DNA of 39,915 bases from NCBI GenBank assembly GCA_944349545.1, contig CALVNG010000015.1:1-39915 (forward strand), given 5' to 3'. Numbering within the stretch: the first letter of the stretch is position 1; every line of letters starts with the position of its first letter. The DNA comes from an uncultured Eubacteriales bacterium. Lineage in GTDB: Bacteria; Bacillota; Clostridia; Christensenellales; Aristaeellaceae. Under the pieces are notes generated by a model. It was given only the letters and a program-made list of their open reading frames with translations. It was not told where the DNA came from and ran no database searches. Made by a program: the position numbers and the translations under genes. This document shows, piece by piece, positions 1-39,915 of this stretch.

Positions 1-1
1 G

Positions 2-64
2 CCGCAGCAGGTGCAGGACGATCCCGCGGTGATCGCGGCCTATTTGGGGGTGGATGAGGAATGA
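2..64 (+). CDS. livG: 3' end of LivG, branched-chain amino acid ABC transporter ATPase (partial)
   Basis: The frame that opens the window encodes 20 residues ending AAYLGVDEE and stops at TGA 62-64. The tail (VIAAYLG followed by acidic residues) is typical of the C-terminus of LivG, the larger ATPase of the Liv transporter. The stop overlaps the start of the next gene (ATGA, 61-64), the tight coupling usual for livG-livF. Only the last residues are visible, so the name rests mainly on the neighbour. Confidence 0.75.
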   Translation, partial: PQQVQDDPAVIAAYLGVDEE

Positions 65-792
65 GCCTGCTGGAAGTGAAGGACCTGGTGGTCAGCTACG
101 GCGGCATCGAGGCGCTCAAGGGCATTTCCTTCAGCGTAGACGAGGGCCAGATCGTCACGCTGATCGGCGCAAACGGGGCCGGGAAATCCACCACGCTCCG
201 CGCCATCACCGGTATCGTGCCGGCCAAGAGCGGCACCATCACCTACAACGGCGAGGACATCACCGGTATGGATACGCAGAAGGTGGTGGAGCGCGGCATC
301 GCGCTGGTGCCGGAGGGGCGGCGCGTGTTCGCCAACCTTACGGTGCTCGAGAATCTCAAAATCGGCGCTTATCTGCGCAAGGATACCGTTCAGATTCAAA
401 AGGACATCGAATACATCTACAAGCTCTTTCCGCGCCTTCAGGAGCGCAGCTGGCAGCTGGCGGGCACGCTTTCAGGCGGCGAGCAGCAGATGCTGGCCGT
501 GGGACGCGCCATGATGACCCGTCCCCGGCTGATCATGATGGATGAGCCTTCGCTGGGCCTGGCGCCGCTGGTGGTGAGGGATATCTTCGGCATCATCAGC
601 CGCCTGAGCGCGGACGGCATCACCATTCTGCTGATCGAGCAAAACGCCAATGCTGCGCTGCACGCGGCGCACTATGGGTATGTGCTTGAAACCGGCATGA
701 TGACGCTCTCCGGAACCGGCGAGGAGCTGCTCAGCAGCAAGAGCATCCAGGAAGCCTATCTGGGCAAGGGCAAAAAGACAAAGCACACATGA
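61..792 (+). CDS. livF: LivF, branched-chain amino acid ABC transporter ATP-binding protein
   Basis: A 243-residue cytoplasmic ATPase that would pair with LivG to drive import of leucine, isoleucine, valine or related amino acids. The Walker A motif GANGAGKST is at residues 36-44. The ABC signature is LSGGEQQML and the Walker B segment is LIMMDEPSLGLAPL, the characteristic LivF wording. Length is normal for the family (about 235 residues). Its start overlaps the livG stop by four bases, so it is translationally coupled. It is the last gene of its operon, followed at once by a strong terminator. The exact substrate cannot be read from the ATPase; urea or amide transporters use close relatives, but the LivF assignment is favoured. 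Confidence 0.9.
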   Translation: MSLLEVKDLVVSYGGIEALKGISFSVDEGQIVTLIGANGAGKSTTLRAITGIVPAKSGTITYNGEDITGMDTQKVVERGIALVPEGRRVFANLTVLENLKIGAYLRKDTVQIQKDIEYIYKLFPRLQERSWQLAGTLSGGEQQMLAVGRAMMTRPRLIMMDEPSLGLAPLVVRDIFGIISRLSADGITILLIEQNANAALHAAHYGYVLETGMMTLSGTGEELLSSKSIQEAYLGKGKKTKHT

Positions 793-794
793 GG

Positions 795-838
795 AAAGCG
801 CCCTCCGCGCGGCACAGGTCGCACGGAGGGCGCTTTTG
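795..838 (+). terminator. Rho-independent terminator after livF
   Basis: A 13-bp perfect stem (AAAGCGCCCTCCG at 795-807 with its complement at 824-836) is followed by TTTT. It closes the liv operon. The opposite strand also ends in a short T-rich run, so it may serve the convergent membrane gene as well. Confidence 0.9.
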
Positions 839-844
839 TCGTTT

Positions 845-1414
845 TCAGGCTTCAGCCTTCGCGCTTCGCCTGCGCGCGAGACCTGTCAAAAGCAACAGGT
901 AAACGCCCGTCACCGCCGCCGCGGCCAGGACGCCCGGAAGCAAGCGAGGACCGCCGGTTAGAACAGGCGCTGCCATTGCCAGAAGAACCGCAGCCAGCAG
1001 CGCCGTCAAGGCCGCGCGAAGCGCTCCGGCGGCGCAGTATTGCCGCACCGACCACAGCAGAAAACCGTAAAAGCATATGGACGGCGCGGCCTGAACAGCG
1101 TCCCGCGGCAGGCGCATAAGGCCACCCGGAGCGTGCGGTGCGCCCAGCCATTCCAGCGCCGTGCCCAGCAGAAGCGCTGCGGCCAGGTTAACGACCACGG
1201 GCAGCCGTGCGTCGTCCCTGGTCAGCAGCAGCGCCGTGCCCACCGTGACCAGCGCCATGGGAAGCGGTTCCGCCAGCCGATCACACAGCGCCCGCAGCCA
1301 TCCCCAAGAATCATGGAGAAAACGTGCCGCAAATAGGGCGTGCACGTCCACGGTCATCAGCAGCAAGGCCACGGCGGCCGCAAGTATCAGCACATGCCGC
1401 CTTGTCATGCGCAT
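845..1414 (-). CDS. Hypothetical multi-pass membrane protein
   Basis: I do not recognise the family. The 189-residue product begins MRMTRRHVLI and has about five hydrophobic segments: one at the N-terminus, two in the middle (near PLPMALVTVGTALLL and VVNLAAALLLGTALEWL), and two near the C-terminus. It ends in a basic tail (LARRRSAKAEA), consistent with a positive-inside topology. A TTG 18 bases upstream would give a longer form. ATG 1414 is preferred because GGAAAGG lies five bases before it. The gene has its own extended -10 promoter and converges on livF. No function is inferred. Confidence 0.65.
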   Translation of the reverse strand: MRMTRRHVLILAAAVALLLMTVDVHALFAARFLHDSWGWLRALCDRLAEPLPMALVTVGTALLLTRDDARLPVVVNLAAALLLGTALEWLGAPHAPGGLMRLPRDAVQAAPSICFYGFLLWSVRQYCAAGALRAALTALLAAVLLAMAAPVLTGGPRLLPGVLAAAAVTGVYLLLLTGLARRRSAKAEA

Positions 1415-1459
1415 CGCACCCTTTCCAGACAAGAATCATCCGGCGTTTTTCTGCCTACA

Positions 1460-1488
1460 ATGATACCATATTTCGGCCACTTTGAACA
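1460..1488 (-). promoter_or_regulatory. Sigma-A promoter for the membrane protein gene
   Basis: On the minus strand TGTTCA (1488-1483) and TATCAT (1465-1460) are separated by 17 bp, with an extended -10 TG. It points at the gene that starts at 1414. Confidence 0.5.
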
Positions 1489-1549
1489 GGCAGGAAAAAG
1501 ATTGGGGATGTAGAATGTTCTATCACAAATCGCCAAGGGAGGAAAACCC

Positions 1550-2593
1550 ATGTACAGGACGGGCGTATATTTCGGCCGATTTCTTCCGCCGCACCGTGGC
1601 CATCTGTACCAGATGATTGAGGCGTCCACCCGCTGCGAAAAGCTGCTGGTGGTCATATCCGACAATGCCGATCAGACCCGCGAGATCTGCCGCCGCGACG
1701 GCATTCCCGAAATCTCCTATCGTCTGCGCAAGCAGTGGATTTCCCAGCAGATTCAGGACATCACGCACATCGGCGTACGCGTGCTGGACGAGACGGACAT
1801 TCCTGTCTATCCGCAGGGCTGGGAGCTGTGGAGCCAGCGCATGCGCGAGGTGGTGGGGGAACCCATAGACGCGTTTTTCGTGGGCGACATGGAATACGGC
1901 GAAACGCTGGCGCGGTATTTTCCCGAATCGGAGATTGTGCTGTTTGATCCTGCGCGCACGCGCTATCCCATCTCCGCCACGGACATCCGGGGCGATATTC
2001 TGGGCAACTGGCATTATATTCTGGGCGCGGCGCGTCCGTTCTTTGCCAAAAAGGTGCTCATCGCGGGCACGGAGAGCTGCGGCAAAACCACGCTGACCAA
2101 ATGCCTGGCCAAGCTGTACAACACCTCCTGGTCCGAGGAAGTGGGCCGCTACTATGCCCGCGACTTTCTGGGCAACGATGAAACCATTTACACCGACGTG
2201 GATTTCAGCCGCATCGCTCATATCCAGTACGAGCAGGATTATCAGGCGCTCCGCACGGCCAACAAGGTCTGTTTCTTTGACACCGACGCCACCTACACCG
2301 ACTATTTCAGCGAACTCTATATGGGCCATCGCAACGAGCTGGTGGAAAAATACATTGACCCCAACCGCTATGACCTGCTGATCTACCTCACGCCCGATGT
2401 ACGCTGGGTGCCCGACGGCCAGCGTCTCAACGGCGATGAGGACCGTCGCAGAATGCTCAACGACCGCCTGTGGGACATGTATGTGGAGCATGGCTTCAAA
2501 GACAAGATGGTGGTGGTGAGCGGAGACTATTCGCAGCGGCTGGCGCATGCCATCCGGCTGGTGGACGGACTGTTGGGAGGCTCGCGTCCATAA
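1550..2593 (+). CDS. nadR: NadR-type bifunctional NMN adenylyltransferase / nicotinamide riboside kinase
   Basis: A 347-residue protein with two fused domains for NAD salvage. The N-terminal nucleotidyltransferase has the GxFxPxHxGH motif as GRFLPPHRGH (residues 9-18) and ISATDIR (141-147), and would make NAD from NMN and ATP. The C-terminal P-loop kinase has GTESCGKTT (173-181) and would phosphorylate nicotinamide riboside to NMN. The DNA-binding HTH found in enterobacterial NadR is absent, so this is the enzyme-only form, which has no repressor domain. AGGGAGG lies just upstream of ATG 1550. A short inverted repeat (TAGAA, TTCTA at 1511-1522) lies upstream and might be an operator, though that is weak. 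The gene stands alone between the membrane gene and the 6S RNA locus. Confidence 0.85.
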   Translation: MYRTGVYFGRFLPPHRGHLYQMIEASTRCEKLLVVISDNADQTREICRRDGIPEISYRLRKQWISQQIQDITHIGVRVLDETDIPVYPQGWELWSQRMREVVGEPIDAFFVGDMEYGETLARYFPESEIVLFDPARTRYPISATDIRGDILGNWHYILGAARPFFAKKVLIAGTESCGKTTLTKCLAKLYNTSWSEEVGRYYARDFLGNDETIYTDVDFSRIAHIQYEQDYQALRTANKVCFFDTDATYTDYFSELYMGHRNELVEKYIDPNRYDLLIYLTPDVRWVPDGQRLNGDEDRRRMLNDRLWDMYVEHGFKDKMVVVSGDYSQRLAHAIRLVDGLLGGSRP

Positions 2594-2630
2594 GGAAGGA
2601 CATTCCGGGTAAATTCCGTGCCGGGCGCTA

Positions 2631-2659
2631 TTGACATTGCGGCAGGCAGTTACTATAAT
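2631..2659 (+). promoter_or_regulatory. Consensus sigma-A promoter of the 6S RNA gene
   Basis: A perfect TTGACA (2631-2636) and a perfect TATAAT (2654-2659) are separated by exactly 17 bp. This is the strongest promoter match seen in the window. The predicted start, 6-7 bases downstream, coincides with the first paired base of the 6S closing stem. Confidence 0.9.
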
Positions 2660-2664
2660 GGTTT

Positions 2665-2856
2665 CAGAGCCTCCTGAAGTGTGCGCCAGGGCCCTGTTTT
2701 TACCCACATTTCATAAAACGGAGCTCGGGTTCGGCGTCGGATGTCATGCCCCCGTTCTTATGGACGCCAGGGGACGGCAGAAGCCGTCGACAGAGCACCG
2801 GCCTGCTTAACATAGCGGGTGAAAAAACGGGTACAGCGGCACTTTGGGTTCTCGAA
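2665..2856 (+). ncRNA. ssrS: 6S RNA, regulator of RNA polymerase holoenzyme
   Basis: A transcript of about 190 nt between a perfect promoter and a strong terminator, with no ORF. The 5' segment (AGAGCCT at 2666-2672, then GAAGTGTGCGCC) pairs with the 3' segment (AGCGGCACTTT, then GGGTTCT ending near 2852). This gives the long closing stem with internal bulges typical of 6S RNA. The layout resembles E. coli 6S, where GAGATGTTCGC pairs with GGCGGCATCTC, and both have GGGTACAGC or GGGTTACAGC near the 3' side. 6S RNA mimics an open promoter and sequesters the housekeeping sigma holoenzyme. SRP RNA, tmRNA and RNase P were considered and lack their signature motifs here. Exact ends are estimates. 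Confidence 0.82.
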
Positions 2857-2857
2857 T

Positions 2858-2889
2858 GAGCTTTCTGCCATAGGGAGAAGGCTCTTTTT
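2858..2889 (+). terminator. Terminator of the 6S RNA gene
   Basis: GAGCTTTCTGCC (2858-2869) pairs with GGGAGAAGGCTC (2873-2884) around a three-base loop, with one mismatch, followed by TTTTT. Confidence 0.85.
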
Positions 2890-2940
2890 CTTGCCGTCGC
2901 CGCAAGGCGCGCCTGGCTCTATGCAAGCGGCGTGGCGCAT

Positions 2941-2973
2941 GCTATAATGTTCCATATGACCGGGCGAAGGAGG
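2941..2973 (+). promoter_or_regulatory. Extended -10 promoter and ribosome site of the hutP-like gene
   Basis: TGCTATAAT (TATAAT at 2943-2948) is a perfect extended -10 without a good -35. AAGGAGG at 2967-2973 lies 11 bases before the ATG at 2985. Confidence 0.6.
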
Positions 2974-2984
2974 CGCAAGCCGTT

Positions 2985-3410
2985 ATGGATTATTATCAAA
3001 TTACCGCGGGGAGTCGCGACGTGGCAAGGGCCGCAATCGAACTGTGCATGACGCAAAGCCGCGAGGAGGAACAGCGCTGCCGTCAGATGCTGCGCCAGCA
3101 GGGGATTAACGCCGCCGCTGCTGATTTTGGCGGCGATTTTCTCACGGGTATTGTGCGCATTGTGGAACGGGCGGTGGTGGCCGCCAAGCGCGAGCAGGTG
3201 ATCGGCGAGTCCCACCTGGAGGAGGGCGGCGTGGCCGGAGCCGCGCGCGAGGCGCTCAATCAGGTCACGCCCAAGGCGCTTGGTATGAGCGTGGGCGGAA
3301 AAATCGGGGTTGCGCGCTCCGGCGAACACGTAGCGGTGGCCGTATTCTTCAATATCGGCCTGGGGCATCTGGATGAGGTGTGCATCGGCCTGGGTCACCG
3401 CGCCATTTGA
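2985..3410 (+). CDS. HutP-like protein
   Basis: A 141-residue soluble protein. The C-terminal half (residues about 70-141, including VIGESHLEEGGVAGAA, ALGMSVGGKIGVARSG and FFNIGLGHLDEVCIGLGHRAI) resembles HutP, the histidine-dependent RNA-binding antiterminator of Bacillus. The matching HutP features are a conserved His-Glu region, G-rich beta strands, and a C-terminal GLxHE..GxGxxxI pattern. Clostridial HutP-like proteins commonly stand before cmk-plsC-ispH-rpsA, as here, and are not tied to histidine catabolism. The target is therefore unknown; an RNA-binding role in this operon is inference. It is followed 27 bp later by the Cmk-PlsC gene, probably in the same transcript. Confidence 0.7.
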   Translation: MDYYQITAGSRDVARAAIELCMTQSREEEQRCRQMLRQQGINAAAADFGGDFLTGIVRIVERAVVAAKREQVIGESHLEEGGVAGAAREALNQVTPKALGMSVGGKIGVARSGEHVAVAVFFNIGLGHLDEVCIGLGHRAI

Positions 3411-3437
3411 CCGACGCGATAGGAGGGGGATGAAAAC

Positions 3438-4745
3438 ATGGTTCTGACCATTGCGATGGACGGCCCCGTGGGTGCGGGCAAAAGCAGCGTGGCCGACGAG
3501 GTCGCCCGGCGTCTGGGCATACTTCACCTGGACACGGGGGCGATGTACCGCGCCTTCGCCTGGATGGCGCTGAAGGAGGGTGTGGATACGAGTGATGCGC
3601 AGGCGCTGGCGGCTCTTGCCGCGAGCGTGATGCCGGAGGTGCGCTTTGAAAACGGGGCGCAGCGCACGCTGATCGGCGGCAAGGATGTCACGGATTTCAT
3701 CCGCACGCCGGAGATCAGCACGGCGGCAAGCGTGGTTTCCACGGTGCCGCAGGTGCGCAGGGCTATGGTCGCCCGTCAGCAGGAGCTGGCGCGGCATCAG
3801 AGCATGCTGCTGGACGGCCGGGACATCGGAACCCGCGTGCTTCCGAACGCCACGCTCAAAATTTTCCTGACCGCATCGGCCGAGGTAAGGGCGCGACGCC
3901 GCTTCGATGAGCTTCAAAGCAAGGGCGATCCCTCCACCTATGAGCAGGTGCTCGCGGAGGTACGCAGCCGCGACGAGCGCGACACCACCCGTGAAGCCGA
4001 CCCCCTTCGGCCCGCGGAAGACGCGCAGGTGCTCGACAGCTCGGAGATGACGCGCGAGCAGGTGGTGGAGGATGTGCTGCGCCGAGTGGCAATCCGGCAG
4101 GGGCATGCCCTGCGCCCGGAAGAACCGCTCACCCCCATGTACAGGGCGGCGCGCGTGGCGGCGGCCGTGCTGCTGACCTGCCTTTCGCCCGCCACCTATC
4201 ACCATCTGGAACGGGCCCAGCTGGATGCGCCCTACATCCTTATCGCCAATCACAATTCGCTGATGGACCCCCTGCTGGTGGCCTGGAAGTGCTATCGGTA
4301 CCAGATCCGTTTCCTGGGGAAAAAGGAGCTGGTGAAAAACCCGCTTCTGCGCTGGCTGTTTGAAAAGCTGCTGATGATCGCGGTGGACAGGCACAACATG
4401 GACATGACGGCGATGCGCGCCTGTCTGAAAACGCTGCGCGAGGGCCATTCCCTCGGCGTGTTCCCGGAGGGCACGCGTCACAAGGAGGGCGTGATGGAAC
4501 ACATGGAAAGCGGAATCGCCATGATCGCCCTGCGTAGCGGCGCCAGAATCCTGCCGGCTTACATCGCTGGGAAGCCCGGACTGTTCCGCCGCACGCATGT
4601 CTATTATGGACAGCCATTCAGCGTCAGGGATATCGCTGCCCGAGGCGTCAACCGCGAGGCCTGTCAGGAAGTCATGGAGCGGATTCAGCAGGCTTATCTG
4701 GCGCTTGAGCGGGATCATGCCGACGCGCAAAAGCAGGCAAACTGA
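3438..4745 (+). CDS. cmk: Fusion of cytidylate kinase and 1-acylglycerol-3-phosphate acyltransferase (Cmk-PlsC)
   Basis: A 435-residue protein with two complete domains. Residues 1 to about 222 are (d)CMP kinase: P-loop GPVGAGKSS near the N-terminus, LDTGAMYR, DGRDIGTRVLP and the RxxRD segment SRDERDTTRE. Residues about 230-435 are a PlsC-type acyltransferase: the catalytic NHxxxxD box with His272 and Asp277, and FPEGTR at 342-347. The first domain phosphorylates CMP and dCMP. The second adds the second acyl chain to lysophosphatidic acid, making phosphatidic acid at the membrane. In most clostridia these are two adjacent genes; here they are one ORF with no stop between them. AGGAGGGGG precedes ATG 3438. 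Confidence 0.88.
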   Translation: MVLTIAMDGPVGAGKSSVADEVARRLGILHLDTGAMYRAFAWMALKEGVDTSDAQALAALAASVMPEVRFENGAQRTLIGGKDVTDFIRTPEISTAASVVSTVPQVRRAMVARQQELARHQSMLLDGRDIGTRVLPNATLKIFLTASAEVRARRRFDELQSKGDPSTYEQVLAEVRSRDERDTTREADPLRPAEDAQVLDSSEMTREQVVEDVLRRVAIRQGHALRPEEPLTPMYRAARVAAAVLLTCLSPATYHHLERAQLDAPYILIANHNSLMDPLLVAWKCYRYQIRFLGKKELVKNPLLRWLFEKLLMIAVDRHNMDMTAMRACLKTLREGHSLGVFPEGTRHKEGVMEHMESGIAMIALRSGARILPAYIAGKPGLFRRTHVYYGQPFSVRDIAARGVNREACQEVMERIQQAYLALERDHADAQKQAN

Positions 4746-4976
4746 TTTTTACATATATTACATTTCAAGGAATGGATGCAAGCGCGGTTATCCATATGAG
4801 CGCAGAACGTGCGAATGGTCTGAGGCCTAAGCTCACAGCCCGTTGCCTCCCACGGGTCGCCCTGCCTGTACGCGGAGGTTACGAAAGAATTGTCAATTAT
4901 TAATTCTTTATAAAAAGAAGGATAATGCACGCTGGACGGCGAATAGGCATCATGATATGCTTAGGAGGACGGTTTT
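4746..4976 (+). other. Intergenic leader before ispH-rpsA, possibly structured
   Basis: No gene is seen in this 231-bp stretch. It contains several short stems: CCCGT with ACGGG around 4842-4859, and GCGC with GCGC near 4780-4803. A perfect AT-rich inverted repeat AAAGAATT (4884-4891) and AATTCTTT (4902-4909) also lies here. AGGAGG lies just before the ATG at 4977. There is no clear consensus promoter. It could be an untranslated leader that controls the IspH-S1 gene, but I do not recognise a known riboswitch class in it. Confidence 0.35.
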
Positions 4977-7010
4977 ATGCCGGTTTCGGTGGCTCGACAC
5001 GCGGGCTTCTGCATGGGGGTCAAGCGTGCGGTGGATGGAGCGGTCAAAGCCGCGCAGGAGGGAAAGTCCATCGTTTCCTTCGGCGAGTTGGCCCATAATC
5101 CCGAGGTGATCCGCCGCCTCAACGCTATCGGCATATCGGTCATCCATGAGGTGGAGCAGGCACGCGGCAAGGTGGCGCTCATCCGAAGCCATGGCGTGGC
5201 GCCGGATGTCACGGAAGCTCTTCGCCGCACCGCAGACGAGGTGATCGACCTCACATGTCCCTTTGTTGCCCGGCTCCATGACGTGGTCGCACGGTACAGC
5301 TCCGGGGGCTTGCCGGTGATTCTGGTTGGGCAGAGCGATCATCCCGAAGTTATCGGCACCATCGGATATGTCCGCGGAAAGGTCTACACCGTTCATGACC
5401 GCGAAGAGGCTGCCGAGCTGCCGGAAATGGAGAGCGCGCTGGCTGTCTCGCAGACCACCTTTCCCCATGAGCGCTGGGAGGAAATCCTGCCCGTTTTGCA
5501 CAGCCGGGTGAAGAACCTTACCGTTCAGGACACCATCTGCACCGCCACGGCCCTCCGGCAGAACGAGGCGCGCGAGCTGGCCGAAAAGGTGGACGCCATG
5601 CTGGTGGTGGGCGGCCTGGGCAGCGCCAACACCCGCAAGCTGTACGAAACGTGCAAGCGCATTTGCGGGCGCACCCTTTTGGTAGAGCGTGCGGCGGATA
5701 TACCGCCGGGCTTTGCGAATATCCATTCGGAATCCATTGGAATTACCGCCGGCGCGAGCACGCCGGATTGGTCACTTAAGGAGGTTGTCACACGCATGAC
5801 TGACAAGGAACAATTGGACCGGCAGGTTTCCACCGAGGAGGCGGAAAAGGACAGCTTTATGGCTGATGTGGAAGCGACTCTGGTCAAGATCAGGCCCGGG
5901 CAGACCGTGAAGGGAACCGTGGTGCAGATCACCGACGACGAAGTCTGTGTCAACATCGGTTTCAAGAGCGACGGGCTGATCAAGCGCGAGGACCTGGTGA
6001 CGGAGGATGTCAAACTGGGCGACGAAATCGAAGTGGAGGTCGTCAAGGTCAACGACGGCGAAGGCAACGTCTTGCTGTCGCAGCGCAACATCTTGAACCG
6101 TAAGGCCTTCGCGGAGCTTGTCCAAAAGCACGAGAACAACGAGTATGTCGAGGGCGTGGGCAAGGAGGTCGTCAAGGGCGGCCTGATCTGCACGGTCAAC
6201 GGCATTCGCGCGTTCGTGCCTGCGTCGCAGCTCTCCAACCGCTACGTTGAGAAGATCGGCGACTTCGTGGGCCAGACCCTCAAGCTCAAGATCATCGAGA
6301 TGGATGAGCAGAAGCGCCGCATCGTGGCCAGCCGCCGCGCGGTGGTGCGTGAGGAAGCCGCCGCAAAGAAGGCCGAGGCCTGGGCCCGTCTCCAGGAGGG
6401 CGAGGTCGTGCACGGCATCGTGCGCCGTCTGACCGACTTCGGCGCTTTCGTGGACCTGGGCGGCGTAGACGGCCTGATTCATGTGACCGATCTGAGCTGG
6501 GCGCATGTCAAGCATCCTTCCGAGATCGTCTCCCCCGACCAGGAAGTGGACGTGAAGATCCTCAGCCTCGATCCGGAGCGCGAGCGCATCCAGCTTGGCC
6601 TCAAGCAGCTTCAGCCCAAGCCCTGGGATATGGCTCCCGAAAAGTATCCCGCCGGGGCTGTGGTTACGGGCAAGGTGGTCCGCATCACTACGTTCGGCGC
6701 CTTTGTGGAGCTTGAGCCCGGCATCGACGGCCTGGTGCACATCAGCCAGTGCGCAGCGACCCGCATCAACAAGGTGGAGGATGCGGTCAATGTGGGTGAT
6801 GTGGTCAATGTCAAGGTGCTCAACATCGATCCTGAAGCCAAGCGCATCAGCCTGAGCATCCGCGCATTGCTGGAGCCCGAACCCGCTCCCGTGGAGGAAG
6901 CGCCCCAGCCTGTTTACGAGGATGACGGCGCGGAGGCCGTGCCGGTGGACATTGAGGCTGTTGGCGCGGCTCTGGAAGCCGAGGCTGCTCAGAACGAGAC
7001 CAACGAGTAA
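4977..7010 (+). CDS. ispH: Fusion of IspH (HMBPP reductase) and ribosomal protein S1
   Basis: A 677-residue fusion. Residues 1 to about 275 are IspH, the iron-sulfur enzyme for the last step of the MEP isoprenoid pathway. The three cluster cysteines are at 12 (GFCMGVKRA), 94 (DLTCPFV) and 188 (DTICTAT), with SHG, TTF and ITAGASTP motifs. Residues about 290-630 hold four S1 RNA-binding repeats (near 300-370, 385-455, 470-545 and 555-630), ending in an acidic Ala/Glu-rich tail. IspH-S1 fusions are known in Clostridia. AAGGAGG at 5778-5784, followed after 11 bases by in-frame ATG 5796 at the domain junction, could also give free S1 of about 404 residues. A strong terminator follows. Confidence 0.93.
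5778..5798 (+). promoter_or_regulatory. rpsA: Possible internal ribosome binding site and start for free S1
   Basis: Inside the fusion gene, a perfect AAGGAGG (5778-5784) stands 11 bases before in-frame ATG 5796 (codon 274). This is exactly where IspH ends and the S1 part begins ([10 protein letters not shown]). Part of the match is forced by the LKEVV coding sequence, so chance is possible. Confidence 0.45.
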
Positions 7011-7021
7011 ATGGGTATTTC

Positions 7022-7052
7022 CCCCGCACGCCGCGGCGTGCGGGGTTTTTTT
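7022..7052 (+). terminator. Terminator after ispH-rpsA
   Basis: A perfect 24-bp palindrome (7022-7045, arms beginning CCCCGCACG) is followed by seven T. Confidence 0.95.
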
Positions 7053-7084
7053 GTGCGCAATCGCCGCCCTTTTTAGGAAAAAGA

Positions 7085-7113
7085 TTGCAAATCCTTACAG
7101 TCTGTGATATAAT
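7085..7113 (+). promoter_or_regulatory. Sigma-A promoter for the methyltransferase gene
   Basis: TTGCAA (7085-7090) and TATAAT (7108-7113) are separated by 17 bp, about 70 bases before the GTG start. Confidence 0.75.
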
Positions 7114-7181
7114 ACCGACAACCGATGGTCAATCAGGTCTTTCTAAGCTGTCCAAATCCGCCTGCGTGAAAAGAGGTTCAT

Positions 7182-8197
7182 GTGCGCTACGCGATGCTTT
7201 TGAAGCCGCATCCAAACGTTCGTTATCGCCAATCCCTGCAAAAGCTGGCATTGATCGAACTGGAATGCATCCTTGATGCCTGGAATGTTGCCTGCGAACG
7301 GCCAAGGGTGGAATATCTGGCGAACGAGCCTTTTATCGTATTTGACGCGCAGGAGCTGGAAGCGGCGGCTTGGGAGGCAGTCTCAGGACATTCGGCCATC
7401 TGTTTGGCTGCGAGGCTTCGGGAGGACGGAACGCTGCAGCCGTTGCGCCGCAACCCCCCGGCTGGATGCCGGAGGATCTGCCCCATGTGCTCAAATATAA
7501 AGGGAAAACCAACGCGGACTTCACGTATCTGATGTTGCACTGCGCCAGGTCGGCGTCTGCGTTTGCGCGTGAGCCGGGCTCGCTGAGCGTGCTGGACCCC
7601 ATGTGCGGGAAGGGCACGACGCTGATGTGCGCTTTGTGCGAAAACTACAATGCAATCGGCGTTGATATGGACGCGAAGGCGCTTCGGGAAGCGGAAGATT
7701 ACCTGGCGAGGTCGCTGAAACTGCATCGCGTCAAGCATCGCCGCACATCGGGTGCGCTGACTCTGCCATGGGGAGGAAGCGCCAGGTGGAGCGAGTACGC
7801 GCTTGCGCCGGACGCTCAAACCATGCGCGCAAGCCCGCTTTCCCTTCGCCTGATTCATGGGGACGCGGGCGGACTGGCGGCGCTGGTCCGTCCCCAAAGC
7901 TGTCACTTGGCGATATGCGACCTGCCTTATGGCGTGCAGCACGCGCCCAGGGAAGGCGGCACGGTTTCCTCGCTGAGCAGGCTTGTCGAGCGCGTTTTGC
8001 CCGGTTGCGTACACGCGCTCAAAAAGGGCGGAGCCGTGGCGTTTGCGTTTAATCTCAACACCTTGCGTCGTTCCGAGGTTTCCGCGCAAATGGAGAGGGC
8101 AGGGCTGGAGGTCATGAGTCATCCGCCGTATGACGACTTTTCCCACTGGGTAGAACAGGCGGTTGACCGGGACGTGGTGATTGCACGAAAGGTATGA
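7182..8197 (+). pseudogene. TRM11-like SAM-dependent methyltransferase gene with a frameshift
   Basis: The gene opens with GTG 7182 (AAGAGG seven bases upstream) and reads MRYAMLLKPHPNVRYRQSL. It runs to a C6 tract at 7454-7459, then continues one frame back as GWMPEDLPHVLKYKGKTN to 8197. One extra C would give a single 338-residue protein. The second part is a class I methyltransferase of the UPF0020/TRM11 type, with motif I VLDPMCGKGTTLMCAL and catalytic motif ICDLPYG. Such enzymes modify guanosines or adenines in tRNA or rRNA. The break may be a true mutation, a homopolymer sequencing error, or a programmed -1 shift, since C CCC CCG fits the slippery heptamer pattern. It lies 50 bp before rho and may share its transcript. 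Confidence 0.75.
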
Positions 8198-8247
8198 CCG
8201 CCGGAAGTGATGCGGGCTTTTTGTTGATTGGGTAAGGAGGGTTCAAA

Positions 8248-10275
8248 TTGCAGAACGCACAGCTGCAAGCGATGACGGTTGTTCAGCTGCGAAAGCTTGC
8301 AAAGGAAAACGGCGTGAAGTTGAGCGCGGGAATTGACAAGTCCGGAATCGTGGCTCGCCTCTCGGAGGTGCTGGCCGATGAGCCGTCCAATCAATCGGCG
8401 GCGCCGCAGCCGGTTGAGGCGCTGGTGGAGCCGGCTGCGCCGGAACTGACGGAAACGGCTCGTGAAGCGGTGCCGGTGCTGGAACCCGACCCGATAAAAA
8501 CGGATGAAAAGCCCGCTGAGACGCAGGAAAAGCTGCAGGAGGCGGCTCTTTCCGCGGATGTAACCGCTGTCTCGCCTGGCGGCTTGGGATTTCGGCCCTG
8601 GAACAACCCGCAGGAACAGAGCGGCTTCCGCCCGGTTTATCGACAGGCTTGGCAGGCACGCAGCACGTCGCGCGATAACGCGCAGACGCCTGCCTGGCAG
8701 CAGCGCGCCGGGAGCACGGTCAACCGCTTCGGGCCGCCTGTACGCCCGGCGCCCGTGAAGCAGGAGGAAGCCCAGGAGCCGCGCAGACAGGCGTCGGAGT
8801 ATTCGCGTCCGCCGGTTCAGGAAAACGTGCCCAAGCTGGATGGATATCGGCTGGGCTACCGCGCTGCGCCGCAGCGCACACCCTATCAGAACCGCGGCGA
8901 GTATGGCGCTCGTGAGCAGGGCTATGGCGGATATCAGCAGCGCGGTGGATATCAGCAAAGCGGCTACAGGCCTGCTGGCAACTTTGGATACCAGCAGCAG
9001 CGCAGCGGCTATCAGCCTCCCGTCTCGGAAGGACATTACAACGACGCGCTTTATCGCATGGCGCGCGATCCGCAATTTGCCGCTCAAGCCGAGGAAGGCC
9101 AGATTCCCGATCTGCTGAAGGTGCAGGAAGGGGAGCCCGCCAGCGGCATCCTGGAGATCCTCCCGGACGGTTACGGTTTTTTGCGCGGCCATACGCTGCT
9201 GCCCGGGAAAAAGGATATCTATGTTTCTATGGCCCAGATCCGTCGCTTTGGCCTGCGCACAGGCGACTCCGTGGAAGGTACGGCACGTGCACAGCGAGAC
9301 AGCGACAAATTTGCCGCGTTGCTGACAGTAGATCGTCTCAACGGCCATGAGCCGGTGGAGAATCCGGACCGGCTTTCCTTTGACGAGCTGGTGCCTGTGT
9401 ATCCCAACCGGCGCATCGTGCTGGAAAGCGAACAGGACCACGAGGACATGGCCATCCGTCTCGTGGACCTGATCGCGCCCATCGGCTTTGGTCAGCGTGC
9501 GATGATCGTCGCTCCGCCCGACAGCGGACGGCTATTGATGCTCCGGGATATCTGCCGCGCGATCAAGCGAAACGACGCCGACGCCGAAGTGCTGATGCTG
9601 CTGATTGACATCGCTCCGGAAGAAGTGACGGAAATCCGTGAATCGGTAGACGCAGAAGTATTCGCCTCCACCTTCGCCGACGCGCCCGAAACGCAGACGC
9701 GCGTGAGCGAAACCATGCTGGAGCGCGCTCAGCGACTGGTGGAGGACGGCAGGAATGTGGTCATCCTGCTGGACAGCCTCACCAAGCTGACGCGCGCCTA
9801 TCAGGCGGCGCTGGTGCAGGGCGGACGCCCCATGACCAACACCGTAACCCCTGCGGCGCTGGTGCGCCCCAAGCGCTTCTTTGGCGCGGCACGCAATACC
9901 CGTGACGCTGGAAGTCTGACAGTGGTCGCCACCATCGCGGTGGAAACCGGCTCGCGCGTGGACGATATCATCTTCGAAGAATTCAAGGGTACGGCCAATA
10001 TGGAGCTGTTCCTGTGCCGACATCAGGCCAGCGATCCGGTCTATCCGATGATTGATTTGCAGCTCAGCGGCACCAAAAAGGACGATATGCTCCTGAGCGA
10101 CGAGCAGAAGGAAGGCCTGCGGACGATTCGAAAGGTCCTGGCCTCCACCACCAACGGCGAAGCCGTGGTGCAGCTGATTGACATGATGCAGAAAACCCGC
10201 TGCAACGCGGATCTGCTCAATCGTCTGCAGGATTGGATTGCCCTGTGGGAAAAGAGCGGATATCTGAAGCGCTGA
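8248..10275 (+). CDS. rho: Rho-family transcription termination factor with degenerate ATPase site
   Basis: A 675-residue protein starting at TTG 8248, chosen because TAAGGAGG lies seven bases upstream and no upstream ATG fits. Residues 1-36 are a Rho N-terminal helical domain (VVQLRKLAKENGV). About 240 low-complexity residues follow, including a Gly/Tyr/Gln-rich block (QGYGGYQQRGGYQQ) near 230-260. Next come the cold-shock RNA-binding fold (GYGFLRG, DIYVSMAQIRRFGLRTGD) and the RecA-like core. The core is unusual. Walker A APPKAGKT is replaced by APPDSGRL (422-429), the catalytic Glu of IDERPEE is Ile455, and the SGTRKEE arginine is Lys. RNA-binding motifs and PKRFFGAARN remain. It may bind RNA without working as a normal helicase. 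Confidence 0.9.
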   Translation: MQNAQLQAMTVVQLRKLAKENGVKLSAGIDKSGIVARLSEVLADEPSNQSAAPQPVEALVEPAAPELTETAREAVPVLEPDPIKTDEKPAETQEKLQEAALSADVTAVSPGGLGFRPWNNPQEQSGFRPVYRQAWQARSTSRDNAQTPAWQQRAGSTVNRFGPPVRPAPVKQEEAQEPRRQASEYSRPPVQENVPKLDGYRLGYRAAPQRTPYQNRGEYGAREQGYGGYQQRGGYQQSGYRPAGNFGYQQQRSGYQPPVSEGHYNDALYRMARDPQFAAQAEEGQIPDLLKVQEGEPASGILEILPDGYGFLRGHTLLPGKKDIYVSMAQIRRFGLRTGDSVEGTARAQRDSDKFAALLTVDRLNGHEPVENPDRLSFDELVPVYPNRRIVLESEQDHEDMAIRLVDLIAPIGFGQRAMIVAPPDSGRLLMLRDICRAIKRNDADAEVLMLLIDIAPEEVTEIRESVDAEVFASTFADAPETQTRVSETMLERAQRLVEDGRNVVILLDSLTKLTRAYQAALVQGGRPMTNTVTPAALVRPKRFFGAARNTRDAGSLTVVATIAVETGSRVDDIIFEEFKGTANMELFLCRHQASDPVYPMIDLQLSGTKKDDMLLSDEQKEGLRTIRKVLASTTNGEAVVQLIDMMQKTRCNADLLNRLQDWIALWEKSGYLKR

Positions 10276-10295
10276 ATACGGTCCGTTTTTACGCG

Positions 10296-10327
10296 GCCCC
10301 GCCAGTCTTTTGCGGCGGGGCGCTTTT
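10296..10327 (+). terminator. Terminator after rho
   Basis: GCCCCGCC (10296-10303) pairs with GGCGGGGC (10314-10321) around a loop, followed by GCTTTT. Confidence 0.85.
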
Positions 10328-10850
10328 AGCCTTTTTGGCAGGTCGCTTGACTGTCCTCGTGCAGAGTATTAACGAACCTTCATTCGCTGTGCGGTGTCCT
10401 TCTCTTGCTTCACCAGTCCAGGCTTTTTAACGATAAAAAGCCATGCCGGCATATGCCGACACGGCTCAGTTTGCTGATAAAGCGCGGGGTGCAGGGGCTG
10501 CCCCGGTCGCTCAATCATTCGCGCTTCCCTGACTTTCGCAAATATCGGCGTTCTGCGCACTGGCCGCGCGCAGCCCTTGTATTTGCTCACACCTGCGGGT
10601 CGCTTTGCCGCCTTTGGCGGCAACAGCCCGCCGGGCTGTCGCTTCCCTCCGGTGCGCCAAGCCCTTATGCCGCAGAATTTTCTGCGAGCGTTGCGAGCGT
10701 CCGAAGGACGCATGAAACGCGGCTTTCCCCAACATCAGGGGTTTTTCAACGGTCCGAGCCATGCCGACATGGCCAAAAACGCTGACAAGACGCTATAGAA
10801 CCACATTCTAAGCCTGTTTCCGCAGCCTCAAACCGGCATCGAAAAAGAGA
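10328..10850. repeat. Gene-free stretch, probable dispersed intergenic repeat
   Basis: About 520 bp without a convincing gene on either strand. It holds a perfect 9-bp hairpin (10421-10442, GGCTTTTTA with its complement) and the palindrome CGGCATATGCCG. The motif GCCATGCCGRCAT occurs near both edges (about 10440 and 10759). Overlapping frames give arginine-rich nonsense products on the minus strand. Similar spurious products (for example PKAAKRPAGVSKYKG) are familiar to me from many gut clostridial genomes, which suggests a multicopy repeat. That last point is from memory and the copy number cannot be seen here. Confidence 0.4.
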
Positions 10851-11780
10851 TCACATGGCGTAATCCTCGCCGGGGTAGGTGACGCACTGGTGATTGCGGA
10901 ACACGTTGCCCGCCTCGAACCACTCGCCGCAGATTTCGCACTGAACCATTTCGGGGCTGCTTTCGGCGGCTGCGTAATCCTCGCCGGGGTAGGTGACGCA
11001 CTGGTGATTGCGAAACACGTTGCCCGCCTCGAACCACTCGCCGCAGATTTCGCAGCGGACATATTCCGTCTCCGCCGCGCCGCTACTTGAATCCGGATTG
11101 TCGCTCTGCCCGGAAAGTGTTATGGAAAAGAGCATTTCCCGCAGATACGGTTCCACGGCCTCCTGAATAACGGCATAGCAGGCCAGCTCAATCAGCAGGA
11201 TGCTTCCGTCGCTTTGCGGCACGCAAACATACTGCACCACCCGGTCATGCTCCTGTGAGCCCTCGCAAAAGGAATAGGAGAGCGCCTCCTGACCGTCCAG
11301 CGTAATGGCGGAACGTTCCCCATCCACGCCGGACTGGAGGGCCAGGCCATTTATCGCTTCTTCCAACGTATAGCCCGTCAGGCGGGAAACGCTGAGATAG
11401 CAGTTGGGCATCCCCTCGGTCTGATCGTTCCATCGGTAGGTGTCGATTCCATCAGACCGCTCAAGCGTAAAGAGATCCCTGTCGTATACCAGCGTATAGC
11501 CCAATTCGCCGCTATCCCGAAACAAATAGGAAGTCATGCAGTAGCCGGTGCGGTTGTTTAAGGAAATCTGCGCCCATTCGCCTTCCTTGAGCAGCTTTAC
11601 AACTTCAACCGCACTGCCGTTGTCAATCGTGGCGATAATGCCGCCGATTTTGGAGGCCTCGCTGCGCACATTGAGGGGCTTTCCGTTTGGGGTTTGGACA
11701 TGCCAGATTTCTGCGGCTGCAACGGTACTAGCAGCCAGGCACAGGACGAAAAGAAAACAGAAGATGCTTCGCTTAGTCAT
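10851..11780 (-). CDS. Secreted SH3-like protein with two C-terminal zinc-knuckle repeats
   Basis: A 309-residue exported protein. It starts at ATG 11780 (MTKRSIFCFLFVLCLAAS), with GGGAGGAG four to five bases upstream; a longer start at 11801 would swallow this site. Residues 1-23 are a signal peptide. An SH3b-like domain follows (PLNVRSEASKIGGIIATIDNG to GYCMTSYLF, about 30-85), of the kind that binds peptidoglycan or envelope partners. The middle 150 residues are unrecognised. The C-terminus has two almost identical modules, each with CEICGEWF, then HQC and the tail YPGEDYA. Each holds three Cys and one His, a likely zinc site. The gene has its own promoter and no obvious operon partner. 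Confidence 0.75.
   Translation of the reverse strand: MTKRSIFCFLFVLCLAASTVAAAEIWHVQTPNGKPLNVRSEASKIGGIIATIDNGSAVEVVKLLKEGEWAQISLNNRTGYCMTSYLFRDSGELGYTLVYDRDLFTLERSDGIDTYRWNDQTEGMPNCYLSVSRLTGYTLEEAINGLALQSGVDGERSAITLDGQEALSYSFCEGSQEHDRVVQYVCVPQSDGSILLIELACYAVIQEAVEPYLREMLFSITLSGQSDNPDSSSGAAETEYVRCEICGEWFEAGNVFRNHQCVTYPGEDYAAAESSPEMVQCEICGEWFEAGNVFRNHQCVTYPGEDYAM
10858..11054 (-). repeat. 83-bp direct repeat encoding the duplicated zinc-knuckle
   Basis: Copy 1 at 10858-10940 and copy 2 at 10972-11054 differ at only one base (a silent G/A near the Arg codon), with a period of 114 bp (38 codons). The near-identity at DNA level indicates a recent in-frame duplication. Confidence 0.9.
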
Positions 11781-11827
11781 GGTCTCCTCCCAAAAGATCA
11801 TTCGGATGGCATTTGAAACGCCGTATT

Positions 11828-11856
11828 ATTGTAACCAAATCGTAAGAAAAATGCAA
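11828..11856 (-). promoter_or_regulatory. Sigma-A promoter of the secreted SH3-like gene
   Basis: On the minus strand TTGCAT (11856-11851) and TACAAT (11833-11828) are 17 bp apart, about 50 bases before the start codon. Confidence 0.65.
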
Positions 11857-11862
11857 GACATC

Positions 11863-11902
11863 CTGCATGGGATGCATCTTAGCTGCATGGGATGCATCTT
11901 AG
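11863..11902. repeat. 20-bp perfect tandem duplication
   Basis: The unit CTGCATGGGATGCATCTTAG occurs twice back to back (11863-11882, 11883-11902). It sits between the two divergent promoters and contains the palindrome-like ATGCAT. It could be replication slippage or a doubled protein-binding site. Confidence 0.85.
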
Positions 11903-11972
11903 CGGGGAGCCATGAAAAGCTTCCCAATTCTCAACATCTGCGTTTTTTTATATTCCTCAAGCGCGTGTATTC

Positions 11973-12001
11973 TTGACGCAATGCGGATAATATGCTATTG
12001 T
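11973..12001 (+). promoter_or_regulatory. Sigma-A promoter of the membrane sensor-like operon
   Basis: TTGACG (11973-11978) and TATTGT (11996-12001), 17 bp apart, with an extended -10 TG. It would drive the three genes from 12049 to 16569. Confidence 0.55.
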
Positions 12002-12048
12002 ATGAAGCTGGGTACAAGTTTTTATCCCGAAGGCAACGAGGTGTAAGA

Positions 12049-13779
12049 ATGACGGACAACCATTCCGACACAAGGAGCCGCGCCCGGCGCAGCGAGCGGG
12101 CGCAGCGTTTCTATACGGCGCGGACGTTTTCTGACGACGAAATCATTAGCGGGGAGCAGCCTATCAACCCGCATGAGGAGACGGGGCATGAGGCTGTTTC
12201 CGGGTCCGTTTCTGCCGCGGCGGTGGGCAAGGGCGTCTATGCGCCCAATGAGCCGCCGGCTTCACCGGAGGAAGCGTGGGAAGGCTACGCACCCAACGAA
12301 ACGCCTGCGGTGGGAGACGCGCCGGTCGAAGCCGAAACCGGCGCCGAGGGTGAAGCGGATTTTTCTGCCTACTACCGCAGGGATGGAAAGGCCACGGATG
12401 GCGAGGAGGCGGAACCTGCCTTTGCGCCGCCCATCAAGCTGGACTTTTCCGGATATGAGGATCAGCCGTGGAACGAAGCGCCTCAGCAGGAGCCGCAAAG
12501 CAATGTTTATCGTCCGCGGGAGGCTACCTGGGCTGATACCGCTCGGCGCGACGTGCTTGCGTCGGACGGTGTGGGCTATCAGGTGCGAGAGGAAAGCGAG
12601 ACGCCGGCCCGTGGCAGGCGACGCAGACGCGCGCTTCGCAACGCGTTGATTGCGCTGTCTGCATTGGCCGTGCTGGCGGGCGGCGTCTGGATGTTCCGCG
12701 AGCCCATCGCCGGGTGGCTTTTGCAGAGCGGCATTGTTCCGCCTGCCAGCGAGGAGCCGTTTACCGCCGTCGTCACGCCGCAGCCCATCGAAGGGTATGA
12801 CGCGGCGCCCGCCGTGGAAATCGCGGACAGCACACGCACGGCCATCAGCAAGCTGAGCGGAACGGTGCAGATGGACATTTGCGCCGCTACGGAAACCCAT
12901 GTTCTCACCAGCAATCTGAGGCCGGACGGCACCTATGATTTTTATCTCTTCACCGCTTCTGATGGACGCCTGCTGTGCTATTTCGACGGCTTGAGCGAAC
13001 AGGGAATGTTCCCGCAGGCTTTTGGCGGCTTCTATGTAGACCAGGAGCCTTATCTGGTCGCGGCCAACGGTTCTGCGCTGATACGGCTGGATGATCTTCA
13101 GGCCACCTACGGCCGTGAACTGCGCCTGCATCCCATGTATAACGGCTGGTCTGTCATTGAAGGGACCGAGGACGGCAGCGCAAACTACATCAGCGCCGCC
13201 GGCCAGATGCTCAGCACGCTATGGTTTTCCCGCGCCTATCCCTTTACGGGCCAGTATACCGTAGCCTATGTGGATACCGGCAGCACGGCCGACAGCGAAC
13301 AGCGCTATCTGCTGTATGTGCTTGGGCAGGACGGTACCATGAGCCGCTGGCTGGCGAAGCCCGGCATGGACGACCTGGTAGCCTCGGCGTGCGGGATAGC
13401 CTATATGGCATCCGGAGAGATCTATCTTTTGCCGGATACATCCGCTCCGCTGGCTACCTCGCCGCAGGTGGACGCCTATCTGGACTGCGACGCGCTGGTG
13501 GTCAGAGATGCCGAAAGCGGAAAATACGGCCTGTTCGTTAAGGGCGAGCAGCATTACGATTTTATCTATGACAGCATCCGTCCGGTGGAAAGCGACATTC
13601 AGTGGGCAGAAAAGACCATCAGCGGCCAGGGCGGAAGCTTCACCGTTCATGCGGTGACGGGAGCTGCCTATCCGCAGCCGCTGTCGCATTCCTTTGTGCT
13701 GGAAAGGGACGGACAGTCCGAATACGTGGCGCTGTCCACCCAGTCGTGCTATCCCATCCGGCTGGAAGGCGAGTTTTGA
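12049..13779 (+). CDS. Hypothetical single-pass membrane protein with large extracellular domain
   Basis: A 576-residue protein that I do not recognise by family. ATG 12049 (MTDNHSDTRS) is chosen because GAGGTG lies six bases upstream; an in-frame ATG at 11992 falls within the -35/-10 spacer of the predicted promoter. Residues 1 to about 190 are charged and low-complexity, with two YAPNE repeats, and probably cytoplasmic. A run of Arg (RGRRRRR) precedes one transmembrane helix at about 198-216. The remaining 360 residues are outside and look beta-rich. They include a WG-like unit (KYGLFVKGEQHYDFIYDSI) of the type found in propeller-like surface domains. It is followed 18 bp later by the next gene, so probably co-transcribed. 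A sensory or structural envelope role is inference. Confidence 0.65.
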   Translation: MTDNHSDTRSRARRSERAQRFYTARTFSDDEIISGEQPINPHEETGHEAVSGSVSAAAVGKGVYAPNEPPASPEEAWEGYAPNETPAVGDAPVEAETGAEGEADFSAYYRRDGKATDGEEAEPAFAPPIKLDFSGYEDQPWNEAPQQEPQSNVYRPREATWADTARRDVLASDGVGYQVREESETPARGRRRRRALRNALIALSALAVLAGGVWMFREPIAGWLLQSGIVPPASEEPFTAVVTPQPIEGYDAAPAVEIADSTRTAISKLSGTVQMDICAATETHVLTSNLRPDGTYDFYLFTASDGRLLCYFDGLSEQGMFPQAFGGFYVDQEPYLVAANGSALIRLDDLQATYGRELRLHPMYNGWSVIEGTEDGSANYISAAGQMLSTLWFSRAYPFTGQYTVAYVDTGSTADSEQRYLLYVLGQDGTMSRWLAKPGMDDLVASACGIAYMASGEIYLLPDTSAPLATSPQVDAYLDCDALVVRDAESGKYGLFVKGEQHYDFIYDSIRPVESDIQWAEKTISGQGGSFTVHAVTGAAYPQPLSHSFVLERDGQSEYVALSTQSCYPIRLEGEF

Positions 13780-13797
13780 TAAGGGAGGAATCCGGGG

Positions 13798-15498
13798 ATG
13801 AGACGGTTTGTAGCGCTGGCGCTGGCGTTTATGATGGCGCTGGGCACAGCATCGGCGCAGGAGGCCGAAATGACCGCGCAGGGCGTGACGGTCGTGCGCA
13901 ATCATGTGGAAGAGACGATGGGCCGCCAGCAGATTGTGGTGGATTATCCCACTTTCAGCTGCGAGGACGCGCAGCTGGAGCTGTACCTGACGGACCATGT
14001 TACCGCGCCGATTCAGGCCCTGCAGCGCAGAGGACAGATGGCGCAGGATGAGGCCTACGCCGACGGTGGGCTGGATGAGATCCGCGGCGGATACAACGTG
14101 TCGCTGGATTTTCCGGGGCTGCTGTCCGTGGAGGCCTCGGTGCGCAACCGTGCCGTGGACGCCGAGGAGGCCACGACGGAGTTTTTCTACCTGCTGGTGG
14201 ACCTGGACAAGCGCCAGACCGTGACCGTGAACGACCTGTTTGAAGAGGAGGACGACGCGGTGGCCGCGGCGCTTCGCAGCGCCGTGTACGCTCGCGTGAG
14301 CACGCAGGAAGGCCTCGCGCCGGAAATCGTCTCGGAGGCGGATGTGCCGATGCCCAAATCCTATTTTGCGGCGTCCGCGGCCTTGCGCCTGCTCTACGCC
14401 CCCGGCCAGCTTGCCGGCGAGGCGGTTGTGGTCGACATTCCATGGGCGGAGCTGCCGCTTACCCCCTCCGTGCTGATCACCGGTGAGGAATCTCAGACCG
14501 CTACAACCGCCGCGCCGGCGGCGCAGGTGAGCGCTACGCCGTTGGCCACGGTTACGCCTGCGCCCCCGGCCACGCTGGACCCCAACTTCTCGTTGGCCCC
14601 TGTGGTTACGCCCACGCCCATGCCGCTGGCAGGCAATGACGCCATTACCGTGGACGTCCTCACCCACGGCCTGTGGAAGCCTCTGGGCACGGATGGCGAG
14701 GTCTACTATCAGTTTACCGCTGACGGCAAGCTGCTCACCGTTACCGTAACGGATTACACCGTGACGGACGGTGTGCTCGCCAGCGGCGTGCTCGACGGCA
14801 CGCTGGATATCGGAAGCGACAGCGCGTTCACCCTGCGCGGCGAAAACGGCGAGCTGAGCGGCTATGTGCTCAACCGACAGGGCGAGAGCGTGGCTCCGGA
14901 GGAATTTGTTACGCCCACGCCGACCCCCGTGCCCACGCCTACGCCATCGCCCACGCCGACCCCGACCCCCACGCCGACCCCCACGCCGTCTCCCAGCCCC
15001 ACGCCCACCCTGTCTCCCTACCAGCAGGCGGTGCAGCAGGCTCCCAACCTGACGAATCTGAGCGACGCCGCGTTTGAAAAGGCGCAGACGCTGCCCGTTT
15101 ACTGCGCGCCGGGCGAAGAAACCTACCGCGTGGACGGCGCACAGGTGGACACGGATGATACGGTGCTGATTTACGGTGTGGAAAACGGCTGGGTGCTGGT
15201 AAGCTACACCATTGGCAATGGTTCCCGCGGACGCATCGGCTATATCAAGAACACCACGCTGGCTGACGCTGAAAATGTGGCAAAGCTTGGCTTCTGCTCG
15301 GTGCCGCTCACACTGGCCAGCGACTGCGACGGCACGGATGACCCGCTCTACGGAAAAGAGACGCTGACATCGCTCAAAGCCGGCGATCAGGTGACGCTGC
15401 TGGCCTTCATGGGCGATGAATGGGCGTATGTACAAATCGGGCTGGAGGGGCGCGTTTGCCGGCTGTTTATTCCGCGTTCGGCGCTCTCGCAGAACTGA
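13798..15498 (+). CDS. Secreted protein with RsiV-like domain, Pro/Thr linker and SH3-like C-terminus
   Basis: A 566-residue exported protein. Residues 1-20 are a signal peptide with an ASA-Q cleavage site and no lipobox cysteine. Residues about 25-225 resemble the extracellular DUF3298/DUF4163 region of RsiV-type proteins, with paired strands (FFYLLVDLDKRQTVTVNDLF) and a closing VDIPWAEL. A second beta domain lies at about 280-365. Residues 371-405 form a PTPTP-type linker as in cell-surface proteins. The C-terminal 150 residues resemble SH3-like repeats (ENGWVLVSYTIGNGSRGRIGYIK). In RsiV this domain binds lysozyme and holds a sigma factor; here there is no transmembrane or sigma-binding part, so that role is not implied. 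AGGGAGGAA precedes the start. Confidence 0.7.
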   Translation: MRRFVALALAFMMALGTASAQEAEMTAQGVTVVRNHVEETMGRQQIVVDYPTFSCEDAQLELYLTDHVTAPIQALQRRGQMAQDEAYADGGLDEIRGGYNVSLDFPGLLSVEASVRNRAVDAEEATTEFFYLLVDLDKRQTVTVNDLFEEEDDAVAAALRSAVYARVSTQEGLAPEIVSEADVPMPKSYFAASAALRLLYAPGQLAGEAVVVDIPWAELPLTPSVLITGEESQTATTAAPAAQVSATPLATVTPAPPATLDPNFSLAPVVTPTPMPLAGNDAITVDVLTHGLWKPLGTDGEVYYQFTADGKLLTVTVTDYTVTDGVLASGVLDGTLDIGSDSAFTLRGENGELSGYVLNRQGESVAPEEFVTPTPTPVPTPTPSPTPTPTPTPTPTPSPSPTPTLSPYQQAVQQAPNLTNLSDAAFEKAQTLPVYCAPGEETYRVDGAQVDTDDTVLIYGVENGWVLVSYTIGNGSRGRIGYIKNTTLADAENVAKLGFCSVPLTLASDCDGTDDPLYGKETLTSLKAGDQVTLLAFMGDEWAYVQIGLEGRVCRLFIPRSALSQN

Positions 15499-15528
15499 AC
15501 GGAGCCTTGACAGGGAGGGAGTAACCCC

Positions 15529-16569
15529 GTGGATCGCAAGGATGAAATCATCCGTCTGCAGATGGATGTGATCAGCCAGATGACGCGGAGCAACCTGCGC
15601 CGCATCGCCGACGATCTGTGGAGCGGGCAGGATGCGGCGACGCCTGCTCCGTCCGCTGCCTTGCAGCAGGAACCTGCTGCGGCCGGGGAGCGTATCAGCC
15701 AGGCGCAGGAAATGGGGGAGTCTCCTGACGAAACGTTGGATGACCTTCGACGGGAACTGGATGGGTACATCGGCCTTTCCTCCGTCAAGCGCGAGGTGGA
15801 AAGCCTGATCAACCTTGTATCCGTGCAGAAATTGCGCAGGGAAAACGGCCTGCCTGTCGGTGATCTGTCGCTCCATATGGTGTTTTCGGGCAATCCTGGC
15901 ACCGGAAAGACGATGGTCGCCCGCCTGATGGCGCGCGTGTACCGCTGCCTGGGCATCCTATCCAAGGGCCATTTGGTAGAGGTCGATCGCAGCGGACTGG
16001 TAGCCGGCTATGTGGGCCAAACCGCGATCAAGACCGGAGAGGTCATTCACAAGGCGATGGGCGGGGTGCTGTTTATCGACGAGGCCTATGCCCTCACAGA
16101 CCGGGGAGGGGGCGATTACGGTCAGGAGGCCGTCGATACGCTGCTCAAGGCCATGGAGGACCACCGTGATGACCTGGTGGTGATTGTGGCCGGATACACC
16201 GAGCGCATGGAGCGCTTCATCCATTCCAATCCCGGCCTGGAAAGCCGCTTCAACCGGTTTTTGCACTTTCCGGATTATACGGCGCAGGAGCTTCAGGAAA
16301 TCTTTGAGATGCGCTGCAAAAGCAGCGGGTATGCGCTGGCTGACGATGCGCGTCAGCCGCTTATCCGCCTGCTGGAGCGCGGCTGTGTGGACCCAGAAGA
16401 CTTTGGCAACGCGCGCGGCGCCCGCAACTTGTTTGAACGCGCGGTGAGCGCGCAGGCGAACCGTCTGGCCCACGAGCCGCAGGTCACCCGCGAAACCCTG
16501 ATGCTGCTGACGGCGGAGGATCTGCGAGCGGTCGGCGCGGAAGAGATCGCCGCGTACAAAAAGGAATAA
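15529..16569 (+). CDS. CbbX/SpoVK-type AAA+ ATPase
   Basis: A 346-residue cytoplasmic AAA+ protein starting at GTG 15529, with GGGAGGGA upstream. A variable N-terminus of about 75 residues is followed by the CbbX-like entry LDGYIGLSSVKREVESLINLV. Walker A GNPGTGKT is at 121-128, the pore-loop region is GLVAGYVGQTA, and Walker B is VLFIDEAYAL with Asp184-Glu185. The arginine-containing segment is ESRFNRFLHFPDY, and a C-terminal lid carries GNARGARNLFERAV. Relatives remodel protein complexes; SpoVK acts in sporulation and CbbX activates Rubisco. The substrate here is unknown. It sits 30 bp behind the secreted PT-linker gene, ending a three-gene unit. Confidence 0.8.
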   Translation: MDRKDEIIRLQMDVISQMTRSNLRRIADDLWSGQDAATPAPSAALQQEPAAAGERISQAQEMGESPDETLDDLRRELDGYIGLSSVKREVESLINLVSVQKLRRENGLPVGDLSLHMVFSGNPGTGKTMVARLMARVYRCLGILSKGHLVEVDRSGLVAGYVGQTAIKTGEVIHKAMGGVLFIDEAYALTDRGGGDYGQEAVDTLLKAMEDHRDDLVVIVAGYTERMERFIHSNPGLESRFNRFLHFPDYTAQELQEIFEMRCKSSGYALADDARQPLIRLLERGCVDPEDFGNARGARNLFERAVSAQANRLAHEPQVTRETLMLLTAEDLRAVGAEEIAAYKKE

Positions 16570-16578
16570 ATGCTATTG

Positions 16579-16613
16579 AAATCGCGTGCGCAGTTGGTGC
16601 TCACGCGATTTTT
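16579..16613 (+). terminator. Terminator after the AAA ATPase gene
   Basis: AAATCGCGTG (16579-16588) pairs perfectly with its complement ending at 16611, and five T end the stem and follow it. Confidence 0.88.
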
Positions 16614-16723
16614 CGAGTGAAAGGATGATCGAAACCGCGCTCGGAAGCGTTCTTTGGAGGAAAATCTGAAGCTTCGCCGGAAAGAGGAGAGCGAGAAGCA
16701 TTCGCTTCAATCATCCACAGAAA

Positions 16724-17632
16724 TCAGATCGGGGAATCCATAACCGAGGAAACCACAGCGCCCGAATAAGCATGAATTTCTACCTCAAAGGAGGAGACGT
16801 TTGTGATATCGCTTCTTTTTTCCTCTACGCTCATACCTTTTGCTCGCACGGAAGAAAACCAGAAAACCCAGACGGGATTTTCAGGATCGGTTGCGAAATA
16901 ATTTGTTTTAACGGTGCGCGTATCTACCGTGGTGGCATCGGCACCCATTCTGATCACCTCCGCCTTGGCCAGCTTGATGGCCTCCTGCTCGGAAAGAGTA
17001 TTTTCATCAGGAATGCCGTATTTTTCTTCCATTGTAATCGTATACTCAAAGCCGGGCTGATTCATGTAATAGGGATGATCTTTGATCCACTGCTCTACAT
17101 AGGGTTTCCATCTTTCTGCGGTCTGTACCCTTTGCTCAAACGACAACGTTCCTTCAAACAGCGCTGCAAACGCCTGCAGCTCTGTCCAGCGATCCCATCC
17201 GGGATAGGTGTTGTCCCAGAAATTTTCATTAGGCAACTGATAGCACTCAAAATCCTGATGATAAGGAACCAGTGACATGGGATAGCCGTTGTATCCATAC
17301 GCAGCTTTCCACTTTACGACTCCTTCGTTGAGAATGTAGACGATCCAAACCGGGATGACGCCTTGGTTGAACTGTTCATGATAGAGAAAAAAGGCCTGAT
17401 ACTCAAGGGTTGCCGCTTGCTGTGGGGAACAGAGCTTTTGATCGATCACCCATTTTTCTGCAGTGGAAATAGCCTCATCCTTTTGCATGTCGCCTGGAAG
17501 CGGGTCGGCAAAAATGGCATTTTGCAAAATATCGGTTGCGTTTTGTCCCGGTGTCGTTTCAGCAAACGAAGGAAAGAGGATAGCCATGCAGAAGGTCAAA
17601 ATCAAACCATAAACAACGCTTTCTCTTTTCAT
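16724..17632 (-). CDS. Secreted PepSY-like protein of unknown function
   Basis: A 302-residue exported protein beginning MKRESVVYGLILTFCMAILF, with a signal peptide cut near SFAETTP. Helical pieces with the pattern EQEAIKLAKAEVIRMG followed by a strand-rich segment ending in VYSGAVV-type turns recall PepSY-like units. The same pattern (TEAEAIAIAKEAIL) occurs in the extracellular part of the anti-sigma protein at 28579-30009, so the two are probably distant relatives. It is Trp/Tyr-rich (for example WDRWTELQAF). GAAGGGAAGG lies upstream. The gene is alone on its strand; upstream, where a sigma factor gene might be expected, there is only gene-poor sequence. Confidence 0.65.
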   Translation of the reverse strand: MKRESVVYGLILTFCMAILFPSFAETTPGQNATDILQNAIFADPLPGDMQKDEAISTAEKWVIDQKLCSPQQAATLEYQAFFLYHEQFNQGVIPVWIVYILNEGVVKWKAAYGYNGYPMSLVPYHQDFECYQLPNENFWDNTYPGWDRWTELQAFAALFEGTLSFEQRVQTAERWKPYVEQWIKDHPYYMNQPGFEYTITMEEKYGIPDENTLSEQEAIKLAKAEVIRMGADATTVDTRTVKTNYFATDPENPVWVFWFSSVRAKGMSVEEKRSDITNVSSFEVEIHAYSGAVVSSVMDSPI

Positions 17633-18222
17633 GCGGACCTTCCCTTCTGAGCATCGGATATGGGAACAAGCTGAATATCAATGGACGAACGGCTGTTTTT
17701 TTTCTGCGCTTGTCCTCCTCATTATCCAAACGAATCAATATGGTTGTATCTTCCTCCCACAGCACCTGTTTTCACATCCGAAGCGTTGCATGCATACGGC
17801 TCTTGTTGATTTCCACATTCCGCCGGACTTCGCGCTGGTGTGTGGAACTCAGACAACAAGCATTAACAAGCGCCTATGCTGTCCCATTGCGAACGCAGGC
17901 TCCTTTTTTGCAGGCAGAAGGAAGTAACCAATGGCATTTGCCCATCCGACAGCAAAAAAACCTGCTTTCGGCGTGTGCGGCCAGAATAAGCTCTTCATAT
18001 CATGATCCTTCATCCTTTACCCAATGCTGCCTGTGTCGCCCGTCAGCCTGATTGCATCAGGCTGGCCATCCACTGACGTGATGGTGGTTCACAAAGCATC
18101 TTCGACCGTGAGAAAGAAAAACTGAAACAGACGCCCATGCCTTTTTCGGCATGGGCCCGTGCGTTTATAAGCAGTTTGATGCTATGGAGGCTTTCTTCAA
18201 TGGGTTCCATACGCCTCGTCGG
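17633..18222. other. Gene-poor stretch of about 590 bp
   Basis: No convincing gene on either strand; frames are short and interrupted. It contains a perfect hairpin CAGCCTGAT/ATCAGGCTG with a three-base loop (18044-18064) and a 9-bp hairpin GCCCATGCC/GGCATGGGC (18133-18156). On the minus strand the second hairpin is followed by a T-rich stretch and could terminate a gene at 18223-18531. Fragments around 17700-17860 (minus strand, NKSRMHATLRM then KQVLWEED) faintly recall a decayed sigma-factor tail. I cannot support that further. Confidence 0.35.
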
Positions 18223-18531
18223 TCAGGGGGTTAGGGTATTAGAGACATCCCCGTAGGCAAATGCGTTGACCACAGGGACCAGCGCTTTGAACTGGCGCGC
18301 TCGTTGTTCGCCATGCAGGATTCCCGTGGCATGTCGGAGCAGGGGGGAATAGTCCCCCGTACGGAAGAAATGCTCCTTTACATAGCTGAAATCTGATTTT
18401 ATGTGATCTGTCTCCCCCTTGTTGACAAAGCCGTGTTCATACGTGAACAGTTCCACGATCTGCTCTGTGAGGGCGTTCGTGGATTGGGCATAAGCCAGAC
18501 AGGACGCCACCGCCGGCAACAGGAAAAACAT
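18223..18531 (-). CDS. Small putative secreted protein, uncertain
   Basis: A possible 102-residue product beginning MFFLLPAVASCLAYAQS, which looks like a short signal peptide. It continues with a soluble segment (IVELFTYEHGFVNKGETDHIKSDFSYVKEH is the most gene-like part). I recognise no family. There is no clear ribosome site before the ATG, which argues against it or for a decayed 5' end. A hairpin with a trailing T-rich run about 65 bp downstream could be its terminator. It may be a remnant of a longer gene. Confidence 0.3.
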   Translation of the reverse strand: MFFLLPAVASCLAYAQSTNALTEQIVELFTYEHGFVNKGETDHIKSDFSYVKEHFFRTGDYSPLLRHATGILHGEQRARQFKALVPVVNAFAYGDVSNTLTP

Positions 18532-18612
18532 GCGAAGGAACTCTTAGTAAAACGCCCTGACGGCGCATGTCGTGACAGGTGGGGAAGAACCGGCATGAAG
18601 CCCTTTTTCTTC

Positions 18613-18640
18613 AAAAAAAAGGGCGCCGTAGCGCCGCTTT
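18613..18640 (-). terminator. Terminator after the flavin reductase gene
   Basis: On the minus strand AAAGCGGCGC, a TACG loop and GCGCC are followed by CTTTTTTTT. It lies 38 bp beyond the stop of the reductase gene. Confidence 0.85.
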
Positions 18641-18677
18641 ACGCGGACTGCAGCACCCCTGCTTTGGCTTGTCAGTG

Positions 18678-21197
18678 TTATTCCGCGGTGTCAGCCGCCA
18701 CGGCGTTGGCCGCCGTCCGGCCGGAGACGAAGATCTCCACGATGGCGTTGCCGCCCAGGCGGTTGCCGCCATGGATGCCGCCGGTCACCTCGCCCGCGGC
18801 GTAGAGGCCGGGGATGATGTTGCCTTCGGTATCCAGCACGTGGCGCTCGGTGTCCACCTCAACGCCGCCCATGGTGTGGTGCGTGGAGGGGGCCATCAGA
18901 CGGATGCGCAGCGTGGTGTTTTCCAGATCGTAGGTATCCACGTTGTAGCTGCCGTCCTCGTTCTTTTCCACGTCGCCGATGGTGCGGGAGGCGATGGCTT
19001 TGCCCACATCCTCGAATTCGCCCTGGCCCATCACGGCCATGTCGTAATTGCGGATGGTTTCCAGCACCACGTCGGCATCGGCCTCAACGCCGATCTGGGC
19101 AAACAGGTCGCCCAGCTCGGTGGCCTTGCGGGTGTAGTAGCGGCCGTCAAAGTCGCCCTCGGCCAGCTGGATGGGACCGGGGATGGGCTCTGCGGCGTTG
19201 TAGATCTCCACGAACACGCCCTTGGTGCCGTTGACCTCCATACCGTTTTCAAACTCGGCCAGGGACAGCACGTCGCGCTCGGAGCCCTCGTCCACAAAGC
19301 GCTTGCCTGTGGTGGGGTTGATGTACACAGCGTAGTTGCCGCCGCCGAAGGCCAGGTTGCCGTTGTCCACCCAGGAAATCGGCATCAGCTGGGTGAAGCC
19401 CATGCCCGTGGTGGCCGCGCCGACCTCCACCGCCATGTCGATACCGCTGCCGGTGAGGGAGGAACGGTTGGTGGTCTTGGTGGCCTCGGTCAGGTATTCG
19501 CTGGACCAATAGACGTTGGTGTCGAGCACCATGTCGATGTTGGCCGCATAGCCGCCGGTGGCCAGGATGACGCCCTTGGTGGCATAGGCGGTGACCTCGG
19601 TGCCGTCGTAGCGGGTGGCCTTGACGCCGATCACGCGGCCGGTGTCGTCGGTGATGAGGCTTTCGGCCGTGGTGCGCAGCATGATTTCGTTGGCCTCGTT
19701 GGCGGATAGGAACTCGTTCATGGGCGCCACGAAGTAGGTGCCCCAGCGTCCGGCGCAGCTTTCGGTCTCGCCGTCGCCGTCGGTATCGACCTCGGCGCCG
19801 ATGAACTCGTTTTCACGATACCACAGCGCGCCGATGAGGGTGGGCTGGGTGTCCTCGATGAAGGTGGAGCCCATCTCCTCCAGCCAGGGCTTGAGCTCCT
19901 GGCCGTCCTCGATGAACTGGGTAACCAGGTCGATGTCGCCGTAGATCCACTCGCTGCCATCCGCGCTCTGGCGCAGGCCGCCGTAGTAGGTCTGGAAGAT
20001 GTGCAGGTTGAGCGTGGAGAACAGGGTGAGCTGGTTTTCGGGCACGCCCGCGTCCAGCTGGGGCTGCGCCCAGTCCAGATAGGCCTGGATCTCGGCCTTG
20101 AGCGCCTGGAGCACGGGCAGGTAGTCGGCATGGACGCCGTGCTTGGACAGCTCCTTCATGTCGCCGGCCACGTACTCGTGATCCTTGTAGTAGTCCGCGT
20201 CGAACTCCTCTTCGTTCCACTCCAGGATGGCCTTGAGCTCGTCGATGCAGCCCTGCACGGACTTGACCTTGTCGTAGGTGTTGCCGTCAAAGCCCACGCC
20301 CGTGGTGGCGTCGGGATCTTCGGGGTCCCACACCAGGTAGGGCATCACGCTCTGGTACTGGCCGCCGGAGACCAGCGTGTTGCCGCCGACCTCGGCGTTG
20401 GTTTCGATGACGAGCACGGTGTCGCCGTTCTGGGCCGCCTGCGCGGCCGCGGCGATGCCGGCGCCGCCCGCACCCACGATCACCACGTCATGGGTGACCT
20501 CGATGGGCTCCTGCGCCTCGTAGGAGAAGGGCCTGGCGCCCGCCTGCAGCGCGGCCACGTCGCAGCCGGCCTGCTCGGCCGCCGCGTTCACCGCGCCAAA
20601 CACCGCGCGGCTGGTGAACGTTGCGCCGGAAACGCTGTCCACGCCGGTGGAGGTGTATTCGATGATCTGGGGGAAGAGGATGTCATAGGCAACGTCGCCC
20701 ACGTGCTCCGTCTCGACGGAGGAGACGACCTCGATGGACTCGATGGCGTCCTCCGTGAAGGTGACGCTCAGCACCACGTCGCCGTTGTAACCGGCAGCGG
20801 TGCCCTCATAGGTGCCCGGCGTGAAGGCGATTTCGGCCACTTCCTGCGCCTCGCCCCTGGCCTGCGCGAGGGCATTGCCCACCGCGGCCTTGACGGCGTC
20901 GCTGGTGATGGTCGCGCCGGTCATGCCGTCCACGCCCTCGGCGTCGGCCTGACCCACATACGCAGCGCCCATCTGCTCGATGGCCGCGCCGCCCAGCGCC
21001 GGGGTTTCGCCATCGCCGGTGATTTCGATGGCGGTGATGGCCTCTTCATCCACCGTGAGCTTCACGTTTACAGCGCCTCCGAAGCCCTGCGCGGAGCCCT
21101 CGTACTCGCCCGGCGTAAACGTCGCAGCGCCAGCGGTGAATGCCGTGCTCAGCAGCATGACCGCCAGCACGATACCCGTCCATTTCCTGATGTTCAT
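18678..21197 (-). CDS. Secreted FAD-dependent reductase with two FMN-binding domains
   Basis: An 839-residue exported flavoprotein. Residues 1-24 are a signal peptide without a lipobox. Two FMN_bind domains follow, each with an ApbE flavinylation motif: DGMTGAT (90-96) and DSVSGAT (187-193), where the final Thr would carry FMN covalently. From about 235 a fumarate-reductase-type flavoprotein domain begins, with GAGGAG (242-247) for FAD. It continues with SERDVLS carrying the likely proton-donor Arg, HHTMGG and HGGNRLGGNA. Relatives pass electrons through FMN to FAD and reduce fumarate, urocanate, acrylates or similar acceptors outside the membrane. The acceptor cannot be named from sequence. 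It has its own strong promoter, downstream of the aspartase gene. Confidence 0.88.
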   Translation of the reverse strand: MNIRKWTGIVLAVMLLSTAFTAGAATFTPGEYEGSAQGFGGAVNVKLTVDEEAITAIEITGDGETPALGGAAIEQMGAAYVGQADAEGVDGMTGATITSDAVKAAVGNALAQARGEAQEVAEIAFTPGTYEGTAAGYNGDVVLSVTFTEDAIESIEVVSSVETEHVGDVAYDILFPQIIEYTSTGVDSVSGATFTSRAVFGAVNAAAEQAGCDVAALQAGARPFSYEAQEPIEVTHDVVIVGAGGAGIAAAAQAAQNGDTVLVIETNAEVGGNTLVSGGQYQSVMPYLVWDPEDPDATTGVGFDGNTYDKVKSVQGCIDELKAILEWNEEEFDADYYKDHEYVAGDMKELSKHGVHADYLPVLQALKAEIQAYLDWAQPQLDAGVPENQLTLFSTLNLHIFQTYYGGLRQSADGSEWIYGDIDLVTQFIEDGQELKPWLEEMGSTFIEDTQPTLIGALWYRENEFIGAEVDTDGDGETESCAGRWGTYFVAPMNEFLSANEANEIMLRTTAESLITDDTGRVIGVKATRYDGTEVTAYATKGVILATGGYAANIDMVLDTNVYWSSEYLTEATKTTNRSSLTGSGIDMAVEVGAATTGMGFTQLMPISWVDNGNLAFGGGNYAVYINPTTGKRFVDEGSERDVLSLAEFENGMEVNGTKGVFVEIYNAAEPIPGPIQLAEGDFDGRYYTRKATELGDLFAQIGVEADADVVLETIRNYDMAVMGQGEFEDVGKAIASRTIGDVEKNEDGSYNVDTYDLENTTLRIRLMAPSTHHTMGGVEVDTERHVLDTEGNIIPGLYAAGEVTGGIHGGNRLGGNAIVEIFVSGRTAANAVAADTAE

Positions 21198-21244
21198 TCT
21201 GTTTTCCCTCCTATTAGAATGTCGGATGCCTGAATTCCATATTT

Positions 21245-21273
21245 ACTATAACCATCAATTTTGTGGATGTCAA
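21245..21273 (-). promoter_or_regulatory. Strong promoter of the flavin reductase gene with overlapping inverted repeat
   Basis: TTGACA (21273-21268) and TATAGT (21250-21245) on the minus strand are 17 bp apart. GTGGATGTCAA (21263-21273) is mirrored by TTGACA (21281-21286) and ATCCAC (21291-21296), so an imperfect inverted repeat overlaps the -35. This suggests control by a dimeric regulator. Confidence 0.75.
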
Positions 21274-21333
21274 GGACCTTTTGACAATTCATCCACATCC
21301 CAGCGGGCGCCTTCCCACTGACGAGAAGCCGTC

Positions 21334-22719
21334 TCAACTCCGGATTTCCGTCATAACAACCGGATCAAGCAATTCGTCCAGTTCGCTTTCCGTCAACAAT
21401 CCCCGGCTTTGCGCAAGTTCTCGAACGCTTTTTTGGGTGGTGAGCGCTTCGCGGGCCAGCGAGCACGCGGCATTGTATCCGATTTTGGGGCACAGTGCGG
21501 TCGCGAGTCCGGCGGAGCGAGACACCTCCTGACGGCACACGCTTTCGTTGACACGAATGCCGCGGATACAGTGTGCGGTGAGCGTACGGAGCCCTCCGCG
21601 AAACATCGTAATGCCCTGATACAGGCTGTCAAAGATCACAGGCTCAAAGGCGTTCAGCTCCAGTTGCCCGCCCTCCACCGCCAACGTCACCGTCATGTCG
21701 TAGCCCACCAGGCGGAAAGCGATCTGATTGACTACCTCCGGAATGACGGGATTGACCTTGCCGGGCATGATGGAGGAACCGTTCTGCCTGGCGGGAAGGC
21801 TGATTTCTCCAAGACCGTCTCTGGGGCCGGAGGACATGAGCCTCAAATCATTGCAAATCTTGGACAGGCTTGTAGCGCAGCCCTTTAAGGCTGCGGACAG
21901 GGCCAGGTAGCAATCCGCGTTCTGCGTGGCGTCGATGAGATCATGGCTCTGCGTAAAGGGAATCCCCGTCAGCTCCGAAAGCAGCGGGACCACCCGGCCG
22001 ATATAGGAAGCGTCGGCGTTGATCCCGGTTCCCACAGCCGTGCCTCCAAGGTTGAGGTCCAGCATTTCCTGCCTTCCACGAGCCAGACGTTCCCGCTCCC
22101 TGCGCATGACCGAAGCATATGCGGCAAACTCCTGTCCCAGCCGGATGGGCACCGCGTCCTGCAGCTGGGTCCGCCCCATCTTCACTATGCCGTCAAACGC
22201 CTTCGCTCGTTCGATGAGCGCGCCGATCAGCACGTCCAGTCCGTCGAGCAGCCCCTCGCTGACCCGAAACAACGTCATTTTTACGCAGGTGGGGTAGATA
22301 TCATTGGTAGACTGCCCACAATTCACATGGTCGTTCGGGTGGACAATGGAATAGTCGCCTTTTTCTTCGCCCAGCAGCTCAATGGCCCGGTTGGCGATGA
22401 CTTCGTTGGCGTTCATATTCGTGGAAGTACCCGCGCCGCCCTGTATGGGATCGACAATAAACTGGTCGTGCAGCTTTCCGGCGATCAGATCGTCGCATGC
22501 CAGTTCGATGGCGTTTGCGATGCGTTCCGGCAGCACTCCGGCCATCCGATTGGCTCTTGCGCATGCTTTTTTGATCCAGGCCATGCTCACGATCATGTCG
22601 CCCGGCAGGCGCTGGTTAGTAATCGGAAAGTTTTCCGCTGCACGGAGGGAATGAATGCCGTAGTATGCCCCCCGGTCAATCTGCTTTTCGCCTACCAGGT
22701 CGTGCTCCGTTCTGTACAT
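21334..22719 (-). CDS. aspA: Aspartate ammonia-lyase (aspartase)
   Basis: A 461-residue member of the fumarase/aspartase superfamily that converts L-aspartate to fumarate and ammonia. Start ATG 22719 (MYRTEHDLVGEKQIDRGAYYG) matches the usual aspartase N-terminus and has GGAAGGAG about 11 bases upstream; in-frame ATGs at 22740 and 22788 are less likely. Hallmarks are GGAGTSTNMNANEVIANRA, NDHVNCGQSTND, and the signature loop GSSIMPGKVNP. Aspartase is preferred over fumarase C by overall wording, though activity is not proven. It lies divergent from a LysR gene and upstream of the reductase gene. Fumarate made here is cytoplasmic, whereas the reductase is exported. Confidence 0.88.
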   Translation of the reverse strand: MYRTEHDLVGEKQIDRGAYYGIHSLRAAENFPITNQRLPGDMIVSMAWIKKACARANRMAGVLPERIANAIELACDDLIAGKLHDQFIVDPIQGGAGTSTNMNANEVIANRAIELLGEEKGDYSIVHPNDHVNCGQSTNDIYPTCVKMTLFRVSEGLLDGLDVLIGALIERAKAFDGIVKMGRTQLQDAVPIRLGQEFAAYASVMRRERERLARGRQEMLDLNLGGTAVGTGINADASYIGRVVPLLSELTGIPFTQSHDLIDATQNADCYLALSAALKGCATSLSKICNDLRLMSSGPRDGLGEISLPARQNGSSIMPGKVNPVIPEVVNQIAFRLVGYDMTVTLAVEGGQLELNAFEPVIFDSLYQGITMFRGGLRTLTAHCIRGIRVNESVCRQEVSRSAGLATALCPKIGYNAACSLAREALTTQKSVRELAQSRGLLTESELDELLDPVVMTEIRS

Positions 22720-22759
22720 CGCGGGCTCAGCTCCTTCCATAGCCCTTTGGCTTGTTTTC

Positions 22760-22788
22760 AGTATACCTTTTTGATATACTATTTTCAA
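22760..22788 (-). promoter_or_regulatory. Promoter of aspA
   Basis: TTGAAA (22788-22783) and TATACT (22765-22760) on the minus strand, 17 bp apart, about 40 bases before the start. The LysR operator lies just upstream of the -35. Confidence 0.8.
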
Positions 22789-22811
22789 ATACCAATTCTA
22801 TGAAGTGACTT

Positions 22812-22827
22812 ATAGGCTATTGCCTAT
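22812..22827. promoter_or_regulatory. Likely LysR-type operator
   Basis: A perfect inverted repeat ATAGGC-TATT-GCCTAT lies in the divergent aspA/lysR gap, 24 bp beyond the aspA -35 and 18 bp before the LysR start. Size and place fit a LysR recognition site used for both activation of aspA and self-repression. Confidence 0.65.
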
Positions 22828-22844
22828 GAATAGGAGGGGTTGTC

Positions 22845-23816
22845 ATGCTGCTTCATGAAATGGCCTATGTATACGAAGTCTATCGTCAGCGGAGTTTTAC
22901 CAAAGCGGCGCAGCTGCTGTATATTTCCCAACCTTCGCTGAGCCAGATGATCCGAAAGGCAGAGGAGCGCATCGGCATGACAATCTTCGACCGTAGCACC
23001 TCGCCCATCGGACTGACGGAGGCGGGAAGGGCCTACATCCGCGCCGCGGAGCAGGTGCTTCAAATCGAATCGGATCTTCGCAGATATCTGGACGACGCGG
23101 AACGGTGCCTCACGGGCGTACTGACGCTCGGCGGTGCGATGTTGTTTACCTCCTATGTGCTGCCGCCGCTCCTCAGCGCTTTTTCCGAGCGCTATCCGGG
23201 TGTGGAACTGCGCTTGCACGAGGCGCCTACCGCCCGTCTGAAGGAACAGCTCAAGGAGGGGATGCTGGACTTTGCCGTGGATAACAGCGCCTTTGATCCG
23301 GCAGTTTACGAGACGAGGCTTTTCAAGCAGGAACAGGTCATTCTGGCCGTTCCGCGCACGCTTGAGGTTCATGAAGCTGCCGCGCGCTTCCGACTGACTG
23401 CCGGCGAACTGCGCCGACCGGATACGCCGCGCGTATCGCTTTCCCTTTTTCGGGATACGCCTTTTTTGATGCTAAAGGAGGGGAACGACACCCGGGAGCG
23501 AGCAGAGCACCTGTGCGCCCAAGCGGGTTTTTTCCCAAAAATCAGGCTTCAGCTCGATCAGCAGCTTGCGGCGTATACCCTTGCGGGCTTTGGGCTTGGC
23601 GCGGCTTTTATCAGCGATACGCTGGCAATGAGCGCTCCTCCGGATGAAAGGCTGTTCTTCTACCGCATCGACAGTCCGGATGTGGAGCGCAGCATCAGCC
23701 TGTTTTACAAGCGGACAAGGATCCTAAGCGCCCCCATGCGCGCATTTCTGGAATTGCTTCCCACGGCCGGCGAACGGCCTGGAGCATGCTCCAGCAATCC
23801 CGGGGGCGATGCATAA
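22845..23816 (+). CDS. LysR-family transcriptional regulator
   Basis: A 323-residue regulator. The N-terminal winged HTH is clear (YVYEVYRQRSFTKAAQLLYISQPSLSQMIRKAEERIGMTIFDRS, about residues 7-52). It is followed by a linker helix and a LysR substrate-binding domain from about 85 (TGVLTLGGAMLFTSYVLPPLL) to 310. AGGAGGGG lies upstream of ATG 22845. It is divergent from aspA with a shared gap that holds a perfect inverted repeat, so aspA is its most likely target. The effector, possibly a dicarboxylate or amino acid, is inference. The 3' end carries a 16-bp palindrome (CTGGAGCATGCTCCAG, 23779-23794) within the coding region. Confidence 0.88.
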   Translation: MLLHEMAYVYEVYRQRSFTKAAQLLYISQPSLSQMIRKAEERIGMTIFDRSTSPIGLTEAGRAYIRAAEQVLQIESDLRRYLDDAERCLTGVLTLGGAMLFTSYVLPPLLSAFSERYPGVELRLHEAPTARLKEQLKEGMLDFAVDNSAFDPAVYETRLFKQEQVILAVPRTLEVHEAAARFRLTAGELRRPDTPRVSLSLFRDTPFLMLKEGNDTRERAEHLCAQAGFFPKIRLQLDQQLAAYTLAGFGLGAAFISDTLAMSAPPDERLFFYRIDSPDVERSISLFYKRTRILSAPMRAFLELLPTAGERPGACSSNPGGDA

Positions 23817-24131
23817 GCCTCGCATAACGCCTCGTCAATAACCAATGTCAAGCGCAGGACAGTTTTTTGTTCGATGAATCAGGGAATCGAACCGCTGATA
23901 CATCGCATCCGGGTAAAAACGGAAGCCCCACAGACGTATGTTCCCGGTTGTATCGAACCGTCAACGGAGAATCATTGAAATGCTGGAAGCCATGGCAGAC
24001 AAAGAACTGCGATAATAACCCTCTCCATTTCCACATCCAGGAAAACAACAAGGATACAGATGTGCGAAAAAGGGCTAAAAATGTTTTCACTTCGTTTTTT
24101 TGTTGTTTCACGCTTGACGAAAAAAGACGTG
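23817..24131 (+). other. Unassigned stretch upstream of the dppD remnant
   Basis: About 315 bp with no recognised gene. An open frame runs through it into the dppD remnant, but its product (MFDESGNRTADTSHPGK...) resembles nothing I know and lacks a ribosome site. It probably marks foreign or rearranged DNA joined to dppD near 24132. No insertion-sequence ends or transposase fragments are visible. Confidence 0.4.
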
Positions 24132-24387
24132 TACGCAGGGATTGCTCAAAGCCATTCCCAACATACAGGAAACGGTTAAACGGCTGCACATCATCAAGGG
24201 TGCGGTGCTCAGTCCGAAGGAATTCGGAAAGGGATGCCGCTTCCGCATGCGCTGCGCCTATGCAACCGAGCGCTGCACGCAGGAGATGCCTCAGCTGTAT
24301 CCGGTGGGGGAAGGGCACAGCGTAAGATGCTTCCGCTATGAACCCGCGAACAAGCAGGGAGAAGGGGTGAACCGTGATGAACCGTGA
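24132..24387 (+). pseudogene. dppD: C-terminal remnant of DppD/OppD peptide transporter ATPase
   Basis: From about 24132 the frame reads TQGLLKAIPNIQETVKRLHIIKG and then GKGCRFRMRCAYATERC to a stop at 24387. This is the standard oligopeptide-transporter ATPase C-terminal domain with its four cysteines. The preceding 240 or so residues, including Walker A, signature and Walker B, are absent, and sequence before 24132 is unrelated. The gene has therefore lost its 5' part, and no dpp permease or binding protein genes precede it. The end overlaps the start of dppF as in intact operons, so the 3' side is undisturbed. Confidence 0.85.
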
Positions 24388-25351
24388 GCCGCTTTTGCAG
24401 GTGGAGCACCTGAAGGTCTATTTCCCGGTACGCAAATCGAAGATTGGCGAAAAGCAGCGCTATGTCCATGCCTGCGACGACCTTTCCTTCACCGTCTACC
24501 GGGGCGAGGTCTTTGGCATCGTGGGGGAATCGGGATGTGGCAAGACCACGACGGGCAAGGCGCTGGTAAAAATCGTCAAGCCCACGTCCGGGGTCATACG
24601 CTACCGGGGCAAGGACATCTACCGCGACCTCACCCGCGAGGAAGCGTTCGCGTTCCGACGGAAAATGCAGATTATTTTTCAGGACCCCTATTCCTCGCTG
24701 GACCCGCGATTTACGGTGCGCCGCATCATTCAGGAGCCTTTGGACATTCATCGGGAGGGAACGCCGGAGGATCGCCGACAGCGCGTGGAGCAGCTGATGC
24801 GGGATGTGGAGATGCGCCCCGAACAGCTGACCAAATTCCCGCACGAGTTTTCCGGCGGGCAGCGACAGCGCATCGGCATCGCGCGGGCTCTGGCGCTCAA
24901 TCCTGAGGTGATCGTGTGCGATGAACCCGTTTCCGCGCTGGATGTGGCCATTCAGGCCCAGGTGCTCAACCTGATGTGCGATTTGCAGGACAAGTACAGC
25001 CTGACCTATATTTTTGTATCGCACAACCTGAGTGTGGTCAAGCATATCTGCAACCGCATTGCGGTGATGTATCTCGGACAGTTTGTGGAGCTGGCGGACA
25101 CGCAGACGCTGCTTCGCCATCCCATGCATCCTTATACCGTGGGCCTTCTGGAAGCGATTCCCGTTCCGGACCCTCGCGTTCCCTCGCTGTTGGCCGGATT
25201 GGACGGCGATGTTCCAACGCCCATTGATCCGCCGCCCGGATGCCGCTTCTGCTCCCGCTGTCCGCACGCTACAGAGGAATGTCGCCGTCAGACTCCGCAG
25301 ATGCAGGAATTGGAGCCGGGGCATTTTGTGGCCTGCTATCATCCCAGATAA
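24377..25351 (+). CDS. dppF: DppF/OppF dipeptide or oligopeptide ABC transporter ATPase
   Basis: A 324-residue ATPase starting at ATG 24377 (a GTG just before it is possible), with GGAGAAGGGG upstream. Walker A GESGCGKTT is at 50-57, the signature is FSGGQRQRIGIARAL, Walker B is VIVCDEPVSALD, and the H-loop is FVSHNLSVV. The C-terminal oligopeptide domain has four cysteines (CRFCSRCPHATEEC and CYHPR). It energises peptide uptake only together with DppD, two permeases and a binding protein, none of which is intact here. It overlaps the dppD stub by 11 bp. It may be orphaned or serve a transporter encoded elsewhere. The amidohydrolase gene follows after 20 bp. Confidence 0.9.
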   Translation: MNREPLLQVEHLKVYFPVRKSKIGEKQRYVHACDDLSFTVYRGEVFGIVGESGCGKTTTGKALVKIVKPTSGVIRYRGKDIYRDLTREEAFAFRRKMQIIFQDPYSSLDPRFTVRRIIQEPLDIHREGTPEDRRQRVEQLMRDVEMRPEQLTKFPHEFSGGQRQRIGIARALALNPEVIVCDEPVSALDVAIQAQVLNLMCDLQDKYSLTYIFVSHNLSVVKHICNRIAVMYLGQFVELADTQTLLRHPMHPYTVGLLEAIPVPDPRVPSLLAGLDGDVPTPIDPPPGCRFCSRCPHATEECRRQTPQMQELEPGHFVACYHPR

Positions 25352-25371
25352 TCCGAAAGGAAGAGAATCCC

Positions 25372-26514
25372 GTGATTATTACCAACGCTAAGGTCTATAC
25401 CATGGAGGACGACCGGGTATGGGACCGGGGCTATGTCCGGTTTGAAAACGGAAAAATCGTCTCCGTGGGTCCGATGGACGAGGCGCCCTGTGCAGAAGGC
25501 GAAGAAACGCTTGACGCAATGGGCGGATGCGTGATGCCCGGCATGATCGATGCGCATACGCATATCGGCATTTGCGCCGAATCCATCAATGTGGCCGCTG
25601 AATTTGTCAACGAGATGACGGACCCGGACACCGCACAGCTGCGCGCCATCGACGGCTTTTTCCCGTTCGACACGGCCATTCCCAAGGCGCGCGCAGCCGG
25701 CGTTACAACCGCACTCATCAGTCCCGGCAGCGCCAATGCCTTTGGCGGGCAGATCGCGGCGGTCAAGCTGGACGGGACGCGCGTGGAGGATATGATCCTC
25801 AAGGCACCGGTGGCGATGAAGATGGCGACCGGCGATAACGTCCGCACCACCTACTGCCCGCAAAACAAGCTGCCCATGACGCGGATGGGTATTGCGGCCG
25901 TGATGCGCGAAGCCTTCATGCAGACGCTGGACTACCTGGAGCGCAAGGAACGCGGCGAGCATCCCGCGCTGAACGTACGCTGGGAGGCGCTGGCTCCCGT
26001 GGTGCGGCACGAGCTGCCCATCCACATCCATGCGCATCGCAGCGACGACATCTATACGGCGATGCGCGTGGCGCGGGAGTTCGGGTTGGAGCTGGTGATC
26101 GTGCATGCGACCGACGGCGCCGTGACCGCGCAGGATATGGCACGCGAGCATGTCCCGGCGATAGTGGGACCGTCGCTGTTTTCAAGCACCAAGCTGGAAA
26201 CCTTGAATCTCAGCTTCAAAACACCCAGTATCATGGCAAAAGCCGGGGTGAAGATTGCCCTGACGACCGATCATGATGTGGTGCCGCTGGAATACCTGCC
26301 GATCTGCGCCGCCGTCGCGGTGCGCGAGGGACTTGATCCGTATGAGGCGCTGAAAGCCATCACCATTCATCCCGCGCAAATCACGCACCTGGATGACCGG
26401 ATCGGCTCCCTGAAACCGGGCAAGGACGCGGACATCGCCGTGTTCAGCGGACACCCTCTTGACTGGATGAGCCGCCCGATGGCGGTGTTTGTGTCTGGCA
26501 ACCGCCGTGCCTAA
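25372..26514 (+). CDS. Amidohydrolase, imidazolonepropionase-like
   Basis: A 380-residue metal-dependent hydrolase starting at GTG 25372 (MIITNAKVYTMEDD), with AAAGGAAG nine bases upstream. The N-terminal composite strand and metal motif DAHTHIG (His62, His64) are present. Further motifs are IHIHAHRSDDI, VIVHATDGA, and the catalytic Asp in ALTTDHDVV. The C-terminal segment IGSLKPGKDADIAVFSGHPLD is typical of the COG1228 group. Members cut cyclic amides or dipeptides. The peptide-transporter neighbour suggests a peptide or amino-acid derivative as substrate, which is inference. It lies 20 bp after dppF and about 50 bp before the TPR-like gene. Confidence 0.82.
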   Translation: MIITNAKVYTMEDDRVWDRGYVRFENGKIVSVGPMDEAPCAEGEETLDAMGGCVMPGMIDAHTHIGICAESINVAAEFVNEMTDPDTAQLRAIDGFFPFDTAIPKARAAGVTTALISPGSANAFGGQIAAVKLDGTRVEDMILKAPVAMKMATGDNVRTTYCPQNKLPMTRMGIAAVMREAFMQTLDYLERKERGEHPALNVRWEALAPVVRHELPIHIHAHRSDDIYTAMRVAREFGLELVIVHATDGAVTAQDMAREHVPAIVGPSLFSSTKLETLNLSFKTPSIMAKAGVKIALTTDHDVVPLEYLPICAAVAVREGLDPYEALKAITIHPAQITHLDDRIGSLKPGKDADIAVFSGHPLDWMSRPMAVFVSGNRRA

Positions 26515-26568
26515 AGACGGGTTTTGCACCTGTTTTCCGGATAATTCAAAGATGGAGGTTTGGATACC

Positions 26569-27372
26569 ATGAGCATGACAAAGGAAGAGTACATGCGGCA
26601 CATGCTACTGATGAGCCCCGATGTGGAAGAGGTTCGAGGCAAGCTGGAAAAATCGCCTGACGACCCTGAACTGTGGTATGAACTGGGCATGGGCCTCTCC
26701 GTTGCCGGGGATGAAAAGGGGTCCATCAATGCCTTTTCCCATGGGCTGATGTACGCTCCATTTGACGCGTTCCTGCATTTTGGCAGGGGCCGCAAGCTCA
26801 ATTCCGCAGGTTATTTCTGGCCGGCTATCGCGGAACTTACGCTGGCGCACCGACTGGATGCCACGGAATGGACGTTTCTGTACTATCGCGCTACGTCCTA
26901 TAACCTGCACGGCATGTACAAGGAATCCTGTGCGGATTTCAAAACCTGCATCACCATCGCCCAGCCTGGCGAGGGATGCGCGCTGGTTCACTAGCTGTTC
27001 ACCACGTATGTGCTGGAGCTCAAGGATAACGCGCGGGCGGCAGAATGCCTCAAGCTGATTCCGCCGGACGTTGTGCCGCCGCAGATGGACTACGGCTTTC
27101 ATCGGAACTTCCAGCTCTATACCGGTCAGATATCCCGCGAGAACTTCGTGGATATCCCCGATATGGAAAAGAAGGTGCTCAAGCGGCCCGGACGCGTGCA
27201 GCTGGAGCTGGTCACGATGTACTATGGCCTGTTTGCCTACTGCGTCTACCTGGGCGATGAAAAGGGAGCCGACGAAGCGCTGTTGGAGGCCCTGAAGCTG
27301 AATATCCCCAACGCATTTGGCTATATGAACGCCCGCAAATTCGCACTCAAGCGCGGCCTGATCAAGGAGTAA
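26569..27372 (+). pseudogene. TPR-like gene interrupted by an in-frame amber codon
   Basis: ATG 26569 (GGAGG ten bases upstream) opens a helical-repeat protein (SPDDPELWYELGMGLSVAGD, FGRGRKLNSAGYFWPAIAEL). At 26992-26994 a TAG interrupts ALVH-stop-LFTTYVLELKD, after which the same frame continues to 27372. In the adjacent paralogue the aligned stretch is MYDWIFSSYVEMGD, so the stop sits exactly at a conserved Trp (TGG to TAG). Without it the product would be 267 residues of TPR-like repeats. No other stop or shift is seen, so the lesion is young, or the codon is read through. Function unknown; it is linked to the peptide/amidohydrolase operon. Confidence 0.8.
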
Positions 27373-27387
27373 GGAGGTATCTGTACG

Positions 27388-27912
27388 ATGAATACGGTGG
27401 AAAAAAACCTGATGATGCGTGACCGCCTGGTGAACGCGCCTGCGCTGGAGGACGCCAAAGCCAGCCTTGAGAAGGAACACACCGCCAGCAACTGGTATGA
27501 CTACGGCATGGCGCTCAGCAAGGCTAAGCGCAGCGACGACGCCATTGATGCATATTCGCAGGGCCTGGTGGAATTTCCCTTCAGCGCGCTGCTCTATTTC
27601 GGCCGTGGCCGCCGGTATATGGGGACCAGCTACGAGCAGGCCATTGCTGATTTTACAATGGCCATCCAGCTGGAGGGCGATGTGAATCTCTACTGGTACT
27701 ATCGTGCGGTATGCCATAATATGTGTGGCAACTTTGAGCAGGCGATCTATGATTTCCGTCAGGCCTTGCGCTACGCGCAACCCGAGGACTGCTACAGCAT
27801 GTACGACTGGATTTTTTCCAGCTACGTGGAAATGGGGGACATGGAGAGCGCGCGCAAGCTGCTGCAAGACGCTCCGGACGATCAGGACGTGCCCGACATG
27901 GACTGGGATTAA
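27388..27912 (+). pseudogene. 5' part of a second TPR-like gene, split by an insert
   Basis: Starts at ATG 27388 (AAGGAGG ten bases upstream), 15 bp after the previous gene. It encodes the N-terminal 174 residues of a TPR-like protein (NWYDYGMALSKAKRSDDAIDAYSQGL, YWYYRAVCHNMCGNFEQAIYDFRQAL) paralogous to its neighbour. The frame stops at TAA 27910-27912, where homology to the paralogue is cut in mid-protein (PDMDWD). The missing C-terminus is found at 30514-30782. Joining base 27910 to 30514 gives MDWDYKCRVRLYKG. This aligns without gaps to MDYGFHRNFQLYTG of the paralogue. Confidence 0.82.
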
Positions 27913-28019
27913 AATAAGGCTGGGCAAGCCTTTCGCTCGTTTGTTCGTTTTGGATTTTTGGGCGAGGTGAAGATTCGACGAAGAATCCCGGAAGAATCCT
28001 AGAAAAATTTTTGGGAGCA

Positions 28020-28049
28020 TTGAAAAAACAGCATGAAATGTGTGTCTAA
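28020..28049 (+). promoter_or_regulatory. Possible ECF-type autoregulated promoter
   Basis: TTGAAAAAACA (from 28020) and GTCTAA (28044-28049) resemble ECF -35 (TGAAAC-like) and -10 (CGTCTA-like) elements 18 bp apart, just upstream of the sigma gene. AAGGAGGTGA follows at 28057-28066. Confidence 0.35.
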
Positions 28050-28073
28050 TTGGGTGAAGGAGGTGAACGGTTG

Positions 28074-28586
28074 ATGGAGGTTGTTATGGGCCCTGACAAC
28101 ATCCGTGAGGAAGAACTGCGCCGACTGATGAACCAGCATAAGAACGACCTTATGCGAATGTGCTGCGTGTTTTTGAAGGATCAGGCATTGGCCGAGGATG
28201 CCGTTCAGGAAACGTTCGTCAAAGCCTACAAGGCCATGGACACGTTTCGGGGCGACAGCAGCGAAAAAACGTGGCTGACGCGCATTGCCATCAACACATG
28301 CAGAACCATGCGCCGGGATCGTTGGTTCCGCCTTGTGGATCGCAGCGTGGCGCTGGATACCCTTCCCCTGAGCACGGCGGGCGGCGAGGATCGCGCCCTG
28401 ATGGACGCGATCATGAGCCTTCCCTACAAATACAGGGAGGCTGTGCTGCTCTATTACTATCAAGGACTGACCGTTCGGGAAATGTCGGAAGCCTTGGGTG
28501 TTGCCGCTTCAACAATATCCACGAGGCTGAAAAAATCGCGCGAAAGGCTTCGCTATGATTTGGAAGGAGGGCATGAGCATGTGTGA
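28074..28586 (+). CDS. ECF RNA polymerase sigma factor
   Basis: A 170-residue sigma-70 family protein of the ECF class. ATG 28074 is chosen; AAGGAGGTGA lies 28057-28066, and TTG 28071 or ATG 28086 are alternatives. Region 2 spans about residues 14-85 (LMRMCCVFLKDQALAEDAVQETFVKAYKAMDTFRG, TWLTRIAINTCRTMRRDRW). Region 4 spans about 108-160 (LMDAIMSLPYKYREAVLLYYYQGLTVREMSEALGV with helix ASTISTRLKKSRERL). There is no sigma region 3. It overlaps the anti-sigma gene by eight bases, the standard arrangement. It lies inside the insert that splits the TPR-like gene. Confidence 0.9.
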   Translation: MEVVMGPDNIREEELRRLMNQHKNDLMRMCCVFLKDQALAEDAVQETFVKAYKAMDTFRGDSSEKTWLTRIAINTCRTMRRDRWFRLVDRSVALDTLPLSTAGGEDRALMDAIMSLPYKYREAVLLYYYQGLTVREMSEALGVAASTISTRLKKSRERLRYDLEGGHEHV

Positions 28587-30009
28587 CCGCGCGCCTGAGA
28601 ACAACGCCATCCGCCGGGCGATGGATGCCTGCCTTCCGAGGCTGGAAAATGAGGCTGATTTTGAGCGGATGGTACTCAAACAGGTGAGAGGAGAGATTCA
28701 GGTGAAAAAAAAGTTATCTGTTGGTTTTGTTTTGGTGATTGTGCTGGTGCTTGCAACGGTGACGGCGCTGGCGGCAGCATTGCTGTGGGAACAGCAAGTG
28801 ATTCCGATGAAGGAAATCGAACAGATTGAGGGTGACTATATGGACTGGCCTATTGGCCGGAAAGAGGTATTGATTCAGGCTCTAATCGATTCGGACAACA
28901 TTGCTGAGAACAGCGATACGGCACGGCTGTTTGACGACGCCACAGCCGAGGAAGAAAAACATACCATTGCTGATCAACTCGTGCTGACGTTGACGGGGCA
29001 AACGGACACAAAAGAAATCACCGTGGACATCATTACCTATGCGATCATGGGGTCTGAGGACACCTGGACGCCAGAGCAACGCGTTTGGTGGCAGGAGGTC
29101 ACTCGTCAGTTCTACGGAACTCAGGGTTCGTCGGACACGTTCGTAACGCCAAACGGCACGGAGCCCACCGAGGCAGAGGCCATAGCGATCGCGAAGGAGG
29201 CGATCCTCTCGGCGTATGAACTACCGCCGGACGCGCTTGATGAGATAATGCCTGTTGCAGATCTGTACGTGACGGAACAGCGCCCCGAGTATCGTAGGTG
29301 GAATGTTCAGTTCAAAATATTCAGAGAAGGCAGTGATAACTACCTTGAGCAAGTATATACTGCTATAGTAGACGAAAATGGAGAGGTGATCGCCGATCCC
29401 GATATCAGCATGCCATCTGTAGCTGAAATGGCAGCAAATCGCAAGGCTTTACAAGGCACGGCGGGTTCTTCTGTCATTGATACATATATGCAGTATGTCA
29501 AACAAGCGGGAAATGTAAGTTTTCAATTTTGGCCGCTAGAGTTAAAAGCAGAATACTCCCAAGATGTTGCTCCTCAGGTGCGCGCTATCGTCCAGAGTGG
29601 TGACTTGTCTTCGCTCAACAATGGCGGTGTGACGGATCTTGATGTGATTGCTTTCTCGTCTTATACGTATGGCATTCCTCAAGCGAACGACATAACACTC
29701 GACGACGCATTCGACATTGCACAGCAAACTGTTATGGAAAACTATCAAATTGATAGTGAAACAGTTGCACTATATGATTCGTGTTACGTCTACTTTGACA
29801 TTACTAACTCAAACGCCCCCTTATGGAAAATCGTATTTTGGCCAAGTTATACTTCCGCAGAAAAATTCCCAGATGGGTTCGCCAGTGGTCAAGGGAATCT
29901 TCGGTATAAAATCGAGATCAACTCGCGAACTGGAGAGGTGACGAAAGCAGAAGCGTTTGCATTTCAGGCTTTGGGTGGCGACTTGGAATATAAGTTAAAA
30001 CTATACTAA
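28579..30009 (+). CDS. Putative membrane anti-sigma factor with extracellular PepSY-like repeats
   Basis: A 476-residue single-pass membrane protein. Start ATG 28579 is chosen because AAGGAGG lies eight bases upstream (28564-28570). Residues 1-45 are a short cytoplasmic part with many charged helices, suited to bind the sigma factor. KKK then precedes a transmembrane helix at about 46-69. The remaining 400 residues are extracellular, with at least two copies of a PepSY-like helix-strand unit (TEAEAIAIAKEAILSAYELP, and LDDAFDIAQQTVMENYQI). No zinc HxxxCxxC anti-sigma motif is seen. The last 300 residues are coded by AT-richer DNA. Its outer part resembles the secreted protein at 16724-17632. 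Confidence 0.78.
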   Translation: MCDRAPENNAIRRAMDACLPRLENEADFERMVLKQVRGEIQVKKKLSVGFVLVIVLVLATVTALAAALLWEQQVIPMKEIEQIEGDYMDWPIGRKEVLIQALIDSDNIAENSDTARLFDDATAEEEKHTIADQLVLTLTGQTDTKEITVDIITYAIMGSEDTWTPEQRVWWQEVTRQFYGTQGSSDTFVTPNGTEPTEAEAIAIAKEAILSAYELPPDALDEIMPVADLYVTEQRPEYRRWNVQFKIFREGSDNYLEQVYTAIVDENGEVIADPDISMPSVAEMAANRKALQGTAGSSVIDTYMQYVKQAGNVSFQFWPLELKAEYSQDVAPQVRAIVQSGDLSSLNNGGVTDLDVIAFSSYTYGIPQANDITLDDAFDIAQQTVMENYQIDSETVALYDSCYVYFDITNSNAPLWKIVFWPSYTSAEKFPDGFASGQGNLRYKIEINSRTGEVTKAEAFAFQALGGDLEYKLKLY

Positions 30010-30063
30010 ATTAAGTGAATAGTAGCTTATATTTACCAATTTGAATCCAACGATACAAAAGAA

Positions 30064-30100
30064 GAGGGAAGGGCTATTGAGCAACCCTTCCCTCCCATTT
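30064..30100. terminator. Bidirectional terminator between anti-sigma and peptidoglycan-binding genes
   Basis: A perfect 10-bp stem GAGGGAAGGG/CCCTTCCCTC (30064-30073, 30085-30094) is followed by CCATTTT on the plus strand and TTCTTTT on the minus strand. Confidence 0.85.
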
Positions 30101-30115
30101 TGGTTTACATTTGTT

Positions 30116-30481
30116 TTAGTAAACAACAATCAGATTGGGCCAGACAGAGCAGGCATTCCAAAGCGCTTGTTTTGTATTCGCACCCACGATGCCGTCAACC
30201 GCAGAAGAACCCATGTAGTTTCTCTGGAACCTTTCCACTGCGTCCTCAGTGGCGGAACCAAAGATACCGTCAAGTGCCAGACTTGTATGAAGGGTGGCGT
30301 TTAGGAGCATTTGAAGGTTCTTGACTTGATCACCAGTATGGCCACGCCGGATGTTGTAACTGCTCCCCGGCCCTCCCAGGTAAGGGGTATAACTCCCTGT
30401 CAATGCAAGAGCAGGCGCAGCAACAGCCAAAAGGGTGACGATGACCAGAGCCAGACTTACGAATTTTTTCATGTTTTTCAT
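30116..30481 (-). CDS. Small secreted peptidoglycan-binding protein
   Basis: A 121-residue exported protein. Residues 1-26 are a signal peptide (MKNMKKFVSLALVIVTLLAVAAPALA). It continues with one PG_binding_1 domain: RRGHTGDQVKNLQMLLNATL, LDGIFGSATEDAVERFQRN, and VDGIVGANTKQALWNA. Such domains bind the cell wall; there is no catalytic domain, so it may be a wall-binding effector or target of the neighbouring sigma system. AAAGGAG lies nine bases upstream. The gene is convergent with the anti-sigma gene. Its ribosome site is only about 15 bp from the right edge of the insert, leaving almost no room for its own promoter inside the insert. Confidence 0.82.
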   Translation of the reverse strand: MKNMKKFVSLALVIVTLLAVAAPALALTGSYTPYLGGPGSSYNIRRGHTGDQVKNLQMLLNATLHTSLALDGIFGSATEDAVERFQRNYMGSSAVDGIVGANTKQALWNACSVWPNLIVVY

Positions 30482-30513
30482 TTTGAAATTCTCCTTTCAA
30501 TTTAGGCGCACTT

Positions 30514-30782
30514 ACAAGTGCCGCGTGCGCCTTTACAAGGGCCTGCGCAAGCCGGAGGAGATGCTGAACCTGGAGGAGATCCGGCAGCATGTATCGGATT
30601 CCGACGATGATTTGAAGCTGGACGTCGTCACACTGCGCTATGGCATGTTCATCTATTATACCTATATCGGTGACCTGGAGAAAGGGAACGAGCAGCTTCT
30701 GGCCATCGTGAAAGACCCGTTTGAGGGCGCCTTTGCCACCACGAAGGCCCGGCAGTATGCCAAGGCCCGCGGTTTGATTTGA
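30514..30782 (+). pseudogene. 3' part of the split TPR-like gene
   Basis: The frame reads YKCRVRLYKGLRKPEEMLNLEEI then LDVVTLRYGMFIYYTYIGDLEKGNEQLL and ends KARQYAKARGLI. It matches the C-terminal part of the upstream paralogue (QLYTGQISRENFVDIPDMEK, LVTMYYGLFAYCVYLGDEKGADEALL, NARKFALKRGLIKE). It has no start codon or ribosome site of its own and is continuous with 27388-27910 once the insert is removed. The RidA gene follows 23 bp later. Confidence 0.82.
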
Positions 30783-30805
30783 AGCGGGCAGGAAAGGAGC
30801 GAATC

Positions 30806-31159
30806 GTGCCCATGATCCGAAGAATTGACCCGGATACCACCATGTCCCGCGCTACGGTGCACAACGGCGTTATCTACTTTTGCGGCCATGTGGCGCCTGG
30901 CGCAGATATGACCGAGCAGGCGACAAAGTTGCTGACCCGTTATGAAGAACTGCTCCTGGAAAACGGAAGCGACAAGGACCACATCCTGTTTGCCACGATT
31001 TATGTGACGGACATGGCGCTCAAAGGCGAATTCAACGCCGTGTGGGATAAGTGGCTTCACCCCGGCTGCGCTCCTGCGCGCGTGTGCGTGGAGGCGGGGC
31101 TGGGCGGAGGCGGCTTTCTGGTGGAGGTCGCCATAACAGCCGCCCTTTTGGAGGCATGA
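30806..31159 (+). CDS. RidA family (YjgF/UK114) reactive-imine deaminase-like protein
   Basis: A 117-residue protein. GTG 30806 is chosen because AAAGGAG ends seven bases upstream; ATG 30812 (MIRRIDPDTTMSRATVHNGVIYF) is the alternative and fits family starts. The RidA fold is clear: VIYFCGHVAPGADMTEQ, LLTRYEELLLENGSDKDHIL and VTDMALKGEFNAVWDKW. PARVCVEAGL supplies the conserved Arg, and an LVEVAITAALLEA end carries a Glu at the usual place. RidA proteins hydrolyse enamine/imine intermediates from amino-acid metabolism. As last gene of the decayed peptide/amidohydrolase operon it is the only downstream gene that is intact. Confidence 0.88.
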   Translation: MPMIRRIDPDTTMSRATVHNGVIYFCGHVAPGADMTEQATKLLTRYEELLLENGSDKDHILFATIYVTDMALKGEFNAVWDKWLHPGCAPARVCVEAGLGGGGFLVEVAITAALLEA

Positions 31160-31234
31160 TGCAACAACCGCAACGCGCGGCACAGGCGAGCCGAATCCCG
31201 GACTGCCGATAGGAGAAAGGCTTGCAGGAAAAAT

Positions 31235-31278
31235 GGGCTGTGAACCAGAGAAAGAGGTATCCTGGTTCACAGCCCTTT
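31235..31278. terminator. Bidirectional terminator between ridA and the sugar operon
   Basis: A perfect 14-bp stem GGGCTGTGAACCAG/CTGGTTCACAGCCC (31235-31248, 31262-31275). TTT follows on the plus strand and ATTTTT on the minus strand. It separates two convergent operons. Confidence 0.92.
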
Positions 31279-31348
31279 GCGTTCTTCGCGGAAAAAACGC
31301 CAGGCCTCCAGGTGCGGAAGGTCTGGCGCAAGCTGTCTTTGGGAACGG

Positions 31349-32122
31349 TTAGACGATGGTATATCCGCCGTCCACCACCAGGTCGGACCCGGTGGCAAAT
31401 TCGGACGCGTCGCTGACAAAGTATACATAGGCGCCGATCAGGTCCTCCGGGAAGCCAAGACGGCTGCCCTCCGGCATCATACCACCCCATACGGGAAGCA
31501 TGTCCTTCATGGTGGCGATCAGATCCGTCTGGATATAGCCGGGGCTGACGGTATTGCAGCGGATGCGATATTTTGCCAGCTCCACCGCCATGCTCTTGGC
31601 CAGCTGAATGACGCCGGCTTTGCTGGCGCAGTAGTTGGCGATGGTCTGCGGGCGGTTGACGATGTGCGCGCTCATGGAGGCGGTGGATACGATGGAACCG
31701 CCCTTGCCCTGCCTGACCATCTGGCGGGCTGCTGCCTGTGCGGTATAGAAAACGCCGTTCAAGTTGACATCGATGACGGATTCAAAGGTCTTGGCATCAA
31801 TGTCCAGCACGCCATCGCCGGTAAAGATGCCGGCGTTGTTGACCGCAAAGTTCAGCTCTCCAAAATCGGCAATGAATTCCTGGACCATCTTTTCCGCCTG
31901 ATCCGCCTTGGTGACGTCGCAGACATAGGCCTTCACCTTGCGTCCGGTTTCCTGAGCAATTTTTTCCGCCGTGGCCGAAGCCTTTGCAAGATTGATATCC
32001 ACAACGCCGACCTCAGCGCCCAACGCTGCGAAAGCGTGAGCGAGGCATGCGCCGATCCCCTGAGCGCCGCCTGTAACAAAGCCCTTTTTCCCTTCCAGAC
32101 TGAACAGCTTCTTAACATCCAT
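31349..32122 (-). CDS. Short-chain dehydrogenase/reductase
   Basis: A 257-residue classical SDR starting at ATG 32122 (MDVKKLFSLEGKKGFVTG), with AGGAAAGG about 11 bases upstream. Cofactor motif TGGAQGIG is at 17-24, with Asp42 after the second strand favouring NAD over NADP. NNAG is at 95-98, the catalytic Ser is near 148 (STASMSA), and Tyr164-x3-Lys168 lies in YCASK. The C-terminus GSDLVVDGGYTIV is typical. Its start overlaps the end of the permease gene by 11 bp, so it is the last gene of the sugar ABC operon. Oxidation of a polyol or sugar brought in by that transporter is the natural guess; substrate not readable. Confidence 0.88.
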   Translation of the reverse strand: MDVKKLFSLEGKKGFVTGGAQGIGACLAHAFAALGAEVGVVDINLAKASATAEKIAQETGRKVKAYVCDVTKADQAEKMVQEFIADFGELNFAVNNAGIFTGDGVLDIDAKTFESVIDVNLNGVFYTAQAAARQMVRQGKGGSIVSTASMSAHIVNRPQTIANYCASKAGVIQLAKSMAVELAKYRIRCNTVSPGYIQTDLIATMKDMLPVWGGMMPEGSRLGFPEDLIGAYVYFVSDASEFATGSDLVVDGGYTIV

Positions 32123-33095
32123 GTGATACACGACCTTTCCTGACTTTGATTTGATTGAACCGGAGATATTTGCCCGCAAACAGGGACAACAGCAGAATCG
32201 CTCCCAGCACGAAATTGGTCCATGCCGAAGAAACGCCCAGCATGTTGATCCCCGTTGTGATCATGGTAAGCAGAATGGCGACCAGGGCGATACCGTGCGC
32301 CTTGAAGCGTCCGAAAATCACGCTGGAAAACACGGCGATGGTCATGGCGTTGAAGAGCCAGCCGTCGCCCATGTTGATGGTAGCGCTGGTGAGCTTGCCG
32401 AACTGCAGGATGCCCACAATACCCGCGATGGCGCCTGAAAGCAGGAATGATAGGAAGGTATACCTTTTGGTTGGAATACCAATGTAATCTGAAGCCACAA
32501 TGTTGGAACCGGTGAACTGCATTTTACGCCCGAAGGCGGTCTTTTGCATCGCGAACCCGACAATCGCCAGCATCAGTGCGGAAAACAGGATAAGATTCGA
32601 TACTCCCAGTGCGTTTCCCTGTGCCAGCTGTTTGATCGTGTTCCCGGAACGATAGCTGTTTCCGGCCGTAATCCACTGCCGCACGCCCACCAGAACAAAC
32701 TGCATGCCAAGCGTTGCGATGAAGGAGGAAATACCCATCCATGCCACCAAAAACCCGTTGACCGCGCCAATCAGGACCGCCGTGCCCAGAGCCGCCAGCA
32801 TGGCCGGATACGGGTCCATCCCCAGCGAGCGAAGGAAATATCCGCACATCAGCGCGGCGAAACCCGCAGCATGCCCAATGCACAGATCAAATCCGCCGGC
32901 GGAGATCACCACGCCCATGCCCAGCGCCAGCACAGCCGACAGGCAGGCGCTCAATACGATGGCGTACAGGTTGTCTGCCGTGGCGTAGGCGGGCTTGAGC
33001 AGGCCGAAAGCCGCCAGACATATCAGCATCAGGCCGATGAAAGACATCGTCTGCGGAGTGGGCAGGAGCTTTTCCCACATGAATTTGCGCTTCAT
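32112..33095 (-). CDS. RbsC-like sugar ABC transporter permease (second)
   Basis: A 327-residue inner membrane permease of the ribose type with about nine hydrophobic helices. The family segment ISAGGFDLCIGHAAGFAALMCGYF resembles RbsC's GGIDLSVGS. AWMGISSFIATLGMQFVLVGVRQWIT corresponds to the conserved PPFIVTLGT region, and a third landmark is GSNIVASDYIGIPTKRYTFLSFLLSGAIAGIVGIL. It pairs with the other permease as a heterodimer. GGAGGGAGG lies before ATG 33095. The stop of the preceding permease gene is 19 bp away and the SDR gene overlaps its end. Confidence 0.85.
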   Translation of the reverse strand: MKRKFMWEKLLPTPQTMSFIGLMLICLAAFGLLKPAYATADNLYAIVLSACLSAVLALGMGVVISAGGFDLCIGHAAGFAALMCGYFLRSLGMDPYPAMLAALGTAVLIGAVNGFLVAWMGISSFIATLGMQFVLVGVRQWITAGNSYRSGNTIKQLAQGNALGVSNLILFSALMLAIVGFAMQKTAFGRKMQFTGSNIVASDYIGIPTKRYTFLSFLLSGAIAGIVGILQFGKLTSATINMGDGWLFNAMTIAVFSSVIFGRFKAHGIALVAILLTMITTGINMLGVSSAWTNFVLGAILLLSLFAGKYLRFNQIKVRKGRVSHGC

Positions 33096-33113
33096 TGCCG
33101 CTTACCTCCCTCC

Positions 33114-34079
33114 TCAAATCTTGACCTGCTGAATCGTCGCACGATTCTTGAAGCAGGACAGGCCCACCGCCAAAATCAGGATCAAACCCTGCACCAATGG
33201 CGTAAAATAATACTGTGCCGACAGCAGCGTCATAAAATTGGAAACGCAGATCATAAACAGCGCGCCTACAAATGTGCCCGCAATGTTGACTCTGCCGGGC
33301 TTGAACATGGTAGAGCCAAGATAACAGGCGGACAGGGCAGGCAGCATATAGTTCTGTCCTGCGCCAACAATCGAGCCGCCGTAGCGGATGGGTTCCGTCG
33401 TAGAGGCCAGCCCGTAAAGCGCGCCCGCCACCACAAAGGCAAGAATCTTCATACGCCGGTCGGCAACACCCGCTTCTCTGGCTGCGAACCTGTTTTCGCC
33501 CACAATGCGCAGTTCAAAACCAAACCGGGTTTTTTGAACCACGAACAGCGCAATGGCAAACAGAGCGATCACTTCCCACCCAAGAACGAAAAAACCAGCG
33601 ATCTGCATGCGTCCGATGCCAAGCACGGTCTCGCTCTGCATCCAGATGGTGATACCCTCGTTGAAGGAGCGCTCTATGCCCAGTCCCATGAACATCACGG
33701 CGATGGATACGATAAAAGCGGAAAAACCGAACCGCGTGACAGCCAGCGCGATCAGGCAGGCGATGAGCATGCCGATGACCGCGACGATCAGCAGCGCAGG
33801 CAAATATCCCACACCCGCATTGATCAGCATGGTAAACACAGCGCTCATCATGCCGAGGGTTCCCGCAAAGGAAATGTCGCTTTCACCGGCAATCATCACA
33901 AAGGAAAGCCCCAGCGCCAGAAAACCAAGCACACTTGTCTGAAGAAAAATCGTTTTGATGTTTTCCACAGACAGGAGATTCGCGTCAGGCCGAAGAAGCT
34001 GCATGCACAGAATCAGCAAAAGCAGAACGACCGGCATGGCGAATTTGGCAAAGGCCGCCGAAAGGTTTTTATTGCGCAT
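33114..34079 (-). CDS. RbsC-like sugar ABC transporter permease (first)
   Basis: A 321-residue permease beginning MRNKNLSAAFAKFAMPVVLLLL. ATG 34079 is chosen; it overlaps the ATPase stop by 11 bp and has GGGAGGTGG upstream, while in-frame starts further upstream lie deep inside the ATPase gene. Landmarks are SFVMIAGESDISFAGTLGMMSAVF (the GGIDLSVG-like region), GFSAFIVSIAVMFMGLGIERSFN, and RIVGENRFAAREAGVADRRMKILAFVVAGALYGLAS. It has eight to ten hydrophobic helices. It would form the membrane channel with the next gene product and the RbsA-like ATPase. Confidence 0.85.
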   Translation of the reverse strand: MRNKNLSAAFAKFAMPVVLLLLILCMQLLRPDANLLSVENIKTIFLQTSVLGFLALGLSFVMIAGESDISFAGTLGMMSAVFTMLINAGVGYLPALLIVAVIGMLIACLIALAVTRFGFSAFIVSIAVMFMGLGIERSFNEGITIWMQSETVLGIGRMQIAGFFVLGWEVIALFAIALFVVQKTRFGFELRIVGENRFAAREAGVADRRMKILAFVVAGALYGLASTTEPIRYGGSIVGAGQNYMLPALSACYLGSTMFKPGRVNIAGTFVGALFMICVSNFMTLLSAQYYFTPLVQGLILILAVGLSCFKNRATIQQVKI

Positions 34080-35568
34080 GAGTGCCACCTCCCATGATGC
34101 GGGCAAGAAGGTCGTCCTTGGTGGTCTGGGCCGGACTGCTTTCATAGATGATGCGCCCTTTATAGAGCACGATGATCCGGTCGCTGATTCCCATGGCCTC
34201 TTCAATATCGCCGGTTGCCAGCAGTACCGCTCCGCCCTTCTGCGCGATCTGGCCGATGATCTTGTAGATTTCAGCCTTGGCCTCGATGTCCACACCCGCT
34301 GTGACCTCGTCCATCAGGTAGAGGGGATACTCGGCGGTCAGCCATTTCCCGACGACAACCTTCTGCTGGTTACCGCCCGAAAGCCCCGTCATGATATAGC
34401 GGATATCGTTCGGGCGCACGTCCAAGCGGTCCACGAGCTTTTGAGCCAGCTGATCTTCCTTGGCGCGGCTGAAAACCCCCGCGTGACATGCTTTCGCCAT
34501 ATCCACCGATGACAGATTGGCCCGCACCGTGTCGTCGCCGATCATGCCCTGGGAGGCGCGGTCCTCCGGAATCAGCGCCATACCCAGGTCAATGGCCCGG
34601 CGAGCATTGTGGCCGCGCGACAGCTCCGTCCCGCGCAAGGTCATTTTTCCGCCGTCCCATTGACGCAGACCGAACAGGCATTCCAGAATCTCCGTTTTGC
34701 CCGCGCCCACCGCGCCCACCAGAGAGACGATTTCGCCGGCGTGTACGTTCAGGCTGACGCCGTTGAGCCTGTCGCGGTAGCGAAGGTCCTGAATCCTGAG
34801 AACCTCACCCCCGATCGGCGCTTCCTCCTTGGGGAAAAACGTTTCCATCCGCTTACCCAGCATGGCCTGCACCAATTCCGCTTCGCTCAGCAGCGCCGCT
34901 TCCTTGCTCAATACATGCATACCGTCACGAAATACGCTGATGCGGTCACAGATGGTGTAGATTTCCTCCATGCGATGGGAGATGTAGATGATGGTCGCCC
35001 CCCGCTGCTTGAGCGTGCGGATAAGCGCAAAAAGCTTCTGCGTCTCCTCCATGCCAAGGCGTGCGGTAGGCTCATCCAGCACCAGGATTTTGGGCTGATG
35101 AATCAATGCGCGCGCCAGGATGACAAACTGCTGCTGAGAAACGGACAACGACCCCGCCGGTGCGCTCAATTCCAGCGGGAAGTCAATTTCTTTCAGTATC
35201 CTGCGTACCGTATCCTGACCGGATTTCCACTTCAGCAGGCCGCAGCGGACGGGAGGATTGGCCAGAAGGATGTTTTCCAGCACCGACATGCTACCAACGA
35301 TATTGAGCACCTGATGCACGACCTGGATTCCCAGCTCCTGCAGTTTCAGAGGCGTAAAGCCGGTGATGTCCTGACCGTCGAAAAGGATGGTGCCCTCATC
35401 GGGCCGGTAGATGCCGGCCAGCGTTTTCATCAGGGTGGACTTACCGGCACCGTTGGAACCGACAATTGCATTTACCTGACCCCGAAGAATATCCAGATCC
35501 ACCCCTTTGAGCGCCTGGGTGGCCCCAAAGGATTTGTGGATGTTTCTCATTTGCAGAATCTCGTTCAC
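34069..35568 (-). CDS. RbsA-like sugar ABC transporter ATPase (two nucleotide-binding domains)
   Basis: A 499-residue tandem ATPase starting at GTG 35568 (MNEILQMRNIHKSFGATQAL), with AGGGGTG five bases upstream. Domain 1 has Walker A GSNGAGKST, signature LSVSQQQFVILARAL and Walker B ILVLDEPTARLG. Domain 2 has the altered Walker A GAVGAGKTE usual in RbsA/MglA proteins, the signature LSGGNQQKVVVGKWL, and Walker B LYLMDEVTAGVD. The Walker B Glu of domain 2 is kept. Length matches the family (about 500). It powers uptake of the sugar captured by the binding protein encoded upstream. Confidence 0.92.
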   Translation of the reverse strand: MNEILQMRNIHKSFGATQALKGVDLDILRGQVNAIVGSNGAGKSTLMKTLAGIYRPDEGTILFDGQDITGFTPLKLQELGIQVVHQVLNIVGSMSVLENILLANPPVRCGLLKWKSGQDTVRRILKEIDFPLELSAPAGSLSVSQQQFVILARALIHQPKILVLDEPTARLGMEETQKLFALIRTLKQRGATIIYISHRMEEIYTICDRISVFRDGMHVLSKEAALLSEAELVQAMLGKRMETFFPKEEAPIGGEVLRIQDLRYRDRLNGVSLNVHAGEIVSLVGAVGAGKTEILECLFGLRQWDGGKMTLRGTELSRGHNARRAIDLGMALIPEDRASQGMIGDDTVRANLSSVDMAKACHAGVFSRAKEDQLAQKLVDRLDVRPNDIRYIMTGLSGGNQQKVVVGKWLTAEYPLYLMDEVTAGVDIEAKAEIYKIIGQIAQKGGAVLLATGDIEEAMGISDRIIVLYKGRIIYESSPAQTTKDDLLARIMGGGTHAQ

Positions 35569-35587
35569 GCGCTCACCCCTGTATGGC

Positions 35588-35626
35588 ACGCATGGAGCCG
35601 CCCGCCTGTCAGGCAGCTCCATGCGT
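35588..35626 (-). promoter_or_regulatory. Intercistronic hairpin between binding-protein and ATPase genes
   Basis: A perfect 11-bp stem (ACGCATGGAGC at 35588-35598 with GCTCCATGCGT at 35616-35626), further extended by G/C pairs, and no T-run after it on the minus strand. Such hairpins protect the upstream binding-protein mRNA and lower expression of the downstream ATPase and permeases. Confidence 0.7.
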
Positions 35627-35638
35627 CTATGCATTGGT

Positions 35639-36658
35639 TTACTTCATGTAGTCCTCCAGCGTGCCCAGCACGGGCTCAAGCACCTCGGTCCAGTGCTCCG
35701 CCGGAGTCTGAATCTTCACGGTCTTGATATCGCTTTCCACGTACGCATCATTGGTGACAAAGTAGGTAGTGCCGATCTGCGCGAAGGGAACCTCGCCGCC
35801 CTGCATGTGCGTAAGCACGGACTGCGCAGCCAGCGTGCCCAGCTCGTAGGAGTTCTGGCCCATGAAACCCCAGGCTCCGGCCGTATCCTCCAGCATGGCG
35901 CTGATGACGTCGTCGCCGGTATCGGCGGAGATGATGGTGACGTCGTCGATCTTGCCCATCTCCAGCAACGCGTTGTAGACGCCTACCGCAGGCATGTTCC
36001 AGGTCACCAGCACGGCCTTGATATCCGGATCGGCGGTCAGAGCGGCCTTGGTTACCTCGTAGCCCTGCGTCACAGGATCGGACGCGGATACTTCACGGGT
36101 TTCGCCGACTTTCTCAATTTTGCTGAAAGAAGAGAGAACGGATTCGGCTCCCTCGCCGCGGTCCAGCAGCGTCGCCCAGCCGGAGGTGTCCAGCAGGATG
36201 TACTTGCCCTCGCCCTGCATCTGGTTCACGGCGTAAACGCCCATCTGCACGCCGCCGCTCCAGTTGTCGCACATGATGCCGGTGATGGCGCCATCCAGGA
36301 ACATATCTACGCCGATCACGGGGATGCCGGCTTCCTTGGCCTGCACGGAAACGCTGTTGAAAGCGCCGCCTTCGCCGCCAGCGACGATGATGTAATCAAC
36401 CTTCTTGGTGACGAAGTTCTCTACGGCAGCCACCTGCTGAGCGGTGGAGCCGCCGCCATCCTGATGCTCAACGGTGAAGCCCAGGGGCTCCAGCGTATCC
36501 TTTACGGCCTGCACGCAGTTCTTGTTCCAGGCGTTACCCATGTGCTGCGTAGCGATGCCAACCACCTTGCCGGTGCCATCCACCGTTTCGGCAGAGGCCA
36601 GTGAAAACAGTGACAGAGAAAGAACGACGATCAGGATCAGAGACAGAATTTTTTTCAT
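35639..36658 (-). CDS. Sugar-binding protein of the ribose/autoinducer-2 type ABC transporter
   Basis: A 339-residue exported binding protein of the Peripla_BP_4 class. Residues 1-23 are a signal peptide (MKKILSLILIVVLSLSLFSLASA) with no lipobox cysteine, odd for a Gram-positive binding protein that normally needs a lipid anchor. The mature part starts with KVVGIATQHMGNAWNKNCVQAVKDTLE. It contains VDYIIVAGGEGGAF, GIPVIGVDMFLDGAITGIMCDNWSGGVQMG, and KAVLVTWNMPAVGVYNALLEMG. The ligand is probably a pentose, deoxysugar or similar compound given the deoC neighbour. AAGGAGGG precedes ATG 36658. It lies 140 bp after deoC in the same operon. Confidence 0.88.
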   Translation of the reverse strand: MKKILSLILIVVLSLSLFSLASAETVDGTGKVVGIATQHMGNAWNKNCVQAVKDTLEPLGFTVEHQDGGGSTAQQVAAVENFVTKKVDYIIVAGGEGGAFNSVSVQAKEAGIPVIGVDMFLDGAITGIMCDNWSGGVQMGVYAVNQMQGEGKYILLDTSGWATLLDRGEGAESVLSSFSKIEKVGETREVSASDPVTQGYEVTKAALTADPDIKAVLVTWNMPAVGVYNALLEMGKIDDVTIISADTGDDVISAMLEDTAGAWGFMGQNSYELGTLAAQSVLTHMQGGEVPFAQIGTTYFVTNDAYVESDIKTVKIQTPAEHWTEVLEPVLGTLEDYMK

Positions 36659-36798
36659 GAAATGGGTCCCTCCTTAAGTCTATATTGCTGGCACATGCTT
36701 CGTGCCGATTCCCAGTTGTACGGCGGCCCTGCGCCAAAACCCGTGCATCCAGCGGATGTTCAGCCGGATGCATGCCGGGCCGCCATGCTCTCTGCATG

Positions 36799-37527
36799 TC
36801 AATACAGATCGTGTTCGGAAGTTTCAAGCTTGAAATTGCGCTGGATATTCAGCCTGGCATCCACTTCGTCCATGATCGCCAGAATGCTTCTCAGCCCGAT
36901 GCCAAAGCGCGAACAACCCGCGTCCATCATGGCCAGCACGGTATCCAAGGTGCGGATGCCACCCGCCGCTTTGATAAGCACGCTGTCTCCCACAACGCTT
37001 TTCAGCAGGCGTATCGTATCCACGGTGGTGGGCTTGTTGGCCCAGCCCGTGCCGGTTTTTACGTATGTCACGCCTGCCTTGACGGCAAGTTCCGCTCCGC
37101 GGCGGATTTCATCATCGGTGAGATAGGCCACTTCAAGGATGCTTTTGACCGGCTTCCCCTGCGCGGTATCCACCACGGCGCGAATGTCTTCCTCCACCGT
37201 CTGATACATGCCGCTCTTCAACGCGCCTACATTGATCACCATGTCCAACTCGTCACAGCCCGTGCGCAGATGCTCGCGGGCAGTTGCAACCTTGATGGCC
37301 GTAGAATCTGCCCCTGAAGGGAAACCGATAACCCCGCCAACCATGACGTCCGGCACGTCAGCCAGCGCCGACTTCAAATACGGCGTAAAGCAGGGCATGG
37401 CAAAAGCGCAGACGAAATGATACTCCCGGCAGGCAGCCACAATGCGGTCGATTTCCTGTCGGCTTACATCGGTGCGGACGCCGCTGATATCTACAACGCG
37501 TGCAATATTGCGAAGCCGTTCGTCCAT
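36799..37527 (-). CDS. deoC: Deoxyribose-phosphate aldolase (DeoC family)
   Basis: A 242-residue class I aldolase starting at ATG 37527 (MDERLRNIARVVDISGV), with GAGGGAGG upstream; an earlier in-frame start would overlap the operator. The Schiff-base Lys157 lies in TYVKTGTGW, a second active-site Lys186 in LIKAAGGIRT, and the Asp in DELDMVINVGAL. GVIGFPSGADSTAIK is also typical. DeoC splits 2-deoxyribose 5-phosphate into acetaldehyde and glyceraldehyde 3-phosphate. As first gene of a sugar-ABC/SDR operon it may act on a related keto- or deoxysugar phosphate instead. It is driven by the palindrome-covered promoter just upstream. Confidence 0.88.
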   Translation of the reverse strand: MDERLRNIARVVDISGVRTDVSRQEIDRIVAACREYHFVCAFAMPCFTPYLKSALADVPDVMVGGVIGFPSGADSTAIKVATAREHLRTGCDELDMVINVGALKSGMYQTVEEDIRAVVDTAQGKPVKSILEVAYLTDDEIRRGAELAVKAGVTYVKTGTGWANKPTTVDTIRLLKSVVGDSVLIKAAGGIRTLDTVLAMMDAGCSRFGIGLRSILAIMDEVDARLNIQRNFKLETSEHDLY

Positions 37528-37572
37528 AATGAACCTCCCTCGGCGTATTTGATCTCCGTTTTTTGACATAAT

Positions 37573-37602
37573 CATAATAACATAATTATGTTATTATGTC
37601 AA
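37573..37602 (-). promoter_or_regulatory. Promoter of the deoC sugar operon covered by a 26-bp perfect palindrome operator
   Basis: On the minus strand TTGACA (37602-37597) and TATTAT (37579-37574) are 17 bp apart. The segment 37573-37598, built on CATAATAACATAA and its exact complement, is a perfect 26-bp palindrome. It covers the spacer, the whole -10 and the edge of the -35. A protein bound there would block RNA polymerase, so repression is expected. It lies about 50 bp before the deoC start. Confidence 0.85.
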
Positions 37603-37862
37603 CAGAAATAATTTTCTTTTTCGACGTTTCAGAAAATGACCATAAGCCAGATAAATCAATGGATGCAGGTGATTTTCATTGCTATGAAGGAATTATATAG
37701 ATCATAACATAATTATCTTTTTGAGGCGAACAAAAAAGCGGACGCCTTTGCTATTCGCCGCCGCAAGCAGAAAAATGAACCCAGGGCATGCTTTTTTGGG
37801 CATACAAAACGAAAGCATGGAACAAGGGGGAAGGCATGGGTTTGGAGTGATTGCCGCTTTCT
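37603..37862. other. Upstream region of the sugar operon
   Basis: About 260 bp without a gene. It contains a partial second operator (37704-37716) and no clear terminator for the XRE regulator gene, which ends at 37863 on the same strand. A weak stem near 37780-37803 (CCCAGGGCATG, then TTTTTTGGG) is the only terminator-like feature. Confidence 0.4.
37704..37716. promoter_or_regulatory. Second, partial operator site
   Basis: ATAACATAATTAT repeats 13 bases of the main palindrome, and its centre is 127 bp from the main centre (about twelve helical turns). It may be an auxiliary operator for looping. Confidence 0.5.
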
Positions 37863-39308
37863 TCACTCTATCTTTGACAGTTCCTGTGCAAACGCATGAT
37901 ATAGTTCATGCAACAGCCTAAGGCTTTCTTCCCGGGAATAGCAGCGCTCCTTTAGAACGGTTGTTTTGAAGTAATCCGTATATTGACTGGTGAACTCGGG
38001 ATAGGACAGAAACACGTAGTTGTATCCTGCGAGAAGGTCGTAGTTTGTGTCGTATTCGGTGAGAGCTACCCCCAGACGGTCATAACCAACGGTAAGATAT
38101 TTCCCTAAAAATCCATGCTCTTTGAGGACGACGGGGGAATAGTAGCGATTTGTATCTGCGTATTTCAGCATGATTGCAAAGGTAAGCAAACGCTCTTTCG
38201 GGCGAAAGGGGCGGATGCCGGCAAAGTGGTCGCGGCTTTTGCCGCTCTCCAGAAAGCGGCGGCAGCCTTCCAGGCTCAGTGTCATGATGCACGGTTTTTT
38301 CTTGGTATAGAGATTCTGAAAGCGGCGCTCATGCAAGGGAGGAAGCTGCTTTATCATGCTGCTGGCAATTTCGGAAGGGAACAGGGCTTTATCCTCAAAG
38401 GCGGCGATGGCGATATCCGTGGGTACCTGCATAAAGCTGATATCCGTGCCGTAAACGAAGGTGGACCGGTTCAGCTCGCGGCTCAGACATGACATCAGAA
38501 GGGAAGAATAGTCCGCCGGGGTTTGCTCAAACATTTTCAATGGCGTCGGGCGGAAGGGAAGCTCCGCAATGATGCGGCTGTAAAAGGCAAAGAAGCCCAC
38601 GGAGTCGGCGTTGGGCAGTTCGTAGGCAGATCTGGCGTCGCTGACAACATAAAGCTGCTCCTCTGTTCGCTTGCCAAACCGGGCGCTCAACAGCAGCAAG
38701 TTGCCATTGACCGACGGGTATAGTCCGGTATCGGACCAGGAGGCGAGCAGATAGGGTGAATAGCGCGCGTCAAATAATATGGGCGCTATACAAGCTACAA
38801 ATTCTGCGGCATTCAACCCCCCGATATCCGGCTGGATATAATGGTGCATGATCACATGCCGGCCATGGTCCGCAAAAAACGGTTGCAGGGCATAGATCAC
38901 CGAGGAATAAATGCAGTTGATGCAAAGGATTTTCACTTCATCGGCATCAAGCAGCGAGGCTAGACGGCGCTGAATCAACGGTCCGCCTGATATGCAACAC
39001 ATCTCGTGCGCTTCATCCTGCTGTATGGACAGCAGGTGATCGATGGATTTGCGGCTGGCATAGCGCTCTATGCCGACGCGACTGACCTCCAGCGATTCCC
39101 TTAACTCCTCGCATTCCTCGGCTGAAAAGGGACCGTTGAAGCACAGCCTCTCACATAAACTGGCGCAACGCGCGCTGCTGAGATCGTTGGACAGTGCGCG
39201 CCGAAGATCAGAGCGCGCACCAATCTGCGCACCTAACGCACTGGCGGTCAGCCTGTGCTCTTTCAGCAGCTGATCCAAGCATTGTGCAAAGTTTTTATAA
39301 TGAGGCAT
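37863..39308 (-). CDS. Large XRE-like HTH protein with unknown C-terminal region
   Basis: A 481-residue protein with AGGAG eight bases before ATG 39308. Residues about 5-60 look like a lambda-repressor-type HTH (FAQCLDQLLKEHRLTASALGAQIGARSDLRRALSND), somewhat degenerate. The remaining 420 residues contain no domain I recognise. They are mixed helix and strand, with DEVKILCINCIYSSVIYALQPFF, SWSDTGLYPSVNGNLLLLSARFGKRTEEQLYVVSD and AGYNYVFLSYPEFTSQYTDYF as typical segments. There is no transmembrane helix or signal peptide. It lies just upstream of the sugar operon on the same strand, so control of that operon is possible but not shown. Confidence 0.7.
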   Translation of the reverse strand: MPHYKNFAQCLDQLLKEHRLTASALGAQIGARSDLRRALSNDLSSARCASLCERLCFNGPFSAEECEELRESLEVSRVGIERYASRKSIDHLLSIQQDEAHEMCCISGGPLIQRRLASLLDADEVKILCINCIYSSVIYALQPFFADHGRHVIMHHYIQPDIGGLNAAEFVACIAPILFDARYSPYLLASWSDTGLYPSVNGNLLLLSARFGKRTEEQLYVVSDARSAYELPNADSVGFFAFYSRIIAELPFRPTPLKMFEQTPADYSSLLMSCLSRELNRSTFVYGTDISFMQVPTDIAIAAFEDKALFPSEIASSMIKQLPPLHERRFQNLYTKKKPCIMTLSLEGCRRFLESGKSRDHFAGIRPFRPKERLLTFAIMLKYADTNRYYSPVVLKEHGFLGKYLTVGYDRLGVALTEYDTNYDLLAGYNYVFLSYPEFTSQYTDYFKTTVLKERCYSREESLRLLHELYHAFAQELSKIE

Positions 39309-39351
39309 ACAGCAACTCCTACCCTTGCCTTGTTCGGAGGTGACCTTTTTT

Positions 39352-39380
39352 ACTATACCACATCTCAGCTAATATTAGAA
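39352..39380 (-). promoter_or_regulatory. Promoter of the XRE-like regulator gene
   Basis: TTCTAA (39380-39375) and TATAGT (39357-39352) on the minus strand, 17 bp apart, with an extended -10 TG. About 45 bases before the start. Confidence 0.55.
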
Positions 39381-39915
39381 AGTTCTTCCTTTGTATTTCG
39401 CGGATTGCCACTCATGATTCCAGATAACGCTATCCGGAAAGCATGATTTCATCGAGAAATACGGATCGTTTTGCTGCACGCTTGTCAACGGATCAGCCAT
39501 TTCTACCCGGAATAAGGCCATCTGTGACGGTACCTCCCGGTATGCAAAACCAGTCCATTCTTCTACGGCCCAAGGGAAGTGAAGACGCCCGTCTGTCCTT
39601 GATTAAACCCGTCCCGTTCAAATTCTTATTTTTTCATCTGGGTCTTTTCAGGACATGAACGCGGACCTTTTGATTCCATGAGCTGTTCATAGGTTTGATT
39701 GTGGCGGATAATCGAGTATCTGTTCCTACAAAACAAAGGGTATCTCGTAACGAATCCTCCAATCAGGGGAATCCGCCATAAAATCAGCCGAGTATATACA
39801 AGAAACGGAATTGCCATCTTCGGCAATCCCGTTTGAAATGGTCAGACTGTCCGAAAAGATATGAAATCCCGCAGGCTCCAATAGAGACAGTGGGATTTGA
39901 ATATCCCTGATTAGT
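39381..39915. other. Unassigned end of window
   Basis: About 535 bp with no gene that I can support. A short minus-strand frame (39626-39826) gives an unrecognised basic product without a ribosome site. An imperfect hairpin AAACGGAATTGCC/GGCAATCCCGTTT (39803-39834, one mismatch) may be a terminator for a gene outside the window. Confidence 0.4.

Follow-up and report, generated by a model that had tools for sequence, protein, structure and literature searches.

A Rho factor that has lost its catalytic residues and keeps most of its primary RNA-binding site in an uncultured clostridial bacterium

Results

The rho gene and its neighbourhood

The window, i.e. the whole stretch of 39,915 nucleotides analysed here, carries a rho orthologue of 675 amino acids (8248..10275; all features described below are on the forward strand), recognized by its open reading frame, profile matches and alignment, in which catalytic residues are lost. 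The gene begins with a TTG start codon, 7 nt upstream of which lies the ribosome-binding site AAGGAGG (8234..8240). Downstream of the gene, a hairpin with a T-rich tail (GCTTTTAG, 10296..10329) was found by eye, with an 8-bp GC stem (10296-10303 and 10314-10321) and a 10-nt loop; it is absent from the output of the consensus terminator scan, since the scan permits loops of 3-8 nt only. These features agree with the first-pass annotation, which had described a full-length gene with a ribosome site and a terminator.

Directly upstream of rho lies a methyltransferase gene (7182..8197, named by eye) split over two frames. The two parts of this methyltransferase-like gene (7182-7532 and 7370-8197) match one continuous open reading frame in relatives (e.g. 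L039, 6919-7944), and the split is a frameshift or an assembly error. Further upstream we observed by eye a cytidylate kinase-acyltransferase fusion (3438-4745) and an IspH-ribosomal protein S1 fusion (4977-7010).

The protein starts with a helical, Rho_N-like segment (residues 1-45, 8248..8382) that was recognized by eye and with which several relatives open as well; the Pfam Rho_N model did not match it at 1e-3. It is followed by a presumed linker rich in P/Q/R/G/Y and D/E (residues about 46-290, 8383..9117), whose composition suggests disorder, and by the Rho RNA-binding OB domain PF07497 (residues 299-369, 9142..9354; 98 bits, above the cut-off of 27), where most primary-site residues are conserved. 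The Pfam search also returned the ATP-synthase alpha/beta nucleotide-binding domain. Among the full-length models, the protein scored above the cut-off with the NCBIfam Rho model NF006886 (457.7 bits, cut-off 315) and below it with the Rho2 short paralogue model NF041509 (366.6 bits, cut-off 628) and with the rho model TIGR00767 (454.3 bits, cut-off 509.45), the last of which is missed also by some catalytically intact sequences, e.g. those of G048 and G053. By sequence, the best-matching proteins of solved structure are the Thermotoga and E. coli Rho proteins, and a Rho fold was predicted confidently for the window protein, with the Q-loop as a low-confidence spot. Judged from its sequence, the protein is a Rho by descent and, by its catalytic hallmarks, not a Rho ATPase.

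Loss of the catalytic residues

Residues were numbered by alignment to E. coli K-12 Rho. The former Walker A motif reads APPDSGRL in place of APPKAGKT (9511..9534), where D425, R428 and L429 stand for K181, K184 and T185. The catalytic glutamate E211 and the arginine valve R212 are replaced by I455 and A456 (9610..9615), R353 by P597 (10036..10038) and the arginine finger R366 by K610 (10075..10077), and the E. coli motifs IDERPEE, AEKRVFP and SGTRKEE have become IDIAPEE, ASDPVYP and SGTKKDD. The substitutions in the P-loop, at the glutamate and at the arginine finger had been proposed at first pass, and the alignment confirms each of them. In Rho, K181, K184, T185 and R366 are reported to contact the nucleotide phosphates, and the contact between R353 and W381 to act in ring opening (PMC11829017).

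Other parts are retained. The Walker B strand (VVILLDSLTKLTR, 9757..9795) keeps D265 in LLDSL and has a lysine (K513) at the position of R269, and the R-loop ETGSR (9943..9957) carries an arginine for K326, as do intact relatives. The Q-loop (LVQGGRPMTNTVT, 9811..9849) has an arginine at 283, again like intact relatives, and N-T for G287-G288. GYGFLR, YVS.AQIRR, the PKRFFGAARN block (9868..9897), TGS[K/R] and EEFKGTANMEL are kept; GYGFLR, the PKRFFGAARN block and EEFKGTANMEL, already listed as retained when the gene was first annotated, were seen again in the alignment.

Distribution in the genus, family and order

The catalytic losses are common to all 17 genomes of the window's genus that were returned by the search, which rules out a one-off assembly error. 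Among the 16 genus sequences with an unbroken gene, K181, K184, E211, R212, R353 and R366 are gone without exception, and T185 is lost in 15 and replaced by serine in one. Lysine stands for the arginine finger and for R269 in 16/16 sequences each, and the Walker B D265 is kept in 16/16. The P-loop columns are variable, with D, G, E or Q at 181 and R, G or S at 184; an invariant P-loop lysine or an acid at 211 was not found in the alignment columns of the genus. In the seventeenth genome (G016), rho lies in two frames with the same loss signature, so that a full-length open frame is kept in 16 of 17.

TIGR00767 was searched against 60 relatives and then against 300 genomes of the family. Any match at 0.001, possibly including F1-ATPase subunits, was found in 292 of these 300, a match over the cut-off in 109, and low-scoring Rhos occur in many genera. 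We examined 63 rho sequences from 27 family genera (two are pieces of one broken gene and two come from one genome); the genera were partly picked for low scores, and the sample is not random. All eight checked residues are kept in 11 of the 27 genera (one sequence each), 15 show catalytic losses in every sequence, and genus g54 is mixed, with one intact sequence and one with two losses. The sister genus of the window's genus, g14, has kept GKT/GKS and E211 and lost K181, R353 and R366; by these residues it is a half-way form. Two single-contig genomes of genus g50 (G196, G216) carry Q181, K184, A185, V211, T212, G353 and K366, K184 being retained in all six g50 sequences. In genus g7 (L179, L180, L055), the C-terminal half of Rho is almost unrecognisable and mainly the RNA-binding region can be aligned. 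One genome of another genus (G019) gave weak matches only and no rho sequence, and G087 (genus g72) has two diverged rho copies on separate contigs (L176, L181), both catalytically degenerate.

In a different family of the same order, the catalytic site of G042 is also broken. Across the order, 97 of 395 genomes (≥90% complete) have no Rho-model match at 1e-30, a line that would also exclude strongly decayed rho copies; of the 20 unmatched genomes listed, seven belong to family f26 and another seven to f29. Family f14 holds a mirror image of the window protein: L061 (G048) has intact catalytic residues and an eroded RNA-binding domain (TDKFWFVR, FMHLSFVNR), and several further f14 genomes score very low with the Rho model.

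Selection on the degenerate Rho

We compared pooled pN/pS between the 16 genus sequences and six of the 11 intact-genus sequences (g6, g11, g16, g17, g18, g20), always with the pS of the core (E. coli 50-412) as the denominator. The core gave similar values in the genus and in intact relatives (0.25 vs 0.27), and the N-terminal domain the same value (0.275). The P-loop evolves about seven times faster in the genus (0.65 vs 0.09), and higher values were also found for residues 209-213 (0.16 vs 0.00), the R353 region (0.58 vs 0.17) and the Q-loop (0.33 vs 0.13). The R-loop block (0.106 vs 0.117), the Walker B strand (0.039 vs 0.129) and PKRFFGAARN (0.028 vs 0.045) were lower, PKRFFGAARN being under the tightest constraint among the stretches measured in the genus. 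In g50 (six sequences), release was slight, with 0.26 for the P-loop and 0.19 for the core. The dN/dS of rho was 0.023 between the window and G006; of the 171 pairs of the genus and g14, 110 had a dS below 1.5, and their median dN/dS was 0.175. The N-terminal domain of the genus is 50% identical to that of E. coli Rho, compared with 53% for the 11 intact relatives, and identity of the C-terminal domain falls from 57% in intact relatives to 41% in the genus.

These values argue strongly for purifying selection on an apparently dead ATPase. The alignment, the selection data and the confident Rho-fold model thus support the original description of the gene as coding for an apparently dead ATPase with an intact RNA-binding fold that is not simply decayed.

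RNA-contacting parts and NusG

Of 13 positions of the Rho primary site that were compared, most are alike in the genus and in intact relatives. R88 has a reported role in RNA binding and is retained in 16/16 genus sequences; at K115, named in the same source (PMC11018626), intact relatives have Tyr or Phe, and the genus has mostly Thr, Val or Ala. The Q-loop, which belongs to the central RNA site, is not simply kept: its two glycines, present in intact relatives, are N287 and T288 in 16/16 unbroken genus sequences, and its constraint is lower than in intact relatives.

NusG is present in nine of ten genomes searched and missing from G014. An alignment of its C-terminal domain from six degenerate-rho genomes and one intact-rho genome (G023) shows similar sequences. 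We also considered an ATP-free condensate formed via the presumed disordered region and rejected it: some intact family members have linkers of similar composition, so the linker does not mark the dead clade.

Copy number and history of the gene

A profile search of the window's genome, which is 93.1% complete, found no Rho besides the window protein; two further, weak family matches resemble F1-ATPase beta and alpha by sequence. In each of the single-contig genomes G196 and G216, a single rho was found at E up to 1e-12, and it is degenerate.

Among the 16 other loci of the genus that were examined, 15 have a homologue of the upstream gene next to rho; the exception is G010, whose contig begins just before rho. 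Such a homologue also adjoins intact rho in genera g2, g6, g11, g17, g18 and g20, and in several other genera, intact and degenerate, no such neighbour of rho was found. As the same neighbour precedes dead and intact rho, the ancestral Rho has changed in place; this synteny rules out a recent rho paralogue.

In a rho tree of 86 sequences (trait columns masked; g7, G016 and one short sequence left out), the fewest changes were six for K181, six for K184, nine for T185, five for E211, four for R212, five for R353 and six for R366, counts that do not separate loss from gain. Because diverged rho sequences can mislead their own tree, we built a uvrA tree from 29 genomes, on which the distribution of intact and degenerate forms needs at least three changes and loss of K184 or E211 at least six.

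Purine bias of genes

Bacilli that lost rho are reported to show a weaker purine bias of their genes (PMC13323073). With home-made gene calls, which look poor in some genomes (G032, G102), the purine excess over the sampled DNA was 0.038 in genomes with a dead Rho (11), 0.013 in intermediate ones (4) and 0.030 in intact ones of the family (10). Homology-supported genes gave 0.035, 0.015 and 0.024, respectively (dead vs intact, Mann-Whitney p = 0.19). G107 (g54), with the checked residues intact, was kept apart and gave 0.016 and 0.036 in the two gene sets. The purine excess of uvrA was 0.057 in dead (12), 0.046 in intermediate (4), 0.024 in intact family (7) and 0.077 in intact order genomes (6). 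A weaker bias in dead-Rho genomes was thus not found, either in genome-wide genes or in uvrA. Third-position purines differed in the predicted direction without reaching significance (0.426 dead vs 0.476 intact, p = 0.06). The rho core also leaned in the predicted direction (0.065 in 12 intact family sequences vs 0.017 in 50 others), although this comparison concerns one gene and is confounded by its own amino-acid changes.

The purine excess of family genes is low even with an intact Rho, about 0.02-0.03 vs 0.087 in other clostridia, where the latter value comes from a different gene set (147 genes of GC above 0.5, pooled from rho regions). Since the bias is weak across the whole family, the test has low power and does not demonstrate Rho inactivity; we see no clear genomic sign of termination either lost or persisting.

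Discussion

From the residues lost we infer that the window Rho is unable to hydrolyse ATP. It is probably also unable to bind it, and would therefore not translocate. The best reading of the sequence data is a motor-dead Rho that would bind RNA and may form a non-translocating ring, as had been suggested at first pass. It seems fairly probable to us that the lineage's own Rho has stayed in place, lost its ATPase and been selected for what remains, serving as a passive RNA clamp or as a factor associated with RNA polymerase and NusG. Through the primary site of its OB fold, such a protein could still bind nascent RNA that is rich in pyrimidines; it may also assemble a ring, and as a passive clamp it could mark, pause or shield the RNA, or stall the polymerase without motor force. 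A broader version, which we put forward only tentatively, is that the motor was lost repeatedly in one family and that the surviving sole Rho may be a stable, ATP-free RNA-binding regulator acting by clamping, pausing or polymerase trapping. Several observations count against the clamp, among them the following: the Q-loop glycines are lost and the Q-loop is under relaxed constraint in the genus, the g50 P-loop evolves barely faster than the core and keeps K184 in 6/6 sequences, and purine bias is not weaker in dead-Rho genomes.

The serious main rival is slow decay, in which Rho is dispensable, the motor was lost first, and the residual constraint is transient or reflects avoidance of a toxic misfolded or dominant-negative protein. 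With 97 of 395 order genomes unmatched at 1e-30, a set that would include strongly decayed copies, Rho is often dispensable in the order. In the family, 109 of 300 genomes match over the Rho cut-off, and the family ranges from intact to almost unrecognisable sequences; the much further decay in g7 and the broken gene of G016 would be expected of a dispensable gene. However, one open full-length frame persists in 16 of 17 genus genomes, the core pN/pS equals that of intact relatives, and some blocks are more conserved in the genus than in intact sequences, which makes decay an unlikely, though by no means negligible, explanation.

The boldest possibility, by analogy with allosteric models for E. 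coli, is ATP-independent termination, in which the degenerate Rho would stand by on RNA polymerase and inactivate it without translocation. The literature on E. coli Rho discusses both stand-by (polymerase-first) and allosteric routes (PMC8964686), and the N-terminal domain and nusG are kept. Yet M. tuberculosis Rho, once proposed to be motor-free, reportedly depends on a competent ATPase site (PMC4499133), and ring opening and closure in E. coli are described as controlled by nucleotides in the very pocket that is lost here (PMC11829017); we therefore rate this route as improbable.

That residues were misassigned or substituted by others, and the enzyme is active, is very improbable. The retained Walker B aspartate, the lysines at the arginine finger and R269 (16/16 each), which could leave a basic finger, and the GKT/GKS and E211 of sister genus g14 speak for it, but the pairwise alignments with Thermotoga and E. 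coli Rho are gapless from the P-loop through the arginine-finger motif, and the variable P-loop columns offer no invariant lysine, nor position 211 an acid. Least credible of all is that the protein antagonizes another, true Rho or serves as its decoy: mixed rings could in principle be poisoned, but a second Rho was found neither in the 93.1%-complete genome of the window nor in the two single-contig g50 genomes with a degenerate copy, so that of the first-pass interpretation the dead ATPase with an intact fold is supported and the decoy is not.

An alignment spanning more than 1200 species is reported to show most key Rho residues conserved throughout the bacterial kingdom (PMC4499133), and high conservation of the catalytic residues is described for divergent Rho factors (PMC8828861). 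Our literature search, whose coverage left out most subscription papers, did not turn up any natural case of a sole Rho that is catalytically dead. The sequences studied here suggest that catalytic residues erode stepwise and in separate lineages within one family, with half-way forms such as g14. Neither a Rho annotation nor the presence of rho in a genome survey then implies Rho-dependent termination. If such a protein still has a function, it would reveal the contributions of Rho other than translocation, separate RNA and polymerase engagement from the motor in nature, and bear on whether termination needs motor force or polymerase binding alone. The only Rho found in this uncultured clostridial lineage may thus be a natural test of what a motor-less Rho can do.

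With E. coli and Thermotoga Rho, the window protein shares descent, domain order, predicted fold, most primary RNA-site residues, the R-loop and the PKRFFGAARN and EEFKGT blocks, and its gene shares a neighbour with intact rho of the family; it differs from them in the loss of Walker A, the catalytic glutamate, the arginine valve, R353 and the arginine finger and in the replacement of the Q-loop glycines. It resembles non-catalytic RecA-fold ring subunits such as F1-ATPase alpha in being a ring-fold subunit without hydrolysis. F1-ATPase alpha, however, keeps its P-loop and works beside the catalytic beta subunit, whereas the window Rho lacks a P-loop and no other Rho-like subunit was found in its genome. 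M. tuberculosis Rho is likewise unusually large and has poor motor activity but, unlike the window Rho, is described as retaining the key catalytic residues and as a proven motor (PMC4499133, PMC8828861). Finally, the long low-complexity insertion recalls Bacteroides thetaiotaomicron Rho with its phase-separating disordered region, which, in contrast to the window Rho, is published as an active terminator (PMC13269538).
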